A stretch of DNA of 64,000 nt from Flavobacteriaceae bacterium (GTDB lineage Bacteria > Bacteroidota > Bacteroidia > Flavobacteriales > Flavobacteriaceae), in assembly GCA_027082925.1 (NCBI GenBank), contig JALWTD010000018.1, positions 310,001-374,000 on the forward strand. The letters are read 5' to 3'. Position numbers and translations under genes: made by a program. Numbering within the stretch: position 1 is the first letter of the stretch; the number at the start of each line of letters is the position of its first letter. Positions 1 through 64,000 of the stretch are shown here, piece by piece. The notes beneath the pieces were generated by a model. It saw only the letters and a list, made by a program, of their open reading frames with translations, was not told where the DNA came from and did not search any database.

Positions 1-1359
1 ATAAGCAACTCTAATAACAATACTCTTTTTGTAGCCAACGGCGAAATGATAAAGTTTGAAGGGTTTTTAAAAGTTTATTTAGAAGGAACAGACAACGAAG
101 AAGAAGAGCAAGCAGGAATGTTGCCAAAACTTTCTGTAGGAGATACAGTGTCAAATGAGTACATTCAAGCTACAGAGCGATATACAAAAGCACCTTATAG
201 GTTTACCGAAGCATCGTTGGTAAAACGCTTAGAAGAATTAGGAATAGGACGCCCTTCTACTTATGCACCAACAATTTCAACCATCCAGCGTAGAGAATAC
301 ATAGTAAAAGGAACTGTTGAAGGTGTTGATAGAACCTATATACAACTAAAATTAGAGGCAGGTAAAGTTGTAGAAGAACAAAAAACAGAAAAAGTAGGCT
401 CAGACAAAGGGAAATTAATACCAACAGATATTGGAAATATTGTAAACGACTTTTTGGTTAAAAACTTTTCTGATATTTTAGATTTCGGTTTTACGGCAAA
501 AGTAGAATCTCAGTTTGATGAAATAGCTAAAGGAAAAGAAGACTGGATAGCTATGATAAAAGATTTTTACAGCACTTTTCATCCTATGGTAGAAGATGTG
601 GCGGCAAATGCAGAAAGAGCCAAAGGAGAACGTCTTTTAGGAATAGATCCCGAAAGTGGTAAAAATGTATATGCTCGTTTAGGAAGGTTTGGCGCAATGG
701 TACAAATTGGAGAAGCTACAGACGATGAAAAACCACGATTTGCAAGCTTGCAAGGAAACCAAACCATAACCTCAATTACTTTTGAAGAAGCTATGGACCT
801 TTTTAAACTCCCCAAAACAATAGGAGGCTACAAAGGAATTGATGTAATTGTTGCAAACGGTAGATTTGGACCATATATAAAGTACGATAAAATGTTCGTA
901 TCTATACCAAAAGGAGAAAACCCAATGGCTATCGATATCAATAGAGCAATAGAACTTATACAAGAAAAGCAACAAGCAGATGCTCCAATTGCAACGTATG
1001 AAAATTTACCTGTTCAAAAAGGTGTAGGTCGTTTTGGACCATACATTAAGTGGAATGGCATGTTTATTAATGTAAATAAAAAATACGATTTTGATAATTT
1101 ATCACAATCTGATATTGAGACTCTCATTGAAGACAAAAAGCGCAAAGACATAGAAAAAGTAATTCACAACTGGGAAGAAGAAGGTATTAGAGTAGAAAAG
1201 GCACGCTGGGGAAGATCAAATATTATCAAAGGAAAGCAAAAAATAGAACTCCCAAAAACGATAAATGCAAGCGAGTTAACCCTAGATGAAGTAAAAGAAA
1301 TTATCGAAAAAAACACAAAGAAAAAGAAAACAACCAAACGTAAAACAGCTAAAAAGTAA
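1..1359 (+). CDS. topA: DNA topoisomerase I, C-terminal part (cut by window edge)
   Basis: The reading frame is open from base 1, so the gene starts outside the window; 452 codons and the stop are present. The product relaxes negatively supercoiled DNA in the cytoplasm. The visible part holds the end of the type IA core, including the stretch RFTEASLVKRLEELGIGRPS and the following TYAPTIS, which are highly typical of bacterial TopA. Behind it are C-terminal repeats of the topoisomerase I type, recognisable by repeated GRFGP/GRFGPYIK segments (near 680, 870 and 1030), and a very lysine-rich tail. The catalytic tyrosine lies upstream of the window and cannot be checked. The family assignment is secure; the full length is unknown. 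Confidence 0.95.
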   Translation: MSNSNNNTLFVANGEMIKFEGFLKVYLEGTDNEEEEQAGMLPKLSVGDTVSNEYIQATERYTKAPYRFTEASLVKRLEELGIGRPSTYAPTISTIQRREYIVKGTVEGVDRTYIQLKLEAGKVVEEQKTEKVGSDKGKLIPTDIGNIVNDFLVKNFSDILDFGFTAKVESQFDEIAKGKEDWIAMIKDFYSTFHPMVEDVAANAERAKGERLLGIDPESGKNVYARLGRFGAMVQIGEATDDEKPRFASLQGNQTITSITFEEAMDLFKLPKTIGGYKGIDVIVANGRFGPYIKYDKMFVSIPKGENPMAIDINRAIELIQEKQQADAPIATYENLPVQKGVGRFGPYIKWNGMFINVNKKYDFDNLSQSDIETLIEDKKRKDIEKVIHNWEEEGIRVEKARWGRSNIIKGKQKIELPKTINASELTLDEVKEIIEKNTKKKKTTKRKTAKK

Positions 1360-1367
1360 TATTTTTG
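1360..1367 (+). promoter_or_regulatory. -7 element TATTTTTG before the arginase-family gene
   Basis: TATTTTTG fits the Bacteroidota -7 consensus TAnnTTTG and starts on the last base region of topA, about 40 nt before the next ATG. Position and match suggest that the arginase-family gene has its own promoter. Confidence 0.5.
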
Positions 1368-1407
1368 TTATATTGCCAACGAAAAAGATATTTTTACCCC
1401 AAAAAAG

Positions 1408-2568
1408 ATGAATTTCGAATACCTAAAACCCATAGACGAAACGTTGTTCGCATTTGCGAATGCGCAACCTAATCAATCTTTTGGTAAGAGTATAGAAATT
1501 TATTCTTCACTAGAACATTTCCCAGATTTAGAAAACAAAAAAATAGCCTTAATTGGAGTTGAGGAAGGAAGAGCTGCCGTGAATAATCACGAAACAGGCA
1601 GTTGTTTAGATGAGGTTAGAAAAGAACTTTATAAACTCTATTTAGGAAATTGGCCAATTAGCGTTGCCGATTTAGGAAATATTCAACAAGGAAACACCAT
1701 TGAAGATACCTACTTTGCCTTAAAAGAAATAGTTACCTATTTAGTAAAGAACAATATAATACCCGTAATTATTGGAGGAGGTCAAGATTTAACCTACGCA
1801 AATTACAGAGCTTATGATGTACTTGAACAAACGGTAAACATGGTAGCTGTTGATAATAAATTTGATTTGGGTACTATTGAAGAAGAATTATCTTCTCAAT
1901 CTTACTTGAGTAAAATAGTAATGAATGAGCCTAACAACTTATTTAACTTTAGTAATATAGGTTATCAAACCTACTTTAATTCTCAAGATGAGATAGATTT
2001 GTTAGATAGTCTTTTCTTTGAAGCTTACAGGTTAGGAGAAGTATCAAACTCAATACAAACAGTAGAGCCTATACTTCGCGATGCAGATATCGTTAGTATC
2101 GATTTATCGGCGTTAAAAAATATCGAAGCACCAGCAAATAGAAATGCTACACCAAACGGATTTACAGGTGCCGAAATTTGCGCAATTTCCAGATATGCCG
2201 GAATTAGTGATAAAGTAACTTCTTTTGGAATATATGAATACAATCCGGTACTCGATATCAAAAACCAGACAGCACAATTAATATCTCAAATGATATGGTA
2301 TTTTATAGAAGGTGTTAATTTTAGAGCCAACGATTATCCTTTTGGGCTAAAGAATAACTATCAAAAATACATTGTGCCAATTGAAGATCAAACATTAAAC
2401 TTTTACAAGAGTAACAAGAGCGGACGATGGTGGATGGAAATTAGTTTAAACGAAAATAATAAATTCAAAAGACATGCGTTAATACCTTGTATGTATCAAG
2501 ATTATCTTAGTGCTAGTAACCAAGAAATACCTGATAGATGGATAAAAACGCTAAAAAAATTAGTATAA
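1408..2568 (+). CDS. Arginase/formimidoylglutamase-family protein with degenerate metal site
   Basis: A 386-residue cytoplasmic protein of the ureohydrolase (arginase, agmatinase, formimidoylglutamase) fold; it is usually annotated as formimidoylglutamase in flavobacteria. The three metal motifs can be located but are altered. GGDHS appears as GGGQD (residues 123-127), DAHxD as DNKFD (149-153), and SxDxD as SIDLS (230-234). Three of the six manganese ligands of active family members are therefore replaced (His to Gln126, His to Lys151, Asp to Ser234). Seen directly: the motif changes. Inferred: the protein is probably not a normal binuclear-manganese hydrolase and may be structural or regulatory. 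It sits between topA and the gliding operon, with its own -7 element upstream. Confidence 0.7.
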   Translation: MNFEYLKPIDETLFAFANAQPNQSFGKSIEIYSSLEHFPDLENKKIALIGVEEGRAAVNNHETGSCLDEVRKELYKLYLGNWPISVADLGNIQQGNTIEDTYFALKEIVTYLVKNNIIPVIIGGGQDLTYANYRAYDVLEQTVNMVAVDNKFDLGTIEEELSSQSYLSKIVMNEPNNLFNFSNIGYQTYFNSQDEIDLLDSLFFEAYRLGEVSNSIQTVEPILRDADIVSIDLSALKNIEAPANRNATPNGFTGAEICAISRYAGISDKVTSFGIYEYNPVLDIKNQTAQLISQMIWYFIEGVNFRANDYPFGLKNNYQKYIVPIEDQTLNFYKSNKSGRWWMEISLNENNKFKRHALIPCMYQDYLSASNQEIPDRWIKTLKKLV

Positions 2569-2628
2569 AAGAATAGTTTAGTATAATAAAATGTGTTTTT
2601 TTTAGTTATAAACAGATTAAAGAAAATA

Positions 2629-2659
2629 TTGTTTTTTAAAATAATTAGTAATAGGTTTG
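2629..2659 (+). promoter_or_regulatory. Promoter of the gldKLMN operon
   Basis: TTG at 2629-2631, then 20 nt, then TAGGTTTG at 2652-2659. This matches the Bacteroidota layout of a -33 TTG/TTTG and a -7 TAnnTTTG. The predicted start is about 20 nt before the gldK ATG. Confidence 0.7.
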
Positions 2660-2684
2660 CCCCAATTAGAATAAGAAATTAATT

Positions 2685-4043
2685 ATGAAGAAAATATCAT
2701 TGTATATTTTATTAGCTTTATTAGTGTACAGCTGTGGCTCTAATGATCAAGGAGAATTAGTAGGTGTAAAGTCCAAAAGTAAATGGCATTCAGAAAAACC
2801 TTTAGGTATGGTATTAATACCCGGAGGCTCATTTACTATGGGAAAGCAAAATGAAGATATTGCAGGAGCACTTAATACACCAACCCGTACAGTTACCGTT
2901 AGACCATTTTATATGGACGAAACAGAAATTACCAATGCCGAGTACAAAAAATTTGTGTACTGGGTAAGAGATTCTATTGTAAGAACTCAATTGGCATTAT
3001 TTTCTGAATTGATGTCTGATGATACAAATAAAGTGTTAGAAAACTACCAGTTTAAAAATGTAGACACCGCAAATATGTCTCCATACCAAAAGTATATGAT
3101 GAATTCCTACGGAAGCTTAGGAGATGTAAATTCACCTTTACAAGGAAGAGCTCTAAACTGGGAAGAAGATTTAGTTTGGAACCCTGAAGAATTTCCAGAT
3201 GAATATTATGCTGAAGTAATGGATTCAATGTACGTTCCTATCGAAAACAGTTTTGATGGAAAACGTATTTTAGATACCAAAAAATTAAAATATAGATTTG
3301 CTTGGCTAGATGCAGAAGCTGCAGCTAGAAGCAAAGGTGAACGAAAAAACTTTATCAAGTATGAAGTGGTAGAAGTATATCCAGATACAACAGTATGGGT
3401 AAAAGACTTTAACTATTCATACAACGATCCAATGCACCAAGAATATTTTTACCACCAAGCGTATAACGAATATCCGGTGGTTGGAGTTACTTGGAATCAA
3501 GCCAAAGCTTTTTGTAGCTGGAGAACAAAATACAAAAATGACTTCTTAAAAACTAAAAAACACGCAACTACGGTACCTTCTTTTAGATTGGCTACTGAAG
3601 CAGAATGGGAATATGCAGCAAGAGGAGGCTTAGACTATGCAACATACCCTTGGGGTGGTCCTTACACAACAAGCGATAGAGGTTGCTTTTTAGCAAACTT
3701 TAAACCAAGTAGAGGTGATTACGCTGTTGACGGTGCTTTGTACACTATGGAAGCTAAATCATTCTTCCCTAATGACTATGGACTTTACAATATGGCTGGA
3801 AATGTTTCAGAATGGACAAATACAGCTTACATAGAATCATCATACTACATAGGTTCTACAATGAACCCGAACGTAGAGATGAGTAAAAACCACAGAAAAG
3901 TAATTAGAGGTGGTTCATGGAAAGATGTAGCATACTTTTTACAAGTAAGTACTCGCGACTATGAATATGCCGACTCTGCTAGAAGTTATATCGGTTTCAG
4001 AACCGTTCAAGACTATCTAGGAACGAATATAAACGAAAAATAA
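2685..4043 (+). CDS. gldK: Gliding motility / T9SS lipoprotein GldK
   Basis: Outer-membrane-associated lipoprotein of the type IX secretion system, 452 residues. It starts with a signal peptide II and lipobox ending at Cys17 (VYSCGS). The body is a formylglycine-generating-enzyme/sulfatase-modifying-factor domain: GGSFTMGK near the N-terminus, FRLATEAEWEYAARGG and NVSEWT and VIRGGSWKD towards the C-terminus. GldK with GldN forms periplasmic rings below the outer membrane (known for the family). It is the first gene of the gldK-L-M-N operon, with gaps of 36, 44 and 12 nt between genes, a promoter at 2629-2659 and a terminator after gldN. The order is identical to that of other Flavobacteriaceae. 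Confidence 0.96.
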   Translation: MKKISLYILLALLVYSCGSNDQGELVGVKSKSKWHSEKPLGMVLIPGGSFTMGKQNEDIAGALNTPTRTVTVRPFYMDETEITNAEYKKFVYWVRDSIVRTQLALFSELMSDDTNKVLENYQFKNVDTANMSPYQKYMMNSYGSLGDVNSPLQGRALNWEEDLVWNPEEFPDEYYAEVMDSMYVPIENSFDGKRILDTKKLKYRFAWLDAEAAARSKGERKNFIKYEVVEVYPDTTVWVKDFNYSYNDPMHQEYFYHQAYNEYPVVGVTWNQAKAFCSWRTKYKNDFLKTKKHATTVPSFRLATEAEWEYAARGGLDYATYPWGGPYTTSDRGCFLANFKPSRGDYAVDGALYTMEAKSFFPNDYGLYNMAGNVSEWTNTAYIESSYYIGSTMNPNVEMSKNHRKVIRGGSWKDVAYFLQVSTRDYEYADSARSYIGFRTVQDYLGTNINEK

Positions 4044-4079
4044 CATCAACCTTAACAACTTAACTTAAAAATTCAAATT

Positions 4080-4715
4080 ATGGCACAATCAAAATCTGTA
4101 AAAAAAATGTTTAATATGGCCTATGGGCTTGGAGCAGCTGTTGTAATCTTAGGAGCATTATTCAAAATTCTACACTGGAAATTTGGTAATGAAATGCTAA
4201 TGCTTGGTATGATTACTGAAGCGTTGGTATTTGCGATTTCAGCATTTGAACCAGTTGACGAAGATTTAGATTGGTCATTAGTATATCCTGAATTAGCAGG
4301 AGGAAATAAAAGAGATAAAGATAGAGCACAAGCAAAAGAAGCACAAAGTATGCTTTCTCAAAAACTAGACGAAATGCTTAAAGACGCAAAATTAGATGCA
4401 GATTTAATGAAAAGTTTAGGAGAGAGTATTCAAAACTTTAAAGGTGCCGCTGAAAATATTGCGCCTGCAGTAGATTCAATTGCTGCTACTACAAAATACA
4501 GTGAGCAATTAACGCTAGCAGCAGCTCAAATGGAATCGTTAAATAGTTTGTATAAAATGCAATTAGAAAGCACAAGTAAGCAAGCCGAAATTAATGAGCA
4601 AGTTGCTGAAAATGCAGGAAAATTAAAAGAGCAAATGGAATCATTGGCATCAAACTTATCATCACTAAACGGTGTTTATGGAGGTATGTTATCTGCAATG
4701 TCTACCAAAAACTAA
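4080..4715 (+). CDS. gldL: Gliding motility / T9SS inner-membrane motor protein GldL
   Basis: 211 residues. Two transmembrane helices lie near the N-terminus (about residues 13-33 and 39-58); the first carries the FKILHW segment with the polar residues expected in the proton channel of the GldLM motor. The rest is a cytoplasmic coiled-coil-rich tail of Ala, Gln, Leu and Lys. With GldM it forms the proton-motive-force-driven rotary motor that powers type IX secretion and gliding. Length and membrane layout are normal for the family, and it lies in operon order after gldK. Confidence 0.95.
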   Translation: MAQSKSVKKMFNMAYGLGAAVVILGALFKILHWKFGNEMLMLGMITEALVFAISAFEPVDEDLDWSLVYPELAGGNKRDKDRAQAKEAQSMLSQKLDEMLKDAKLDADLMKSLGESIQNFKGAAENIAPAVDSIAATTKYSEQLTLAAAQMESLNSLYKMQLESTSKQAEINEQVAENAGKLKEQMESLASNLSSLNGVYGGMLSAMSTKN

Positions 4716-4759
4716 TTAGTAGTTTAAAAAAATAATTATTAACCTAAAAACTAATTAGA

Positions 4760-6286
4760 ATGGCTTCAGGTAAATTATCACCAAGGCAGAAAATGATTAA
4801 CTTAATGTATTTAGTATTTATTGCAATGCTTGCAATGAATATGTCTAAAGAAGTTTTATCTGCTTTTGGTTTTTTGAATGAAAAATTAGAAAAATCAATT
4901 GTTACTGCAACAGAAAAAAATACAATGGCTTATGAAGGCTTAGCCGGAAAGGCAAGCGAACAAGCTGAAAAATATAAAGTGTTAAACGAAAAAGCAGATA
5001 GTATTAAAGTGCTATCGGTAGATTTGTTTGATCACATAGAATCAATTAAGAAATTGATAAGAGAAGATGTAGAAGATCCTACCAACTACGAGTCTATGGA
5101 TAAACCAGACTTTTTGGATGTTTACTTTTTCAGAAAAGGAAAAATTACACCGGAAGGACAATTGTTTTTAGATAAAATGGCCGCTTTAAAAAACGGTGTT
5201 GCTTCTATTTTAGGAGATCGGTACCCTGCAGTTACAGAATCTGTAAATCAGCGTTTTAATACAGACGATGTTACCGATAGAGAAGGTGTGAAAAAAAGTT
5301 GGATAGAATATAACTTTATAGGATTTCCGGCCATTGCATCTTTAACAAAATTATCACAAATACAAACAGATATTAAAATTACCGAATCGGAAATTTTATC
5401 TGCAATGCTACAAGGTCAATTACAAAGCGACGTTTCAATGAAAAATTATAAAGCTATTGTAATTCCTGATAAAACAGCATTCTTCCAAGGAGAAAATTTT
5501 ACAGGAAAAGTAGTGTTGGGCCGTTACGATGCTTCATTAAAACCATCACAGGTTGTAGTAAACGGAAGAGAAATCACAAAAATTGAAAATGGAGGAGCAC
5601 TTCTTGAATTTCCTTCAGGCTCTGTAGGAGATAGAGAAATAAAAGGGAAGTTTGTTTTTATGGAAAATGGAAAACCTGTAGAAATCCCTATTGAAAGCTC
5701 GTATGCAGTAATTCCTAAACCAAATAGTGCTGTAATTTCTGCAGATAAAATGAATGTAGTCTATAGAGGTGTGCCAAACCCTATGACGATCTCTATTCCG
5801 GGGATACCAAATATTAATGCTACAGGAGTTGGTCTAAAAAAGATAAGAGGTGCACAATACGTAATGACGCCGGGATCGGGTAGAGAAGTGTTAATTAAAG
5901 TTTCAGGTAAATTGCCAGACGGAACGCCTGTAAACTTCAAACAAAAATTTAGAATTAAAGATATTCCATCGCCTAGAGGTACTATCAGAAAACAAGAAGG
6001 GTATGTTAAAATGCCTAAAACAAGTTTAGCAAATGCTACTGTTGGAGCTGCTTTACCTGATTTTGATTTCGATTTAAAATTAAAAACAACAAGTTTTACA
6101 GTTAAAGTTCCTGGACAATCGGCTGTAGTTGTTAGAGGTAGTAGAATGAATGCGCAAGCTAAAAAAGCTATTTCAAAAGCAAGAAGAGGTGATGTAATTA
6201 CAATATTTGATATAAAATCATCGTTGATAGGTAATAATTCATACAAAATTAAACCTGCTTCGGCGGTAAGTATAGAAATACAATAA
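4760..6286 (+). CDS. gldM: Gliding motility / T9SS motor shaft protein GldM
   Basis: 508 residues with one N-terminal transmembrane helix (about 12-30; LMYLVFIAMLAMN) followed by a long periplasmic part made of consecutive beta-rich domains, as in GldM/PorM structures. Near the start, SPRQKMINLMYLV is a typical GldM sequence. GldM dimers insert into the GldL pentamer and extend through the periplasm to the GldKN ring. The gene is followed after 12 nt by gldN. Nothing looks broken. Confidence 0.95.
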   Translation: MASGKLSPRQKMINLMYLVFIAMLAMNMSKEVLSAFGFLNEKLEKSIVTATEKNTMAYEGLAGKASEQAEKYKVLNEKADSIKVLSVDLFDHIESIKKLIREDVEDPTNYESMDKPDFLDVYFFRKGKITPEGQLFLDKMAALKNGVASILGDRYPAVTESVNQRFNTDDVTDREGVKKSWIEYNFIGFPAIASLTKLSQIQTDIKITESEILSAMLQGQLQSDVSMKNYKAIVIPDKTAFFQGENFTGKVVLGRYDASLKPSQVVVNGREITKIENGGALLEFPSGSVGDREIKGKFVFMENGKPVEIPIESSYAVIPKPNSAVISADKMNVVYRGVPNPMTISIPGIPNINATGVGLKKIRGAQYVMTPGSGREVLIKVSGKLPDGTPVNFKQKFRIKDIPSPRGTIRKQEGYVKMPKTSLANATVGAALPDFDFDLKLKTTSFTVKVPGQSAVVVRGSRMNAQAKKAISKARRGDVITIFDIKSSLIGNNSYKIKPASAVSIEIQ

Positions 6287-6298
6287 ATAAAGTTTTAA

Positions 6299-7201
6299 AT
6301 GATGAATAAAAGAAATATTGGGATTTTTATTTTGGCATTAATACTGTTCAATATAACAAATGCACAGTCAAATTTACTAAACGCTAAGAAACCTTCTGAT
6401 ATTGGTAAAAAAACAGCGGAACAACTCGCTGTTGACAACGATAAACCGTTAGAATACGGTTATATTGACGATAGAGATATTTTATGGTCTAAAGTTGTTT
6501 GGGAATACATAGACTTAAATGAGCGAATTAATTTGCCATTGTATTACCCTGTAGATACTACCAATGTATCGGTTAATAGACGTTCGTTGTTTGATACCCT
6601 GCTTAGAGGTATTAAAAATAATGAAATAACGGAAGTGTATGACGATTCGTATTTTACATCTAAAATGACAAAAGCTGAAATTAACAGCAAACTTTTTAGA
6701 ATTGATACTACAGCAGCTGGTTTTGACGAGTTAAATGCAGGAAATACCAATATTGATGAGTATATTGATAAAATTAACTTGACTTCTCAAGATATTGAAG
6801 GATTTAAAATTAAAGGTCTTTGGTATTTTGATAAGCGCCAAGGCGAACTTAAGTATCGTTTATTAGCCTTAGCTCCTGTAGCACCAGATGTGCAAGTAAT
6901 GGGAAGGGAAGATATGGATATTACAGAACAATTACCATTGTTTTGGGTTTGGTTCCCAGATGCTCGTGAGGTACTTCATAAAATGAAAGTATTCAATCAA
7001 AAAAACTCAGCATACCCTATTTCTTTTGACCATATTTTAAATGCAAGACGCTTTAACTCTATTATTTACAGAGAAGAAAATATTTATGGAGATAGAGATG
7101 TTGCTGAATATGTAAAAGGAAATGCATTATTTCAAGTGTTAGAATCTAATAAAATTAAAGAAGAGATTAGAAACAAAGAACTTGATATGTGGAATTACTA
7201 A
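6299..7201 (+). CDS. gldN: Gliding motility / T9SS periplasmic protein GldN
   Basis: 300 residues with a Sec signal peptide (hydrophobic stretch followed by NAQS). It partners GldK in the outer-membrane-associated ring of the type IX secretion system. GldN-typical features are the RDILWSKVVWE segment and the later LFWVWFPDAREVL. Two adjacent ATGs (6299 and 6302) are possible starts; either gives the same signal peptide. It is the last gene of the gld operon and a strong terminator follows at 7222-7252. Confidence 0.94.
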   Translation: MMNKRNIGIFILALILFNITNAQSNLLNAKKPSDIGKKTAEQLAVDNDKPLEYGYIDDRDILWSKVVWEYIDLNERINLPLYYPVDTTNVSVNRRSLFDTLLRGIKNNEITEVYDDSYFTSKMTKAEINSKLFRIDTTAAGFDELNAGNTNIDEYIDKINLTSQDIEGFKIKGLWYFDKRQGELKYRLLALAPVAPDVQVMGREDMDITEQLPLFWVWFPDAREVLHKMKVFNQKNSAYPISFDHILNARRFNSIIYREENIYGDRDVAEYVKGNALFQVLESNKIKEEIRNKELDMWNY

Positions 7202-7221
7202 TTCATCATTACAAATAAATT

Positions 7222-7252
7222 AAAAAACTCTTGCTAACAGCAAGAGTTTTTT
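7222..7252 (+). terminator. Terminator of the gldKLMN operon
   Basis: Perfect 14-bp hairpin: AAAAAACTCTTGCT, loop AAC, AGCAAGAGTTTTTT, ending in a T run. It lies 20 nt after the gldN stop. Confidence 0.9.
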
Positions 7253-7275
7253 AATTTTACAATAAAATTATTACA

Positions 7276-8313
7276 ATGGAGGTAGATTATATTGTGGTTG
7301 GTTTAGGATTGGCAGGTTTGGCTTTTACAAAAGAGCTGGATAAGAACAATAAAACCTATATTGTTTTTGAAAACCATTCTCAAAATTCCTCTATTGTAGC
7401 AGGAGGAATGTATAACCCTGTTGTTTTAAAGCGATTTACTCCAGTATGGAATGCGATTGATCAATTAAAAGTTGCGCTTCCATTTTACCAAGAACTAGAA
7501 ACACAATTTCAAAATAAATACAATTATTCCGTTCCTATATATCGAATATTTAAATCTGTTGAAGAGCAAAATAACTGGTTTGTAGCCTCAGATAAACCCC
7601 TTCTGAAGAAATTCATGATTCCAAAAATAAGTACTGAAAAAATAGCAGGAATTGAAGCTGATTTTGGATATGGTGTATTGACAAATACCGGCAGAATAGA
7701 CACTAAAAAATTATTAGAAGATTATAGCAATTATTTAAAAAACACGAAACGTTTGCTTATAGAAGATTTTGAATACGCTGCACTAGCCATTTCGCCTTCA
7801 AAACTAGACTATAAGAATATTACTGCAAAAAAAATTGTTTTTTGTGAAGGTTTTGGTTTAAAACAAAATCCGTTTTTTAATTATTTACCTATGCGTGAAG
7901 CAAAAGGTGAATTGCTTACAATTTATGCACCAAGTTTAACAATAGATTTTTTAATTAAAGCAGCGGTGTTTGTCCTTCCTTTAGGAAACAATTATTATAA
8001 AGTTGGAGCAACGTTTAACTGGAGTGATAAAACTAAATTGCCAACAAAGGAAGGAAAACAAGAGTTGGTAACAAAATTAGAGTCGTTTTTAAAAGTACCG
8101 TATAAAATAGTGGATCATACTGCAGGCATTAGACCTACAGTTAAAGATAGAAGACCTTTGGTTGGAGTGCATCCTAAATACTCAAATGTAGCCATTCTAA
8201 ATGGTTTAGGAACGCGTGGAGTACTTATAGCTCCAACAGTAGCAAAAAGCTTGTTTAACTACCTTGAAAAAGGAGATACAATTGATGCTGAAATTTCAAT
8301 TACTCGTTTTTAG
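7276..8313 (+). CDS. FAD-dependent oxidoreductase (DAO family)
   Basis: 345 residues. The N-terminal Rossmann motif VGLGLAGLAF (about residues 8-17) binds the ADP part of FAD, and the C-terminal segment with AGIRPTVKDRRPLVG and LNGLGTRGVLIAP is typical of the D-amino-acid-oxidase-like superfamily (DAO, PF01266). The exact substrate cannot be told; glycine-oxidase-like or MnmC-C-like enzymes are relatives. No signal peptide is visible, so it is probably cytoplasmic. The stop codon lies inside the end of the convergent DUF983 gene (14-bp overlap). Confidence 0.8.
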   Translation: MEVDYIVVGLGLAGLAFTKELDKNNKTYIVFENHSQNSSIVAGGMYNPVVLKRFTPVWNAIDQLKVALPFYQELETQFQNKYNYSVPIYRIFKSVEEQNNWFVASDKPLLKKFMIPKISTEKIAGIEADFGYGVLTNTGRIDTKKLLEDYSNYLKNTKRLLIEDFEYAALAISPSKLDYKNITAKKIVFCEGFGLKQNPFFNYLPMREAKGELLTIYAPSLTIDFLIKAAVFVLPLGNNYYKVGATFNWSDKTKLPTKEGKQELVTKLESFLKVPYKIVDHTAGIRPTVKDRRPLVGVHPKYSNVAILNGLGTRGVLIAPTVAKSLFNYLEKGDTIDAEISITRF

Positions 8314-8692
8314 CACCTCTTTTGGTAGGATTAAAACCAACAAACAAATTAATCCATATAATTCTAGAAAATCTGAGTGTAAACGGAGCGGTTACAATAA
8401 GCACACTAACAATAGGAATAAAACTTTGAACCAGCGTTAAATTAAAGCCAACCGTTGAAATTATAAAGGTAATAATAGCTAAGGCCACAGTCAGTCCGTA
8501 ATTTACATACATAGCACCATAAAAAAATGAGGGCTCTATCATATATTTTAATCCACAAACACTGCAGTTCTCATGCATTTTAAACGCTTTATTAAGTTTA
8601 AAAACATTGTTTTCTACCATAAAATCTCCTTCATGACAACGCGGACACTTGTTAAATAAGATACTGTATAGCTTTGTTCCCTTTTTAATCAT
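8300..8692 (-). CDS. DUF983 family zinc-ribbon membrane protein
   Basis: 130 residues. The N-terminal part holds two CxxC pairs (CPRC at residues 16-19 and CSVC at 43-46), most likely a zinc ribbon. Two hydrophobic helices follow (about 58-76 and 82-103). This is the DUF983 pattern, of unknown biochemical function. It is transcribed divergently from the ABC-F gene and its -7 element (TAACTTTG, 8729-8722) touches the -7 element of that gene. It overlaps the end of the FAD oxidoreductase gene by 14 bp. Confidence 0.85.
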   Translation of the reverse strand: MIKKGTKLYSILFNKCPRCHEGDFMVENNVFKLNKAFKMHENCSVCGLKYMIEPSFFYGAMYVNYGLTVALAIITFIISTVGFNLTLVQSFIPIVSVLIVTAPFTLRFSRIIWINLFVGFNPTKRGAKNE

Positions 8693-8713
8693 AGTTGTTT
8701 GTTAAAAAAATAA

Positions 8714-8729
8714 TAGATTTGCAAAGTTA
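8714..8729. promoter_or_regulatory. Back-to-back divergent -7 elements (DUF983 / ABC-F)
   Basis: TAGATTTG (8714-8721, plus strand) is immediately followed by CAAAGTTA (8722-8729), which reads TAACTTTG on the minus strand. Both fit TAnnTTTG, giving a near-palindromic 16-bp element pointing both ways. A TTG at 8695-8697 is a possible -33 element for the plus-strand promoter. RNA polymerase could not occupy both at once. Confidence 0.65.
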
Positions 8730-8760
8730 ATTTTTTTTCAATCAGTTATTGTAACAAACT

Positions 8761-10680
8761 ATGCTAAATGCTCATAATGTCTCTATTTCGTTTGGAGGAA
8801 CTCAACTTTTTTCAGGAATAACTTTTAAACTGGGTGCAGGAAATAGAGTAGGGCTTATTGGTAAAAATGGAGCAGGAAAATCTACTTTATTAAAAATTAT
8901 TGCTCGAGAATTAGCGTATGATTCCGGTACTATGGCATTTGAAAAAGATACGAGTATTGGGTTTTTAAAACAAGACTTAGAGTTTGATTACGGAAGAACA
9001 ATTTTAGAAGAAGCCTACCAAGCATTTACAGAGATAAAAGCAATTGAAAAGAAGTTAACACACATTAATACACAGTTGGCTGAAAGAACAGATTACGAGA
9101 CCGAGAGCTACCACCAACTACTTCACGAACTAGATGAATTAACTCATAGGTTTGAGTTACTTGGAGGTTACAATTACCAAGGAGAAACCGAAAAAATATT
9201 ACAGGGTTTAGGTTTTAAACGCAACGATTTTGATAAAAAAACCGAAACCTTTTCAGGAGGTTGGCGTATGCGTATAGAACTGGCAAAGCTACTGCTTCAA
9301 AAAAATGACATTTTACTATTAGATGAGCCTACAAATCACCTCGATATAGAATCTATTATTTGGCTAGAAAATTTTCTTAAAAATTATGTCGGTGCGGTGG
9401 TTATTGTTTCGCACGATAAAATGTTTTTAGATAATGTAACCAACAGAACAATTGAGATATCTCTAGGAAAAATATATGATTATAACAAACCGTATTCGCA
9501 ATTTTTAGAGTTGAGAAAAGACATTAAAGAAAAACAGCTCCAGGCTCAAAAAAATCAGGAAAAAGAAATAAAACATACCGAGCAGCTTATAGAAAAATTT
9601 AGATATAAAGCCTCAAAAGCAGCATTTGCTCAATCGTTAATTAAAAAGTTAGAAAAAGTAGAGCGTATAGAAGTTGATACCGATGACAATGCAGTATTAA
9701 ACGTTCGATTTTCGGTTTCTATACAGCCGGGAAAAATAATTATAGAAGCAACTAATTTAGCAAAGAGTTATGGTGACAATCAAGTGCTTAAAAATGTAGA
9801 TTTATTAATAGAACGAGGTAGTAAAATTGCCTTTGTTGGTCAAAATGGCCAAGGAAAATCTACTTTGGCAAAAATGATTGTTGGCGAAATACCATTCGAA
9901 GGCGAGTTAAAGTTAGGACACAATGTGCAAATTGGTTATTTTGCCCAAAACCAAGCCGAGTATTTAGATGCTGAAAAAACAGTATTGCAAATTATGGAAG
10001 AAGCTTCTACCGATGCGAATAGAACAAAAGTACGTGATATGCTGGGTTCCTTTTTATTTAGAGGTGAAGATGTAGATAAAAAGGTAAAAGTGCTGTCTGG
10101 AGGAGAAAGAAACCGGTTGGCTTTGTGTAAAATGCTTTTAACGCCGTTTAATGTTTTAATCATGGATGAGCCCACAAACCATTTAGATATCGCGTCTAAA
10201 AATGTACTAAAGCAAGCCTTGCAACAGTTTGAAGGAACACTTATTTTGGTTTCGCATGATAGGGATTTTTTACAAGGATTGAGTAATAAAGTATATGAGT
10301 TTAAAAACAGGATTATTAAAGAGTACTTGGGCGATATTAATTATTATTTAGAACAACATAACTTAGAGAGTTTTAGAGAAGTTGAAAAAATAACGGTTGA
10401 AAATAACAAATCTAAAGCCACAGGAAAAGATGCTTATTTAGCGAATAAGCAAAAAGAAAAAGCACTAAAACAGCTAAAAAATAAATTGAGCAAGGTTGAA
10501 AAAAATATTTCGGCACTCGAAATTGAAATTATGAATTTAGATGCGGCGATTTATGAAAATTCAGAAGAGGTTACCGGTAATGAAAACTTTTTTAAAGACT
10601 ACCAATCTAAAAAAGAAGCTTTAGATGAATTGATAGATACGTGGTCTGAACTTCAAGAAAAAATAGACGCATGTTCATAG
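8761..10680 (+). CDS. ABC-F family ATPase (Uup/EttA-like)
   Basis: 639 residues with two ABC ATPase domains and no membrane segments. First domain: Walker A GKNGAGKST (about 34-42), signature FSGGW, Walker B LLLDEPTNHLD. Second domain: Walker A GQNGQGKST (about 358-367), signature LSGGERNR, Walker B LIMDEPTNHLD. The domains are joined by a charged linker (P-site tRNA interaction motif region), and a C-terminal coiled coil starts near residue 560. ABC-F proteins act on the ribosome during translation; Uup-like members have this C-terminal coiled coil. Overlaps the next gene by 10 bp, so the two are co-transcribed. Confidence 0.9.
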   Translation: MLNAHNVSISFGGTQLFSGITFKLGAGNRVGLIGKNGAGKSTLLKIIARELAYDSGTMAFEKDTSIGFLKQDLEFDYGRTILEEAYQAFTEIKAIEKKLTHINTQLAERTDYETESYHQLLHELDELTHRFELLGGYNYQGETEKILQGLGFKRNDFDKKTETFSGGWRMRIELAKLLLQKNDILLLDEPTNHLDIESIIWLENFLKNYVGAVVIVSHDKMFLDNVTNRTIEISLGKIYDYNKPYSQFLELRKDIKEKQLQAQKNQEKEIKHTEQLIEKFRYKASKAAFAQSLIKKLEKVERIEVDTDDNAVLNVRFSVSIQPGKIIIEATNLAKSYGDNQVLKNVDLLIERGSKIAFVGQNGQGKSTLAKMIVGEIPFEGELKLGHNVQIGYFAQNQAEYLDAEKTVLQIMEEASTDANRTKVRDMLGSFLFRGEDVDKKVKVLSGGERNRLALCKMLLTPFNVLIMDEPTNHLDIASKNVLKQALQQFEGTLILVSHDRDFLQGLSNKVYEFKNRIIKEYLGDINYYLEQHNLESFREVEKITVENNKSKATGKDAYLANKQKEKALKQLKNKLSKVEKNISALEIEIMNLDAAIYENSEEVTGNENFFKDYQSKKEALDELIDTWSELQEKIDACS

Positions 10681-11600
10681 AGAATAAAAATAGTCGTGTT
10701 CAACAAGTTTTTTTTTCTGAAATTGAAAAAAAAAATATTTCTCTTTTTATTAAACGTGAAGATGAATTACATCCGTTTATTTCAGGAAATAAATACCGAA
10801 AATTAAAATACAATTTAGCAGAAGCATCTCGTCAAAAAAAGCAGACACTCCTCACTTTTGGAGGCGCATATTCTAACCATATAGCAGCTACAGCAGCGGC
10901 AGGATTCGAGTTTGGATTTAAAACCATTGGTGTAATAAGAGGCGATGAACTAGGTAAAAATATACCTAAAACCATTGAAGAAAATCCTACACTTCGTTTT
11001 GCATCTCAACATAAAATGAATTTTGAATTTGTAACCAGAAGTGATTATAGAACTAAAACTTCAGAAACATTTATTTCAAAGTTAAAAGAAAAGTTTGGCG
11101 ATTTTTATCTTGTTCCTGAAGGTGGTACAAATAAACTGGCAGTAAAAGGATGTGAAGAAATATTAGTAGAGGAAGATAAAAAATACGATGTAATTTGCTC
11201 TGCAATAGGAACCGGAGGCACCATATCCGGAATTATAAATTCAACGCAACCAACGCAACAAGTAATTGGATTTCCGGCTTTAAAAGGCGATTTTTTAAAT
11301 ACAGATATTAAAAAATATGTAAAAAATAACAATTGGCAATTACATACCGCATATAGCTTTGGTGGTTATGCAAAAGTTTCTAAAGAATTAATTACTTTTA
11401 TAAACAAATTTAAAACCGAAACCAATATTCCATTAGATCCTGTATATACCGGAAAAATGATGTTTGGAATCGTAGATTTGATTAAAAAAGATTTTTTTAA
11501 AAGTGGTACTAAAATTTTGGCAATTCATACCGGAGGTTTACAAGGTATTGACGGAATGAATCTACATTTAAAGAAAAAAAAATTACCACAAATAATATAA
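10671..11600 (+). CDS. 1-aminocyclopropane-1-carboxylate deaminase / D-cysteine desulfhydrase family PLP enzyme
   Basis: 309 residues of the fold-type II PLP family. The cofactor lysine is probably Lys41 in SGNKYRKLKYN. TFGGAYSNHIAA and AIGTGGTISGI are the expected substrate- and phosphate-binding loops. The real substrate (ACC, D-cysteine or another beta-substituted amino acid) cannot be decided from sequence alone. The start ATG lies inside the end of the ABC-F gene, and the next gene begins 1 nt after the stop, which suggests one operon from 8761 to 13587. Confidence 0.82.
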   Translation: MFIENKNSRVQQVFFSEIEKKNISLFIKREDELHPFISGNKYRKLKYNLAEASRQKKQTLLTFGGAYSNHIAATAAAGFEFGFKTIGVIRGDELGKNIPKTIEENPTLRFASQHKMNFEFVTRSDYRTKTSETFISKLKEKFGDFYLVPEGGTNKLAVKGCEEILVEEDKKYDVICSAIGTGGTISGIINSTQPTQQVIGFPALKGDFLNTDIKKYVKNNNWQLHTAYSFGGYAKVSKELITFINKFKTETNIPLDPVYTGKMMFGIVDLIKKDFFKSGTKILAIHTGGLQGIDGMNLHLKKKKLPQII

Positions 11601-11601
11601 A

Positions 11602-12405
11602 ATGAAGGTAAAATATATATTAATAGCGATTGTATTTACAAGTTTGTTTATAGGTTGTAAATCTAAAAAACATGCTACACGTAAATCTAAAAAACGAGCA
11701 GTAAATGTTGAAGTAATTGTAGAAAAACCTTCAAAAAAGCCTTCAAAAAAAACACCAAAACTATCTATTACAAATGCTACGCTATACTACATTGCTAAAT
11801 ATAAAGACGTTGCAATGAATGAGATGCGTGTTTTTAAAATACCAGCAAGTATTACGTTAGCACAAGGTATTTTAGAGTCTTCTAGCGGAAGAAGCAAGCT
11901 CACCATAAATTCTAACAATCACTTCGGAATTAAGTGTCATAAAGGTTGGAATGGAGGTAAAGTTTATCATGATGATGATAAAAAAGGAGAATGCTTTAGA
12001 GTTTATAACGACCCCAAAAAATCGTATAGAGACCATTCCAAATTTTTAGCAGACCGAAAACGCTACGCAAAACTATTTAAACTAAAAAGCACCGACTATG
12101 TGGGATGGGCAAAAGGATTAAGTGAAGCGGGTTATGCAACCGATAGACGTTATCCAGCAAAATTAATAGCACTTATAGAAAAATACGATTTGCACAAATA
12201 CGATTTGCAAGTTTTAGAAAAAAAACAATCGATTAAAACCGTTGTTGTTGAGGAGCAAAAGCCAAAAACACATCAAGTGGTAAAAGGAGATACCTTGTAT
12301 TCTATCTCAAGAAAATACGGAATTACTGTAGAAGAACTAAAAAAATATAACAACCTTTCATCTAACGAAATACAAATAGGTCAACTATTAATTTTAACAA
12401 AATAA
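11602..12405 (+). CDS. Lipoprotein glucosaminidase (GH73) with C-terminal LysM
   Basis: 267 residues. Signal peptide II with lipobox ending at Cys19 (FIGCK), a basic Lys/Ser/Pro linker, then a mannosyl-glycoprotein endo-beta-N-acetylglucosaminidase-type domain. Key segments are ASITLAQGILESSSGRS (Glu as the likely general acid) and NNHFGIKC. The C-terminal LysM domain (about 222-267; VVKGDTLYSISRKYGI) binds peptidoglycan. The product should cut the glycan strands during cell-wall turnover. Operon-like spacing: 1 nt after the PLP gene and 3 nt before the ATP-grasp gene. Confidence 0.87.
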   Translation: MKVKYILIAIVFTSLFIGCKSKKHATRKSKKRAVNVEVIVEKPSKKPSKKTPKLSITNATLYYIAKYKDVAMNEMRVFKIPASITLAQGILESSSGRSKLTINSNNHFGIKCHKGWNGGKVYHDDDKKGECFRVYNDPKKSYRDHSKFLADRKRYAKLFKLKSTDYVGWAKGLSEAGYATDRRYPAKLIALIEKYDLHKYDLQVLEKKQSIKTVVVEEQKPKTHQVVKGDTLYSISRKYGITVEELKKYNNLSSNEIQIGQLLILTK

Positions 12406-12408
12406 ACA

Positions 12409-13587
12409 ATGTTTTTATTAGATAAACCCTTCATCTCAGACTTTTTAATTGAGACTATAAAAAATAATAATTTTAAAATAGTAGCAACCACAGAAGCAAA
12501 AGAAATTATTACGAATGATGCTTTAAACTGGATTTCAGAAAAAGAAGCCGTTAGCTTGTTAAAAGAAAACCCTGACATACCGGTTTACACAAACTCAGAA
12601 AATACAATTGATTGGATTGAGCATCATTTTAGTTTTTCAAATTTACCTGATAAAATAGCTGTTTTTAAAAATAAGTTGGCTTTTAGAGAACTTGTTAAAG
12701 ATATTTTTCCAAATTTCTTTTTTAAAGGGATAGCATATAAAGATTTGAGTCGCTTAGATGCTGAAAAACTCGCTTTTCCGGTTATTGTTAAACCTGCAGT
12801 TGGCTTTTTTAGTATTGGTGTTTATAAGGTAGAAAACACATTAGAGTGGGCAGAAATGCTAGTTAGTTTAGAAAAAGAAATCTCCCAATCATCAAGCCTA
12901 TATCCTGAAAAAGTAATCAATCTTTCTAATTTTATTATTGAAGCGTGTATTGAAGGCGAAGAATATGCAATAGATTGTTATTTTAATTCAGAAGGCACAC
13001 CAATAGTGTTAAATATTTTGCACCATGTCTTTTCTTCAGGAAAAGATGTTAGCGATCGTGTATACACTACATCTAAAGCAATAATGAAGCAGAATTTGAC
13101 TGAAGTTGAACATTTTCTTAAACAAGTTGGAGATAAGGTTCAATTGAAAAACTTTCCTATTCATGTAGAGATAAGAAAAACACCTGAAGGACAAATTATA
13201 CCTATTGAAATAAATCCATTGCGATTTGGAGGATGGTGTACCACAGCAGATTTGACCTGGCATGCTTACGGAATTAACTCGTACGAATATTTTATAAAAG
13301 GGTTAAAGCCTAACTGGAAAGAAATTTTTGAAATCAGAGAAAATAAAATGTACAGTATTGTGGCATTAGATAATAATTCTGGAATAAATGAAACAGAAAT
13401 AGATTCTTTTAATTACAATTTATTACTCAGCGATTTTGAAAACCCGTTAGATTTGAGAAAGGTAGATTTTACTGAATATCCGGTTTTTGGTATTCTGTTT
13501 GCTGAAACATCTATAGAAAACAAACAAGAGTTAAATCAAATATTAGTATCTAACCTAAAAAAATACATTCAGTTAAAAAATAAGTAA
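12409..13587 (+). CDS. ATP-grasp domain protein
   Basis: 392 residues, no signal or membrane helix. The central FPVIVKPAVGFFSIGVYKV segment, the later YAIDCYF and IPIEINPLRFGGWC segments give the ATP-grasp fold: phosphate/adenine-binding Lys and a metal-binding Glu-x-Asn. Such enzymes form amide or acyl bonds through an acylphosphate. The substrate is unknown; the gene shares an operon with a PLP enzyme and a peptidoglycan hydrolase, but this does not settle it. Convergent with the next gene, separated by 20 nt. Confidence 0.75.
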   Translation: MFLLDKPFISDFLIETIKNNNFKIVATTEAKEIITNDALNWISEKEAVSLLKENPDIPVYTNSENTIDWIEHHFSFSNLPDKIAVFKNKLAFRELVKDIFPNFFFKGIAYKDLSRLDAEKLAFPVIVKPAVGFFSIGVYKVENTLEWAEMLVSLEKEISQSSSLYPEKVINLSNFIIEACIEGEEYAIDCYFNSEGTPIVLNILHHVFSSGKDVSDRVYTTSKAIMKQNLTEVEHFLKQVGDKVQLKNFPIHVEIRKTPEGQIIPIEINPLRFGGWCTTADLTWHAYGINSYEYFIKGLKPNWKEIFEIRENKMYSIVALDNNSGINETEIDSFNYNLLLSDFENPLDLRKVDFTEYPVFGILFAETSIENKQELNQILVSNLKKYIQLKNK

Positions 13588-13607
13588 TTAAAAGAATCTA
13601 TTTTAGA

Positions 13608-14039
13608 TTATCTACACATTCTTTTAGTTTTAAACTTGCCTTTTTGTTTGTGTTTTAACTTGGCAATTCTATACTTTTTCCATTTTTCAAATTGATCTTT
13701 TGAAAGAATTTCTTCCATTGCTTTTTTATAAGCAATTTGACTGTTAAGATGATTTAACTTTACATTAAAAATTTCATCGCTTGTAGGCTTTATGTTATTT
13801 AATTTTCGCTGTTTAACAGTTTCTTGAAATTCACGTTGGTGAACAGCCCGCTTTTCATTTAATTTATAAATAGCATCTTGCTGATTTTCATTGAGGTCTA
13901 ATAATAAAGCCATACGCTTTGTTTGAAGTGTCGCTTTTTGTTTAGGTGTTAGCAGCACCTTTTTAAAAGCTTGTGCGTGTAAATGAGTACTTCCTGTAAG
14001 TAGAAGTACTGCAACTAAAAATTTTGTGATGTTTTTCAT
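13608..14039 (-). CDS. Small secreted Spy/CpxP-like basic protein
   Basis: 143 residues. Sec signal peptide (cleavage expected after HAQA), then an all-helical, charged body containing LLDLNENQQDAIYKLNE and a C-terminal Lys/Arg-rich tail. Helical periplasmic proteins with an LTPKQ...LxLxxxQ pattern occur in the Spy/CpxP-like chaperone group common in Bacteroidota, but the similarity is only by pattern. Function is not known. No clear -7 element was found upstream. Confidence 0.6.
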   Translation of the reverse strand: MKNITKFLVAVLLLTGSTHLHAQAFKKVLLTPKQKATLQTKRMALLLDLNENQQDAIYKLNEKRAVHQREFQETVKQRKLNNIKPTSDEIFNVKLNHLNSQIAYKKAMEEILSKDQFEKWKKYRIAKLKHKQKGKFKTKRMCR

Positions 14040-14171
14040 GGTTTTTATATTTTATGTAATTTGCTTTTTGACAATAATTAAGGATAAAGGTTTAATAGCA
14101 ATACCTGTTTTAACATATCTTTAGTATTTATAGAAAACGTAACTTTAAAAGTGTACTAATTTAAATTACTG

Positions 14172-14194
14172 TACTTTTGCAAAAAGTATTTTTG
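14172..14194 (+). promoter_or_regulatory. Tandem -7 elements before ygiQ
   Basis: TACTTTTG at 14172-14179 and TATTTTTG at 14187-14194. The second ends 3 nt before the ATG at 14198, so a transcript from it would start at or next to the A of the start codon (leaderless). The first would give a leader of about 12 nt. Confidence 0.5.
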
Positions 14195-14197
14195 TAA

Positions 14198-16126
14198 ATG
14201 AAACTTCACAAACTTTCAGATTGGTTACCTACCACAAATAAAGAAGTAAAATTAAGAGGTTGGAGCGAGCTTGATGTTATTTTATTTAGTGGAGACGCCT
14301 ATGTAGATCATCCTGCCTTTGGACCTGCGGTAATTGGACGAATTTTAGAAAGCTATGGGTTAAAAGTGGCCATTGTGCCTCAGCCAAGTGTGCATGATAA
14401 TTTGCAAGACTTTACAAAACTGGGAATTCCTAAATTATTTTTTGCTGTAACAGGAGGCTGTATGGATTCTATGGTAAGTAATTATACAGCAAGTAAAAAA
14501 CGAAGAGATAAAGATGCATATACGCCTAATGGCGATAAAGGTTTTAGACCAGACTACGCTTCAATAGTGTATTCAAATATTTTGAAGGAAAAGTTTCCCG
14601 ATGTTCCGGTTTTAATAGGTGGTATTGAAGCATCGTTGCGTAGAGTTACCCATTATGATTATTGGAGTGATACTTTAAAACCAACCATTTTAAAAGATTC
14701 AAAAGCAGATTTGTTGGTATATGGTATGGGAGAACAGCCTTTGAGAGAAATTGTTAACCTAATACAAAAGGGAGTTCCGTTTACCAGCTTAAAAACAGTA
14801 AAACAAACCGCTTTTTTACTAAAAAAAGATGAAAAAGTACCCAAAAATAAAAATTGGAACGATGTAACCATACATTCTCATGAGGTGTGCTTAGAAAATA
14901 AAAAATTATTTGCAGCAAACTTTAAAATATTGGAGCAGGAGTCTAATAAGTTGTATGCAAGGCGAATATTTCAAGATGTGGATAATGCCACATTAATTAT
15001 AAATCCGCCTTACCCAACAATGACAGAAAAAGAAATAGATGCTTCTTTTGATTTACCTTACACTCGCTTACCACACCCAAAATACAATAAGAGAGGCCCT
15101 ATTCCTGCCTTTGAAATGATTAAATTTTCTATCAATATTCATAGAGGTTGCTTTGGCGGTTGTAGCTTTTGTACCATCTCTGCACATCAAGGTAAGTTTA
15201 TTGCTAGTAGAAGTAAAGAATCTATTTTAAAAGAAGTTGATAAGGTTACAAATATGCCCGATTTTAAAGGCTATTTATCTGATATTGGAGGACCTTCAGC
15301 AAATATGTATAAAATGAAAGGTAAAATTCAGGCAATTTGTGATAAGTGCGTAGCACCGTCATGCATATCTCCTGTAATATGTCATAATTTAGATACTTCT
15401 CATAAACCATTAACCGAAATTTACAAAGCGGTTGACCAGCATCCAAAAATTAAAAAATCTTTTATAGGTAGTGGTATTAGGTACGATATGCTAGTGCCCG
15501 AATTTAATAAAAAAGCAGATCCAAAAGAACTAGATGAATATACCGAAGAGGTTATAGTCAATCACGTATCAGGAAGATTAAAAGTAGCGCCAGAACACAC
15601 TTCAGATAATGTGCTTAAGCTTATGAGAAAACCATCGTTTAAGTATTTTCATAAATTTAAAGATCGTTTTGATAAGATAAACAGAAGAAAAAAGTTAAAC
15701 CTTCAGTTAATACCTTATTTTATTTCAAATCATCCGGCCTGTGAGTTAGAGGATATGGCAAATTTGGCTGCAGAAACTAAAGATATGGGCTTTCAGCTAG
15801 AGCAAGTTCAAGGATTTACACCAACTCCAATGACAGTAGCAACGGTTATTTATTATAGTGGCTATCACCCATATACTTTAAAACCTACAAACACGCCAAA
15901 AACCAAAAAGGAAAAAGAAGACCAACACCGGTTTTTCTTTTGGTATAAAAAAGAGAACCAACATTGGATTAAGAATACCCTCTCTAAATTTAATAGAGCC
16001 GATTTAATTAAAAAATTACTTCCAGATAATTCGTGGCAAAGAACAAGAAAGAGAAAACCTAAAAATACGTACGACGATACGGTGGAGGTTACTTCTAGAA
16101 AATTTAAGAAAAGACGAAAAAGGTAA
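14198..16126 (+). CDS. YgiQ family radical SAM protein
   Basis: 642 residues. The radical SAM cluster motif CFGGCSFC (Cys318, Cys322, Cys325) would bind the 4Fe-4S cluster. The N-terminal UPF0313 region includes VAIVPQPS and FFAVTGGCMDSMVSNYTASK, and the C-terminal part GFTPTPMTVATVIYYSG; both are characteristic of YgiQ. The reaction is unknown for the whole family. The C-terminal tail is strongly basic. Possible leaderless transcript because of the position of the second -7 element. Confidence 0.93.
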   Translation: MKLHKLSDWLPTTNKEVKLRGWSELDVILFSGDAYVDHPAFGPAVIGRILESYGLKVAIVPQPSVHDNLQDFTKLGIPKLFFAVTGGCMDSMVSNYTASKKRRDKDAYTPNGDKGFRPDYASIVYSNILKEKFPDVPVLIGGIEASLRRVTHYDYWSDTLKPTILKDSKADLLVYGMGEQPLREIVNLIQKGVPFTSLKTVKQTAFLLKKDEKVPKNKNWNDVTIHSHEVCLENKKLFAANFKILEQESNKLYARRIFQDVDNATLIINPPYPTMTEKEIDASFDLPYTRLPHPKYNKRGPIPAFEMIKFSINIHRGCFGGCSFCTISAHQGKFIASRSKESILKEVDKVTNMPDFKGYLSDIGGPSANMYKMKGKIQAICDKCVAPSCISPVICHNLDTSHKPLTEIYKAVDQHPKIKKSFIGSGIRYDMLVPEFNKKADPKELDEYTEEVIVNHVSGRLKVAPEHTSDNVLKLMRKPSFKYFHKFKDRFDKINRRKKLNLQLIPYFISNHPACELEDMANLAAETKDMGFQLEQVQGFTPTPMTVATVIYYSGYHPYTLKPTNTPKTKKEKEDQHRFFFWYKKENQHWIKNTLSKFNRADLIKKLLPDNSWQRTRKRKPKNTYDDTVEVTSRKFKKRRKR

Positions 16127-16167
16127 TTATTTATAGGTAATAATTTATAGCTTCGTAATTAATGTGT

Positions 16168-16175
16168 TAAATTTG
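16168..16175 (+). promoter_or_regulatory. -7 element TAAATTTG before the MscS-type gene
   Basis: Exact fit to TAnnTTTG, about 30 nt before the ATG at 16206. Confidence 0.5.
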
Positions 16176-16205
16176 GTTTTTAATTGAATTAATACATTTT
16201 TACAA

Positions 16206-17804
16206 ATGAAAAAGATAGTTTTATTTTTTTTACTAATTTCTACGGTACTTAGCGCACAAAAAAAAGTAGAGGTAGATTTAAGTAATCCGAATGCTACCAT
16301 TTATACCCACTTATATTTTTTACAGCCAGATTCTTATTATCCGGAGAAAGCCGCTACTACTATTTATGGATTTGAAGGTGAAGAAGCTCAAGAAATAGCC
16401 ATAAAGCTAAAAAAAATTCTTGATGGAAAAGGGCTTAAAATAGATTTTAATAAAGTACCTATTAACAGTTCGTACTCTGATACTATAGGGCAAAATGTGG
16501 TTCATAAGTATGTGCTTTTTCCTCATCAAATACCTGAAATTTACGTAGAAAAAATAGGCGACAATTGGTATTATTCAAGAGAAACTACGAGTAAGGTTCA
16601 AGATTTATACCGAAGTGTATATCCTTGGTACACCGAAAAATTACAACAAATGATACCTTCATTTGGACATAAAAAAATACTCTACATAGAATTGTGGCAA
16701 CTTTTAGGAATGTTGGTTATTATAGGTGTATGTACACTTATGTTTTATGTGTTGAAAAAAATAGTTTATTACCTGTTGCGTAAAATCCAATTCTTTATTA
16801 TTCATCGTTCAAATGATAATATTAATTCTGCCTTGAGAAAATTAACCAGACCAGTTGTATTTCTTTTATTACTGTGGTTTGTACAAATAGTGCTGCCTTC
16901 ACTATTGCTTCAAATAGATTTGAACACTATCTTGTTTTTAGGGCTACATATTATGAGTACTGTTTTTTGGATTTATGTTTTCCTAAAATTGGTACAAGTA
17001 GTTATGAGTATTTATGCAGAGTATGCAGAATCTACACACAATAAATTAGATGACCAGTTAGTACCTATATTAAATAACTTTTTACGAGGGTTGGTACTGT
17101 TTTTAGGGTTGTTAAAATTACTTACCTTATTTGGTGTAGAGCCTGTTACCGTACTGGCAGGAGCTTCAATAGGAGGTTTGGCAGTAGCTTTAGCATCTCA
17201 AGACACCGTTAAAAATCTAATAGGAACGGTTATGATTTTTATAGATAAACCTTTTCATATTGGCGACTGGATTGAAGCTGGAGAAGTTGTAGGAACTGTT
17301 GAAACCGTTGGCTTTAGATCTACAACTGTACGTGCTGCTGATACATCTGTATATCAAATACCAAATAGTGCCTTATCTGAAATGGTTGTTAATAATAAAG
17401 GATTAAGAGCTTTTAGAAGGTATACCACAAATTTAGGACTAAGATACGATACGCCTCCTGAATTAATAGAAGCTTTTGTTGAAGGAGTACGTAAAATAGT
17501 TGCCTTGCATCCTTCTACTCGAGACGATGCGTATAACGTAGAGTTTGTTAGTTTTGGAGACTCAGCCTTATTAATTTTGCTAAATGTTTATTTTGTTGAA
17601 GCAGACTGGTCAACAGAGCAAGCATCTAAGCATAGCCTACACATTGCTATTTTAAAATTTGCTAAAGAATTGGGAGTAGATTTTGCTTTCCCTTCAACAA
17701 CTGTTATGATTGAGCAATTTCCGGAGAGAACAGCCTTTGACGCAAAGTATAACACGTCACAAGAGCACATAAAAAAAACAATAGATAATATTAATTTAAA
17801 ATAA
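16206..17804 (+). CDS. Mechanosensitive ion channel family protein (MscS type)
   Basis: 532 residues. A signal peptide or N-terminal anchor is followed by a periplasmic domain of about 130 residues, then four or five transmembrane helices (from about residue 165). The pore-helix segment GASIGGLAVALASQDTVKNLIG and the beta-domain start FHIGDWI are typical of MscS. The C-terminal soluble alpha/beta part follows. Such channels release solutes under hypo-osmotic shock at the inner membrane. The extra periplasmic domain makes it longer than E. coli MscS. The next gene begins 5 nt downstream. Confidence 0.9.
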   Translation: MKKIVLFFLLISTVLSAQKKVEVDLSNPNATIYTHLYFLQPDSYYPEKAATTIYGFEGEEAQEIAIKLKKILDGKGLKIDFNKVPINSSYSDTIGQNVVHKYVLFPHQIPEIYVEKIGDNWYYSRETTSKVQDLYRSVYPWYTEKLQQMIPSFGHKKILYIELWQLLGMLVIIGVCTLMFYVLKKIVYYLLRKIQFFIIHRSNDNINSALRKLTRPVVFLLLLWFVQIVLPSLLLQIDLNTILFLGLHIMSTVFWIYVFLKLVQVVMSIYAEYAESTHNKLDDQLVPILNNFLRGLVLFLGLLKLLTLFGVEPVTVLAGASIGGLAVALASQDTVKNLIGTVMIFIDKPFHIGDWIEAGEVVGTVETVGFRSTTVRAADTSVYQIPNSALSEMVVNNKGLRAFRRYTTNLGLRYDTPPELIEAFVEGVRKIVALHPSTRDDAYNVEFVSFGDSALLILLNVYFVEADWSTEQASKHSLHIAILKFAKELGVDFAFPSTTVMIEQFPERTAFDAKYNTSQEHIKKTIDNINLK

Positions 17805-17809
17805 AAATC

Positions 17810-19465
17810 ATGAAAAAAACAGTTTTACTTTTATTGGTTTCAATAATAACATTTTCGTGTAGTGATAATCGCGAAGGAAGAAAACCAAAAAAACAAGTTA
17901 CTGTATTGCAAAATAATACCGAAATGAGTAAAAACCTCAATAAGTACGTTACCTTTAAACTAACTTCAGATTTAAGTGGTTTAACCGAAAAAGAAAAGCA
18001 AATGCTTCCAATTTTAATAGAAGCAGCAGATATTATGAACGATTTGTTTTGGTTTGAATCTTACGGAAATAAAGAGGAACTTTTAAGTAATGTTACCAAT
18101 GCCGATACCAAAAAATTTATTGAAATTAACTACGGGCCTTGGGATAGATTAAATGAAAATAAACCTTTTGTTGAAGGTGTTCCAGAAAAACCTAAAGGAG
18201 CTAATTTTTATCCTAAAGATATGACTAAGCAAGAGTTTGAAAATTTTGAAGCTAAAGACAAAGCTAGTCTGTATACTTTTGTGAGGCGCGATAAAGAAGG
18301 AAATTTAATAACAATACCATATCATAAACAGTTTAAAGCACAAGTAAAAAAAGTTTCTGATTTATTGCTAAAAGCGGTTGAGTTAGCAGAAAATGAAGGA
18401 CTAAAAAAATATCTTAAATTAAGAGCTGAAGCCTTTTTAAATGACAATTACCAACCTAGTGATTTTGCTTGGATGGATATGAAAACAAATACCATAGACA
18501 TTGTAATTGGTCCAATTGAAACTTATGAAGACCAATTGTTTGGAAGCAAAGCATCACACGAAGCATACGTACTTATTAAAGATCAGGAGTGGAGTAAAAA
18601 ATTGGCTCATTTTACTAGTTTTTTACCTGAATTACAACAAGGAATTCCTGTGGCAGATGCTTATAAAAAGGAAAAACCGGGAACAGATTCTGATTTAAAT
18701 GCCTACGATGTTGTTTACTATGCCGGAGATTGTAATTCGGGAAGTAAAACAATAGCAATTAATTTGCCTAACGATGAAGAGGTACAATTAAAAAAGGGAA
18801 CAAGAAGATTACAGCTTAAAAATGCAATGAGAGCTAAGTTTGATAAAATTTTAGTGCCAATTTCAGAATACTTAATTGATCCAAGCCAGCGTAAATACAT
18901 TACGTTTGATGCTTTTTTTGCAAACACGATGTTTCATGAGGTTGCGCATGGATTAGGAATTAAAAACACAATTAACAATAGAGGTACTGTTAGAAGTTCA
19001 TTAAAAGAGTTAGCTTCAGCATTGGAAGAAGGAAAAGCTGATATTTTAGGCCTTTATATGGTTCAACAACTTTATAAAAAAGGAGAAATAGATGGCGATA
19101 TGAAAGATTATATGACCACTTTTATGACTAGTATTTTTAGATCTGTTCGTTTTGGAGCTTCTAGTGCTCATGGAAAAGCAAATATGATTCGTTTTAATTT
19201 CTTTAAAGAAAAAGGTGCTTTTACAAAAAATGAAGACGGTACTTATAAGGTAAACTACGATAAGATGGAACAGGCTATGAAAGATTTATCGAATCTAATT
19301 TTAACTTTACAAGGAAATGGTGATTATGATGGTGTTGCAAAATTGGTTGCTGAAAAAGGGAATATTTCTGAAGATCTTCAAAAAGATTTAGACAAATTAA
19401 GCAATGCCAATATTCCTGTAGATATTATTTTTGAACAAGGAGTAAGTGTGTTGCAATTAAAATAA
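17810..19465 (+). CDS. M49 (dipeptidyl-peptidase III)-like lipoprotein zinc peptidase with HExxH motif
   Basis: 551 residues. Signal peptide II with Cys17 (TFSCSDN). The zinc motifs are HEVAH (His376, Glu377, His380) and downstream EEGKAD (Glu406/407), in the layout of family M49, whose usual first motif is the longer HExxGH. A five-residue HExxH form is unusual but has been described for a bacterial DPP III. The product would be an envelope-anchored metallopeptidase removing dipeptides or a related hydrolase. It follows the MscS gene after 5 nt, so they probably share a transcript. A strong terminator follows at 19484. Confidence 0.8.
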   Translation: MKKTVLLLLVSIITFSCSDNREGRKPKKQVTVLQNNTEMSKNLNKYVTFKLTSDLSGLTEKEKQMLPILIEAADIMNDLFWFESYGNKEELLSNVTNADTKKFIEINYGPWDRLNENKPFVEGVPEKPKGANFYPKDMTKQEFENFEAKDKASLYTFVRRDKEGNLITIPYHKQFKAQVKKVSDLLLKAVELAENEGLKKYLKLRAEAFLNDNYQPSDFAWMDMKTNTIDIVIGPIETYEDQLFGSKASHEAYVLIKDQEWSKKLAHFTSFLPELQQGIPVADAYKKEKPGTDSDLNAYDVVYYAGDCNSGSKTIAINLPNDEEVQLKKGTRRLQLKNAMRAKFDKILVPISEYLIDPSQRKYITFDAFFANTMFHEVAHGLGIKNTINNRGTVRSSLKELASALEEGKADILGLYMVQQLYKKGEIDGDMKDYMTTFMTSIFRSVRFGASSAHGKANMIRFNFFKEKGAFTKNEDGTYKVNYDKMEQAMKDLSNLILTLQGNGDYDGVAKLVAEKGNISEDLQKDLDKLSNANIPVDIIFEQGVSVLQLK

Positions 19466-19483
19466 TACAAACTTATTATTTAT

Positions 19484-19520
19484 AAAAAAAGCTGTTTCAA
19501 ATATTGAAACAGCTTTTTTT
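19484..19520. terminator. Bidirectional terminator between convergent genes
   Basis: 17-bp stem AAAAAAAGCTGTTTCAA / TTGAAACAGCTTTTTTT with an ATA loop. T runs appear on both strands, so it can end both the M49-like gene and the metalloprotease gene on the minus strand. Confidence 0.9.
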
Positions 19521-19536
19521 TATTCTTGTTTTATTT

Positions 19537-22038
19537 CTATTTCGGATTCAAAATAGCATCAATACGCTTTACAATATCTTGTAGATGATATCTTGTAATA
19601 GTATTTGGTGCATTTGCTAAAGCTCTTTGGGCAAGACGTTTAATTCTGGTTAATTCACCTCTGGCAACAGCAACAATATCTGATTGTTTTACGGTTACAG
19701 CAGTGTTTTTAAAGTATCTTGAACTAGTTATTTTCTTAACATCTTTTGCATTCATTAAATCAGCTAATTTTTCAACATGAGCTCGTTGTAAATTTCGTCT
19801 GTAAGTATCAATTTTTTTTCCGGTACGCAGTTCAGACCAAATGCCATTTCGCAAATCTGTCATCATTGCAACTAAAGTATAAGCTTTTGTAGAACCATTT
19901 AAAGTTTCATTTTCTATCATTCTCATCATTCTACCAAGGTTAAGAATGTTGTTTAAAGTTCTAACTTGTATACCTCTAATACGTTCAATAGCTCCTGAAT
20001 ATTCAATTCTATCTAATATGTCTTTATCAATAAGCCACATAGGAGTATTAAATAATTGTTCGTTTACAAATTTTAAACAATTTTTCTGATGATTTTTAGG
20101 TACATGAACATAAACAGGACCTTCTTGATCGGTAGTTTTATAGTATTCGTACACACCGCCAATGTTTGAAGAAACATGTCCCATATATCTGTTAAACTGA
20201 GAAATAGTGTGTTTATACATTGTTTTTAAGTCGTCGTAATTTTTACCTTTAGCAGAAGTCCATTCTATTAAATTAGGGACAATTCGTTTTAAATTAGCAA
20301 TTCCGTAGGCACTAGCTTTAATGGCGTCATCACCTAAATCTTCGGTTTGTGAACTCGGATCAACTACACCACCCACTTGTTGTTGTCCAAATCGGTATAA
20401 AGGGTTTCCGGCATGTGCTAAAATCCAATTATCTAGTACTTCTTTTTCATCTTCAGCAGTATTGGCTTCTAATATAGGTTTATATCCCCATGAAATAGCG
20501 TATTTATCGTAGACACCTATTTTAGGCATAAGCGCTACATCTTTATCGTCTGGTTGTGCAACATAGTTAAAGCGAGCATAATCCATAATTGAAGGAGCGG
20601 TACCATTTTTTTGCGTAAAGGTAGCAGAGCGAAGCGAGTCTACTGGATAAGCGCTACTACTAGCCATATTATGAGGTAAACCTAAAGTATGACCTACTTC
20701 ATGTGAGGAAACAAAACGAATTAATCGTCCCATAACTTCCTCTTTGAATGCTACATTTTGTGCATTTGGATTTATAGCTGCTGTTTGTATAAAAAACCAA
20801 CCTTGTAAAAGGCTCATAACATTGTGATACCAGTTAATATCAGATTCTAAAATTTCCCCAGACCTTGGATCACTTACGTGAGGTCCGTTAGCATTAGGTA
20901 TTGGAGAAGCTAAGTATCTAACTACCGAATACCGTACATCTTCAGGAGACCAATCCGGATCTTCTTCTTTCGTTGGTGGATCTTTAGCAATAATTGCATT
21001 TTTAAATCCTGCAGCTTCAAAGGCTACTTGCCAATCTTCAATTCCCAATTTCAAGTATTTACGCCATTTTTTAGGAGTTGCTCTATCAATATAATAAACA
21101 ATGGGCTTTTTAGGTTCTACTAATTCACCACGTTTAAATTTTTCAAGGTCTTCATCTTTTACTTCCAACCTCCATCGGTCTAGGTAAACTACTTTTTTAC
21201 TTTTTTGAGCTTCAGCACCGTAATCGGTTTGACTTGTTGTAAACCATCCAACTCTTTCGTCAAAATACCTACGTTTCATAGGCTTTTCAGGTAATAAAAT
21301 CATAGAGTTACTCATTTCTACCGATACCAATCCTGTACTCGAATTTGATGGTGGTTCTGAAGCATCGTATGTTTTAATATGACGAACTTCTATATTTAAA
21401 GGGTAGCTTTTAATACTTTCTATAAATGATTTTTTACCGTCTAACCTTGATATTTTATAGCTTTTTCTCATATATTTAGGAAGCCCAAAGGCTTTAACAT
21501 CTGTAGTAAATAAGTCGGTAACATCAATAACAGTAGCTGTTTTCTCGTTGTTAAAAGCTTTAATTGGGAATGCGTATAGTATAGGTTCAAAGTTTGAGTT
21601 AACAACAGCTTCGTGGATAGGTAAGTTTTTATCAGCATCTATATTATGAGATACAACACGCAGTAAAAGTTTTTTACCTTTTTTCTCCCAGCGCAAAACT
21701 TGAGTATTGGTTTTTTGCCCACCAAAACTTCTTTTATTTAAGGTGTTTTTAGCGATACGGGTCACCATAAGCATTTCTCTGTTAAGAAGCGAATCTGGTA
21801 TTTCGTAAAAATATTTATCTTCAACAACATGAACTTTAAATAAGCCTTCATCTGTTTTAGCGTCTTTAGTAATTACCTCGCTATAAGGTAAAATAGCTCC
21901 TTTTTTTGGCTTTGGTTTTGGAGCAGGTGCTTCGGTATTATTTTTTTTGTTTTTTCGTCTTTTTTGAGCATTTCCTTTTATAGAAACTCCTGTAATTAAG
22001 GCAATGGTTAATATACAGGTCATAAGCTTGTTCACCAT
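19537..22038 (-). CDS. Secreted zinc-dependent metalloprotease (DUF5117/DUF5118/DUF4953 type)
   Basis: 833 residues with a Sec signal peptide and a basic linker (KKRRKNKK). The zinc motif HEVGHTLGLPH (His446, His450, His456) is the metzincin HExxHxxGxxH form, and SIMDYARFNY behind it is the likely Met-turn. The flanking architecture resembles the large Bacteroidota metalloproteases annotated with DUF5118, DUF5117 and DUF4953. It is probably periplasmic or outer-membrane associated; the substrate is unknown. No type IX C-terminal sorting domain is seen. An alternative start Met lies five codons further in. Confidence 0.86.
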   Translation of the reverse strand: MVNKLMTCILTIALITGVSIKGNAQKRRKNKKNNTEAPAPKPKPKKGAILPYSEVITKDAKTDEGLFKVHVVEDKYFYEIPDSLLNREMLMVTRIAKNTLNKRSFGGQKTNTQVLRWEKKGKKLLLRVVSHNIDADKNLPIHEAVVNSNFEPILYAFPIKAFNNEKTATVIDVTDLFTTDVKAFGLPKYMRKSYKISRLDGKKSFIESIKSYPLNIEVRHIKTYDASEPPSNSSTGLVSVEMSNSMILLPEKPMKRRYFDERVGWFTTSQTDYGAEAQKSKKVVYLDRWRLEVKDEDLEKFKRGELVEPKKPIVYYIDRATPKKWRKYLKLGIEDWQVAFEAAGFKNAIIAKDPPTKEEDPDWSPEDVRYSVVRYLASPIPNANGPHVSDPRSGEILESDINWYHNVMSLLQGWFFIQTAAINPNAQNVAFKEEVMGRLIRFVSSHEVGHTLGLPHNMASSSAYPVDSLRSATFTQKNGTAPSIMDYARFNYVAQPDDKDVALMPKIGVYDKYAISWGYKPILEANTAEDEKEVLDNWILAHAGNPLYRFGQQQVGGVVDPSSQTEDLGDDAIKASAYGIANLKRIVPNLIEWTSAKGKNYDDLKTMYKHTISQFNRYMGHVSSNIGGVYEYYKTTDQEGPVYVHVPKNHQKNCLKFVNEQLFNTPMWLIDKDILDRIEYSGAIERIRGIQVRTLNNILNLGRMMRMIENETLNGSTKAYTLVAMMTDLRNGIWSELRTGKKIDTYRRNLQRAHVEKLADLMNAKDVKKITSSRYFKNTAVTVKQSDIVAVARGELTRIKRLAQRALANAPNTITRYHLQDIVKRIDAILNPK

Positions 22039-22143
22039 TTTTTTAGATTGTTAAATTTTTGTTTTAAGAAAGGTCAATTTATTAAAACACTGAAGTTTTT
22101 TTCTTAAAAATATGTTAAAGAAAATTACAAATTAGAAGTGTTG

Positions 22144-23448
22144 TTAACGGTTGAGCTTCTTTAATTGCTTTTGAATTTTTTTAATGGCGGTTTCTATTGA
22201 TTTTTCAGGTTCAATTACATTGTATGCTCCCCAAAATTCAGGATCGGAAAAATTAGATGCTTTTTCGCTCATAATAACAGATTTTCGAAGTCTGTCTTTA
22301 GGTTTAATATTGGTTTTTGAAGTATTATTTTTCCAATCGGTAATTGCCATTTCAATAGTTGTATAGTATACAGAATTAAATAACCTTTTATGCCAGTTAA
22401 CTTTAAATCCTAGTTGAATTCTACTATAACTGTATACCCATTTCCCGTTTTTTTCTCTGTAATCTACGCGGTAAGTAGCTTCTATAGGATATACATCGGC
22501 AGTTTTAGGTTTTTTTAGTATAAATACTTTGGTAGCTCTTTTTCTGTTTGCCAGATTTAATTTAAACTGAGCACTTGTTAACGCCAGTGTTTTTGCGTCT
22601 ATGTATAGTTTTCCGTAGTATAAAGGTGTTAAAATAGCTGGTTTAGGCTTAAAGTTTACCACATAAATGGGTCTGTTATCAATTTTTGTTGATGTACCGA
22701 ATGAAAAATCATAGTTTTTAAGCATTTCTTCTGTAAACGTAAGTTCAGGATATTTCATAACGTCAATTGATAATGTATTGAAAGGTCCTCCCTTGAGTTT
22801 TACAGCAAGCGTATCCATTTTTTTATAATTGGAATTTTTACGAGACTTGTACAGTTTTACCAAATCGGTTTTGGTACTTGTGTACGATTGTTTTTGTATT
22901 TCAACAACAGCTTCAGCAAGAGACACATAGGTTCTTCGTTTTTTTATGGTTTCTCTATAAAAAGCGGTCATGGTAATGTTTTCGGTAAAATAATTGATAC
23001 CGGTTTTTTTAAAAACTTCTTTTACTAACAGATTGGCATCTTTAGTAATAATATTAATTTCGGGCAATTCTTCAATATAGGTTTCAAGTTTAATAATTGT
23101 TTTCTTCGGATTAAAGTCGGATAGGTTTAGTACTTTACTAGTGTATCCTAAAAAAGAAACAGTTACTTTTTGATTTGCCAATTCTTCAGGAACTTTTAAC
23201 AGAAACATTCCCTGTGTATTTGTTACAGTGCTAATATTGGTTTCGTTAACACTAATAGAAGCAAAAACGAGTGGTTTTTTTGTTTTACTATCTATCACTT
23301 TTCCTTTAAAATGATGGTATTTGGCACTGTCTTGTTTTACTGAATTGGTAGCAGCAATACACGTGTTTTGAACTCCTATAGCGACACTAAAAAATAATGT
23401 TAAAAGTAACTGTGTGTAAATTTGACGGTAGTGTTGATTTTTTTTCAT
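22144..23448 (-). CDS. Secreted CarboxypepD_reg-like domain protein
   Basis: 434 residues. A signal peptide is followed by a carboxypeptidase-regulatory-like beta-sandwich (about 45-130; GKVIDSKTKKPLVFASISV and VSFLGYTSKVLNL). The remainder is a beta-rich domain of the kind found in DUF5686-like or TonB-receptor-related proteins of Bacteroidota, but the plug and full barrel are missing. Function unknown; it is probably attached to the outer membrane. It is transcribed towards the metalloprotease gene with a gap of 105 nt. No perfect -7 element is visible upstream. Confidence 0.7.
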   Translation of the reverse strand: MKKNQHYRQIYTQLLLTLFFSVAIGVQNTCIAATNSVKQDSAKYHHFKGKVIDSKTKKPLVFASISVNETNISTVTNTQGMFLLKVPEELANQKVTVSFLGYTSKVLNLSDFNPKKTIIKLETYIEELPEINIITKDANLLVKEVFKKTGINYFTENITMTAFYRETIKKRRTYVSLAEAVVEIQKQSYTSTKTDLVKLYKSRKNSNYKKMDTLAVKLKGGPFNTLSIDVMKYPELTFTEEMLKNYDFSFGTSTKIDNRPIYVVNFKPKPAILTPLYYGKLYIDAKTLALTSAQFKLNLANRKRATKVFILKKPKTADVYPIEATYRVDYREKNGKWVYSYSRIQLGFKVNWHKRLFNSVYYTTIEMAITDWKNNTSKTNIKPKDRLRKSVIMSEKASNFSDPEFWGAYNVIEPEKSIETAIKKIQKQLKKLNR

Positions 23449-23501
23449 GGTACAGCGGTTAATTGGTGGCTACACAAGTTAATGATTTTTAGTATGATAA
23501 C

Positions 23502-23529
23502 AAAAGAGCTGCTTAAGGGCAGCTCTTTT
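23502..23529 (-). terminator. Terminator of lysS
   Basis: AAAAGAGCTGC / GCAGCTCTTTT, 11-bp stem, loop of 6 nt. It lies 40 nt after the lysS stop on the minus strand. Confidence 0.8.
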
Positions 23530-23568
23530 TTAACAAAATATTTAGATATGTGTTTTAAAATGAAAGGG

Positions 23569-25266
23569 TTAATCTATTAATGCAACAAATAAACCATCTT
23601 CAGTATTGGTTACTTTTGCCAATTTATTTTTAGTTAGTCCTTTTATGGTTTTATCCCATTTTTTATTACTTAAACCGCTTTGTGATTTTAAGTTGTTTAG
23701 TAATATTGGTGTATTGTTTTTTAATAGATTAAAAACGGTTTTTTCATCTTCGGATAACTCAATGGTTTTCTTTTCAGGTTTCATTTGAGGGAAGAACAGT
23801 ACTTCTTGAATAGAGCTATTATTGGTCATAAACATTACCAGTCGGTCAATTCCAATTCCAATTCCCGAAGTAGGAGGCATTCCGTACTCTAAAGCACGTA
23901 AAAAGTCTTGATCGATAAACATTGCTTCATCATCTCCTTTTTCAGATAGCTTTAACTGATCTTCGAAACGTTCACGTTGGTCTATAGGGTCGTTTAATTC
24001 TGAATATGCATTGGCTAACTCTTTACCGTTTACCATAAGTTCAAATCGTTCTGTTAAAGCAGGATTTGAGCGGTGCTCTTTGGTTAGCGGACTCATTTCT
24101 TTAGGATAATCGGTTATAAAGGTTGGCTGTATGTAGTGGTGTTCGCATTTTTCTCCAAACAGCTCATCAATAAGTTTTCCAACACCCATAGTATTATCTA
24201 CTTCTATTCCTACTTTTTTACAAACTTCTCTCAATTCTTCTTCGCTCATACCAGCAACATCGTAACCGGTATGTGTTTTTATAGCTTCTAAAATAGGGAC
24301 TCTTGGGTATGGAGCTTTAAAACTAACATTGTTGTCACCAATTTTAACTTCGGTAGTTCCGTTTGAATCTATGGCCACTTTTTCTAAAAGTTCTTCTGTC
24401 ATACTCATCATCCAATGGTAATCTTTATAAGCTACATAGAGTTCCATAACTGTAAACTCAGGGTTGTGTGTTCTGTCCATTCCTTCATTTCTAAAATCTT
24501 TAGAAAATTCATAAACGGCATCAAATCCTCCAACAATAAGTCTTTTTAAATACAGTTCGTTTGCAATTCTTAAATACAACGGAATATTTAATGCATTATG
24601 GTGTGTTATAAATGGTCTTGCTGCAGCACCACCCGGTATAGGTTGTAGTATAGGCGTTTCTACTTCTAAATAACCACGGCTGTTAAAAAACTCACGGATT
24701 GAATTGGTAATTTTAGTTCGTTTAATAAATGTTTCTTTTACATGGTCATTTACAATTAAATCTACATAACGTTGGCGATATCTTTGTTCGGGATCAGAAA
24801 AGGCATCGTGTACTTTGCCATCGGCATCGGTTTTAACAACAGGCAATGGTCGTAAACTTTTAGAGAGTACGGTAAGTTCTTTTACATGAACAGATTCTTC
24901 GCCTACTTTTGTTTTAAATACTTCTCCTTTTATACCAATAATGTCACCAATATCTAAAAGTTTTTTAAATACGGTATTGTACATAGTTGCATTTTCATCT
25001 GAAGAAATTTCATCTCTATTTAGATAAATTTGCATACGGCCGGTAGCATCTTTTAATTCAGCAAAAGAAGCTTTTCCCATAATTCTTCTACTCATCATTC
25101 TTCCGGCTAAAACAACCTCTTTGCCTTCAAAACTCTTGAAATCTGACTTAATTTGCTTAATTGTAGCGGTAGTTTTGAATTGTTTTGCAGGGTATGGATT
25201 TATACCTAATTCGCGTAGTTTTTGTAACGATTCTCTTCTAACGATTTCAAGTGCTGATAGTTGCAT
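23569..25266 (-). CDS. lysS: Lysyl-tRNA synthetase, class II
   Basis: 565 residues. The N-terminal OB-fold anticodon-binding domain is followed by the class II core: motif 1 [17 protein letters not shown], motif 2 [14 protein letters not shown], motif 3 [11 protein letters not shown]. It charges tRNA-Lys in the cytoplasm. Behind motif 3 there is an extra C-terminal domain of about 70 residues (from about 500; [13 protein letters not shown]) that looks like a small winged helix and is absent from E. coli LysS. It has its own -7 element (25312-25305) and terminator. Confidence 0.96.
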
Positions 25267-25304
25267 TGTGCGTATATTTAAAATTTCATTTGATTGATAG
25301 TGGG

Positions 25305-25312
25305 CAAAGATA
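25305..25312 (-). promoter_or_regulatory. -7 element of lysS
   Basis: CAAAGATA, read on the minus strand as TATCTTTG, an exact TAnnTTTG. It ends about 38 nt before the lysS ATG. Confidence 0.6.
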
Positions 25313-25382
25313 CAATCTATTCAGAAAAATAGGTAATTTAAAAAGAAAAACTATTTACCATTAGAAATTCGTTTTAATTTTG

Positions 25383-25497
25383 TACATTTGCCTACCGCAT
25401 GATAAGTGCGGATTAGTTGTGTTGTTTTGGCGTTTTAAACGCCATGGTTTTTAAAACCAATGGAAAGCTTCCCGAAACCGGGACGCTTTTTTTATTT
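25383..25497 (+). ncRNA. Candidate small structured RNA upstream of lysS
   Basis: A TACATTTG -7 element (25383-25390) is followed by about 105 nt without a coding frame but with four consecutive hairpins. They are CCGCA/TGCGG (25395-25411), GGCGTTT/AAACGCC (25429-25443), TGGTTTT/AAAACCA (about 25445-25459), and a GC-rich TCCCG-AAAC-CGGGA stem (about 25468-25486) ending in seven T. A promoter, compact folding and an intrinsic terminator in an intergenic region fit a small RNA. Whether it belongs to a known family (for example the Flavo-1 motif of flavobacteria) cannot be decided here. Confidence 0.55.
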
Positions 25498-25506
25498 TAA
25501 CACCTT

Positions 25507-26007
25507 TTATAAAAAGTAATTTTTATACTTCCAGAAGATTGAAAAGAAAAATCCGGCAAAAACCAATGTGGCTATAAATTTAATGAGGGTAGAGGTTAAA
25601 AACCCTATAAATGAACCAATTGCAGCTTTAAAAGCTTTTTTAGTGTTTTGGCTATCTTTTAAAAGTTCTCCTAAAAAAGCACCAAGAAATGGGCCAATAA
25701 TAATTCCTAAAGGGCCTAAGAATACGATACCCACAATTAGTCCAAGCATAGATCCAATAACTCCAAATTTACTGCCGCCAAATTTTTTAGTACCCATGGC
25801 AGGTATAAAATAATCTATAATCCATATTAAAACGGCAATTCCTAAAGTTATACCTAAAAATGTCCAGTTTTGTGGAACAGCTTTTGTTAAATGAAGGAGT
25901 AATAATCCAATCCAGCTGGTTATAGGTCCTGGTAAAATAGGTAGAAACGATCCAATAATTCCTAAAATAATAAATAAAAAACCGGCAATAAGTAATACAA
26001 TATCCAT
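25507..26007 (-). CDS. DUF456 family membrane protein
   Basis: 166 residues from the ATG at 26007 (an upstream in-frame TTG at 26028 would add seven residues, but it overlaps the likely promoter). There are about five hydrophobic helices with glycine-rich packing (IIGSFLPILPGP and GPLGIIIGPFLGAFLGELL), the known pattern of DUF456. Function unknown; inner membrane. It faces the small RNA and is divergent from blaI. A near-consensus -7 element TAAACTTG (26033-26026, minus strand) lies before the start. Confidence 0.83.
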   Translation of the reverse strand: MDIVLLIAGFLFIILGIIGSFLPILPGPITSWIGLLLLHLTKAVPQNWTFLGITLGIAVLIWIIDYFIPAMGTKKFGGSKFGVIGSMLGLIVGIVFLGPLGIIIGPFLGAFLGELLKDSQNTKKAFKAAIGSFIGFLTSTLIKFIATLVFAGFFFSIFWKYKNYFL

Positions 26008-26061
26008 ATTGTAAATATAATCCTTCAAGTTTATATCTGAAAATTATTTTACACAGTTTTT

Positions 26062-26126
26062 AACTAAAAAATTAGTTTAAACTAAAAAAATAGTTATATT
26101 TGTGATATTGAACTAAAAATTTAGTT
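26062..26126. promoter_or_regulatory. Three palindromic BlaI operators and the blaI promoter
   Basis: Three 16-bp palindromes of the type AACTAA-N4-TTAGTT: 26062-26077 (perfect), 26080-26095 (one mismatch), 26111-26126 (perfect). The -7 element TATATTTG (26095-26102) sits between the second and third. BlaI/MecI repressors bind short dyads as dimers, so these are the expected autoregulatory sites of the blaI-M56 operon; binding is inferred. The third operator reaches to 8 nt before the ATG at 26134. Confidence 0.75.
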
Positions 26127-26133
26127 GATTAAA

Positions 26134-26505
26134 ATGGATAAACAACTTACAAAAGCAGAGGAGCAGCTAATGCAAATTTTATGGGATTTACAAGAAGCCG
26201 CCGTTAAAGAAATTATTGAAAAATTACCAGAACCAAAGCCGGCATACAATACGGTTTCTACAATTATTAGAATACTTGAAGCAAAACAGTTTGTGTCTCA
26301 TAAGGCAAAAGGAAGAGGTTATATTTATTTTCCGTTGGTACAAAAAACAGATTATACCAACCAAAGTTTACACAAACTTGTTAACGGGTACTTTGAAGGG
26401 TCGTTTAAAAATATGGTGTCGTTTTTTGTGAAAAAAAATAACGTAGACCTTAAAGAGTTAGAAACCATTTTGGATTTGATTAACAATAAAGAAATTAAAA
26501 AATGA
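26134..26505 (+). CDS. blaI: BlaI/MecI/CopY family transcriptional repressor
   Basis: 123 residues from ATG 26134; an in-frame TTG at 26125 lies inside the third operator and is a less likely start. The winged helix-turn-helix begins LTKAEEQLMQILWDLQEA and continues AYNTVSTIIRILEAK with the wing KGRGYIYFP; the C-terminal half is the dimerisation helix region. Family members are released from DNA after cleavage by a membrane protease. The partner gene overlaps by 4 nt (ATGA), so translation is coupled. Three operators in front suggest autoregulation. Confidence 0.9.
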   Translation: MDKQLTKAEEQLMQILWDLQEAAVKEIIEKLPEPKPAYNTVSTIIRILEAKQFVSHKAKGRGYIYFPLVQKTDYTNQSLHKLVNGYFEGSFKNMVSFFVKKNNVDLKELETILDLINNKEIKK

Positions 26506-28010
26506 TAAACTATATTCTTCAAGTACTACTTTTTCAAGCGGTGTTTTTAGCTGTGTATGATTTGTTTTTACAAAAAGATACGTTTTTTAGATGGAATCGA
26601 TTTTATTTGTTGATAACACCTGTTTTATCTTTTATAATACCGCTACTAAAGTCTAAAACTATCCAAAAAACAATTCCTCAAGAATACATAGAGCAATTAC
26701 CAACAGTATTTTTAAATCCGCAAGAAGTTATAACACAGGTTAGTGTGCATGACTCTTACAATTACTTAGAAATAGTTTTTTATGTTGGGCTCGTATTTTT
26801 TACAGGACTATTTTCACTAAAGTTGCTAAAAATATTCAAATTAATAGCATCTAATAAAGTGATTAAAAAGGAACGCTATTCTTTGGTATTGCTACAAAAC
26901 CGACAGGCAGCTTTTTCATTTCTCAGATATATTTTTATAAATGAAGACTTGCTAAAAAATAAACACTTACAAATAATTAAACATGAACTAGTTCATTGTG
27001 AAGAGGGGCATACACTAGATTTACTATTTTTTGAATTGTTAAAAATAGTTTTATGGTTTAACCCATTAGTATATGTGTACCAAAAGAGAATTACACTATT
27101 GCATGAATACATTTCTGATGCGAAAGTGGTTTTGGAAACCGATAAAAAGAATTATTTCAATAAACTTTTAGCAGAAACCTTTGACGTTGAAAATATCACA
27201 TTCATTAATCAATTTTATAAACACTCATTAATTAAAAAACGAATAGTTATGATTACGAAAAACAAATCAAAAAAAGTAAAACAGTTAAAGTATTTATTAA
27301 TTCTACCATTGTTAATAGGAATGCTGGTGTATACTTCGTGTACCAACGATACCGAAACAGAATTTTCTCAAATAGAGAAAGCAATACAAAATGACAATGT
27401 TTCTTCTGAAGGCCGATATTTTGAAGGCGCTAATAGGTTTAAAATATTTGTAGGAAGATCGTTTGAAGGAGAAAAGGTTGCTTTTGAGGATATGACAGAA
27501 AACGAAAAAGCAATGGTAAACAAATTTTCTCAAATAGAAAAAAAAGGAAAGTATACAAATGGAATCCAGTTAATGATTGATTCAAATGGCGATAAAGTTT
27601 GGTTTATTGAAGTAGAAAATTACAAACCTCGCAGTAAATATATTACAACAGTAGAAACCGAAACAGTTCCCTTTATGGTTGTTGAAGAAGTGCCTGTTTT
27701 TCCCGGTTGCGAAGGAACAAAAGAGCAGTTGAAAAAATGTTTACAAGAAAATATCACTAAATTTGTGAGTGAGAGCTTTAATGTAGCATTGGCTCAAGAG
27801 TTAAATTTAGGAGTAAATAGAATTTACGTAATGTTTGATATTGGTAAAAGCGGGATGGTTGAGAACGTTAAGGCAAGAGCTCCACATAAAAAATTACAAG
27901 AAGAAGCAGTTCGGGTTGTAAAATTATTGCCAACAATGCTTCCTGGAAAACAGAAAGGAAAACCAGTTAGTGTAACGTATAGTTTACCTATTGCTTTTAA
28001 AATAGATTAA
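26502..28010 (+). CDS. M56 (BlaR1-type) membrane metallopeptidase with TonB-C-like sensor tail
   Basis: 502 residues. Transmembrane helices lie at about 2-22, 33-50 and 88-108; the cytoplasmic gluzincin site is HELVH (161-165), with a second acidic motif at HEYISDA (201-207). A last helix (263-280) leads to a periplasmic part of about 220 residues. That tail is not a penicillin-binding sensor; it ends in a TonB C-terminal-like domain (about 395-502) with two cysteines (403 and 413). The product probably senses an envelope signal and cleaves or triggers cleavage of BlaI. The ligand is unknown and there is no reason to infer beta-lactam sensing. Confidence 0.85.
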   Translation: MINYILQVLLFQAVFLAVYDLFLQKDTFFRWNRFYLLITPVLSFIIPLLKSKTIQKTIPQEYIEQLPTVFLNPQEVITQVSVHDSYNYLEIVFYVGLVFFTGLFSLKLLKIFKLIASNKVIKKERYSLVLLQNRQAAFSFLRYIFINEDLLKNKHLQIIKHELVHCEEGHTLDLLFFELLKIVLWFNPLVYVYQKRITLLHEYISDAKVVLETDKKNYFNKLLAETFDVENITFINQFYKHSLIKKRIVMITKNKSKKVKQLKYLLILPLLIGMLVYTSCTNDTETEFSQIEKAIQNDNVSSEGRYFEGANRFKIFVGRSFEGEKVAFEDMTENEKAMVNKFSQIEKKGKYTNGIQLMIDSNGDKVWFIEVENYKPRSKYITTVETETVPFMVVEEVPVFPGCEGTKEQLKKCLQENITKFVSESFNVALAQELNLGVNRIYVMFDIGKSGMVENVKARAPHKKLQEEAVRVVKLLPTMLPGKQKGKPVSVTYSLPIAFKID

Positions 28011-28049
28011 ACCTAAAACAGCTATGAAAAAGATTTTATGTTTTACATT

Positions 28050-28077
28050 AAACCGAAGTTTTATCTTCGGTTTTTTT
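28050..28077 (+). terminator. Terminator of the blaI-M56 operon
   Basis: AAACCGAAG, loop TTTTAT, CTTCGGTTT, then a T run. It lies about 40 nt after the stop and inside the N-terminal extension of the next open frame, showing that the extension is not coding. Confidence 0.85.
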
Positions 28078-28087
28078 ATGCTTGAAA

Positions 28088-28118
28088 TTGTTGACTTGCT
28101 TAAAATGTTGTATTTTCA
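28088..28118 (+). promoter_or_regulatory. Possible promoter of the TonB-C-like lipoprotein gene
   Basis: TTG at 28088-28090, 20 nt, then TATTTTCA at 28111-28118. It has the right spacing, but the -7 element matches TAnnTTTG imperfectly. Confidence 0.3.
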
Positions 28119-28137
28119 CTTGAAGAAAAATACGAGA

Positions 28138-28611
28138 ATGTTAAAACAGTTATTTACGTTATTATTTTTATCACTTTTTATGGTGTCATGCGCGTATTTT
28201 GAAAGTAAATCTAAGCGAATGCCTATTCAAGAGGTAGATACAGTTGTAGATTTTACTGAAGTTGACGCCTTTCCTTTGTTCCCTAATTGCAAGGAGATAC
28301 CCTCTAGAGAAAAGCAGCAAATTTGCTTCCAAATAGAAATGTCTCAGCACATTTATGCATTGTTGAAAGAATTTGAACTAAATTCAAAAGACGTATTAAA
28401 TGATACTGTTTTAGTAACACTGAAGGTAAATTCAAAAGGTAAAATAAGTTTAACCGAAATAAATATTTCAGAAAAAACAAAGAAACTACTACCTATGTTT
28501 GATAGTATTGTAAAAGTGAGTATCTCAAAACTACCTATAATAACTCCTGCAATTAAACGAAATATGCAGGTAACAACAGAATTTATTTTGCCAATTGTAT
28601 TAAAAAATTAG
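28138..28611 (+). CDS. Lipoprotein with TonB-C-like domain, related to the tail of the M56 protease
   Basis: 157 residues from ATG 28138. The frame is open back to 28024, but that stretch contains a terminator and would hide the signal peptide; with the chosen start there is a normal signal peptide II and lipobox ending at Cys18 (MVSCAYF). The mature part resembles the periplasmic end of the preceding M56 protein: acidic VD-linker, FPNC (FPGC there), a second Cys 12 residues later (10 there), and a TonB C-terminal-like beta/alpha fold ending in a beta strand. Function unknown. It could be a soluble partner or decoy of the sensor domain, or a duplicated fragment. Confidence 0.65.
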   Translation: MLKQLFTLLFLSLFMVSCAYFESKSKRMPIQEVDTVVDFTEVDAFPLFPNCKEIPSREKQQICFQIEMSQHIYALLKEFELNSKDVLNDTVLVTLKVNSKGKISLTEINISEKTKKLLPMFDSIVKVSISKLPIITPAIKRNMQVTTEFILPIVLKN

Positions 28612-28622
28612 CCAACGGTTGT

Positions 28623-29615
28623 TTACCTGTTTAACATTTCCCACAAAGTATCTTTTAATTCTGTTAGGCCTTGCTGAGCTATTGACGAAATAAATAAAGT
28701 GTTAATTCCTTTCGGTAAGTCTTTTTTAATTTCATCTTTTAATTCTTCATCAAGCATATCTGATTTAGAAATAGCGAGTAGCCGTTCCTTATCTAAAAGT
28801 TCAGGATTGTGTTTTTTTAGCTCGTTAAGTAAAATATGATATTCTTTTTTAATATCATCAGAATCGGCCGGAATTAAAAATAACAGTGTAGAGTTACGTT
28901 CAATATGTCTTAAAAAGCGGTGTCCTAACCCTTTTCCTTCAGCAGCTCCCTCAATAATCCCTGGAATATCGGCAATTACAAATGTTTTAAAATCTCGGTA
29001 TTCTACAATTCCTAAATTGGGTTTTAATGTGGTAAAAGCATAGTCGGCTATTTTTGGTTTTGCCGATGTAATTACAGATAAAAGTGTAGATTTTCCTGCA
29101 TTTGGAAATCCTACCAAACCAACATCTGCCAAAAGTTTAAGTTCTAATTGAAACCACCCTTCTTTACCTTCAACACCAGGTTGTGCATAGCGAGGAGTTT
29201 GATTGGTAGATGATTTAAAATGCCAATTTCCTCTACCTCCCATACCGCCTTCTAGCAGAATTTGTTCGGTATTTTCGGTTGTTATTTCAAATAGGATTTC
29301 TTGGGTTTCACTATCTCTAACAATAGTACCTAGAGGCACGTCAATATACACATCGCTACCATCTTTTCCAGTACTTCTTTGCTTACTTCCGTGTCCGCCG
29401 TGTTCTGCCTTAAAATGTTTTTTAAATTTAAGATGGAAAAGTGTCCACATATTTTTATTAGCTCTAATAATAATATGTCCACCACGACCACCATCACCAC
29501 CATCGGGGCCACCTTTTGTGATATATTTTTCTCTGTGTAAATGCACAGAGCCTTTTCCTCCATTACCAGAAGCAGCGTGTATTTTTATATAATCAACAAA
29601 ATTCCCTTCAGTCAT
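28623..29615 (-). CDS. obgE: GTPase Obg
   Basis: 330 residues. The N-terminal glycine-rich Obg fold ([33 protein letters not shown]) is followed by the G domain: P-loop [25 protein letters not shown] for G3, and SKSD for G4. Obg proteins bind the 50S subunit and take part in ribosome assembly and stress control. No variable C-terminal Obg domain is present, as is common in this phylum. It starts 14 nt after hpt-adk and is probably co-transcribed with it. Confidence 0.95.
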
Positions 29616-29629
29616 TCTTAGATGTGTTG

Positions 29630-30745
29630 TTAAAATGTGTCTATTACTTCAGACAGTCGTTGTGTAATTTCTTCAATGCTTCCAACACCGTTTACGCCAA
29701 AGTATTTATTTTGATTTTGGTAAAATTCTTTTAAAACAGCTGTTTTTGTATTGTATTCGTTAAAGCGGTTTCTAATTTTATTTTCATCTTGGTCATCAGG
29801 TCTACCACTTGTTTTACCTCTTTCTAGCAAACGTTCAACAAGAAGGTTTTCAGGAACTTCAAGTGCCACCATTCCACTAATGGTTTCTCCTTTTTCTTCC
29901 AAAAATTTATCTAGAGCAATAGCCTGTGATTGGGTTCTAGGAAAACCATCAAAAATAAATCCTTTCGCATCTTTATTTTTTTCCACTTCGGTTTTAAGCA
30001 TGTCAATGGTTACTTCATCAGGTACTAAATCACCTTTATCCATATACGATTTGGCAAGCATTCCCAGTTTTGTTTTGTTTTTAATATTGTATCTAAAAAC
30101 ATCACCTGTTGAAATGTGAATAAGATTGTATTTATTTTTTAATAATTCTGCCTGAGTTCCTTTTCCTGCTCCGGGAGGGCCAAACAATACAATGTTTTTC
30201 ATTTTTGGTTGGGTTGTGAGCTGATAAATGCTTTTATAATTTCTTCCTAGTCCGTTATAATCTAAACCATATCCTACAATAAACTTATCGGGTATTGAAA
30301 TACCTACATAGTCAATAGGCAATTCTTTTTTAAAAACATCGGGTTTAAAAAAGAGTGTTGCTATTTTTAATTGCTTTACTTTTTTGTCTTTAAAAATGGC
30401 GTATATTTCTTGTAACGTATTACCGGTATCAATAATATCTTCTAAAATAACAACGGTTCTTCCTTCTAAATTCTCGTTAATACCTACAAGTTGTTTTATT
30501 TCTCCGGTTGAGCTGGTTCCTTGATATGAAGCTAGCTTTACAAAAGATATTTCACAATCAGATTTATATTGTCTGATAAAATCGGCAGCAAACATAAACG
30601 ATCCGTTTAGAATTCCAATAAAGAGTGGAATTTCATTTTTACAATCGCTTTCTATTTGTTTTGCCAGTGATTTAATTGCTGTTGCAATTTTAGCTTCAGA
30701 CAAATAAGTCTTAAAATATTTGTCGTGTAATTTGATAATACTCAT
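29630..30745 (-). CDS. adk: Fused hypoxanthine phosphoribosyltransferase - adenylate kinase
   Basis: 371 residues forming two enzymes in one chain. Residues 1 to about 178 are a purine phosphoribosyltransferase: PRPP loop [13 protein letters not shown] (about 98-110) and the [13 protein letters not shown] segment near 158-170. Residues 182-371 are a complete short-type adenylate kinase: Walker [10 protein letters not shown] (189-197), FDGFPRT, and a short LID without zinc cysteines (GKTSGRPDD). The first converts hypoxanthine/guanine to IMP/GMP; the second equilibrates AMP, ADP and ATP. No in-frame stop or frameshift separates them. The fusion recurs in Flavobacteriaceae. Upstream gene of obgE. 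Confidence 0.93.
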
Positions 30746-30761
30746 TTTAGATGCTTTGTTA

Positions 30762-30769
30762 CAAATTTA
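30762..30769 (-). promoter_or_regulatory. -7 element of the hpt-adk/obgE transcript
   Basis: CAAATTTA, minus-strand TAAATTTG, an exact TAnnTTTG 16 nt before the ATG. Confidence 0.55.
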
Positions 30770-30816
30770 ATAATACTTAGCAAATGGTTAATTTGCTATT
30801 TTTAAAGTTGAAATAC

Positions 30817-30847
30817 AAAAACCGTTTTGACAATTCAAAACGGCTTT
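30817..30847 (-). terminator. Terminator of secDF
   Basis: CCGTTTTGA / TCAAAACGG stem with a 4-nt loop; on the minus strand it ends in a run of five T. It lies just after the secDF stop. Confidence 0.8.
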
Positions 30848-30872
30848 TGTAGTATAAATTATACTAGTTTTA

Positions 30873-33851
30873 TTATTTTTTCTTTTTATCTAGTTTGTTT
30901 ATTGTATCGTACATAATAGGTGAAGCTATAAATAGCGATGAGTATGTACCTACTACCACTCCGACAATTAATGCAAACATAAATCCTTTAATAGAATCTC
31001 CACCAAATAAGAATATAGCTAATAATACGACTAAGGTTGTTAGTGAAGTATTAATTGTTCTTCCTAAAGTGCTACTTAAGGCTTTATCTACAACTGTTGC
31101 AAATTTCCAAGAAGTGTGAATGCCTAAAAATTCACGAATTCTATCAAAAATAACCACGGTATCATTAAGTGAGTACCCTACAACGGTTAATATGGCGGCA
31201 ATAAACGATTGACCTATCTCCATATCAAATGGTAAAATTTTGTAGAATAGAGAGAATATGGCTAGTACAATTAATACATCGTGGAAAACTGCAACAACAG
31301 CGCCTAAACTGTATTGCCATTTTCTAAATCGTAGTAAAATGTACAAGAATACAACCAATAATGAACCTAAAATTGCCCAACCTGCAGCGGTTTTAATATC
31401 ATCGGCAATGGTAGGTTCTACCTTGATAGAACTCATAATACCTACTTTTTTAGCTCCGTCGTAACCAGGTTTAAACTCATCTATAGAAATACCTTTAGGT
31501 AAGTAATTGGTTAATCCTTTGTATAGTAAGTCTTGAACTTCATCATCAATATGATTTCCTTCCTCGTTTATTTTATATTTTGTAGTAATTTTAAGTTGGC
31601 TAGATTCTCCGTATGTTTTTACTTCAGGAGCACTTCCAAATACATCTTTTAATGTGTTTGCTACTTCGGTAGGGTTTGTAGGTTTGTCAAACTTAACCAC
31701 GTAAGATCTTCCTCCTACGAAATCTACTCCGTAGTTTAATTTATTTGTAAATAGTGATACAAGGCCAATAATTATTACAACACTTGAGAATATGTACGCT
31801 ATTTTGCGTTTTCTCAAGAATTCGATATTCATATTTTGGAACCAATTTTTGGTGATGTTTGTATTAAATGTAAATAGTTTTCCTTTGTTTGCATACCAAT
31901 CAATAAGTAATCGGGTAATAAATACTGCAGTAAATAAAGAAGTACCAATACCAACCATTAATGTATAAGCAAATCCTTTAACAGGACCTGTTCCAAAAAC
32001 ATATAAAATGGCTCCGGTTAACATTGTTGTAATGTTAGCATCTATAATTGCAGATAAAGCTCCTTTAAAACTAAATCCGTGGTTAATAGCTGCTTTTAAT
32101 CCTTTTCCTTTATCGAGCTCTTCTTTAATTCTTTCAAAAATAATCACGTTTGCATCAACAGACATACCAATTGTTAATATGATACCTGCAATACCAGGAA
32201 GCGTTAATACAGCTCCGTAAGCGGTTAAAATTCCAAAAATGAATAAGATGTTAACGGCCAATGCAATATCAGCAAAAGCACCTGCTTTTCCGTAGTAGAA
32301 AATCATCCAAAGCAATACAAGTAATAGTGCTAAAGCAAAAGAGTACATACTACTATTAATAGCTTTTTGTCCTAAAGAAGGACCAACAACTTCAGACTGA
32401 ATAATATGTGCAGCAGCAGGTAATTTACCAGCTTTTAATACGTTGGCAATATCTTGAGCTTCACTTACCGTCATACTTCCTCCTGAAATAGATGTTCTAC
32501 CGTTCGTAATAGCAGTATTTACCGAAGGAGCAGTGTATACATAATCATCTAAAACAACAGCCACAAATTTCCCAACATTTTCGGTGGTCATTTTTGCCCA
32601 TTTTTTAGTTCCCATAGCGTTCATCGTCATACTAACTTCAGGTTTTCCTGTTTGTCCGTATTCTTGACTAGCATCATCAATAACATCTCCTTCTATAGGT
32701 GCAATATCATTTCTGTTTGATTTTATAGCGTATAAATAAATAAGTTCAACATCTTCATTTGTATCCTTTGTTTTAGAATTGAAAGATTTTGAATCCCAAA
32801 GAAACTTGGTATATTTCATTTCGTTAGGCAATGCAGCTCTAACTTCTTTCATAGCTAAGTACTTATTTACAGTTGCAGTATCAGATACTTTTGCAATAGC
32901 AACAACTGATGTTTGTCCACTATTTGGTGTAAGCACTGAAAATAAATTGTCAACTTTTTTGGTAGCTAAAGAATCAGAAACATCTCCTAATAAATCGTTT
33001 AACTCGTCTTTTTTAACAGATGTAGTATCTTTTTTAGTTTTTTCTTTTAAAAGATTTTCTACAATAGCGTTTGCTTGGTAAAAGAATGGAATGGTTTCTT
33101 GTGCCGCATATACTTCCCAAAATTGTAATTCGGCAGTACTTTGTAACAGCTTTTTAACACGGTCAATATCTTTTGCTCCAGGTAGCTCTATTAAAATACG
33201 CCCAGATTTTCCAATACGTTGAATATTAGGTTGTGTTACTCCAAACTTATCAATACGACTACGTAATACTTCAAAAGCTGTATTTACAGATCCTGTAACT
33301 TCAGCTTCAATAATAGGTTTTACTTCTTCGTCACTAAGTTTAAAGTTTATTTTATCTCTTAAGGACTTGTTTCCAAATATGCTAGGATCGCTTAGTTTAA
33401 CTTTTCCGTTACTTAGTTTTTTAAATTCTTTAAAAAATAAGTTTAAAAATGTATCGTCGCTGTTTTTTTGTGCTTCAGTAGCTTTAGCCAAGGCTTCATT
33501 AAAAACAGGATTTTTAGATTCATTAGACAGTCCAATTAAAATATCTTTTACAGATACTTGTAAAATAGCGTTGATACCACCTTTAAGGTCAAGTCCTAAA
33601 TTTAGTTCTTTATCTTTAATATCATTGTAACTAAATTGTGCAAAACCCAAATCAATTACAGGTTTATTTGCAACAGAGTCTAAATACACTCTTTCTAACC
33701 TTGCTATTTCTTTGCCATTAGTTGATCTAGATTCGGCATATTCTTTTGCACTATTTTCAACACCTTTTGTAAACCAAGTAAAAGATAATTGATATAAACT
33801 TACTAATCCGAATAGAATAGCGAATAACTTTATAAGTCCTTTGTTTTGCAT
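30873..33851 (-). CDS. secDF: Protein translocase SecDF (fused SecD and SecF)
   Basis: 992 residues. SecD half: first helix, large periplasmic domain with LNLGLDLKGGINAILQV and FGVTQPNIQRIGKSGRILIELPG, then five helices with MSVDANVIIFERIKEEL. SecF half: starts near residue 660 with its own helix, LNYGVDFVGGRSYVVKF, and the helices with GYSLNDTVVIFDRIRE. Both halves belong to the RND superfamily; the complex uses the proton gradient to pull proteins through SecYEG at the periplasmic side. Fusion of the two is normal in Bacteroidota. A -7 element lies at 33902-33895. Confidence 0.96.
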   Translation of the reverse strand: MQNKGLIKLFAILFGLVSLYQLSFTWFTKGVENSAKEYAESRSTNGKEIARLERVYLDSVANKPVIDLGFAQFSYNDIKDKELNLGLDLKGGINAILQVSVKDILIGLSNESKNPVFNEALAKATEAQKNSDDTFLNLFFKEFKKLSNGKVKLSDPSIFGNKSLRDKINFKLSDEEVKPIIEAEVTGSVNTAFEVLRSRIDKFGVTQPNIQRIGKSGRILIELPGAKDIDRVKKLLQSTAELQFWEVYAAQETIPFFYQANAIVENLLKEKTKKDTTSVKKDELNDLLGDVSDSLATKKVDNLFSVLTPNSGQTSVVAIAKVSDTATVNKYLAMKEVRAALPNEMKYTKFLWDSKSFNSKTKDTNEDVELIYLYAIKSNRNDIAPIEGDVIDDASQEYGQTGKPEVSMTMNAMGTKKWAKMTTENVGKFVAVVLDDYVYTAPSVNTAITNGRTSISGGSMTVSEAQDIANVLKAGKLPAAAHIIQSEVVGPSLGQKAINSSMYSFALALLLVLLWMIFYYGKAGAFADIALAVNILFIFGILTAYGAVLTLPGIAGIILTIGMSVDANVIIFERIKEELDKGKGLKAAINHGFSFKGALSAIIDANITTMLTGAILYVFGTGPVKGFAYTLMVGIGTSLFTAVFITRLLIDWYANKGKLFTFNTNITKNWFQNMNIEFLRKRKIAYIFSSVVIIIGLVSLFTNKLNYGVDFVGGRSYVVKFDKPTNPTEVANTLKDVFGSAPEVKTYGESSQLKITTKYKINEEGNHIDDEVQDLLYKGLTNYLPKGISIDEFKPGYDGAKKVGIMSSIKVEPTIADDIKTAAGWAILGSLLVVFLYILLRFRKWQYSLGAVVAVFHDVLIVLAIFSLFYKILPFDMEIGQSFIAAILTVVGYSLNDTVVIFDRIREFLGIHTSWKFATVVDKALSSTLGRTINTSLTTLVVLLAIFLFGGDSIKGFMFALIVGVVVGTYSSLFIASPIMYDTINKLDKKKK

Positions 33852-33894
33852 GTTAAGTATTTATTTAAAAAATAATTCATTTATTATAAACGTG

Positions 33895-33902
33895 CAAATA
33901 TA
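33895..33902 (-). promoter_or_regulatory. -7 element of secDF
   Basis: CAAATATA, minus-strand TATATTTG, exact TAnnTTTG, 43 nt before the secDF ATG. Confidence 0.55.
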
Positions 33903-33996
33903 TAATTTCAAACAGGAAGAAACAATTCTTTTTTGGTTTTTATATTGATGTATTGTACTCTTATTAATTTATTTAAAATCTGAACTATGAATTTTA

Positions 33997-34004
33997 TATA
34001 TTTG
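33997..34004 (+). promoter_or_regulatory. -7 element of fhs
   Basis: TATATTTG, exact TAnnTTTG, 16 nt before the first ATG at 34021. Confidence 0.6.
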
Positions 34005-34020
34005 TTCCCTAAATTTTCAG

Positions 34021-35700
34021 ATGATGAAACACTTAACAGATATTGAAATTGCACAAGGAAAAAAACTAGTACATATTAGAGAAATTGCGAAGAAATTAGG
34101 CGTAGATGAAGACGATTTGGAGTTGTATGGAAAATACAAAGCTAAACTCCCTTTATCGTTAATAGATGAAGAAGCGGTAAATAAAAATAACCTAATTTTA
34201 GTAACGGCAATAACGCCAACTCCTGCAGGAGAAGGAAAAACAACGGTTTCTATTGGTTTAACAGAAGGTTTAAATAAAATAGGAGAACAAGCTACCGTTG
34301 TGCTAAGAGAGCCTTCATTAGGTCCTGTTTTTGGAATTAAAGGTGGTGCTGCCGGTGGTGGCTTTTCACAAGTAGTTCCTATGGAAGACATTAATCTTCA
34401 CTTCACAGGAGATTTTAATGCTGTTGAAAAAGCAAATAATTTACTTTCAGCTTTAATAGATAATAATTTACAAAGTAAGTGTTGTAGTTTTAATTTAGAT
34501 CCAAGAACTATTTTATGGAAGCGTGTTATTGATATGAATGACAGGGCTTTACGTAAAATTACTATTGGTTTAGGAGGTACAGCTAACGGTATTCCTAGAG
34601 AAGATGGATTTAATATTACACCTGCTTCAGAAGTGATGGCTATTTTATGTATGGCTACCGATTTTGAAGACCTTAAAAAGAGGCTGGGAGATATTTTTGT
34701 AGGATTTACATTTGATAAAAAACCAATATTTGCCAGAGATTTAAAGGCTGAAAATGCGATGGCTATCCTTTTAAAAGATGCTATAAAACCAAATTTAGTT
34801 CAAACATTAGAAGAAAATCCGGCTATTATTCACGGAGGACCATTTGCCAATATTGCTCAGGGAACAAATACCATTATAGCTACTAAAATGGGATTGTCTT
34901 TATCTAATTACGTAGTTACAGAAGCTGGTTTTGGTGCAGACCTAGGTGCTGAAAAATTCTTAAATATAAAATGTGCCGCTTCTGGTTTAAAGCCAAAAGC
35001 AGTTGTATTAGTTGCAACAATTAGAGCTTTAAGACACCACGGAGGTGCTAAAAAAGATGAGTACAATACACCAAATAAAGAATTTGTAGAATTAGGTTTT
35101 TGCAATTTAGAAAAACATATTGAAAATATTAGAAAGTTTAATATAGAACCGGTAGTTGCTATAAATGCTTTTGTTACAGATTCGTATGATGAAATTAAAT
35201 ATGTAATAGATAAATGTGCTGAGTTAGGAGTGCAAGCAGTTGTTTCTGAAGGATGGGCTAAAGGAGGAGAAGGTACAAAGAAACTGGCGCAAGCAGTAGT
35301 AAGTGTTGTTGAAGCTAAAAAAGCAAACTTTAAACCGCTTTATAATTGGGATGCTCCGGTTAAAGAAAAAATTGAAATAATTGCAAAAGAAATATACGGT
35401 GCCGATGGTGTAGATTTTGATAAAAAAGCAAAATTAAATTTAAAACGAATAGAAAGGTTAGGTTTTAATGATTTTGCTATTTGTATGGCAAAAACTCAAA
35501 AATCGTTTTCAGATAACGAAGCGCTTGTAGGACGTCCTACCGGATTTACAGTTACTGTTAGAGAAATTGAAATAGCAGCAGGGGCAAAATTTATCATTCC
35601 GATTCTTGGACAAATGATGCGTATGCCTGGTTTACCGGGAACTCCGGCTTCAGAAAAAATGGAAATAGATAAAAATGGAGTAATCTCCGGATTGTCTTAA
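34021..35700 (+). CDS. fhs: Formate-tetrahydrofolate ligase
   Basis: 559 residues, the normal length of this enzyme. It joins formate to tetrahydrofolate with ATP, giving 10-formyl-THF for purine and formyl-Met synthesis. Signature stretches are the P-loop TPTPAGEGKTT (about 63-73), REPSLGPVFGIKGGAAGGG, and near the C-terminus VGRPTGFTVTVREIEI and GQMMRMPGLPGTPASE. Two adjacent ATGs (34021, 34024) are possible starts. It ends in the sequence TTAA shared with the stop of the convergent gene. Confidence 0.96.
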   Translation: MMKHLTDIEIAQGKKLVHIREIAKKLGVDEDDLELYGKYKAKLPLSLIDEEAVNKNNLILVTAITPTPAGEGKTTVSIGLTEGLNKIGEQATVVLREPSLGPVFGIKGGAAGGGFSQVVPMEDINLHFTGDFNAVEKANNLLSALIDNNLQSKCCSFNLDPRTILWKRVIDMNDRALRKITIGLGGTANGIPREDGFNITPASEVMAILCMATDFEDLKKRLGDIFVGFTFDKKPIFARDLKAENAMAILLKDAIKPNLVQTLEENPAIIHGGPFANIAQGTNTIIATKMGLSLSNYVVTEAGFGADLGAEKFLNIKCAASGLKPKAVVLVATIRALRHHGGAKKDEYNTPNKEFVELGFCNLEKHIENIRKFNIEPVVAINAFVTDSYDEIKYVIDKCAELGVQAVVSEGWAKGGEGTKKLAQAVVSVVEAKKANFKPLYNWDAPVKEKIEIIAKEIYGADGVDFDKKAKLNLKRIERLGFNDFAICMAKTQKSFSDNEALVGRPTGFTVTVREIEIAAGAKFIIPILGQMMRMPGLPGTPASEKMEIDKNGVISGLS

Positions 35701-36743
35701 CTACTGCTAGATTTTTTAAATTTTTCAAGTTCTCGATGCATTATTTTAAACCATAAAGGAGGTATTAACGATAAAAGCATCATTCCGGGATAACCTGTAA
35801 TCATTTGAGGACTGTTAGGCATTGAATCTAAAATTTGATAATGTTTACTAGCTCTGTAATGGTGATCTGAATGGCGAGATAATTCAAATAAAAGAGTTCT
35901 TCCTACAACATGGTCAGAGTTCCATGAGTGATAAGGTTGAACTCTTTCATAATTTCCGTTTTCATTTTGTTTTCTTACCAATCCGTAGTGTTCTATGTAA
36001 TTAACGGTTTCTAACAAAATAATTCCTATTGCTGAAGCGATACCAAATAAAATAACCGTATTAAAATTAAACAAAGTATATATGGTAAAAAGCAATAAAA
36101 TTTGTAAAAAGGTATATACTAACATTCTATTGTATATAGAAATAAAAGGAACTTTTTTCTTTTTAAGTTTACGAGATTCTATTTGCCAAGCTTGTATATA
36201 ACTTCCAAATTGTGATCTAAACCAAAAGGCAAAAACAGTTTCTCCTTTTCTAGACGAGGCGGGATCTTTAGGTGTTGCTACATGATAATGGTGTCCGCTG
36301 TTGTGATAAGGAAGAAAATGCGTTTCTAATGAAGTTAACAATAAAATTTCTCCTAAAAGTTGCTCAAATCTATTACTTCTATGTCCTAGTTCATGACCGG
36401 CATTTATTCCAAAAATACCACATGAAATTCCGAATGCAATAACTCTTCCAACAAGATCTGAAGTAGTAAGGTTATCTTGAACAGACTCTAAAAATAAATA
36501 AAGTAAAAAAACTTGAATAGGTACCACAGCATAAAGAACAAAACTAAAATACTTGTCGTTTTTAGCTTTTTCTTTTTCCAATTCAGATAAGTTATAGCGG
36601 TTAGGTTTAAATAAGAGTTCAAATAGTGGAATAGCTACAAAGGTAAATAATAACGGAAGGTAGGTCCAAATACCATAGTTTGTAAGTGCAATGTAAATAG
36701 TTGCTGCTAAAACAAAAATATTGAGGTACTTTAATTTATGCAT
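35697..36743 (-). CDS. AlkB-like membrane di-iron hydroxylase/desaturase (alkane 1-monooxygenase family)
   Basis: 348 residues from ATG 36743; the frame is open 17 codons further back, but there it runs into the mdh terminator. Histidine boxes of the membrane fatty-acid desaturase/hydroxylase superfamily are present: HELGHR, HNSGHHYH, and SRHSDHHYRA, and a further LFELSRHSDHH context typical of AlkB. There are four to six hydrophobic helices. Alkane 1-monooxygenase is the usual annotation; many flavobacterial members have unproven substrates. The stop overlaps that of fhs by 4 nt. Confidence 0.82.
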   Translation of the reverse strand: MHKLKYLNIFVLAATIYIALTNYGIWTYLPLLFTFVAIPLFELLFKPNRYNLSELEKEKAKNDKYFSFVLYAVVPIQVFLLYLFLESVQDNLTTSDLVGRVIAFGISCGIFGINAGHELGHRSNRFEQLLGEILLLTSLETHFLPYHNSGHHYHVATPKDPASSRKGETVFAFWFRSQFGSYIQAWQIESRKLKKKKVPFISIYNRMLVYTFLQILLLFTIYTLFNFNTVILFGIASAIGIILLETVNYIEHYGLVRKQNENGNYERVQPYHSWNSDHVVGRTLLFELSRHSDHHYRASKHYQILDSMPNSPQMITGYPGMMLLSLIPPLWFKIMHRELEKFKKSSSS

Positions 36744-36781
36744 AGTTAGTAGTTTTAAAGTACTAAATGTACGTAAAATAG

Positions 36782-36818
36782 AAAAACTCCCCAAAATAGA
36801 TTTTTGAGGAGTTTTTTA
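36782..36818 (-). terminator. Terminator of mdh
   Basis: AAAAACTCC ... GGAGTTTTT, extended by an inner CAAAA/TTTTG pair after one mismatch. It follows the mdh stop on the minus strand and excludes the longer start of the AlkB-like gene. Confidence 0.8.
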
Positions 36819-36837
36819 TATGATTGGAAAAAAGTAT

Positions 36838-37761
36838 TTATTCTAACAATCCGTTTGTTTTTCTAACACCTTGTGCACTCTCTTGAATTTTTGCTTTTTC
36901 AGCGTCAGATAGTTCAATCTCAACAATTTTTTCAATACCGCCTTTTCCTAAAATACAAGGAACACCCATTGAAATATCATTTAAGCCATATTCTCCTTCT
37001 AAAAGTGCCGAACAAGGGAACATTTTTTTAGAATCTAATGCAATTGCTTTTACCATTTCAGATACAGCTGCTCCAGGTGCATACCAAGCGCTTGTTCCTA
37101 ATAATTTGGTTAAAGTAGCACCACCAACTTTGGTATCTTCAACTACTTGTTGCATTCTTTCTTCTGATAAAAATTTAGATACCGGAATACTGTTTCTAAC
37201 AGCTTTACTAATTAGAGGAACCATTCCTACATCGCTGTGACCTCCAATTACCATTCCGTTAATGTCTGAAGAAGGACATCCAATTGCTTCAGCCAATCTG
37301 TATTTAAATCGAGCGCTATCAAGAGCACCACCCATACCAATAATTCTATTTTTCGGAAGTCCGGTTGCCTTGTGAGTTAAATATGCCATAGTATCCATAG
37401 GATTACTAACAACAATTAGAATTACATTTGGAGAGTGTTCAATTAAACTGGTTGCAACAGACTTTACAATACCTGCATTAATACCAATTAATTCCTCTCG
37501 AGTCATTCCTGGTTTACGAGGAATACCACTTGTTATAACAGCTACATCACTTCCTGCTGTTTTAGAATAATCATTTGTAGTACCTGTAATTTTGGTATCA
37601 AATCCATTAAGTGAAGCTGTTTGCATTAAATCCATGGCTTTCCCTTCAGCATAGCCTTCTTTAATGTCTATTAGCACAACTTCTTCTGCGAAATTTTTAA
37701 TAGCAATGTACTCAGCACAACTTGCGCCAACAGCACCTGCTCCTACTACTGTTACTTTCAT
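36838..37761 (-). CDS. mdh: Malate dehydrogenase
   Basis: 307 residues, of the lactate-dehydrogenase-like MDH type. The N-terminal NAD-binding motif is VVGAGAVGAS; TSGIPRKPGMTREEL contains the substrate-loop arginine, VVSNPMDTMAY and DSARFKYRLAEAIG the Asp and Arg of the active site, and GGHSDVGMVPL the catalytic His. It oxidises malate to oxaloacetate in the TCA cycle. It has its own -7 element (37804-37797) and terminator. Confidence 0.96.
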   Translation of the reverse strand: MKVTVVGAGAVGASCAEYIAIKNFAEEVVLIDIKEGYAEGKAMDLMQTASLNGFDTKITGTTNDYSKTAGSDVAVITSGIPRKPGMTREELIGINAGIVKSVATSLIEHSPNVILIVVSNPMDTMAYLTHKATGLPKNRIIGMGGALDSARFKYRLAEAIGCPSSDINGMVIGGHSDVGMVPLISKAVRNSIPVSKFLSEERMQQVVEDTKVGGATLTKLLGTSAWYAPGAAVSEMVKAIALDSKKMFPCSALLEGEYGLNDISMGVPCILGKGGIEKIVEIELSDAEKAKIQESAQGVRKTNGLLE

Positions 37762-37796
37762 TTTACCGTGTTGTTTATTTAAAATAATATAATACT

Positions 37797-37804
37797 CAAA
37801 AGTA
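37797..37804 (-). promoter_or_regulatory. -7 element of mdh
   Basis: CAAAAGTA, minus-strand TACTTTTG, exact TAnnTTTG, 35 nt before the mdh ATG. Confidence 0.55.
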
Positions 37805-37840
37805 CAACATTTTAAAACAAATGATGTAATATTTATGACA

Positions 37841-37872
37841 AAAAACGGAATGCATAGCTATACATTCCGTTT
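37841..37872 (-). terminator. Terminator of the DUF6588 gene
   Basis: ACGGAATG / CATTCCGT with an inner tata/cata match; minus-strand product ends in five T. It lies 32 nt after the stop. Confidence 0.75.
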
Positions 37873-37903
37873 GTTTTATTTGAGTTGTTTTAATGTGTTT
37901 TAT

Positions 37904-38917
37904 TTATCTAAAACTAAATGCAAAGCCGGCAGAAAGAGTATTGTATTTTTTAATGGTGTAATCTCCGTATATTTTAAAGAAACCTAAATTAAATCTAGCT
38001 CCTATTGAGGTAGTAAAGCTACTAGTGTCGTAGTCTAGACTAATAGGATCTGTAACAGATTCTGTAACAGTTGTGTTTGAACCGGCTAGCGTATATTGAA
38101 GTTCGTATGTTCCTTTTAGCTTTAATGTTGAGGTTCCCGCATCAAATCCTATAGCTGAATAGACTGATACAATTGGAAAATCTAGCGAAGCAATTGCCTG
38201 CACTGTATATGTGTTAAAGGTGAATAACGCTTCTTGATTTGTACCTGTAAGGCCGGAATTTTGAATGTTATAGGTAGCATCCATTGTCGTGAAACCACCA
38301 AATAGAGCAATGTTTAAGGGTAATTTATCTAGCGGACCAAAATACTGCATTAAATTATGTTTTATACCAATACCTATAAGGTTACTTTCGGTATCATTTG
38401 TTTTTACTTTTGGAAGAAATCGAACGCTAATATCGGTGCTAAAGGGTAATCCTACGCTAGCTTGTAGCATTGCAGAAGGTACAGAGTTTAGCGTAATGTC
38501 ATCTCCAATACCGTCAGGTAAAGTAAACGAAGCAACTTTGTAATCGTTTGCTTCAGGAATTCTAATTCCGATAACACTACTGTTGTTAGAGCCCATAACG
38601 GTGTTCATAGTACTACTTCCGCTTTCTAAAGTAAGGTACTGATAATCGGCTTCATTAAACACAAAGGTTTGTGACGAAGAAGGAACAATTGCTAAGTTTA
38701 CATTAAAAGTAACATCAAAGCCGGCTTTTTTATGAGTTTTCGCTGTGTGAAACCAACCGTTATTTAAACTGTAAACCATACCTTCCATAATTGGAGACAT
38801 GTAGTTTTTCATTAATAAGTTAGCGTCGCTATTAGCAAGTATTAATAAGTCTAAATCTTGTGATTTTGCAGAAAAACTAAGTAGGGATATTAAAAAAATA
38901 AGGGTTGCTTTTTTCAT
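37904..38917 (-). CDS. DUF6588-type outer-membrane beta-barrel protein
   Basis: 337 residues with a Sec signal peptide ending near AKSQ. The body alternates hydrophobic and polar residues and ends in a strand with terminal Phe (FAFSFR), as in outer-membrane barrels. The N-terminal mature part (LMKNYMSPIMEGMVYSLNNGW) matches my memory of the DUF6588 family of Bacteroidota. Function unknown. Promoter -7 element at 38947-38940 and own terminator, so it is a single-gene unit. Confidence 0.72.
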   Translation of the reverse strand: MKKATLIFLISLLSFSAKSQDLDLLILANSDANLLMKNYMSPIMEGMVYSLNNGWFHTAKTHKKAGFDVTFNVNLAIVPSSSQTFVFNEADYQYLTLESGSSTMNTVMGSNNSSVIGIRIPEANDYKVASFTLPDGIGDDITLNSVPSAMLQASVGLPFSTDISVRFLPKVKTNDTESNLIGIGIKHNLMQYFGPLDKLPLNIALFGGFTTMDATYNIQNSGLTGTNQEALFTFNTYTVQAIASLDFPIVSVYSAIGFDAGTSTLKLKGTYELQYTLAGSNTTVTESVTDPISLDYDTSSFTTSIGARFNLGFFKIYGDYTIKKYNTLSAGFAFSFR

Positions 38918-38939
38918 GATTAGGGGTTTAAATTCTATA

Positions 38940-38947
38940 CAAATATA
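38940..38947 (-). promoter_or_regulatory. -7 element of the DUF6588 gene
   Basis: CAAATATA, minus-strand TATATTTG, exact TAnnTTTG, 22 nt before the ATG. Confidence 0.55.
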
Positions 38948-38968
38948 TAAATTTATGATTGCAGAAAA

Positions 38969-38996
38969 AAAAGACTACTTGAAAAAGTAGTCTTTT
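38969..38996 (-). terminator. Terminator of gyrB
   Basis: AAAAGACTACTT, loop GAAA, AAGTAGTCTTTT. The minus-strand transcript ends in eight T. Confidence 0.9.
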
Positions 38997-39023
38997 AAAT
39001 TTAAATTTTTGAATTAAAATGCT

Positions 39024-40970
<1,947 letters not shown>

Positions 40971-41008
40971 TTAAAATATGTATTTTTTTACGTGAATTCT
41001 ATAACATA

Positions 41009-41016
41009 CAAATATA
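41009..41016 (-). promoter_or_regulatory. -7 element of gyrB
   Basis: CAAATATA, minus-strand TATATTTG, exact TAnnTTTG, 41 nt before the gyrB ATG. Confidence 0.6.
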
Positions 41017-41156
41017 ATAAATCACTATATTTATCAACGTTTTTTTAGGTGTTGATTGCTGTAAGTTATTAACAATTTTTTGATAAGTTTTAGGTGTTTT
41101 AGTCGTCGTTTATAAAAAATATACAGAAAGGGTTAAGGAATGTTTATTTTTAATAT

Positions 41157-41164
41157 TATTTTTG
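41157..41164 (+). promoter_or_regulatory. -7 element of guaA with leaderless geometry
   Basis: TATTTTTG ends 3 nt before the ATG at 41168. With the usual distance between -7 element and start point, transcription would begin at the start codon. The same layout is seen before ygiQ. Confidence 0.5.
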
Positions 41165-41167
41165 CGG

Positions 41168-42700
41168 ATGCAACACAAAGTACTTATTTTAGATTTCGGT
41201 TCACAATACACTCAGTTAATAGCTAGAAGGGTTAGAGAACTCAATATTTATTGTGAAATATTTCCGTTTAACAGTAAAAATTTTAATGTAGAGAATTACA
41301 AAGCGGTGATTCTCTCCGGAAGTCCTTTTTCGGTAAGGTCAAAAGAAGCACCACAGCCAGATTTGTCAAAAATAAAAGGGAAAATTCCTTTGCTTGGAGT
41401 TTGTTTTGGTGCGCAGTTTTTAGCACATAATTACGGTGGTAGAGTGGCAGCTTCAAATACACGTGAATACGGAAGAGCAAATTTGTCTTTTGTAAAAAGT
41501 GGAGAGTTATTTTTTGAAGGTGTTTCTGAAGCTAGTCAAGTATGGATGAGCCATAGCGATACCATTGTGCAATTGCCAGATAATTTTGAATTAATAGCCA
41601 GCACACACGATGTTAAAAATGCCGCTTTTAAGATTAAAGATGAAACTACATTTGGAATTCAATTTCACCCAGAAGTTTATCATTCAACAGATGGTTTAAA
41701 AATTCTAGAAAATTTTTTAGTTAAAATAGCTAATCTTGAACAAACTTGGACACCAGACTCTTTTGTAGATGCAACGGTTAAAAAACTAAAATCTAAATTA
41801 GGAAACGATAAAGTTGTGTTGGGGCTTTCAGGAGGTGTAGACTCAACCGTTGCGGCAACACTCCTTAGCAAAGCCATTGGAGATAACTTGTATTGCATAT
41901 TTGTGAACAATGGATTGTTGCGTAAAAATGAATTTAAAAATGTGCTAGATCAGTACAAAGGTATGGGGCTAAACGTGAAAGGAGTAAATGCTTCGGCACG
42001 TTTTTTGAAAGAGCTTGAAGGTGCTGCAGATCCAGAACAAAAACGAAAAATAATAGGAAGGGTTTTTATTGAAGTTTTTGATGATGAAGCGCATTTAATT
42101 AGCGATGTAAAATGGTTGGCACAAGGAACAATTTATCCCGATGTAATAGAATCTGTTTCTGCAACCGGAGGTCCGTCGGCAACTATAAAATCTCATCATA
42201 ACGTTGGAGGTTTACCAGATTTTATGAAATTAAAAATAGTAGAACCTTTAAAAATGTTGTTTAAAGATGAGGTTAGAAGAGTAGGAGCTTCATTGGGGAT
42301 AGATGCTGAGTTACTAGGAAGGCATCCTTTTCCGGGACCGGGATTGGCAATACGAATACTTGGAGATATTACTGCTGAAAAAGTTAGTATATTGCAAGAG
42401 GTAGACGCTATTTTTATCAATGGTTTAAAAGAGTGGGATTTGTATAAAAAAGTATGGCAGGCAGGAGCAATACTGCTTCCAGTAAATTCAGTAGGAGTAA
42501 TGGGAGATGAACGAACTTACGAAAAAGTAGTAGCTCTTAGAGCTGTAGAATCTACTGATGGGATGACTGCCGATTGGGTAAATTTACCATATGCTTTTTT
42601 ACAAAAAATATCGAACAAAATAATAAATGATGTAAAAGGCGTTAATAGAGTAGTATACGATATTAGCTCTAAACCACCGGCAACTATAGAGTGGGAATAA
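41168..42700 (+). CDS. guaA: GMP synthase (glutamine-hydrolysing)
   Basis: 510 residues from ATG 41168; an in-frame TTG two codons earlier is inside the -7 element and is not a likely start. Class I glutamine amidotransferase domain: [15 protein letters not shown] (nucleophile Cys79) and [12 protein letters not shown] (His). ATP-pyrophosphatase domain: [17 protein letters not shown]-terminal dimer domain ends KPPATIEWE, the highly conserved GuaA ending. It converts XMP to GMP. The next gene follows after 19 nt. Confidence 0.96.
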
Positions 42701-42719
42701 ATTATTAAAAAATTTATGA

Positions 42720-44432
42720 ATGAAAAAAATTAAAATTCTAATAGTATTCCTTTTTTTAACATCTGCTATTGCTATTGCTCAGCAAAAAAAGTATGTTTCA
42801 TATACGGTTAAAAAAGGTGAAACTATAAAAAGCATTGCAAGAGAACACCATTTATCTACCCGAGATTTACTGCGTTTAAATCCAGATGTGGGAAGAAAAC
42901 CCAAACCAAATACCGTAATAATAGTTCCTAATAAAAATTATGGAAAAAAAGAAATTGTTAAAGCTGTTGATACATTAAAATACCATGTAGTTCAGCCTAA
43001 AGAAACGCTGTTTGGCATTTCTAAAAAATACGGGATTACAATTGAAGCACTTAAAAATGCAAATGCGTTATTAGAAAATGGACTTAAAATTGGAATGAAA
43101 TTGGTAATTCCCAACGCTATTCCCACTCAGCAAAAAGACAGTATAGCTTATGTAATGCACACCGTAGTTAAAGGCGATACCTTATTCAATTTAACAAAGC
43201 GATACGATGTACATATAGCAGATTTATTACAGCTAAACCCCGAATTAAAACACGGCTTAAAACTAGGGATGGTATTAAAAATAAAAATGAAGCCTGTTGA
43301 AATAGATGAAGAAATTATAGAAGGTGCATTTGCGTTTCAAGAAAAATTAGATTTAGAGAAGGAGATAAAAGTTGTTTTAATGCTTCCTTACAAGATAGAT
43401 AATTTTGTAGAAGATTCGGTTAGGGTTAAAAGCTTTAAAAAGAGTAAATCACTGCTAAATATAGTTACCGATTTTCATATGGGTGCTCAAATGGCAATCG
43501 ATTCATTAAGAAAAAAAGGCGTGCAAATAAATGTACAATTTTTTGATACTGAAAACTCAAAATACAAATTGCAGTATATTTTAAATTCTGCTAATTTTGA
43601 GGATGTAGATGTAGTGATTGGACCTTTGTTTTTTGATAAGGCTCATTTTGTGTCAACACACTTAAAAGCACCAGTATTAGCACCTATTTTTTCAAAAAAA
43701 CAACCCACTCTTTTTGCAGAAAATTTAATAAAATCTTCACCTAACCCAGACGTATATATTAATAAGTTATTGACTTATATGAAGCGTACTTATAACAAAG
43801 AAAATATACTTATAATAAACGATGGGAAAGAAGAATCTCAACATAAACTGTGGAAAATAGTAAATAAAATAAAAGCTTTTGACTCCATACAAAACATTAC
43901 TGTTATTAAGCCAGAAGAAGGTTTTATAGACAACGAAAAAATAGTAGAATCGTTAAAAGAAGATTCAGATAACTGGGTATTGTTAGTGAGTGATGAGGTA
44001 GTAACAACCTCTGCTGCGGTAAATAATTTAAAAACGTTTATAGAAGGTTTTAACATTACACTTTTTTCTTTGAACAAAGGGAAAAATTTTGACAAAATAG
44101 ACAATACTTTCCTTGGAAAGTTGCATTTTATTTTCCCTACAACCGATAACTTAGATACAAACAATCCTGATACAGCTGTTTTTTATAAAAAATTTAAAGA
44201 AAACAATTACGCTTTACCTACAAAATATGCCATTAGAGGCTTTGATGTTACCTACGATGCAATTGTTAGAATAGCCACACTTGGAAATTTATATGATGGT
44301 TTGCTAGCCGGAAGTTCTAAGAGAATTTCGTCGCTGTTTAATTACGCGCAGCAATTAAATGGATATATAGAAAATGTAGGAGTACAACTAATACAATATA
44401 GTGAAGATTTAACACCTGTTATTTTAGAATAA
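42720..44432 (+). CDS. Secreted protein with three LysM domains and a periplasmic-binding-like domain
   Basis: 570 residues. Signal peptide (cut after IAIAQ), three LysM domains (about 28-70, 86-131 and 144-190: SYTVKKGETIKSIAREH, VVQPKETLFGISKKYGI, VVKGDTLFNLTKRYDV), then a type I periplasmic-binding-protein-like domain (about 215-570; FHMGAQMAIDSLRKKG, DVVIGPLFFDKAH, KYAIRGFDVTYDAIVR). It should anchor to peptidoglycan and may bind a small ligand or a protein partner. This LysM-plus-receptor architecture is common in Bacteroidota but uncharacterised. Probably transcribed with guaA. Confidence 0.83.
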   Translation: MKKIKILIVFLFLTSAIAIAQQKKYVSYTVKKGETIKSIAREHHLSTRDLLRLNPDVGRKPKPNTVIIVPNKNYGKKEIVKAVDTLKYHVVQPKETLFGISKKYGITIEALKNANALLENGLKIGMKLVIPNAIPTQQKDSIAYVMHTVVKGDTLFNLTKRYDVHIADLLQLNPELKHGLKLGMVLKIKMKPVEIDEEIIEGAFAFQEKLDLEKEIKVVLMLPYKIDNFVEDSVRVKSFKKSKSLLNIVTDFHMGAQMAIDSLRKKGVQINVQFFDTENSKYKLQYILNSANFEDVDVVIGPLFFDKAHFVSTHLKAPVLAPIFSKKQPTLFAENLIKSSPNPDVYINKLLTYMKRTYNKENILIINDGKEESQHKLWKIVNKIKAFDSIQNITVIKPEEGFIDNEKIVESLKEDSDNWVLLVSDEVVTTSAAVNNLKTFIEGFNITLFSLNKGKNFDKIDNTFLGKLHFIFPTTDNLDTNNPDTAVFYKKFKENNYALPTKYAIRGFDVTYDAIVRIATLGNLYDGLLAGSSKRISSLFNYAQQLNGYIENVGVQLIQYSEDLTPVILE

Positions 44433-44444
44433 CTAAAAATAGAG

Positions 44445-44483
44445 TCACAAAAAAAGCACAATATCATATTGTGCTTTTTTGTG
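44445..44483. terminator. Bidirectional terminator
   Basis: Long stem TCACAAAAAAAGCACAAT ... ATTGTGCTTTTTTGTGA with internal A and T runs, between convergent genes; usable from both sides. Confidence 0.85.
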
Positions 44484-44498
44484 AAATCAAATGAGTGA

Positions 44499-45014
44499 TT
44501 ATATTTTTTTCATTTGTTGTTTTAGCATTTTAATCTGTTCGGCTAATACATTTTGAGTGTCTAATTTTTTAGCTTCATTTATAAGTGTAGTCGCTTCTCT
44601 TTTACGTCTTTTAGTCATTGCAATTCCAGCTAACTGCAATTTAGCCATAGCAGTATCATGTTTCATACTAAGACCAAGTTTAAGCGCTTTTTTAAAATAT
44701 TTCTCAGCTTGAGTAATATTTGTTTGAGAAACTAAAATACCGTGTAAAAAATTGTAATAACCTTCTTGTTTTTGAACAAGTGACTTACTAGGATTTTTAA
44801 TGTATGATAACCATTTACTAGCTCCTGCAAAATTTTGTTTTCTCAATTGAAGAAAAGCCAATAAAATAAATTCATTTTTAAAATACAGCAACACAAAAAT
44901 ACCTGCTAAAAATAGTAATGAGATACCATTCATAATACTTCCGTCAATAAACTGAGATACAGCCCAAACAGAAATTCCGGTGGCAATTACTAATTTAATA
45001 TACTTATTATACAT
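44499..45014 (-). CDS. Small membrane protein with TPR-like tail (DUF2892-type)
   Basis: 171 residues from ATG 45014. The frame is open 16 codons further upstream, but a -7 element (45048-45041) lies in that part. Two hydrophobic helices near the N-terminus (about 5-22 and 27-45) are followed by a helical soluble tail with TPR-like repeats (AEKYFKKALKLGL, AMAKLQLAGIAMTKRRKREATTLINEAKKL). Function unknown. It lies directly behind ccsBA but has its own -7 element. Confidence 0.7.
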   Translation of the reverse strand: MYNKYIKLVIATGISVWAVSQFIDGSIMNGISLLFLAGIFVLLYFKNEFILLAFLQLRKQNFAGASKWLSYIKNPSKSLVQKQEGYYNFLHGILVSQTNITQAEKYFKKALKLGLSMKHDTAMAKLQLAGIAMTKRRKREATTLINEAKKLDTQNVLAEQIKMLKQQMKKI

Positions 45015-45040
45015 TTTTCTAACTATTTTATAAACTGATG

Positions 45041-45048
45041 CAAAGTTA
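45041..45048 (-). promoter_or_regulatory. -7 element of the TPR-like membrane protein gene
   Basis: CAAAGTTA, minus-strand TAACTTTG, exact TAnnTTTG, 26 nt before the chosen ATG. Confidence 0.55.
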
Positions 45049-45068
45049 CATTTTTGCTTCAATTTAGG

Positions 45069-48000
45069 TTATTTTTTATAGTATTTTTTAAATTTCATAT
45101 AGGCCAATAAACCTATAATAGAAATTGTTCCAAATGAATAGTAAACAAACGATGGTGTAATTGCTTTATCTCCACTAGCATATGAGTGTAACCCAGAAAG
45201 GTAAAAGTTAACTCCAAAATAAGTCATTAGTATTGAAGCAAATGCTATTACAGAGAAAAAGTTGAAAGAAAAACGACCTCTTAACCCCGGAACCAAGCGT
45301 AAATGAAGCACAAAGGCATAAATCATAATGCTTATTAAGGCCCAAGTTTCTTTTGGATCCCAACCCCAATAACGCCCCCAACTTTCGTTAGCCCATTGTC
45401 CGCCTAAAAAGTTTCCAATAGTAATTAAAACAAGACCAACAGTTAACGACATTTCATTTATAATGGTTAACTCTTTTATAATTTCTCCAATTTTCTTTTT
45501 GTTTTTTTCTGAAGTTAAAATCATAAGAATTAATGAAATTAAACCTAAAATCATTCCCAAAGCAAAAGGACCGTAGCTGGCCACAATAATTGCTACGTGA
45601 ATCATAAGCCAGTACGAGTTTAGTACAGGCTGTAAGTTTGCAATTTCAGGATCCATCCAATTCCAGTGAGCTACCATAAGAATAAAGGCTGTTAAAAAGG
45701 CGGTAGCCGCAATGGTCATAAAAGATTTTCGTCCAAAAATAAGTCCAAACAGCATTGTTGCCCAGCCAACATAAATCATAGATTCATAAGCATTACTCCA
45801 AGGTGCATGTCCACTAATAATCCATCGTGCTATTAATCCGGAAGTATGCATTAAAAATAAAATAATGATAATTCCAATACTTAATTTAATAAGACGATTA
45901 ATGAGTTTACTATTTTTAAATATTTGAAGAATTACCAATAAAAACATAAAAGTTCCTATGTATAAATAATAGCTGAATAGCTTTTTAAATACATCGTACT
46001 TATTATATGCAATTTCTAATTTTAACTTACGCTCTGACGGATATATGGCACTACCATATTTTTTTTGAAAAGACAAAATGCCGTTAAGAATTTCATCGGC
46101 TTTTGAGTAATCTTTTGTTTGATTTGCTTGTGAAAGCGTAAACAGATATGTAGGTAGTAATTGACGAACAAACACAGAGTCTTGTCCTTTAAAATTAGCA
46201 CTTTCAAGCTTGTTTTGTGACACCCAAGTATTGTTTGGGTCGTTTGGTATCGGGAATATTTTAAGAATACTTCCAGTAATGGCAGAGTATAATAAATTTA
46301 CTCTTCTATCAACGTTTATAATGTCTTTTTCAAACTTATTTTTGATTTTACTTTTTTGAGCTTCTCGCTGCAATTTGGCAATTTTATAAAATCCTTTTTC
46401 ATCAAAAAAGTCAGCAAGTGTTGCATATTTTTGAGTATGAGGAATATTAATAATGTCTCTTAGTTTTGTATCACCTCTTTCAATATAAATAATAGGAACT
46501 TGTAGCCAAAGTTTTGGGTTTTCTTGCATAGATAAAAATACTTGTGCAGCATTCATATCTCTATAAGTATCTTGCTTGCTAACTTTACGTAGTAATTGCG
46601 AGGCGTATGTATGAACTGGCTTCATTCTACCTCCTGCATCTTGAATTACAAGATGACTAAATTTTTCGGCATGAACAGGACTTACTTTTGTAGTTGCAAG
46701 AGTAGAATCAATTTCTTTATTTGATAATTTGTGGATGCCTTGTGAAAAAGAAAGCGTTGTAATAAACAAGATGATAATACTGGTAATGGTATTTTTTTTA
46801 GCTCTTATTTTTTGTAAACTTTTTCTTAAAAAGTCGAATCGGGTATTTTTCATAAATAAAATTAGCAATAGCCCCAGATAAAGAAGAGTATATCCTATAT
46901 ACGTAATAGTAGTTCCCCAAAAATCGTGATTTACAGATAAGTGGGTTTCTTCGTATTCAGATGTTATATTGTAACTAGATTGAAAGAATTTATAACCTTT
47001 ATAATCTAGTATATGGTTCATGTAAATTCTGTAATCAAATGTTTCTTCAGGAGAAATAACGGTAATTTCGCTGGCAAAAGACATGGCACTTTCTGATCCA
47101 GGATATTTGTCAAGTTGAAAGTCGTTTAATTTTATACTAAAAGGCAATTTCAATTCTTTTGCACCATAACTCATCCTAAAATTTAAATCGCCAACAGAAA
47201 ATTGGGTAGGCGGTTTAATTTTAAATTTACCCCCTTTTAGTTTAATGTGTTTTGTTTTGTTTCCTACAGTTACATCAAACTCTAACTGAGCCAATGCACT
47301 TTTGTTTTTGGTTTTTTCGCCACTTATTGTTTTAGGGAATCCTTTTATAGGGTTCGAAGGTACAACAAACTGGAGTCCGGCTAATGAATGTACAGCCAAA
47401 ATAGAAAAGTTTTGTATAGAATCAGTAGCAATAGTACCGCTAAATTTATCGGCCATTCTAAAAAATGTACCGTCAACAGCAGACTTTATTTTTAAGCTAT
47501 CGTTGTGAAAAGTAATGTTTATGGTGTTTTTAACTTTTGAGTTAAAGCCAACAGACACACCGTTAATATATTTAGTATCACCTTCTTTAATATAATAATC
47601 TTGGCGTCCACCTCTACTAGATTCAACAAATTTTAAATAGGTGTCTCCATTTTCATTATTTTCAAAAACATCTTTCGCGTTATAAATATAATCAGTTAAC
47701 TTAATAGTAACAGGCGTACCTCTAAAATTAGTATTGTAGGTGTAATGGTTGTTTCCAATGGAAGAAAATAGCACTTTGTGGTATACGGGTACTTGTTGTT
47801 CTTTCCCGTTATCTATAATAATACTAATGTAGTTTGCTTCAGAAAGAAAAGTATCACTTACAGCACCTTCTTTGATAGGCATAATTCCTTCAAAACTTAT
47901 ATATCTAGTAATACCGGCTCCTACAAGAATTAAGAAAAAGGATAAGTGAAATACAAGAACCACTAATTTTTCTTTTCGAAGTAGTTTATATCTAAAAATA

Positions 48001-48191
48001 TTTCCGAAGAAATTAACAGCAAAAAGAATCATAATACCTTCAAACCACCAAGCATTGTATACTAAAGCTTTGGCTGTTTCTGTACCAAAATCATTTTCAA
48101 TAAAGGTTGCAATTCCCATAGCGGTAGCAAAAACCAAAAATAGTATTGCCATTAAACGAGTTGAGTAAATAACTGAAAGAAGTTTGTTCAT
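45069..48191 (-). CDS. ccsBA: Fused ResB-CcsA cytochrome c biogenesis protein
   Basis: 1040 residues. N-terminal ResB-like half: helices at about 10-32, 47-67 and 75-95, a large periplasmic domain, and a further helix near 430-455. A periplasmic middle part (about 470-730) follows. The C-terminal CcsA half has about eight helices and the haem-handling tryptophan-rich motif WGRYWGWDPKETW (about 935-947). System II proteins of this type carry haem across the inner membrane and attach it to CxxCH motifs. It is divergent from the nitrite/NO island, whose NorC and NirS both need covalent haem. -7 element at 48231-48224. Confidence 0.93.
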   Translation of the reverse strand: MNKLLSVIYSTRLMAILFLVFATAMGIATFIENDFGTETAKALVYNAWWFEGIMILFAVNFFGNIFRYKLLRKEKLVVLVFHLSFFLILVGAGITRYISFEGIMPIKEGAVSDTFLSEANYISIIIDNGKEQQVPVYHKVLFSSIGNNHYTYNTNFRGTPVTIKLTDYIYNAKDVFENNENGDTYLKFVESSRGGRQDYYIKEGDTKYINGVSVGFNSKVKNTINITFHNDSLKIKSAVDGTFFRMADKFSGTIATDSIQNFSILAVHSLAGLQFVVPSNPIKGFPKTISGEKTKNKSALAQLEFDVTVGNKTKHIKLKGGKFKIKPPTQFSVGDLNFRMSYGAKELKLPFSIKLNDFQLDKYPGSESAMSFASEITVISPEETFDYRIYMNHILDYKGYKFFQSSYNITSEYEETHLSVNHDFWGTTITYIGYTLLYLGLLLILFMKNTRFDFLRKSLQKIRAKKNTITSIIILFITTLSFSQGIHKLSNKEIDSTLATTKVSPVHAEKFSHLVIQDAGGRMKPVHTYASQLLRKVSKQDTYRDMNAAQVFLSMQENPKLWLQVPIIYIERGDTKLRDIINIPHTQKYATLADFFDEKGFYKIAKLQREAQKSKIKNKFEKDIINVDRRVNLLYSAITGSILKIFPIPNDPNNTWVSQNKLESANFKGQDSVFVRQLLPTYLFTLSQANQTKDYSKADEILNGILSFQKKYGSAIYPSERKLKLEIAYNKYDVFKKLFSYYLYIGTFMFLLVILQIFKNSKLINRLIKLSIGIIIILFLMHTSGLIARWIISGHAPWSNAYESMIYVGWATMLFGLIFGRKSFMTIAATAFLTAFILMVAHWNWMDPEIANLQPVLNSYWLMIHVAIIVASYGPFALGMILGLISLILMILTSEKNKKKIGEIIKELTIINEMSLTVGLVLITIGNFLGGQWANESWGRYWGWDPKETWALISIMIYAFVLHLRLVPGLRGRFSFNFFSVIAFASILMTYFGVNFYLSGLHSYASGDKAITPSFVYYSFGTISIIGLLAYMKFKKYYKK

Positions 48192-48223
48192 TTTATGAAG
48201 TTTTGTCTAAAAAATAATGGTTA

Positions 48224-48231
48224 CAAAAATA
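48224..48231 (-). promoter_or_regulatory. -7 element of ccsBA
   Basis: CAAAAATA, minus-strand TATTTTTG, exact TAnnTTTG, 32 nt before the ccsBA ATG. Confidence 0.5.
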
Positions 48232-48274
48232 ATGATATTTATCACATTCTTGTTGGTTTAGAGGCATTATTTAC

Positions 48275-48326
48275 GCTATAATTGTTGTAAAAACGTTAAA
48301 ATACGATGTTACGTAACAATTATAGC
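48275..48326. repeat. Nested inverted repeats between ccsBA and tnaA promoters
   Basis: Perfect 12-bp arms GCTATAATTGTT (48275-48286) and AACAATTATAGC (48315-48326) with a 28-nt spacer. The right arm overlaps a second perfect palindrome, TGTTACGTAACA (48307-48318). There is no T run on the plus strand side, so it does not look like a terminator. Position between two divergent promoters suggests regulator binding sites. Confidence 0.55.
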
Positions 48327-48389
48327 AAAAAAAGAAGTGGTTATTTTAATTTCGTTTTACTAAAAACCGTTTCTAAATTAAAAAATTTG

Positions 48390-48397
48390 TAATTTTG
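48390..48397 (+). promoter_or_regulatory. -7 element of tnaA
   Basis: TAATTTTG, exact TAnnTTTG. It predicts a leader of about 150 nt before the tnaA ATG. Confidence 0.5.
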
Positions 48398-48549
48398 TTT
48401 TAGCTAAAAGCATGTAATGAAAAAAATAAGTTTTTATAAAAATTACTTTTACCTTCATTTAAATATAAAGCGCCCAGAGTGTTTTAACTAGTTTTAGTTT
48501 CTCTTTTCGTTATAATTATTTTCCAACCATCATTAAAAAACAACTTATT

Positions 48550-49926
48550 ATGGAGTTACCATATGCAGAACCTTATAAAATTAAAATGGTAGAATCTATT
48601 AAAAGATCTACAAAAGAACAACGTTTAAAATGGATTAAAGAAGCACATTACAATTTGTTTAACCTTTCTTCAGATAAAGTGTTTATTGATTTGTTGACAG
48701 ACTCTGGGACGGGTGCTATGAGCGATAAACAATGGGCAGAGATGATGATAGGAGACGAGAGTTATGCCGGTTCATCGTCGTTTGAAAAATTAAAGAAAAC
48801 GGTTAAAAAAATTACAGGATTTGAGTATTTTTTGCCAACTCATCAAGGAAGAGCTGCCGAAAATGTATTGTTTTCAGCTCTGGTAAAGGAAGGTGATATT
48901 ATTCCCGGGAATTCACATTTTGACACTACTAAAGGACATATAGAATTTAGAAAAGCAACCGCTGTTGACTGTACTATTGATGAAGCTTTTGATACTTCAA
49001 TCAACCATCCTTTTAAAGGAAATATAGATTTAAAAAAGCTCGAAAAAGTATTTAAAACTCATTCCAATAAAAAAATACCTTTTGTTATTTTAACCATAAC
49101 ATGTAATTCTGCAGGAGGTCAACCTGTTTCACTAGAAAACTGTAGACAAGTTTCTGCCTTGTGTAAGCAATACAAAATCCCACTTTATTTTGATGCAGCT
49201 CGTTTTGCAGAAAACGCTTATTTCATAAAAAGACGTGAGCCGGGTTACGAAAACAAAACAATTAAAGAAATTGTAAAAGAAGTTTTTTCGTACGGAGATG
49301 GAATGACCATTAGTGCAAAAAAAGATGGATTGGTAAATATGGGTGGTTTTATAGCTCTTAATAATTACGAGGTATTTAAACAGGCAACCGTTTTTAATAT
49401 TATGTTTGAAGGATTTATTACTTATGGAGGAATGAATGGAAGAGATATGGGAGCTTTAGCTGTTGGTTTAGATGAGTCTACAGAAATTAATTATTTAGAG
49501 AGCAGAGTAGAGCAAATAGCTTACTTAGGTAAAAAATTGGTAGAATATGGTGTGCCTGTTCAACAACCTTTTGGAGGACACGCAATATTTTTAGATGCAA
49601 ATAAATTTGTACCAACAATACCTAGAGAGGAATACAGAGCACAAGCTCTAGCTATTGAATTGTACATTGTAGGAGGAATTAGAGGTGTTGAGATAGGAAC
49701 TGTTTTAGCAGATAGAGATCCGGTAACTAGAAAAAATAGATATCCGGAACTAGAATTGGTTAGATTAGCCATACCAAGAAGAACATATACAAATAATCAT
49801 ATGGATTATGTGGCAGCAACTCTAAAAAACATATACGACACAAGACATGAAGCAAAATCGGGGTATGTTATTACAGAAGAAGCACCAATTATGAGGCATT
49901 TTACTGTTAAATTTGAAAAAATATAA
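48550..49926 (+). CDS. tnaA: Tryptophanase
   Basis: 458 residues, fold-type I PLP beta-eliminating lyase of the tryptophanase/tyrosine phenol-lyase family. DLLTDSGTGAMSD, PTHQGRAAEN and SAKKDG (PLP lysine Lys258) are the family landmarks. Asp125 in HFDTTKGH corresponds to the Asp that marks tryptophanase (Thr in tyrosine phenol-lyase), and DAARFAENAYFIK and GIRGVEIGT also follow the tryptophanase version. It would split tryptophan into indole, pyruvate and ammonia. The long leader has a short open frame of unproven meaning. The Rrf2 regulator gene starts 55 nt downstream. Confidence 0.87.
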   Translation: MELPYAEPYKIKMVESIKRSTKEQRLKWIKEAHYNLFNLSSDKVFIDLLTDSGTGAMSDKQWAEMMIGDESYAGSSSFEKLKKTVKKITGFEYFLPTHQGRAAENVLFSALVKEGDIIPGNSHFDTTKGHIEFRKATAVDCTIDEAFDTSINHPFKGNIDLKKLEKVFKTHSNKKIPFVILTITCNSAGGQPVSLENCRQVSALCKQYKIPLYFDAARFAENAYFIKRREPGYENKTIKEIVKEVFSYGDGMTISAKKDGLVNMGGFIALNNYEVFKQATVFNIMFEGFITYGGMNGRDMGALAVGLDESTEINYLESRVEQIAYLGKKLVEYGVPVQQPFGGHAIFLDANKFVPTIPREEYRAQALAIELYIVGGIRGVEIGTVLADRDPVTRKNRYPELELVRLAIPRRTYTNNHMDYVAATLKNIYDTRHEAKSGYVITEEAPIMRHFTVKFEKI

Positions 49927-49981
49927 TACTAATTACTCTTTTTTTAATAATTTTACATAAAAATTACTAAAACAAGTTTCA

Positions 49982-50440
49982 ATGTTATCACATGCAAGTA
50001 AGTACGCTATTTTATCTACACTGTTTTTAGCAGCACATTCTAGCGCAGATAAAAAAATAAGTGTTAAACAAATCGCAGAAAGTATTGATGTGCCTAGTCC
50101 TTTTTTGGCAAAATTATTTCAACAATTAGTAAGAGGCAAGGTTATTTCTTCAACAAAAGGACCTAATGGCGGATTTTACCTAACAAAAGAAAACGGTCAA
50201 AAAACAGTTTGTGATATTATTGAAAATATTGATGGGTTAAATAAACTAAATCAATGTTTTTTGGGCTTGCATGAATGCGATTCATCAAATCCTTGTCCGG
50301 TACATTTTATTGTAGAACCCTTTAAAAAGAGTATCCTTGGGAAATTTAGAGATAAAACAATTATGGAGTTTTCTGAAGAAATCAAATCAAACGGTAGGGT
50401 ATTGACACTTAAAGATATAGGTACTTCACTGAAAAAATAA
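49982..50440 (+). CDS. Rrf2-family Fe-S transcriptional regulator (NsrR/IscR-like)
   Basis: 152 residues. Winged helix-turn-helix with YAILSTLFLA and IAESIDVPSPFLAKLFQQLVR and the wing STKGPNGGFYL. Three cysteines (92, 99, 105; C-x6-C-x5-C) sit where Rrf2 proteins hold a 2Fe-2S or 4Fe-4S cluster; NsrR, the NO sensor of this family, has nearly the same spacing. Placed 124 nt before norC, it is the best candidate for the repressor that binds the AAAAGA-N8-TCTTT palindromes found at three promoters of this island. That assignment is inference. A terminator-like hairpin follows (50456-50477). Confidence 0.87.
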   Translation: MLSHASKYAILSTLFLAAHSSADKKISVKQIAESIDVPSPFLAKLFQQLVRGKVISSTKGPNGGFYLTKENGQKTVCDIIENIDGLNKLNQCFLGLHECDSSNPCPVHFIVEPFKKSILGKFRDKTIMEFSEEIKSNGRVLTLKDIGTSLKK

Positions 50441-50455
50441 TTTTATTTTTCTAAT

Positions 50456-50477
50456 GCTGATAAAAATCAGCTTTTTT
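50456..50477 (+). terminator. Terminator of the Rrf2 gene that contains an FNR-type box
   Basis: GCTGAT, loop AAAA, ATCAGC, then six T, 15 nt after the Rrf2 stop. The same bases form TGAT-N4-ATCA (50458-50469), the core of an FNR/CRP-family site, centred 29.5 bp before the norC -7 element. Confidence 0.7.
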
Positions 50478-50500
50478 CACTTCGAAACGGTTTAATTTTA
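50458..50500 (+). promoter_or_regulatory. norC promoter: FNR-type box and degenerate -7 element
   Basis: TGAT-AAAA-ATCA (centre 50463.5) and TAATTTTA (50493-50500), a TAnnTTTG with one deviation. With a start near 50504, the box centre is close to -41, the classical class II activator position. The porin promoter at 60858-60900 has exactly the same spacing. Confidence 0.65.
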
Positions 50501-50512
50501 CACTGTAATATT

Positions 50513-50532
50513 AAAAGATAAAAAGGTCTTTT
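50513..50532. promoter_or_regulatory. Shared palindrome AAAAGA-N8-TCTTTT, norC copy (candidate NO-responsive operator)
   Basis: AAAAGA TAAAAAGG TCTTTT, in the predicted norC leader about 10-28 nt after the transcription start. The same palindrome is found before the DUF438 gene and the porin gene. The similarity to the porin leader continues to about 50553. Confidence 0.6.
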
Positions 50533-50564
50533 AATTAAATTTAACTAATTAAACTCGTTAAAAT

Positions 50565-51005
50565 ATGTTATCAAAAAAACAAGCAAGAGCATTCTTTTTA
50601 GGAGGAACATTAGTAACGTTTCTAATATTTATAGGACTTACGGTGTATTCTTTATCTGAAGGAAATGATCAATCTAACAAAGAAAATCTTACAGCATCAG
50701 TTGTAAGGGGAAAAGAAATTTGGGAATCAAATAATTGTATGGGGTGTCACACCTTATTAGGAGAAGGAGCGTATTATGCCCCTGAGTTAACAAAAGTAAT
50801 TGACAGAAGAGGAGAAGGGTATGTAAAAGCCATTTTAATGTCTCCAGTGCCATGGCAACCTAACGGAAGAAAAATGGTCGCTTATGGGATGTCAAAAAAT
50901 GAAGCTGAGGATGTAGTAGCCTTTTTTAAATGGATAGGCAAAATTGACTTAAATGGGTTTGACAGAATAGTATCTCCGTTAGCAAAGAAAAAAATTAACA
51001 ACTAA
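50565..51005 (+). CDS. norC: Nitric oxide reductase subunit C (cytochrome c)
   Basis: 146 residues. One N-terminal membrane helix (about 10-29) and a periplasmic monohaem cytochrome c domain with CMGCH (Cys58, Cys61, His62) and a later Met (in GRKMVAYGM) as the probable sixth ligand. ELTKVIDRRG and SPVPWQPNGRKM are typical of NorC. It passes electrons to NorB. norB follows after 11 nt. The promoter combines an FNR-type box and the shared palindrome. Haem attachment would depend on a system II machinery such as ccsBA in this window. Confidence 0.94.
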   Translation: MLSKKQARAFFLGGTLVTFLIFIGLTVYSLSEGNDQSNKENLTASVVRGKEIWESNNCMGCHTLLGEGAYYAPELTKVIDRRGEGYVKAILMSPVPWQPNGRKMVAYGMSKNEAEDVVAFFKWIGKIDLNGFDRIVSPLAKKKINN

Positions 51006-51016
51006 ACAAAAACATT

Positions 51017-52354
51017 ATGAAATATAAATCACAAAAAGTAGCATATTGGTTTTTTGCCTTTTCAATGTTACTATTAATATTGCAAATTACATACGGTTTT
51101 GTAATGGGGTTTGCTCGTATAGGAATGGACGGATTGCATGAATTTATTCCTTTTAACACAGCAAGAGCTGTACACACAAATTTATTGGTAGTTTGGTTAT
51201 TGTCTGGTTTTATGGGAGCGGCCTACTACATTATTCCTGAAGAAGCTCAAAATGAGTTGGTAAGTGTAAAATTAGCTTATGTTCAGTTAATTAGTTTAGC
51301 AGCTGTAGGAGTTACAGCTGTGATAGGATACCATTTCAACTATTGGGAAGGACGTAAATTTTTAGAAATTCCACGACCTTTAGATTATTTAGTAGTGGTA
51401 AATGTACTTTTATTTTTAGGAATTATTTTACTAACCTTATTCAAAGGAAAACGTAGAACAACTACGGCATTGGTACTATCTATGGGGCTTCTATTTGCAG
51501 CACTATTGTATTTACCTGGTATGATACCTTTTGATAGTCAAGTGTTAGACTCTTTCTTCCGTTGGTGGGTTGTTCACTTATGGGTTGAAGGTGTTTGGGA
51601 ATTAATTATGGGAGGTATTTTATCTTTCTTATTAATAAAACTTACCGGAGTAGACAGAGAGGTGATAGAAAAATGGTTGTACGTAATTGTAGGACTAACA
51701 TTTTTATCAGGGGTATTAGGTACCGGACATCACTACTACTATATTGGTGTTAACAAAATTTGGTTAATTGTTGGAGGTATTTTCTCAGCATTAGAACCTT
51801 TAGCATTCCTTGCAATGGCATTGTTTGCTGTAAATATGTACAGAAAAGGAGAGAAAAAACATCCAAATAAGCTAGCCTTATATTGGACATTAGGAGCGGC
51901 TATTGTGTCGTTTATAGGAGCAGGGCTTTTAGGATTTGCGCACACACTACCTCAAACAAACCTATACACACACGGAACATTGGTAACAGCAATGCACGGA
52001 CACCTTGCTTTTTGGGGTGCATATGGTATGATTGTTTTAGCTATTATAAGTTACAGTTTACCAAACTTAACAGGAAGAAAATTATACGACAGTTCAAGAG
52101 GAAGAATGGCTTTTTGGCTTGCAAACATTGGAATGATAGGTATGACTGTGGCATTTGGAGTAGCCGGAGTAGCTCAAGTATATTTAGAAAGAAAATTTGG
52201 ACTGGACTTTATGAAAGTTCAAAAAGAGATAAGTATTCACTTTGTAGTATTAATTCTATGTGCAACTATTTTTACCACAGGAGTTATACTTTACATTGTT
52301 GATTTTTATAAACACGGAACTCCAACCGATGAAGCATTAGAAAGTAAAGAGTAG
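51017..52354 (+). CDS. norB: Nitric oxide reductase subunit B (cNOR catalytic subunit)
   Basis: 445 residues with about 12 transmembrane helices. Haem-copper-oxidase-type ligands are all present and have a constant offset to Pseudomonas NorB. His53 ligates haem b. His187, His238 and His239 bind the non-haem iron FeB, with Glu191 nearby. Glu260 is conserved, and the AMHGH pair (about 327 and 329) serves haem b3 and b. There is no long N-terminal quinol-oxidising extension, so it is the cytochrome-c-dependent form that works with NorC. It reduces two NO to N2O at the inner membrane. Confidence 0.95.
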   Translation: MKYKSQKVAYWFFAFSMLLLILQITYGFVMGFARIGMDGLHEFIPFNTARAVHTNLLVVWLLSGFMGAAYYIIPEEAQNELVSVKLAYVQLISLAAVGVTAVIGYHFNYWEGRKFLEIPRPLDYLVVVNVLLFLGIILLTLFKGKRRTTTALVLSMGLLFAALLYLPGMIPFDSQVLDSFFRWWVVHLWVEGVWELIMGGILSFLLIKLTGVDREVIEKWLYVIVGLTFLSGVLGTGHHYYYIGVNKIWLIVGGIFSALEPLAFLAMALFAVNMYRKGEKKHPNKLALYWTLGAAIVSFIGAGLLGFAHTLPQTNLYTHGTLVTAMHGHLAFWGAYGMIVLAIISYSLPNLTGRKLYDSSRGRMAFWLANIGMIGMTVAFGVAGVAQVYLERKFGLDFMKVQKEISIHFVVLILCATIFTTGVILYIVDFYKHGTPTDEALESKE

Positions 52355-52429
52355 TAATTTAAATTAATAAAGTAAAAACCAGTGGTAAGACACTTAAAAA
52401 TTTTAATTGTAGTTTTTTTAGATTGATTT

Positions 52430-52490
52430 CCAGAGTTGATGATTGTTCGTTATTTTCCATACTATGTAATCAAATGGTCTGAGACTCTGG
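52430..52490. repeat. Interrupted inverted repeat upstream of nirS
   Basis: CCAGAGT (52430-52436) and ACTCTGG (52484-52490), followed by TTTTCT, with an additional inner TTGAT/ATCAA pairing. It could be a weak terminator behind norB or a leader structure of nirS. No consensus -7 element and no copy of the shared palindrome was found in the 178 nt between norB and nirS. Confidence 0.35.
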
Positions 52491-52532
52491 TTTTCTAAAA
52501 AACAAAATATTTAAAATCAAATTAACTTAAAA

Positions 52533-54185
52533 ATGAAAAAAGTTTTATTTTCAATGGCAATAGTTGTAGCAGTAGTTGCCATTAGTTGTAAAGATTCAGA
52601 AAAAAAATCTGAAGTAAAAGAAGAAATAGCATCTGGAGATATAAAAATATCGAAAGAAGAAATGAAAAGAGGGAGTGATATTTATTTTGATAAATGTGCC
52701 GGATGTCACGGTTCTACACGAAAAGGAGCAACAGGTCCGTCGTTATTACCAGACGGTGACGGTAAATTTGCAGCAACTAAAGCACTTGGTGCCGCAGGGT
52801 TAAGAGCTTTTATTGAAAATGGAACTCCGGCAGGAATGCCAGAATGGAAAGGAGTAATGTCTGAAGAGGAAATTGAATTAATGACTCGTTTTTTACAAGT
52901 TGATCCTCCTATAACTCCTCCATTTGAAATGGCTAACATTAAAGAAACTTGGAAAGTAATAGTTCCTGTAGCCGACAGACCTACAAAACCTGAACACAAT
53001 AGAAATATCGACAATTTCTTTGGAGTAATTATGAGAGATGCAGGTAAAGTAGCTATTATAGATGGAGATACAAAAGAAAAATTAGCAGTACTTAAAACAG
53101 GATTTGCAGTACATATTTTACGTACTTCAGCTTCAGGAAGATACTTTTACTCTATAGGTAGAGATGGTAGAATAACAATGATAGATACTTATCCTAAGGT
53201 GCCAAATATTGTTGCTGAAGTAAGAGCCTCTTTTGATGCTCGTTCTGTTGAAGTAAGTAAATATAAAGGCCCTAAAGGTGATTTTTATGATAAATACCTA
53301 ATAGCAGGAGGTTATAACCCAAGTCATTTTGTAATTTTTGATGCTCAAACACTTGAACCTTTAAGCGTAACAAAAACATCAGGAAATGCGTGTGATGGAG
53401 AAAAAGAATTTGTTGAAGAAGCAAGAGTTGCTTCTATTGTAGCATCTCATACCGATCCAATTTGGGTAGTAAACGTAAAAGAAACAGGAATGGTATGGCT
53501 GGTAGATTATACCGATCCTAGAAACCCTAAATCAACACAAATTCCATCAGCACGATTTTTACATGATGGTGGTTGGGATGCAACAGGACATTATTTCCTT
53601 GTAGCAGCAAATGCAAGTAATAAAATTGTTGTAGTTGATGTGCCTAATAAAAAATTAGAAGCCATTATAGAAGTAGGTGTTAAACCACACCCAGGTAGAG
53701 GTGCAAATGTTAAAAATAAACTTGGTAACCTTTGGGTAACAGGACACTTAGGTGAAAATAAATTATCATTTATTAAAACAGATAAAGGTGAAGGACAATG
53801 GACTGTAGTTAAAGAAGTTAAATTACCAGGAAATGGTGGAGGAAACTTATTTATTAAAACACACCCAAAATCAAAACACTTATGGGCAGACAGAACGTTA
53901 AACCCAGATAAATCTTTACATAGTGCTGTTACAGTAATAGATGTAAATACTTTAGAGGTAATTAAAACCATTGAAATGCCAAAAGAACTTGACGGTAGAG
54001 CAGTACATATGGAGTACAATAAAGCCGGTGATGAAGTTTGGATTTCTGTATTTATGGGAGAAAAAAGCGGTATTGTAATTTATGATGATAAAACGTTAGA
54101 ACTCAAACAAATTATCAAAGGAGATTGGGTAGAAAACCCAACAGGTAAATTCAATATGTATAACACAACAAACGATATCTACTAA
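52533..54185 (+). CDS. nirS: Cytochrome cd1 nitrite reductase, lipoprotein form
   Basis: 550 residues. The signal peptide ends in a lipobox with Cys19 (AISCKDSE), so the mature protein should be lipid-anchored; classical NirS is soluble. Cytochrome c domain: CAGCH (Cys55, Cys58, His59). The d1 beta-propeller has His194 (GFAVHI) as likely proximal d1 ligand and the distal pair His344 (RFLHDGG) and His386 (PHPGRG), 42 residues apart as in Pseudomonas. The C-terminus PTGKFNMYNT is typical. It reduces nitrite to NO in the periplasm. No haem d1 synthesis genes are nearby. Confidence 0.95.
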   Translation: MKKVLFSMAIVVAVVAISCKDSEKKSEVKEEIASGDIKISKEEMKRGSDIYFDKCAGCHGSTRKGATGPSLLPDGDGKFAATKALGAAGLRAFIENGTPAGMPEWKGVMSEEEIELMTRFLQVDPPITPPFEMANIKETWKVIVPVADRPTKPEHNRNIDNFFGVIMRDAGKVAIIDGDTKEKLAVLKTGFAVHILRTSASGRYFYSIGRDGRITMIDTYPKVPNIVAEVRASFDARSVEVSKYKGPKGDFYDKYLIAGGYNPSHFVIFDAQTLEPLSVTKTSGNACDGEKEFVEEARVASIVASHTDPIWVVNVKETGMVWLVDYTDPRNPKSTQIPSARFLHDGGWDATGHYFLVAANASNKIVVVDVPNKKLEAIIEVGVKPHPGRGANVKNKLGNLWVTGHLGENKLSFIKTDKGEGQWTVVKEVKLPGNGGGNLFIKTHPKSKHLWADRTLNPDKSLHSAVTVIDVNTLEVIKTIEMPKELDGRAVHMEYNKAGDEVWISVFMGEKSGIVIYDDKTLELKQIIKGDWVENPTGKFNMYNTTNDIY

Positions 54186-54191
54186 AATTAT

Positions 54192-54223
54192 AAACAGGCA
54201 GTGAAAACTGCCTGTTTTTTTTT
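54192..54223 (+). terminator. Terminator of nirS
   Basis: AAACAGGCAGT, loop GAAA, ACTGCCTGTTT followed by T; 7 nt after the stop. It shows that the open frame beginning at 54201 is not the start of the next gene. Confidence 0.92.
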
Positions 54224-54266
54224 CATACAAATTCACGTAAAAAATCAATCAAAAAACATTGGAATA

Positions 54267-56261
54267 ATGAAAAAATATTTTATTTCAACAGTAGCTCTTA
54301 TGCTCTTTTTTAAAGCAGTTGTTGCTCAAACTGTTGATACACTTACAGTAAATAAATTAAACGAAGTTGTTGTGACAGCTCAGTATGTTCCTCAATCTGA
54401 AAAAAATGCAGTTTACAAGGTACAAGTCATTAATTCAGAAGTTATAAAAAGTAAATCAGCAAATAATTTAAGAGAATTATTACAGCAAGAATTAAATATA
54501 GATTTATCACAAAATTCTGTTTTTGGTTCTAGTATAGATATACAAGGTATTTCAAAAGAAAATATAAAAATACTTATTGATGGTGTACCAGTTATAGGTA
54601 GGTTAAATGGAGTTATAGATTTAAATCAAATCAACCTTAATAGTATTGAAAAAGTTGAAATTATAGAAGGTCCTGTTTCTATTTTTTACGGTACAGATGC
54701 AATGGGAGGTATTATTAATTTAATCACTAAAAAGCAAGTAAATAAAAAAGTAGAAGGAGCTATTTCTACATACTACGAAAGTATAGATGCGCTTAATTTA
54801 AATGGAGATTTTGGTTATAAATTTGGCACAAACACAATGCGTTTAAATACAGGGTTTTACCATTTTAACGGTTTAAGTACCAACGATTCTCCTCGCAATT
54901 TAAATTGGGAAGAACGCAAACAGTATTTCAGCGACTTTATGTTTAATAAAAAGTTAAAAGAGCTCAACTTAAGGCTAAATACCAGATATTCTGATGAGGA
55001 ATTAATCTCTATAGGTGAGCCTGATAGACGAGGAAATATTTTAGATAAAAACTATTTTACTAAACGTGTTGATAATTCCTTAAATCTTAATGGTAAGGCT
55101 TTTAACGATAAATTTATAGATGTAATTTTAGCGTATAATTACTATCAAAGATACCATGACACTTACGTTGTTGATGAGGTAGCAAATACGAGTACATTAT
55201 CTGAAACCGATACGAAAGCCGATAATATTGTAAAGTATAATTTTGGAAATTTTAAAGCACAATTAGGAACAAATGCAACAACTAAAAAGTTAAATTATGT
55301 AGTAGGAACAGATATCGTTATAGAAGCTACTGAAGGAATTAGAATTCTAAATAAAAAGCAAACAATAACTACTGCCGCATTATTTAGTAGTTTAAATTGG
55401 AAGTTGTCTCCTAACTTTGAGCTTCAACCCGGAGCGCGTTATACGTGGAATAGTAGTTATGGATCCCTTTTATCTCCGGCATTAAACTCAAAACTTAAAA
55501 TTAATGAAAACAGTTACCTTAGACTTTCTTATGCAAGAGGTTATAGAGCACCGTCGTTAAAAGAATTGTTTTTAGATTTTAATATTAGTGCAGGACCGGT
55601 TACATACATTATTTCTGGAAACGAAAATTTAGATGTTGAAAAATCGCATAGTTTTAACTTGCAATATTCATACAGTAAAGTATTTAAAGATGGTAGTTAT
55701 TTTTCTATAGAACCTTCTGTTTTTTACAACAACATTTCTAACCTAATAGCCTTAAGTGAAATGGTAAATTTTAAAAGAAACTATATCAATATAAATAAAT
55801 TTAAATCTGTAGGCGGAAAATTTAATGTTGCTTATAATCCAAACGAATTAGTATACTTAAAAGCAGGATTTTCTTTAATAGGTAGATACAACGAGTTTAA
55901 TAAAGATTTTAATACCGATGAGTTTTTATACACTCCTGAGGTATCTTCAAGTGTGAGTTACAAGTTTAAAAATACCAGTTTAAAACTTAATGCGTATTAT
56001 AAATACTCAGGAAAACAAACAGGGTTTTACTTAGATCAAAACACCAATAGTTTGGTAAAAACTACAAGAGAAGATTTTAATAATTTAGACGCTTCAGCCT
56101 CTGCTTCTTTATTTAAAAAAGCGGTAGATGTTTCACTAGGAGTTAAAAATATTTTTGATGTAAAAGATGTAGAAACCGTTAATGAAGTAGGTCAAGCACA
56201 TTCCAGAGACTTGCAATTATGGGGAAGATCATTTTTTACAAAAATTACCATTAATATATAA
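54267..56261 (+). CDS. TonB-dependent outer-membrane receptor
   Basis: 664 residues from ATG 54267, which gives a normal signal peptide (ending VVAQ). A TonB-box-like segment and plug domain follow (about 30-145: LNEVVVTAQYVPQ, IDIQGISKENIKILIDGVPVIG, VEIIEGPVSIFYGTDAMGGIINLITKK), then a 22-strand-type barrel with the C-terminal FTKITINI. The plug resembles receptors for iron chelates, haem or cobalamin; no SusC-like N-terminal domain is present. It is set between nirS and norQ, so import of iron, haem or another cofactor for these enzymes is plausible but unproven. Confidence 0.87.
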   Translation: MKKYFISTVALMLFFKAVVAQTVDTLTVNKLNEVVVTAQYVPQSEKNAVYKVQVINSEVIKSKSANNLRELLQQELNIDLSQNSVFGSSIDIQGISKENIKILIDGVPVIGRLNGVIDLNQINLNSIEKVEIIEGPVSIFYGTDAMGGIINLITKKQVNKKVEGAISTYYESIDALNLNGDFGYKFGTNTMRLNTGFYHFNGLSTNDSPRNLNWEERKQYFSDFMFNKKLKELNLRLNTRYSDEELISIGEPDRRGNILDKNYFTKRVDNSLNLNGKAFNDKFIDVILAYNYYQRYHDTYVVDEVANTSTLSETDTKADNIVKYNFGNFKAQLGTNATTKKLNYVVGTDIVIEATEGIRILNKKQTITTAALFSSLNWKLSPNFELQPGARYTWNSSYGSLLSPALNSKLKINENSYLRLSYARGYRAPSLKELFLDFNISAGPVTYIISGNENLDVEKSHSFNLQYSYSKVFKDGSYFSIEPSVFYNNISNLIALSEMVNFKRNYININKFKSVGGKFNVAYNPNELVYLKAGFSLIGRYNEFNKDFNTDEFLYTPEVSSSVSYKFKNTSLKLNAYYKYSGKQTGFYLDQNTNSLVKTTREDFNNLDASASASLFKKAVDVSLGVKNIFDVKDVETVNEVGQAHSRDLQLWGRSFFTKITINI

Positions 56262-56280
56262 ATTTAGTTCTAATCGAATA

Positions 56281-56318
56281 CTTTTCAATAATTAATTGTT
56301 ACTTTGATTATTGAAAAG
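56281..56318. repeat. Inverted repeat between the receptor gene and norQ
   Basis: Perfect 12-bp arms CTTTTCAATAAT (56281-56292) and ATTATTGAAAAG (56307-56318), spacer 14 nt. No T run follows, so a weak terminator or a protein-binding site are both possible. Confidence 0.5.
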
Positions 56319-56348
56319 CATTTATCTAAAATCAAAAAGCTTTACCAA

Positions 56349-57131
56349 ATGGAAAAAAATCAATCACCATATTACCATACCATAGGAAAAGAAGTAGAAG
56401 TTTTTGAGCAGTCGTATAAAAATAAGATACCATTTTTATTAAAAGGACCTACAGGTACGGGAAAATCTCGATTTATAGAGTTTATGGCTCATAAATTAGA
56501 TAAAAAGCTAATTACTATTTCTTGCCACGAAGAAACATCATCTACAGATTTAATAGGACGATATATTATCAAAGGTGCAGAAACTGTTTGGTTAGATGGG
56601 CCACTTACAACAGCAGTAAAAGAAGGTGCTATTATTTATTTAGATGAAATTGCTGAAGCAAGACCTGATGTAATTGTTGCAATACACTCACTAACCGACC
56701 ATAGAAGAGAGCTTTTTATAGATAAATTAGGAGAAGTTGTAAAAGCTCATCCCGATTTTATGTTGGTGGCCTCGTTTAATCCCGGATACCAACGAGGATT
56801 TAAAGAGCTAAAGCCATCTACACGTCAACGTTTTGTTGCGGTATCATTTAATTATCCTGAAGCAAGTATTGAGGCTGAAATTATTGTAAAAGAAACTTCT
56901 GTAGATTCAAGTATTGCTAAAAAATTGGTAAACATTGCAACTAAAATTAGAAATTTAACAGAACTGGGCTTAACCGAAACAGTTTCTACCAGATTATTGG
57001 TTGACGCTGCAAAATTAATAGCTAGCGGTTTGCCAAAACGATTGGCTGTACAAGTGGCTGTTGTAGAACCTCTTTCCGATGACTTAGAAGTTGTACAAGC
57101 ATTAAAAGATTTAAGCGATTTAATGATATAA
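56349..57131 (+). CDS. norQ: NorQ/CbbQ-type MoxR AAA+ ATPase
   Basis: 260 residues from ATG 56349; a TTG further up (56304) lies in the inverted repeat and is not favoured. AAA+ features: Walker A GPTGTGKS (33-40), Walker B IIYLDEIAEA, sensor VASFNPGYQ. The SCHEETSSTDLIGRY segment is typical of the CbbQ/NirQ/NorQ group. With NorD it acts as a chaperone that inserts FeB into NorB. norD follows after 23 nt. Confidence 0.93.
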   Translation: MEKNQSPYYHTIGKEVEVFEQSYKNKIPFLLKGPTGTGKSRFIEFMAHKLDKKLITISCHEETSSTDLIGRYIIKGAETVWLDGPLTTAVKEGAIIYLDEIAEARPDVIVAIHSLTDHRRELFIDKLGEVVKAHPDFMLVASFNPGYQRGFKELKPSTRQRFVAVSFNYPEASIEAEIIVKETSVDSSIAKKLVNIATKIRNLTELGLTETVSTRLLVDAAKLIASGLPKRLAVQVAVVEPLSDDLEVVQALKDLSDLMI

Positions 57132-57154
57132 ATTGGTAACTACACAATACAAAA

Positions 57155-58924
57155 ATGTTTGAACCTGATGAATATCTGTTTGCAAAGCTTGCTTATTATT
57201 TTAAACGCAAAAAAAAAGAAAAGCAAGAAAATATTGCTCGTGCTGTTAAGTTAGACGATTTAAAACAACGTCTTACTATTTTTGCACGAGCAATTACAGG
57301 TTCACCCATTGAAATATTTGAAGCAGAACGAGAAGGAGGATACAAAAACAATAGTTTTTTTCTTCCAAGTAGAATGGATAAGTTCGCTACAGTAGCACAA
57401 AATATTTCTTTTTACCTATTTAGAGTATTGTATTTATCAATTCAAAAAAACAATAAACTTAACTGGACCGATGACGTTGAGCACACTTTAGAAGAGTCAC
57501 AACAAAAAGCACTAGATACAGCACCACAAGTACTTCAGGAATTATTTGAGCAATTTCCGATAACACAAACGTACCATCAACAATTTGTTCAGGCTATAGA
57601 AGCACAAATAAAAGATAAAAATAAGATTGACTTTTCTTTTATCTACGGAAAGTGGATGCAAAATACTTCTGAAGAAACCTCAGACGATGTCTTAAAAAAT
57701 ATTTCAGATAAAGTTAAAACGGCTTCAGAAGAAAAACCTAAAACAATTATTCAATCAAAAGCTGTAGAAGAAATTATTTCTGTTCAAATTGATGAAAAGC
57801 AGCAAGAAGATGCCGTATTGCAACATCAGTTTGAAAAAGTGGAAACAGCCGATGAATTTGGCGGTAATTGGAGAGATATGGACGGAGATGATGAGTTGGA
57901 AGACCATTCAAATGCATTAGATGAGCTAAATATGAAATACACTGTGCGTGTAGATGATACAGCACACTCAGTTTATCAAGCCGATTTTATTGAAAACACA
58001 ACCGTATCAGAAAGTGCTTCAATAGATGGTAACGGATATCACATTACTTATGATGAATGGGATTATGCAACACGTAATTACAAAGAAAATTTTTGTAAGG
58101 TATACCCTAAAACATTGTTAAAAACAGATGTAGCTTATTACAAAAAAACACTTGTTAAAAATAGTGCTACACTAAACGGTTTGCGAAAAATGCTAACTAC
58201 CGTAAACAATAAATACCAACAACAACGAAGACAAACACAAGGCGAAGAATTTGATATTGATGCAATTATCGATTTGTTTGTTGATGTACAGTCAGGACAT
58301 ACGCCTTCAGAAAAAATTTATTTGTCGAAACGAAAAAAGGAGAAAGATTTATCCATTTTATTATTGTTAGATATCAGTTTGTCTAGTGATGGCTATGCCG
58401 CAGGAAATAGAGTAATTGATGTTGAAAAGCAAGTATCTATTTTATTTGGAGAAATATTAAACGAATTTAATATCGATTTTTCAATTGACTGTTTTTACTC
58501 TAAAACAAGAAACCACTCTACCTATATTACAGTAAAAGATTTTGATGAAGATTGGAATCGTGCTAAGTTTAAAGTAGGTGCTGTAGAACCTAGTGGATAC
58601 ACTAGAATTGGAGCAGCATTACGGCATTCAGGAGCTATGTTAGATAAACGAAACACAAAAAATAAATGGCTTATTCTTATTTCTGATGGAAAACCAAACG
58701 ATTACGATAAGTATGAAGGTAAATATGGAATTAACGACGTAAAACAAGCCTTGAGGGAGTTAAACGAACGTCAAATTAATTCGTATGCCTTGGCAATAGA
58801 GGCACAAGCAAAGTACTATTTACCTCAAATGTTTGGACAAAATCACTACCAAATTTTAACAACTCCGGTAGAATTATTACAATCGTTGGTTAAGTTGTAC
58901 GATAAAATTAAACACCAAAGTTAA
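57155..58924 (+). CDS. norD: NorD-type von Willebrand factor A protein
   Basis: 589 residues, cytoplasmic, no signal. The N-terminal half is helical, the middle acidic (about 185-270), and the C-terminal vWA domain (about 395-589) has the MIDAS residues DISLS (Asp406, Ser408, Ser410), the later Thr in SGYTRIG and Asp in LISDGKPND. This is the layout of NorD, partner of the NorQ ATPase in activating NO reductase. The same operon as norQ. The acidic middle region varies widely in the family. Confidence 0.92.
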   Translation: MFEPDEYLFAKLAYYFKRKKKEKQENIARAVKLDDLKQRLTIFARAITGSPIEIFEAEREGGYKNNSFFLPSRMDKFATVAQNISFYLFRVLYLSIQKNNKLNWTDDVEHTLEESQQKALDTAPQVLQELFEQFPITQTYHQQFVQAIEAQIKDKNKIDFSFIYGKWMQNTSEETSDDVLKNISDKVKTASEEKPKTIIQSKAVEEIISVQIDEKQQEDAVLQHQFEKVETADEFGGNWRDMDGDDELEDHSNALDELNMKYTVRVDDTAHSVYQADFIENTTVSESASIDGNGYHITYDEWDYATRNYKENFCKVYPKTLLKTDVAYYKKTLVKNSATLNGLRKMLTTVNNKYQQQRRQTQGEEFDIDAIIDLFVDVQSGHTPSEKIYLSKRKKEKDLSILLLLDISLSSDGYAAGNRVIDVEKQVSILFGEILNEFNIDFSIDCFYSKTRNHSTYITVKDFDEDWNRAKFKVGAVEPSGYTRIGAALRHSGAMLDKRNTKNKWLILISDGKPNDYDKYEGKYGINDVKQALRELNERQINSYALAIEAQAKYYLPQMFGQNHYQILTTPVELLQSLVKLYDKIKHQS

Positions 58925-58993
58925 TAGTCTTTTTAAGTTTCAAATGTTACACAAATAAAAGTCAAATTCATTTTTTACTAGTGCTATTCTTAA

Positions 58994-59001
58994 TACCTTT
59001 G
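58994..59001 (+). promoter_or_regulatory. -7 element of the DUF438 gene
   Basis: TACCTTTG, exact TAnnTTTG, 25 nt before the ATG. The start would lie at about 59005, exactly at the left edge of the shared palindrome. Confidence 0.6.
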
Positions 59002-59004
59002 TAA

Positions 59005-59024
59005 AAAAGACTAAACTATCTTTT
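59005..59024. promoter_or_regulatory. Shared palindrome AAAAGA-N8-TCTTTT, DUF438 copy
   Basis: AAAAGA CTAAACTA TCTTTT, both halves identical to the norC copy and a different spacer of the same length. It covers about +1 to +20, 2 nt before the ATG. A bound repressor would block initiation directly. Confidence 0.62.
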
Positions 59025-59026
59025 AT

Positions 59027-60004
59027 ATGAATTCATTTTTGTCAGAAGTAGAAAAATTACCGGCAGGACACCCGGTTAAAGTGTATTACGAGGAGAGCGA
59101 TTTAATTCAGCATCTTTTACTAGAACTTTATGAGGCAAATCCTGTTAAAGATTTTCAGAGATATTACAATATATTCAATCAATTAACAACTATAGAGAAG
59201 CGTTTTGCCCGTAAAGAAAATCAATTATTTCCGTATTTAGAAAAACATGGGTGGAATGGTCCTAGTCAAGGAATGTGGTCGTTTCATGATACTTTGAGAG
59301 ACCAAATACGGTTGTTAAATGGATATAACGAAACTAAAAACATTCCTAAAATAACAGAGAACTTGCCGTACCTCATCGAGGGAATTAAAAGGTTATTGCT
59401 AATTGAAGATTCTCGATTATTTCCAAATGCGATGCAACTTTTAACCGAAGATGACTGGAAAGAGTTTTATGAAGGCGATGAAGAAATAGGGTGGATGCTA
59501 ACCAAAAAGCCAACACCATATCCTGAAGTGTCTGAAGAAGCATACGTGCATCCAAGTCAGGATTTTAAAGAACGAAAATTGTCATTTTCTCTTGAAGATA
59601 CATTTCATTACGACGAGGGGTATATGACTCCGGAGCAAGTAAATTTACTATTGCGCTTTTTACCGGTAGATATTACCTATGTTGATGAAAATGATAAGGT
59701 GATATTTTACAATAGGGGAGACCAAAGAGTTTTTCCAAGAAGCAAAGGAATAATTGGTCGAGAAGTTCGTTTTTGTCATCCGCCTAAGAGTGTTGATATG
59801 GTATTGCGTATTGTTGAAGAGTTTAAAGCAGGAACTAAAGATGTAGCCGAATTTTGGATTAATTTTAAAGGACGTATGATTCATATTAGATACTTTGCTA
59901 TTAGAGATGCTCAAAAAAAATACAGAGGAGTTATTGAGATGTCTCAAGACGTGACAGATATTCAAAAATTAGAAGGTCAAAAACGATTGTTAGATTGGGA
60001 TTAA
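59027..60004 (+). CDS. DUF438/hemerythrin-like protein with C-terminal PAS domain
   Basis: 325 residues, cytoplasmic. N-terminal region (1 to about 160) is a DUF438/HHE-like helical bundle with candidate metal residues His29, Glu64 and His87 (ARKENQLFPYLEKHGW, MWSFHD) and IEDSRLFP. After a linker, a PAS domain (about 200-315; LPVDITYVDENDKVIFYNRG, GREVRFCHPPKSVDMV) ends the chain. Such proteins are annotated as DUF438-PAS sensors; haem or di-iron binding has not been shown here. Position inside the nor cluster and the NO-type operator suggest a role in NO sensing or removal. norE follows after 18 nt. Confidence 0.83.
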   Translation: MNSFLSEVEKLPAGHPVKVYYEESDLIQHLLLELYEANPVKDFQRYYNIFNQLTTIEKRFARKENQLFPYLEKHGWNGPSQGMWSFHDTLRDQIRLLNGYNETKNIPKITENLPYLIEGIKRLLLIEDSRLFPNAMQLLTEDDWKEFYEGDEEIGWMLTKKPTPYPEVSEEAYVHPSQDFKERKLSFSLEDTFHYDEGYMTPEQVNLLLRFLPVDITYVDENDKVIFYNRGDQRVFPRSKGIIGREVRFCHPPKSVDMVLRIVEEFKAGTKDVAEFWINFKGRMIHIRYFAIRDAQKKYRGVIEMSQDVTDIQKLEGQKRLLDWD

Positions 60005-60022
60005 CCTAAAAAAATACACCTT

Positions 60023-60601
60023 ATGAACACAACCAATATTAATTATAAAAACCTGTATTATCCGCCTGGAGGAATTTTAATGTGGATTATTATTTTTTTA
60101 GAGTTAATAACATTTGGAATTGCACTGGTTGCAATGGCAGTATATAGCAAAGAATCACCAGATGTATTTCACAATTCCAGATTGCTTTTAAACACAACAT
60201 TTGGTACAATAAATACGATTTTTTTAATTACAAGTGGCTTTTTTATGGCATTGTCTGTTCATTTTCTAAAGCAAAATAATTTAAAAAAATCATCATTGTA
60301 TTTAAAGTTAACCATGCTAGGAGGGGTTTTATTTTTAGTACTAAAGAGCATAGAATATTCTCATAAAATAGACGCCGGATTAACCATTGGATACAATACC
60401 TTTTTTACTTTTTATTGGATGCTTACACTGTTTCATGTAATTCACGTAATTGTTGGTTTGGTTATTTTATTGGTTGTGCAAAGAGGTTTAAATTCAAACT
60501 CAACTACAAAAGTTGAAGATATTGAAGCAAGTGCTGCTTTTTGGCATATGTGCGATTTAATCTGGTTGTTATTATTTCCTATAATTTATTTAATTTTCTA
60601 A
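60023..60601 (+). CDS. norE: NorE-like cytochrome c oxidase subunit III family protein
   Basis: 192 residues with five transmembrane helices, matching the five-helix form of subunit III found in NorE (about 18-40, 60-85, 95-115, 125-150, 170-192). YPPGGILMWIIIFLELITFG and TLFHVIHVIVGL are typical of the family. NorE is not essential for NO reductase but supports its activity in denitrifiers. It is followed after 2 nt by the NorF-like gene. Confidence 0.9.
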   Translation: MNTTNINYKNLYYPPGGILMWIIIFLELITFGIALVAMAVYSKESPDVFHNSRLLLNTTFGTINTIFLITSGFFMALSVHFLKQNNLKKSSLYLKLTMLGGVLFLVLKSIEYSHKIDAGLTIGYNTFFTFYWMLTLFHVIHVIVGLVILLVVQRGLNSNSTTKVEDIEASAAFWHMCDLIWLLLFPIIYLIF

Positions 60602-60603
60602 TA

Positions 60604-60840
60604 ATGAAGCATTCAATTACAGTTACGTGGATTGCATTATTAGTACTTACCATTGCAGTCTCAATAATTTCTACAATAGCTAATGAGTGGGCTATAGTAC
60701 TAATTTTAGCTTTTTCATTTTTAAAATTTACAGGTATTGCTTTTTATTTTATGGAACTTAAAAAAGCACATATTTTTTGGAAATTAGCACTTCTGTTATT
60801 CCTTGGTTTTTTCTACATTTTAATTTGGAGTACTCTTTAA
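60604..60840 (+). CDS. norF: NorF-like small membrane protein (cytochrome c oxidase subunit IV family)
   Basis: 78 residues from ATG 60604; the frame is open back to 60541 but there it overlaps norE. Three hydrophobic helices with FLKFTGIAFYFMELKKAH in the middle, as in NorF and bacterial subunit IV proteins. Together with NorE it forms an auxiliary membrane pair of the NO reductase. Identification relies on length, membrane pattern and position behind norE. Confidence 0.82.
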   Translation: MKHSITVTWIALLVLTIAVSIISTIANEWAIVLILAFSFLKFTGIAFYFMELKKAHIFWKLALLLFLGFFYILIWSTL

Positions 60841-60857
60841 AATTTATTTCAAAAACT

Positions 60858-60900
60858 TGATAAATATCAGTATTTATCTGTTAATATGGCTTTAATTTCG
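60858..60900 (+). promoter_or_regulatory. Porin promoter: FNR-type box and degenerate -7 element
   Basis: TTGAT-AAAT-ATCAG (core TGAT-N4-ATCA 60858-60869, centre 60863.5) and TAATTTCG (60893-60900). The distance between box centre and -7 element is the same 29.5 bp as at norC, and the TTTAATTT sequence is shared. Confidence 0.65.
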
Positions 60901-60907
60901 CTATATA

Positions 60908-60927
60908 AAAAGATAAAAAGGTCTTTA
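60908..60927. promoter_or_regulatory. Shared palindrome AAAAGA-N8-TCTTTA, porin copy
   Basis: AAAAGA TAAAAAGG TCTTTA, one base off the perfect palindrome; spacer identical to norC. The following leader up to about 60950 also resembles that of norC (ATTTAACTAA, ATTAAA). Confidence 0.6.
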
Positions 60928-60956
60928 AATAAAAATTTAACTAAATTAAAATAACA

Positions 60957-62207
60957 ATGAAAAAGTTTATTTTTTCAATAGTATTCGTATTATTTGCTAC
61001 TGCAGTTGTAGCACAACAATTTGATATTTCAGCAGAGGTAAGACCTCGTTTTGAAAACAAACACGGTTATGGAACGTTATTAGAAACAAATGCTGATGGA
61101 AGTAACTTTGTATCTCAAAGAACACGCTTAAATTTTAACTTTAAGCAGGACAAAATTAAACTAGGTCTTTCTTTACAAAATGTAAGAGTTTGGGGAGACG
61201 TAAGCACACTATCTTCTGATGATAATGCTACAGCACTTCATGAAGCTTGGGCTGAAGCTATTTTATCAGATAAATTCTCATTAAAATTTGGACGCCAAGA
61301 AATTGTATATGATGATCATAGAATTTTTGGTAATGTTGGATGGGCACAACAAGCAAGAAGCCATGACGCTATGATTGCCAAATTTAAAATATCTGATAAA
61401 AGTAAATTAGATTTTGGTTTTGCTTTAAATGCCGATAGCCAATCTAATGTAGATAATTTATATAGCAATGCTGCAGGTTATAAAACCTTCCAGTATGCGT
61501 ATTTTAACACCTCGTTTACAAAGGTTGGACTTAGTTTGTTGTTTTTAAATAATGGTGTTGAGTTCGAAAATTCTAACTTAAATCAAGAGGTTAATTATTC
61601 GCAAACAATAGGAACCAGAGTAACATATAAAGAAGGTAAATTTTCTTCAGATTTTGCTACTTATTTCCAAACAGGAAAACTAAGAAGTAATAGTGTAAGC
61701 GCTAGTTATTTTACAGGAAATATTAAGTATAAAGTTGCCGCTAATTTTACCTTCGGAGTAGGTGCTGAATATTTATCAGGAAAAGATATGAATGATGCTA
61801 GTACCGATGTAAAATCGTTTACACCGCTATATGGTACAAATCATAAATTTAATGGTTGGATGGACTATTTTTATGTTGGAAACCATGTAGGTTCGGTAGG
61901 ATTGGTAGATGTAAATGCTGTGTTAGCGTATAAAAAAGATAATTTTTCTGCAAAATTAATTCCTCATTTCTTTTCATCTGCAGCAGATATTTACGATGGA
62001 CAAACAAAAATGGACAGTAATTTAGGAACCGAAATTGACTTTACTTTAGGATATAAAGTGGCTAAAGACATTCAATTTAATGCAGGTTATTCTAAAATGT
62101 ACGCAACATCTTCTATGCAAGTATTAAAAGGTGGTGACAGAAATGAAAATAACTCTTGGGCTTGGATTATGTTTACATTTAAACCTAAATTATTTTCAAC
62201 AAAATAA
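60957..62207 (+). CDS. Alginate-export-type outer-membrane porin
   Basis: 416 residues. Signal peptide (ending VVAQ), then an even beta-barrel sequence. The first strands FDISAEVRPRFENKHGYG and FVSQRTRLNFNFKQ and the KFGRQEIVYDDHRIFG segment match the alginate_exp barrel family (PF13372); the barrel closes near the C-terminus (WIMFTFKPKL). Alginate is only the name-giving substrate. Because the promoter shares two sites with norC, a passage for nitrite or other small anions is a reasonable guess. Single gene with terminator. Confidence 0.8.
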   Translation: MKKFIFSIVFVLFATAVVAQQFDISAEVRPRFENKHGYGTLLETNADGSNFVSQRTRLNFNFKQDKIKLGLSLQNVRVWGDVSTLSSDDNATALHEAWAEAILSDKFSLKFGRQEIVYDDHRIFGNVGWAQQARSHDAMIAKFKISDKSKLDFGFALNADSQSNVDNLYSNAAGYKTFQYAYFNTSFTKVGLSLLFLNNGVEFENSNLNQEVNYSQTIGTRVTYKEGKFSSDFATYFQTGKLRSNSVSASYFTGNIKYKVAANFTFGVGAEYLSGKDMNDASTDVKSFTPLYGTNHKFNGWMDYFYVGNHVGSVGLVDVNAVLAYKKDNFSAKLIPHFFSSAADIYDGQTKMDSNLGTEIDFTLGYKVAKDIQFNAGYSKMYATSSMQVLKGGDRNENNSWAWIMFTFKPKLFSTK

Positions 62208-62233
62208 AAACTTTAGTTAGTAGTTTTAGTTTA

Positions 62234-62280
62234 GAGCCAAAACATCCGATTTAATCGAGAGTTTTGGCTCTTATTTTTTT
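62234..62280 (+). terminator. Terminator of the porin gene
   Basis: GAGCCAAAAC (62234-62243) / GTTTTGGCTC (62261-62270) with an inner CGATT/AATCG pair, followed by TTATTTTTTT. It reaches the stop codon of the convergent hydrolase gene. Confidence 0.88.
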
Positions 62281-64000
62281 ATTTTAATACTGTAAATTGA
62301 ATGTTAGACGACGTAAAAACAGTATGAATTTGTGTTTTAAAGTCATCGGCACTGGCTTTATAAATATTATCTACGTAAGTCTGCGGATTTAAATCTATTA
62401 ATGGAAACCAAGTACTTTGCACCTGAACTTGAAGTTTGTGACCTTTTTTAAAGGTGTGATATACATCTTGCAACTTAATAGTAACGTTTGTTTTTTTATT
62501 TGGAGTAAAAGGTGCCGGATGCGTAAAACTATCTCTAAATCTACCTCTCATAACTTCACTTCTAACCATTAAGTGGTAATTACTCATTTTAAGGTGTTTT
62601 TGCATAACATCATTTTCTTTTTCATTTGCAGGATGTACATCAATTACTTTTACAATCCAGTCTGCATCTGTTCCTGTAGTTGCAACTTCTAAGTTTGCAA
62701 AAATACTTCCTGCCAATGTTAAATCTTCTTCTAAAACGGGAGTTTCAAACACTAAAACATCAGGTCTTCTTGCAGCAAACCGTTGGTCGTCAGTCATATA
62801 TTTTCTAGGCGTAAAAACGGTTTTAATATCTTCTGAATAAGGAACCGGTTTTTTTAAATCGCTAATAAATTTAATACCTGTTTCTTTAAGTTTTTCAGAG
62901 GTTAATTTTTGATTTTCAGACAAGTACATAACCTTATGTTCAGTATTTTTTGGAGGCCAAGTATCATAAGTATTCCACTTCTTTTTTCCGGTGTCGTACA
63001 CATACGCTTCAGGTAATCCAGAGTTTTCATCTCCTTTTCCTTTTAAGAAGTGATTAAAAAATTTGGTTTCAATTTTTTCTTGAAAAAAGAGAGATATAGA
63101 ATCTCCAAAGTAATAATTTCCAACACTATTTCTTGGATTTGTTCTTGCCCATTGTCCGTGACTCCAGGGTCCAAAAACCATCGTGTTATAGTTGTTTTTA
63201 TTGTATTTTTCAATTGTTTTATAGGTTTCTAACGGGCCGTACAAATCTTCAGCATCAAACCAGCCACCAACAATCATGGTTGCTACCGACGATTTAATGT
63301 TTTTTAAATGCTGAATTAAACCTTTTCGTTGCCAAACTTCATCATAGTTTGGATGCTCTATTAATTCTTTCCAAAAGAAATCATCAATAGTAGTATTACT
63401 GGTAGAAGGATTGTCTAGTTTTTTATATTGAAAAAAATGATTTAGGTTACTAAGAGGTCCTGCATCTAAAAAAAACTGATACTGATCTTTTGTGCCTAAA
63501 TCAGGTAATTTATACCAAGCAGTATCTGTGGGTTTATCTTTTGGGGTTCCAAATAATGAAGTTGCTCTAAAATAACTTAATAGGTAAGCTCCGTTATGAT
63601 GAAAATCATCAAAAAAGAAATCGCCAATACATGCTTGAGGCGAAGCAGCCTTTAGAGCAGGGTGTGCATCTATGGTAGAGTAGGTGCTATAAAAACCGGG
63701 ATAAGAAATTCCCCACGTTCCAACTTTTCCATTGTTGTTAGGAACGTTTTTAACTAACCAGTCAATGGTGTCGTAAGTATCAGAGCTTTCATCAATATCT
63801 TTATTCGGTTTTTTATTTGGAATGTACGGACGCATATTGTCGTAAGTTCCTTCACTCATCCAACGTCCACGAACATCTTGATATACAATAATATTGCCTT
63901 CTTTCATTAATATAGAGTTAGGTCCAATTTTTTTTCTAAACTTATCAGCGCCATAAGGCTTACAACTGTAAGGCGTTCTGTACAATAAGATAGGATATTT
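62279..64000 (-). CDS. CocE/NonD family hydrolase (Xaa-Pro dipeptidyl-peptidase-like), N-terminus cut by window edge
   Basis: The reading frame is open to the last base (KYPILLYRTPY at the edge), so the start and any signal peptide lie outside; at least 573 codons are visible. The alpha/beta-hydrolase nucleophile motif is GISYPG, with IVYQDVRGRWMSEG before it and the cap-region WFDAED behind it. The C-terminal jelly-roll (from about 62800 downward) completes the S15/CocE architecture. Members cleave acyl or prolyl bonds (glutaryl-7-ACA acylase, cocaine esterase, X-Pro peptidase); the substrate is not predictable. Confidence 0.88.
   Translation of the reverse strand, partial: KYPILLYRTPYSCKPYGADKFRKKIGPNSILMKEGNIIVYQDVRGRWMSEGTYDNMRPYIPNKKPNKDIDESSDTYDTIDWLVKNVPNNNGKVGTWGISYPGFYSTYSTIDAHPALKAASPQACIGDFFFDDFHHNGAYLLSYFRATSLFGTPKDKPTDTAWYKLPDLGTKDQYQFFLDAGPLSNLNHFFQYKKLDNPSTSNTTIDDFFWKELIEHPNYDEVWQRKGLIQHLKNIKSSVATMIVGGWFDAEDLYGPLETYKTIEKYNKNNYNTMVFGPWSHGQWARTNPRNSVGNYYFGDSISLFFQEKIETKFFNHFLKGKGDENSGLPEAYVYDTGKKKWNTYDTWPPKNTEHKVMYLSENQKLTSEKLKETGIKFISDLKKPVPYSEDIKTVFTPRKYMTDDQRFAARRPDVLVFETPVLEEDLTLAGSIFANLEVATTGTDADWIVKVIDVHPANEKENDVMQKHLKMSNYHLMVRSEVMRGRFRDSFTHPAPFTPNKKTNVTIKLQDVYHTFKKGHKLQVQVQSTWFPLIDLNPQTYVDNIYKASADDFKTQIHTVFTSSNIQFTVLK

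Follow-up and report, generated by a model that had tools for sequence, protein, structure and literature searches.

A conserved palindrome before nitric oxide and denitrification genes as the candidate operator of an Rrf2-family regulator in marine flavobacteria

What controls the nitrite and nitric oxide (NO) genes of this Flavobacteriaceae bacterium? The 64,000-nucleotide stretch analysed here (the window) carries, all on the + strand, genes for an Rrf2-family regulator (49982-50440), a norC-type cytochrome c (50565-51005; Pfam Cytochrom_C), a norB-type haem-copper subunit (51017-52354; COX1, E=1.6e-62), a nirS-type cytochrome cd1 nitrite reductase (52533-54185; Cytochrom_D1, E=8.6e-115), a norQ-type AAA ATPase (56304-57131; AAA_5 and CbbQ_C), a norD-type VWA protein (57155-58924; VWA_CoxE), a hemerythrin-PAS protein (59027-60004), a norE-type COX3 protein (60023-60601; COX3) and an outer-membrane porin of the Alginate_exp family (60957-62207; E=7.3e-12). 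The hemerythrin-PAS gene had also been labelled DUF438; its Hemerythrin and PAS_10 domains were recovered, but DUF438 had no Pfam match at E<=0.001. The first-pass annotation proposed that a palindrome shared by three promoters marks an NO regulon with this Rrf2 protein as candidate regulator.

The inverted repeat AAAAGA-N8-TCTTTT was indeed present at all three promoters. It was exact before norC (50513-50532, AAAAGATAAAAAGGTCTTTT; separated from the norC ATG by 32 bp) and before the hemerythrin-PAS gene (59005-59024, AAAAGACTAAACTATCTTTT), and had one mismatch before the porin gene (60908-60927, AAAAGATAAAAAGGTCTTTA). Dinucleotide shuffles of the window gave 0.03 expected exact matches against the two seen, and two were reached in 0 of 100 shuffles. 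The original estimate was about 0.04 chance matches per 64 kb; a rate based on real sequence comes closer to 0.13-0.21. An identical 18-bp stretch is also common to the norC and porin sites (AAAGATAAAAAGGTCTTT), expected 0.00 times at up to one mismatch. A -7 element had been predicted before each site; by eye, it was clear for the porin (TAATTTCG) and hemerythrin-PAS (TACCTTTG) genes but weak for norC (TACACTG). An FNR-like box lies before norC (50458-50469, TGATAAAAATCA) and another before the porin gene (60858-60869, TGATAAATATCA), centred 59 and 54 bp, respectively, upstream of the operator centre.

For the promoter comparison, the best 80 of 537 norB relatives were kept, and genes with less than 100 bp upstream as well as Rrf2 matches below 65% identity were left out. 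The core AAGAY-N6-RTCTT (up to one mismatch) was found in 70 of the 80 norC promoters, mostly from Flavobacteriaceae, starting 33-84 bp before norC; the remaining 10 had no match at one mismatch. An FNR-like box (TGAYN4RTCA) stood 49-63 bp upstream of the core in 63 of the 70 promoters bearing it. A few one-mismatch matches were out of register (L120, L126; L308, L312). When the norC promoters were re-scored, TTAAGAY-N6-RTCTTAA variants and norC genes lying behind another gene no longer counted as motif losses. A second draw (34 of 35 norB genomes, the bacterium's own being left out) lacked the core in 8 of 33 Rrf2-bearing genomes. The same palindrome was located upstream of nirK, nosZ operons, ric, qNOR, nrdG and porin genes in relatives; for the porin, where only same-strand matches were counted (19 of 20), the core was present in 8 of the 19 promoters. 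At norQ, norD and norE it was at or near chance (2/72, 3/71 and 0/58), and it preceded none of six nirS genes. The palindrome is thus kept across many marine flavobacteria before NO and denitrification genes, and very probably represents a conserved operator rather than a chance repeat.

The hemerythrin-PAS site behaves differently, as 0 of 25 orthologues of this gene are preceded by it; conservation before orthologous NO genes, the check initially proposed, thus held for norC, in part for the porin, and not here. No FNR box accompanies this site, and in several genomes the hemerythrin-PAS gene follows norD directly with no gap, as would be expected had the palindrome at 59005-59024 arisen by chance. 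We regard such an origin as rather improbable: the site is exact, follows a good -7 element some 80 bp after norD, and in relatives the place behind norD is occupied by ric with a similar site. Eleven relatives have a ric-like frame there with enough space for a promoter, and in 10 of them the core (up to one mismatch) precedes ric. The site at 59005-59024 is probably a leftover operator of a lost ric promoter.

The protein encoded at 49982-50440 belongs to the Rrf2 superfamily (Pfam PF02082, E=2.3e-22, 80 bits vs a cut-off of 30). Its ligand pattern CX6CX5CX2H (Cys92, Cys99, Cys105 and, within the CX2H, His108) recurred in each of the 86 protein rows picked by similarity, and is found in only this one of the two Rrf2 proteins of the genome. 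The description of the protein as NsrR-type survives as regards its proposed job, but not as regards its class. Membership of both curated NCBIfam families was rejected, the scores falling below the cut-offs (NsrR, NF008240, 33.5 bits vs 182; IscR, TIGR02010, 54.3 bits vs 207.55). Three conserved cysteines are shared with ScNsrR, but their spacing is 6/5 instead of 5/5, and the fourth ScNsrR ligand, Asp8, is absent, residue 8 being Tyr when counted along the sequence with no structural alignment. NsrR operators are described as gATGyAT-N5-ATrCATc or 11-1-11, while the operator proposed here is AAGAY-N6-RTCTT, with an even centre. In Escherichia coli, Neisseria, Bacillus and Streptomyces, NsrR regulons use palindromic promoter operators; NsrR is autoregulated in Streptomyces, as sites in the promoters of the Rrf2 genes of relatives would also suggest here, and among the genes it controls are ric/ytfE and, depending on the species, also genes of denitrification (PMC1274295, PMC4432287, PMC9268430), to which we would add nosZ, nirK, porin and nrdG genes. 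Inclusion of ric/ytfE or nor among the NO-detoxification targets, the mark of an NsrR-type regulon, is seen here at the level of predicted sites and not of expression.

One alternative is that the Rrf2 protein binds the palindrome but senses Fe-S status or redox, as IscR and RsrR do, with denitrification genes merely among its targets. CX6CX5CX2H resembles the Cys3His set of IscR (C...C...CX2H) and not the Asp8 set of ScNsrR (PMC5411485), although IscR has CX5CX5CX2H, one residue fewer between the first two cysteines, and the cluster here is putative. The IscR score is also closer than the NsrR score, both being far below the cut-offs. RsrR of Streptomyces venezuelae, an Rrf2 protein first taken for NsrR and found to be redox-sensing, likewise has operators in the promoter of its own gene, but differs in its 11-3-11 sites and in having NAD(P)H and glutamate targets instead of NO genes (PMC5015018). 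Moreover, nrdG and nadA were among the genes behind matches. Against this, the identified candidate targets are, in contrast to those of IscR, mostly NO and denitrification genes (norC, nirK, nos, ric, qNOR), and a Pfam search of 20 downstream proteins detected no isc or suf genes. We consider sensing of Fe-S status or redox unlikely and favour NO as the signal.

The position of the sites argues for repression. They follow the -7 element at nor and porin and closely precede it at ric and rrf2, both of which are blocking positions. Before nos the palindrome is located upstream of the FNR box, so simple blocking is less obvious there, and activation by NsrR is known in one reported case (PMC4432287); that the Rrf2 protein at the site is an activator instead of a repressor nevertheless seems quite improbable. 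The FNR-like box links these promoters with denitrification control of the DNR/NnrR/FNR type, but it is separate from the palindrome, which is not a Crp/Fnr site.

Next to be considered is whether the palindrome belongs to this Rrf2 protein. Rrf2 promoters not chosen for the motif were taken from 80 loci (6 duplicates merged, 74 counted, 20 shuffles each, 13 motif-chosen loci excluded). The site (up to one mismatch) was present in 40 of the 74, with 17 exact, compared with 10 of 1480 shuffles, 0 exact; the set including those 13 loci, taken for a motif on their contig close to Rrf2 or NO genes, gave 47 of 85. It was absent from the other 34, which include a second (CGLGL) branch and the clade of the window itself, where only a degenerate form occurs. 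This operator-like sequence before the bacterium's own Rrf2 gene (49923-49942, ATAATACTAATTACTCTTTT) is by eye in register with AATAC-N6-NTCTT of nor-linked relatives, and weak autoregulation through it is possible.

Counts of the bare palindrome across genomes were discarded as evidence, as they showed no enrichment; only position, neighbours and exactness are informative. The bacterium's own 2.47-Mb genome has AAAAGA-N8-TCTTTT in 5 places, compared with 8 for the reversed control. Three are intergenic (before norC, the hemerythrin-PAS gene and, outside the window, ric) and two are inside reading frames; a one-mismatch site precedes the nos operon. In 249 genomes there were 92 near-exact matches vs 122 for the control, but 17 exact ones vs 3. 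Many matches unrelated to NO had been named as grounds for abandoning the proposal, and for the bare motif this was partly the case: 12 of 17 near-matches in the own genome were inside reading frames, and 52 of the 92 in relatives had no evident NO link, many of them also inside frames. A recurrent match of this kind, AAAGATAAAAAAATCTTT, was observed in two genomes (L178, L245) between recQ-like and sugar-isomerase-like genes (names by eye).

The neighbours of the matches tell more. Forty of the 92 precede norC, nirK, ric, qNOR, nos, nrdG, porin, Rrf2 or operons behind Rrf2, and at least 18 of the 92 lie up to 300 bp from an Rrf2 gene among the Rrf2 matches listed (5 of these being norC sites next to Rrf2), compared with 0 of 122 in the control. 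Genomes with such NO- or Rrf2-linked matches had the Rrf2 protein in 31 of 31 cases, and other genomes with matches in 23 of 40; as 13 of the 31 were classed via a gene adjoining Rrf2, leaving these out gives the fairer count of 18 of 18 (p=0.0005). Counted without regard to kinship, Rrf2 was present in 34 of 35 norB genomes, 109 of 118 nosZ genomes and 141 of 249 overall, 27 of these 141 having neither nosZ nor norB. The sole norB genome of the 35 without Rrf2 (G016, one genome with 91% completeness) has kept the FNR box before norC while the palindrome is absent; its nos upstream region has a single one-mismatch match, located 478 bp ahead of the first reading frame. Six nos operons from the nine nosZ genomes without Rrf2 were checked, and five had no core match upstream. 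An Rrf2 match (E<=1e-12) was found in all 79 distinct norB-locus genomes (L098, from the same genome as L077, being left out), so Rrf2 presence or absence cannot serve as a contrast there. The proposal of a shared-palindrome NO regulon with this Rrf2 as candidate regulator holds in its core and is enlarged.

Another, unlinked regulator might bind the palindrome, with Rrf2 genes merely among its targets. Rrf2 binding is deduced from association only, and the FNR-like box suggests at least one further regulator at these promoters; however, the frequency of the site in the unselected promoters of Rrf2 genes themselves, and its absence before norC in G016 and before most of the nos operons of Rrf2-less genomes, make this very unlikely. 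Least credible of all is the idea that the palindrome functions as an RNA hairpin within the 5' leaders of the norC and porin mRNAs. There it is just behind the -7 element and would be transcribed, its arms could pair, and two-sided changes do exist (each of the two flanking pairs has A-T changed to T-A in 6 of 69 sites, and G061 has AGGAT-N6-ATCCT), but a symmetric DNA operator predicts these too. Within the core, the 69 norC sites show no two-sided change, and four of them have C-A at the Y..R pair; at the ric and Rrf2 promoters, inspection by eye places the site before the -7 element, where it would escape transcription.

We return to the Rrf2 protein as a repressor. From the computed site, its conservation and position, its association with NO/denitrification and Rrf2 genes and the cluster-ligand motif, we infer physical binding, repression, an Fe-S cluster, an activator and NO as the signal. 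The Rrf2 protein encoded at 49982-50440 would have AAAAGAY-N6-RTCTTTT as its operator; it very probably binds these sites and most likely acts as an autoregulated repressor. An iron-sulfur-loaded dimer would sit on the palindrome and exclude RNA polymerase, covering the transcription start at norC and the porin gene, whereas at ric and rrf2 it would lie close to the -33 region, before the -7 element. At low oxygen, the promoters of nor and of the porin gene would be turned on by an FNR-like activator about 50-60 bp upstream of the operator. Damage to the cluster by nitric oxide, or by a nitrogen oxide related to it, would release the repressor, and nor, ric, nir, nos and porin genes would then be expressed, as would the gene for the repressor itself in the majority of relatives. 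As a whole, this FNR-activated, NO-relieved model with Rrf2 as operator-bound repressor appears to us well favoured on sequence grounds.

In sediment metagenomes, clade II nosZ clusters have been reported to carry Rrf2 genes next to genes for NosZ and c-type cytochromes, and the role of these Rrf2 genes was called hard to predict (PMC6264515); the passages of that report on these genes give no operator or regulon, and a candidate operator is proposed here. In the titles and abstract openings of the open-licence papers listed, no Rrf2/NsrR operator or regulon for Flavobacteriia or Bacteroidetes was found.

Sec-type (clade II) nosZ was present in 118 of the 249 genomes of the family examined. 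The product of clade II nosZ consumes the greenhouse gas N2O. We see an even chance that the regulator is an NO master switch of the Bacteroidota's own: an Rrf2 branch with an invariant CX6CX5CX2H cluster site, a private operator and an origin separate from NsrR, which with an FNR-like activator would govern all of denitrification, from nirS/nirK through norCB/qNOR to clade II nosZ, and in addition Fe-S repair, the activase of the anaerobic ribonucleotide reductase and a porin of the outer membrane. Now that a candidate operator is defined and a regulator named, it becomes directly testable how this group controls NO defence and N2O reduction, and regulons may be read from genome sequence via the candidate operator. 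If the Rrf2 protein binds, these bacteria would have a denitrification switch of their own, a further mode of denitrification wiring beside NsrR and NorR/DNR.

Pattern searches of the window located the inverted repeat AAAAGA-N8-TCTTTT exactly at 50513-50532, before norC, and at 59005-59024, before a hemerythrin-PAS gene, and with one mismatch at 60908-60927, before a porin gene. As 100 dinucleotide-keeping shuffles gave a mean of 0.03 exact matches and none reached two, the three-site palindrome of the first-pass annotation, proposed there as a candidate NO regulon bound by the Rrf2 protein encoded at 49982-50440, is real. The norC and porin sites have 18 identical bases in common. Pfam gave the gene order Rrf2, cytochrome c (norC), COX1 (norB), cytochrome d1 (nirS), NorQ-type ATPase and VWA (norD), followed after norD by hemerythrin plus PAS, COX3 (norE) and an Alginate_exp porin; the hemerythrin-PAS gene, previously labelled DUF438, had no Pfam match to that family at E ≤ 0.001. 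The 458-aa gene before Rrf2 (48550-49926) appears PLP-enzyme-like and occupies the same place in many nor-linked relatives.

The bare pattern occurred at five places in the whole 2.47-Mb genome, compared to eight for the reversed control. Composition by itself therefore yields such palindromes, and the case rests on position and conservation. Two of the five places were within reading frames; of the three intergenic ones, two are the window sites before norC and the hemerythrin-PAS gene, and the third, lying beyond the window, precedes the Fe-S repair gene ric (NCBIfam TIGR03652 score above cut-off; site at G000:C17:312617-312636, loci L002 and L270, 44 bp before the ric start), which is likely a further regulon member. 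The longer form AAAAGAY-N6-RTCTTTT (≤1 mismatch) gave 17 places, 12 of them within reading frames, and the remaining five precede norC, hemerythrin-PAS, ric, porin and a fasciclin-cytochrome c-nosZ-nosL-nosD operon. At the nos operon, the one-mismatch palindrome (G000:C18:90991-91010; L014, L269, L289) adjoins an FNR-like box and lies upstream of it.

Conservation was analysed in the best 80 of 537 norB loci, taken from named records (titles mostly Flavobacteriaceae, with a few other or mislabelled bins). The longer form (≤2 mismatches) was within 250 bp of norC in 63/80 loci vs. 1/80 shuffles, and the core AAGAY-N6-RTCTT (≤1 mismatch, scanned from -110 to -20) was present before norC in 70/80, starting at -84 to -33 with a few off register (e.g. 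L120, L126). The same core test gave 2/72 for norQ, 3/71 for norD, 0/58 for norE, 2/80 for norB and 0/6 for nirS. By eye, five of the ten norC misses have coding-like sequence directly before norC (L057, L099, L106, L116, L118), four have masked or variant sites (L071, L083, L087, L101), and L096 is without explanation. A second draw of Flavobacteriaceae genomes, overlapping the first in some species, showed the core in 25/33 norC promoters of Rrf2-bearing genomes; six of the eight misses had coding-like sequence before norC, one a symmetric variant (AGGAT-N6-ATCCT) and one was unexplained.

Conservation held before norC but not before hemerythrin-PAS orthologues, where the core (≤1 mismatch) was found in 0/25, and the hemerythrin-PAS site is a special case among the three examples. 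A ric-like frame lies between norD and hemerythrin-PAS in 15 of these 25 loci (by eye; Pfam ScdA_N was run on one, L124). It directly follows norD in four; in the other 11 the core precedes ric with ≤1 mismatch in ten and two mismatches in the eleventh. The norD-to-core distance was 83-101 bases in seven of the ten (280, 360 and 789 in the others) and 85 bases, by the same measure, in the window. The window has no ric between norD and hemerythrin-PAS; the gene sits at another place in the genome, preceded by an exact palindrome of its own. Loss of ric from this spot, with its leftover operator now serving the hemerythrin-PAS/norE genes, would be the simplest account; against it, the -7 element is before the site in the window and behind the site in ric promoters. 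In L064, L069, L073, L074, L083 and L115 the ric-like frame is shrunk to an ScdA_N-like N-terminal part (67-96 aa, by eye), still preceded by an operator-like site.

Across 249 family genomes, AAAGATAAAAAGRTCTTT (≤1 mismatch) gave 92 matches (17 exact), and the reversed control 122 (3 exact). By manual tally 40/92 were NO-linked: 11 before norC, 11 before the nos cytochrome or in the promoter region between divergent Rrf2 and nos genes, 6 before nirK (one was scored, with TIGR02376 above cut-off), 4 before operons that immediately follow Rrf2 and encode COX1-like proteins or qNOR, 3 each before nrdG (one was scored, with TIGR02826 above cut-off) and porins, and 1 each before ric and a qNOR. 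The nos operons contain cytochrome c, nosZ (TIGR04246 above cut-off), nosL, nosD and ABC genes. The other 52 were within reading frames, before genes with no obvious NO link (e.g. argS, tonB, nadA) or before nothing identified. In three genomes (L207, L209, L225) the palindrome lies 6-11 bp before the called start of the nrdG-type anaerobic ribonucleotide reductase activase. AAAGATAAAAAAATCTTT recurs without an NO link between recQ-like and sugar-phosphate-isomerase-like genes (named by eye) in two genomes (L178, L245).

Among the Rrf2 matches listed, 18/92 palindromes (exact, 6/17) were within 300 bp of Rrf2 compared to 0/122 controls; five of the 18 were norC sites adjoining Rrf2. AAAGAY-N6-RTCTTT (≤1 mismatch) occurred in the 250 bp before 40/74 distinct Rrf2 genes (17 exact), mostly at -30 to -75, vs. 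10/1480 shuffles (0 exact); this count covers only Rrf2 genes not fetched for the motif, while a larger one (47/85) included motif-chosen loci. The window's nor-linked Rrf2 clade has only a degenerate AATAC-N6-NTCTT, in register by eye. Rrf2 was present in 31/31 genomes with an NO-linked match vs. 23/40 with other matches only, and in 18/18 (p = 0.0005) when 13 genomes classed through the gene next to Rrf2 were left out. It was found in 34/35 norB genomes, 109/118 nosZ genomes and 141/249 overall, including 27 genomes without nosZ or norB. The sole norB genome without Rrf2 (G016, 91% complete) still has, by eye, an FNR box upstream of norC, where no palindrome was found. Six of the nine nosZ genomes without Rrf2 were examined: five had no core before the nos operon and the sixth, G016, had one one-mismatch core match 478 bp before it. 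In a second, CGLGL-type Rrf2 branch (L279, L280, L281) the palindrome is directly behind the Rrf2 gene and precedes operons with qNOR, ric, a COX1-like protein or frames that look globin-like by eye (no Pfam match for the one searched).

In 63 of the 70 norC promoters with the core, an exact FNR-like box (TGAYN4RTCA) lay upstream at 49-63 bp from the palindrome centre, most often at 50 or 54. The window's norC and porin promoters have it at 59 and 54 bp, respectively; the hemerythrin-PAS promoter has none. The own genome encodes four proteins with a Crp-type helix-turn-helix. A -7-like element was present within 32 bases before the core at 61/71 sites vs. 27/71 shuffles (15/71 sites behind the core), most commonly ending 8-9 bases before it, so the palindrome would cover the transcription start at nor promoters; at ric and Rrf2 promoters it is upstream of the -7 element (by eye). 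Judged from these predicted elements, the palindrome sits in blocking positions at both kinds of promoter. Across 69 different sites, the logo shows symmetry in AAGAY...RTCTT around an A-rich spacer; two-sided changes were absent inside the core (C-A at the Y..R pair in 4/69), and flanking pairs changed on both sides in 6/69, as a symmetric DNA operator would also predict. The norC and porin leaders (50533-50564 and 60928-60956) have common AT-rich stretches such as ATTTAACTAA, which are possibly a translation element; stretches like these were seen by eye in many norC relatives too.

CX6CX5CX2H was conserved in 86/86 Rrf2 proteins picked by similarity; the second of the two Rrf2 proteins of this genome does not have it. 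The excerpt of PMC5411485 gives Cys93, Cys99, Cys105 and Asp8 as ScNsrR cluster ligands and Cys92, Cys98, Cys104 and His107 as those of IscR. With Tyr8 and His108, the putative ligands of the window protein look IscR-like, and its proposed targets resemble those of NsrR. Scores for curated NsrR and IscR membership were both far below cut-off. The candidate operator appears neither NsrR- nor IscR-like, differing from the NsrR operators gATGyAT-N5-ATrCATc and 11-1-11 in the excerpts of PMC1274295 and PMC4432287. A tree of the 86 proteins (arbitrary root, built without outside NsrR) placed the window Rrf2 in a clade of 25 nor-linked proteins, mostly Lutibacter.

The best reading of these sequences is a cluster-bearing Rrf2 that would act as repressor at the palindrome and be released by NO, superposed on underlying FNR-type activation. 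RsrR is a cautionary case, as an NsrR look-alike may sense something else (PMC5015018, excerpt). The main point of the first-pass annotation was right, and the finding is larger than it stated. No earlier description was found, in the open-licence literature searched, of such a regulon, which is, as predicted here, an NsrR-like NO regulon in Flavobacteriaceae marked by a separate branch of regulators and a candidate operator of its own.
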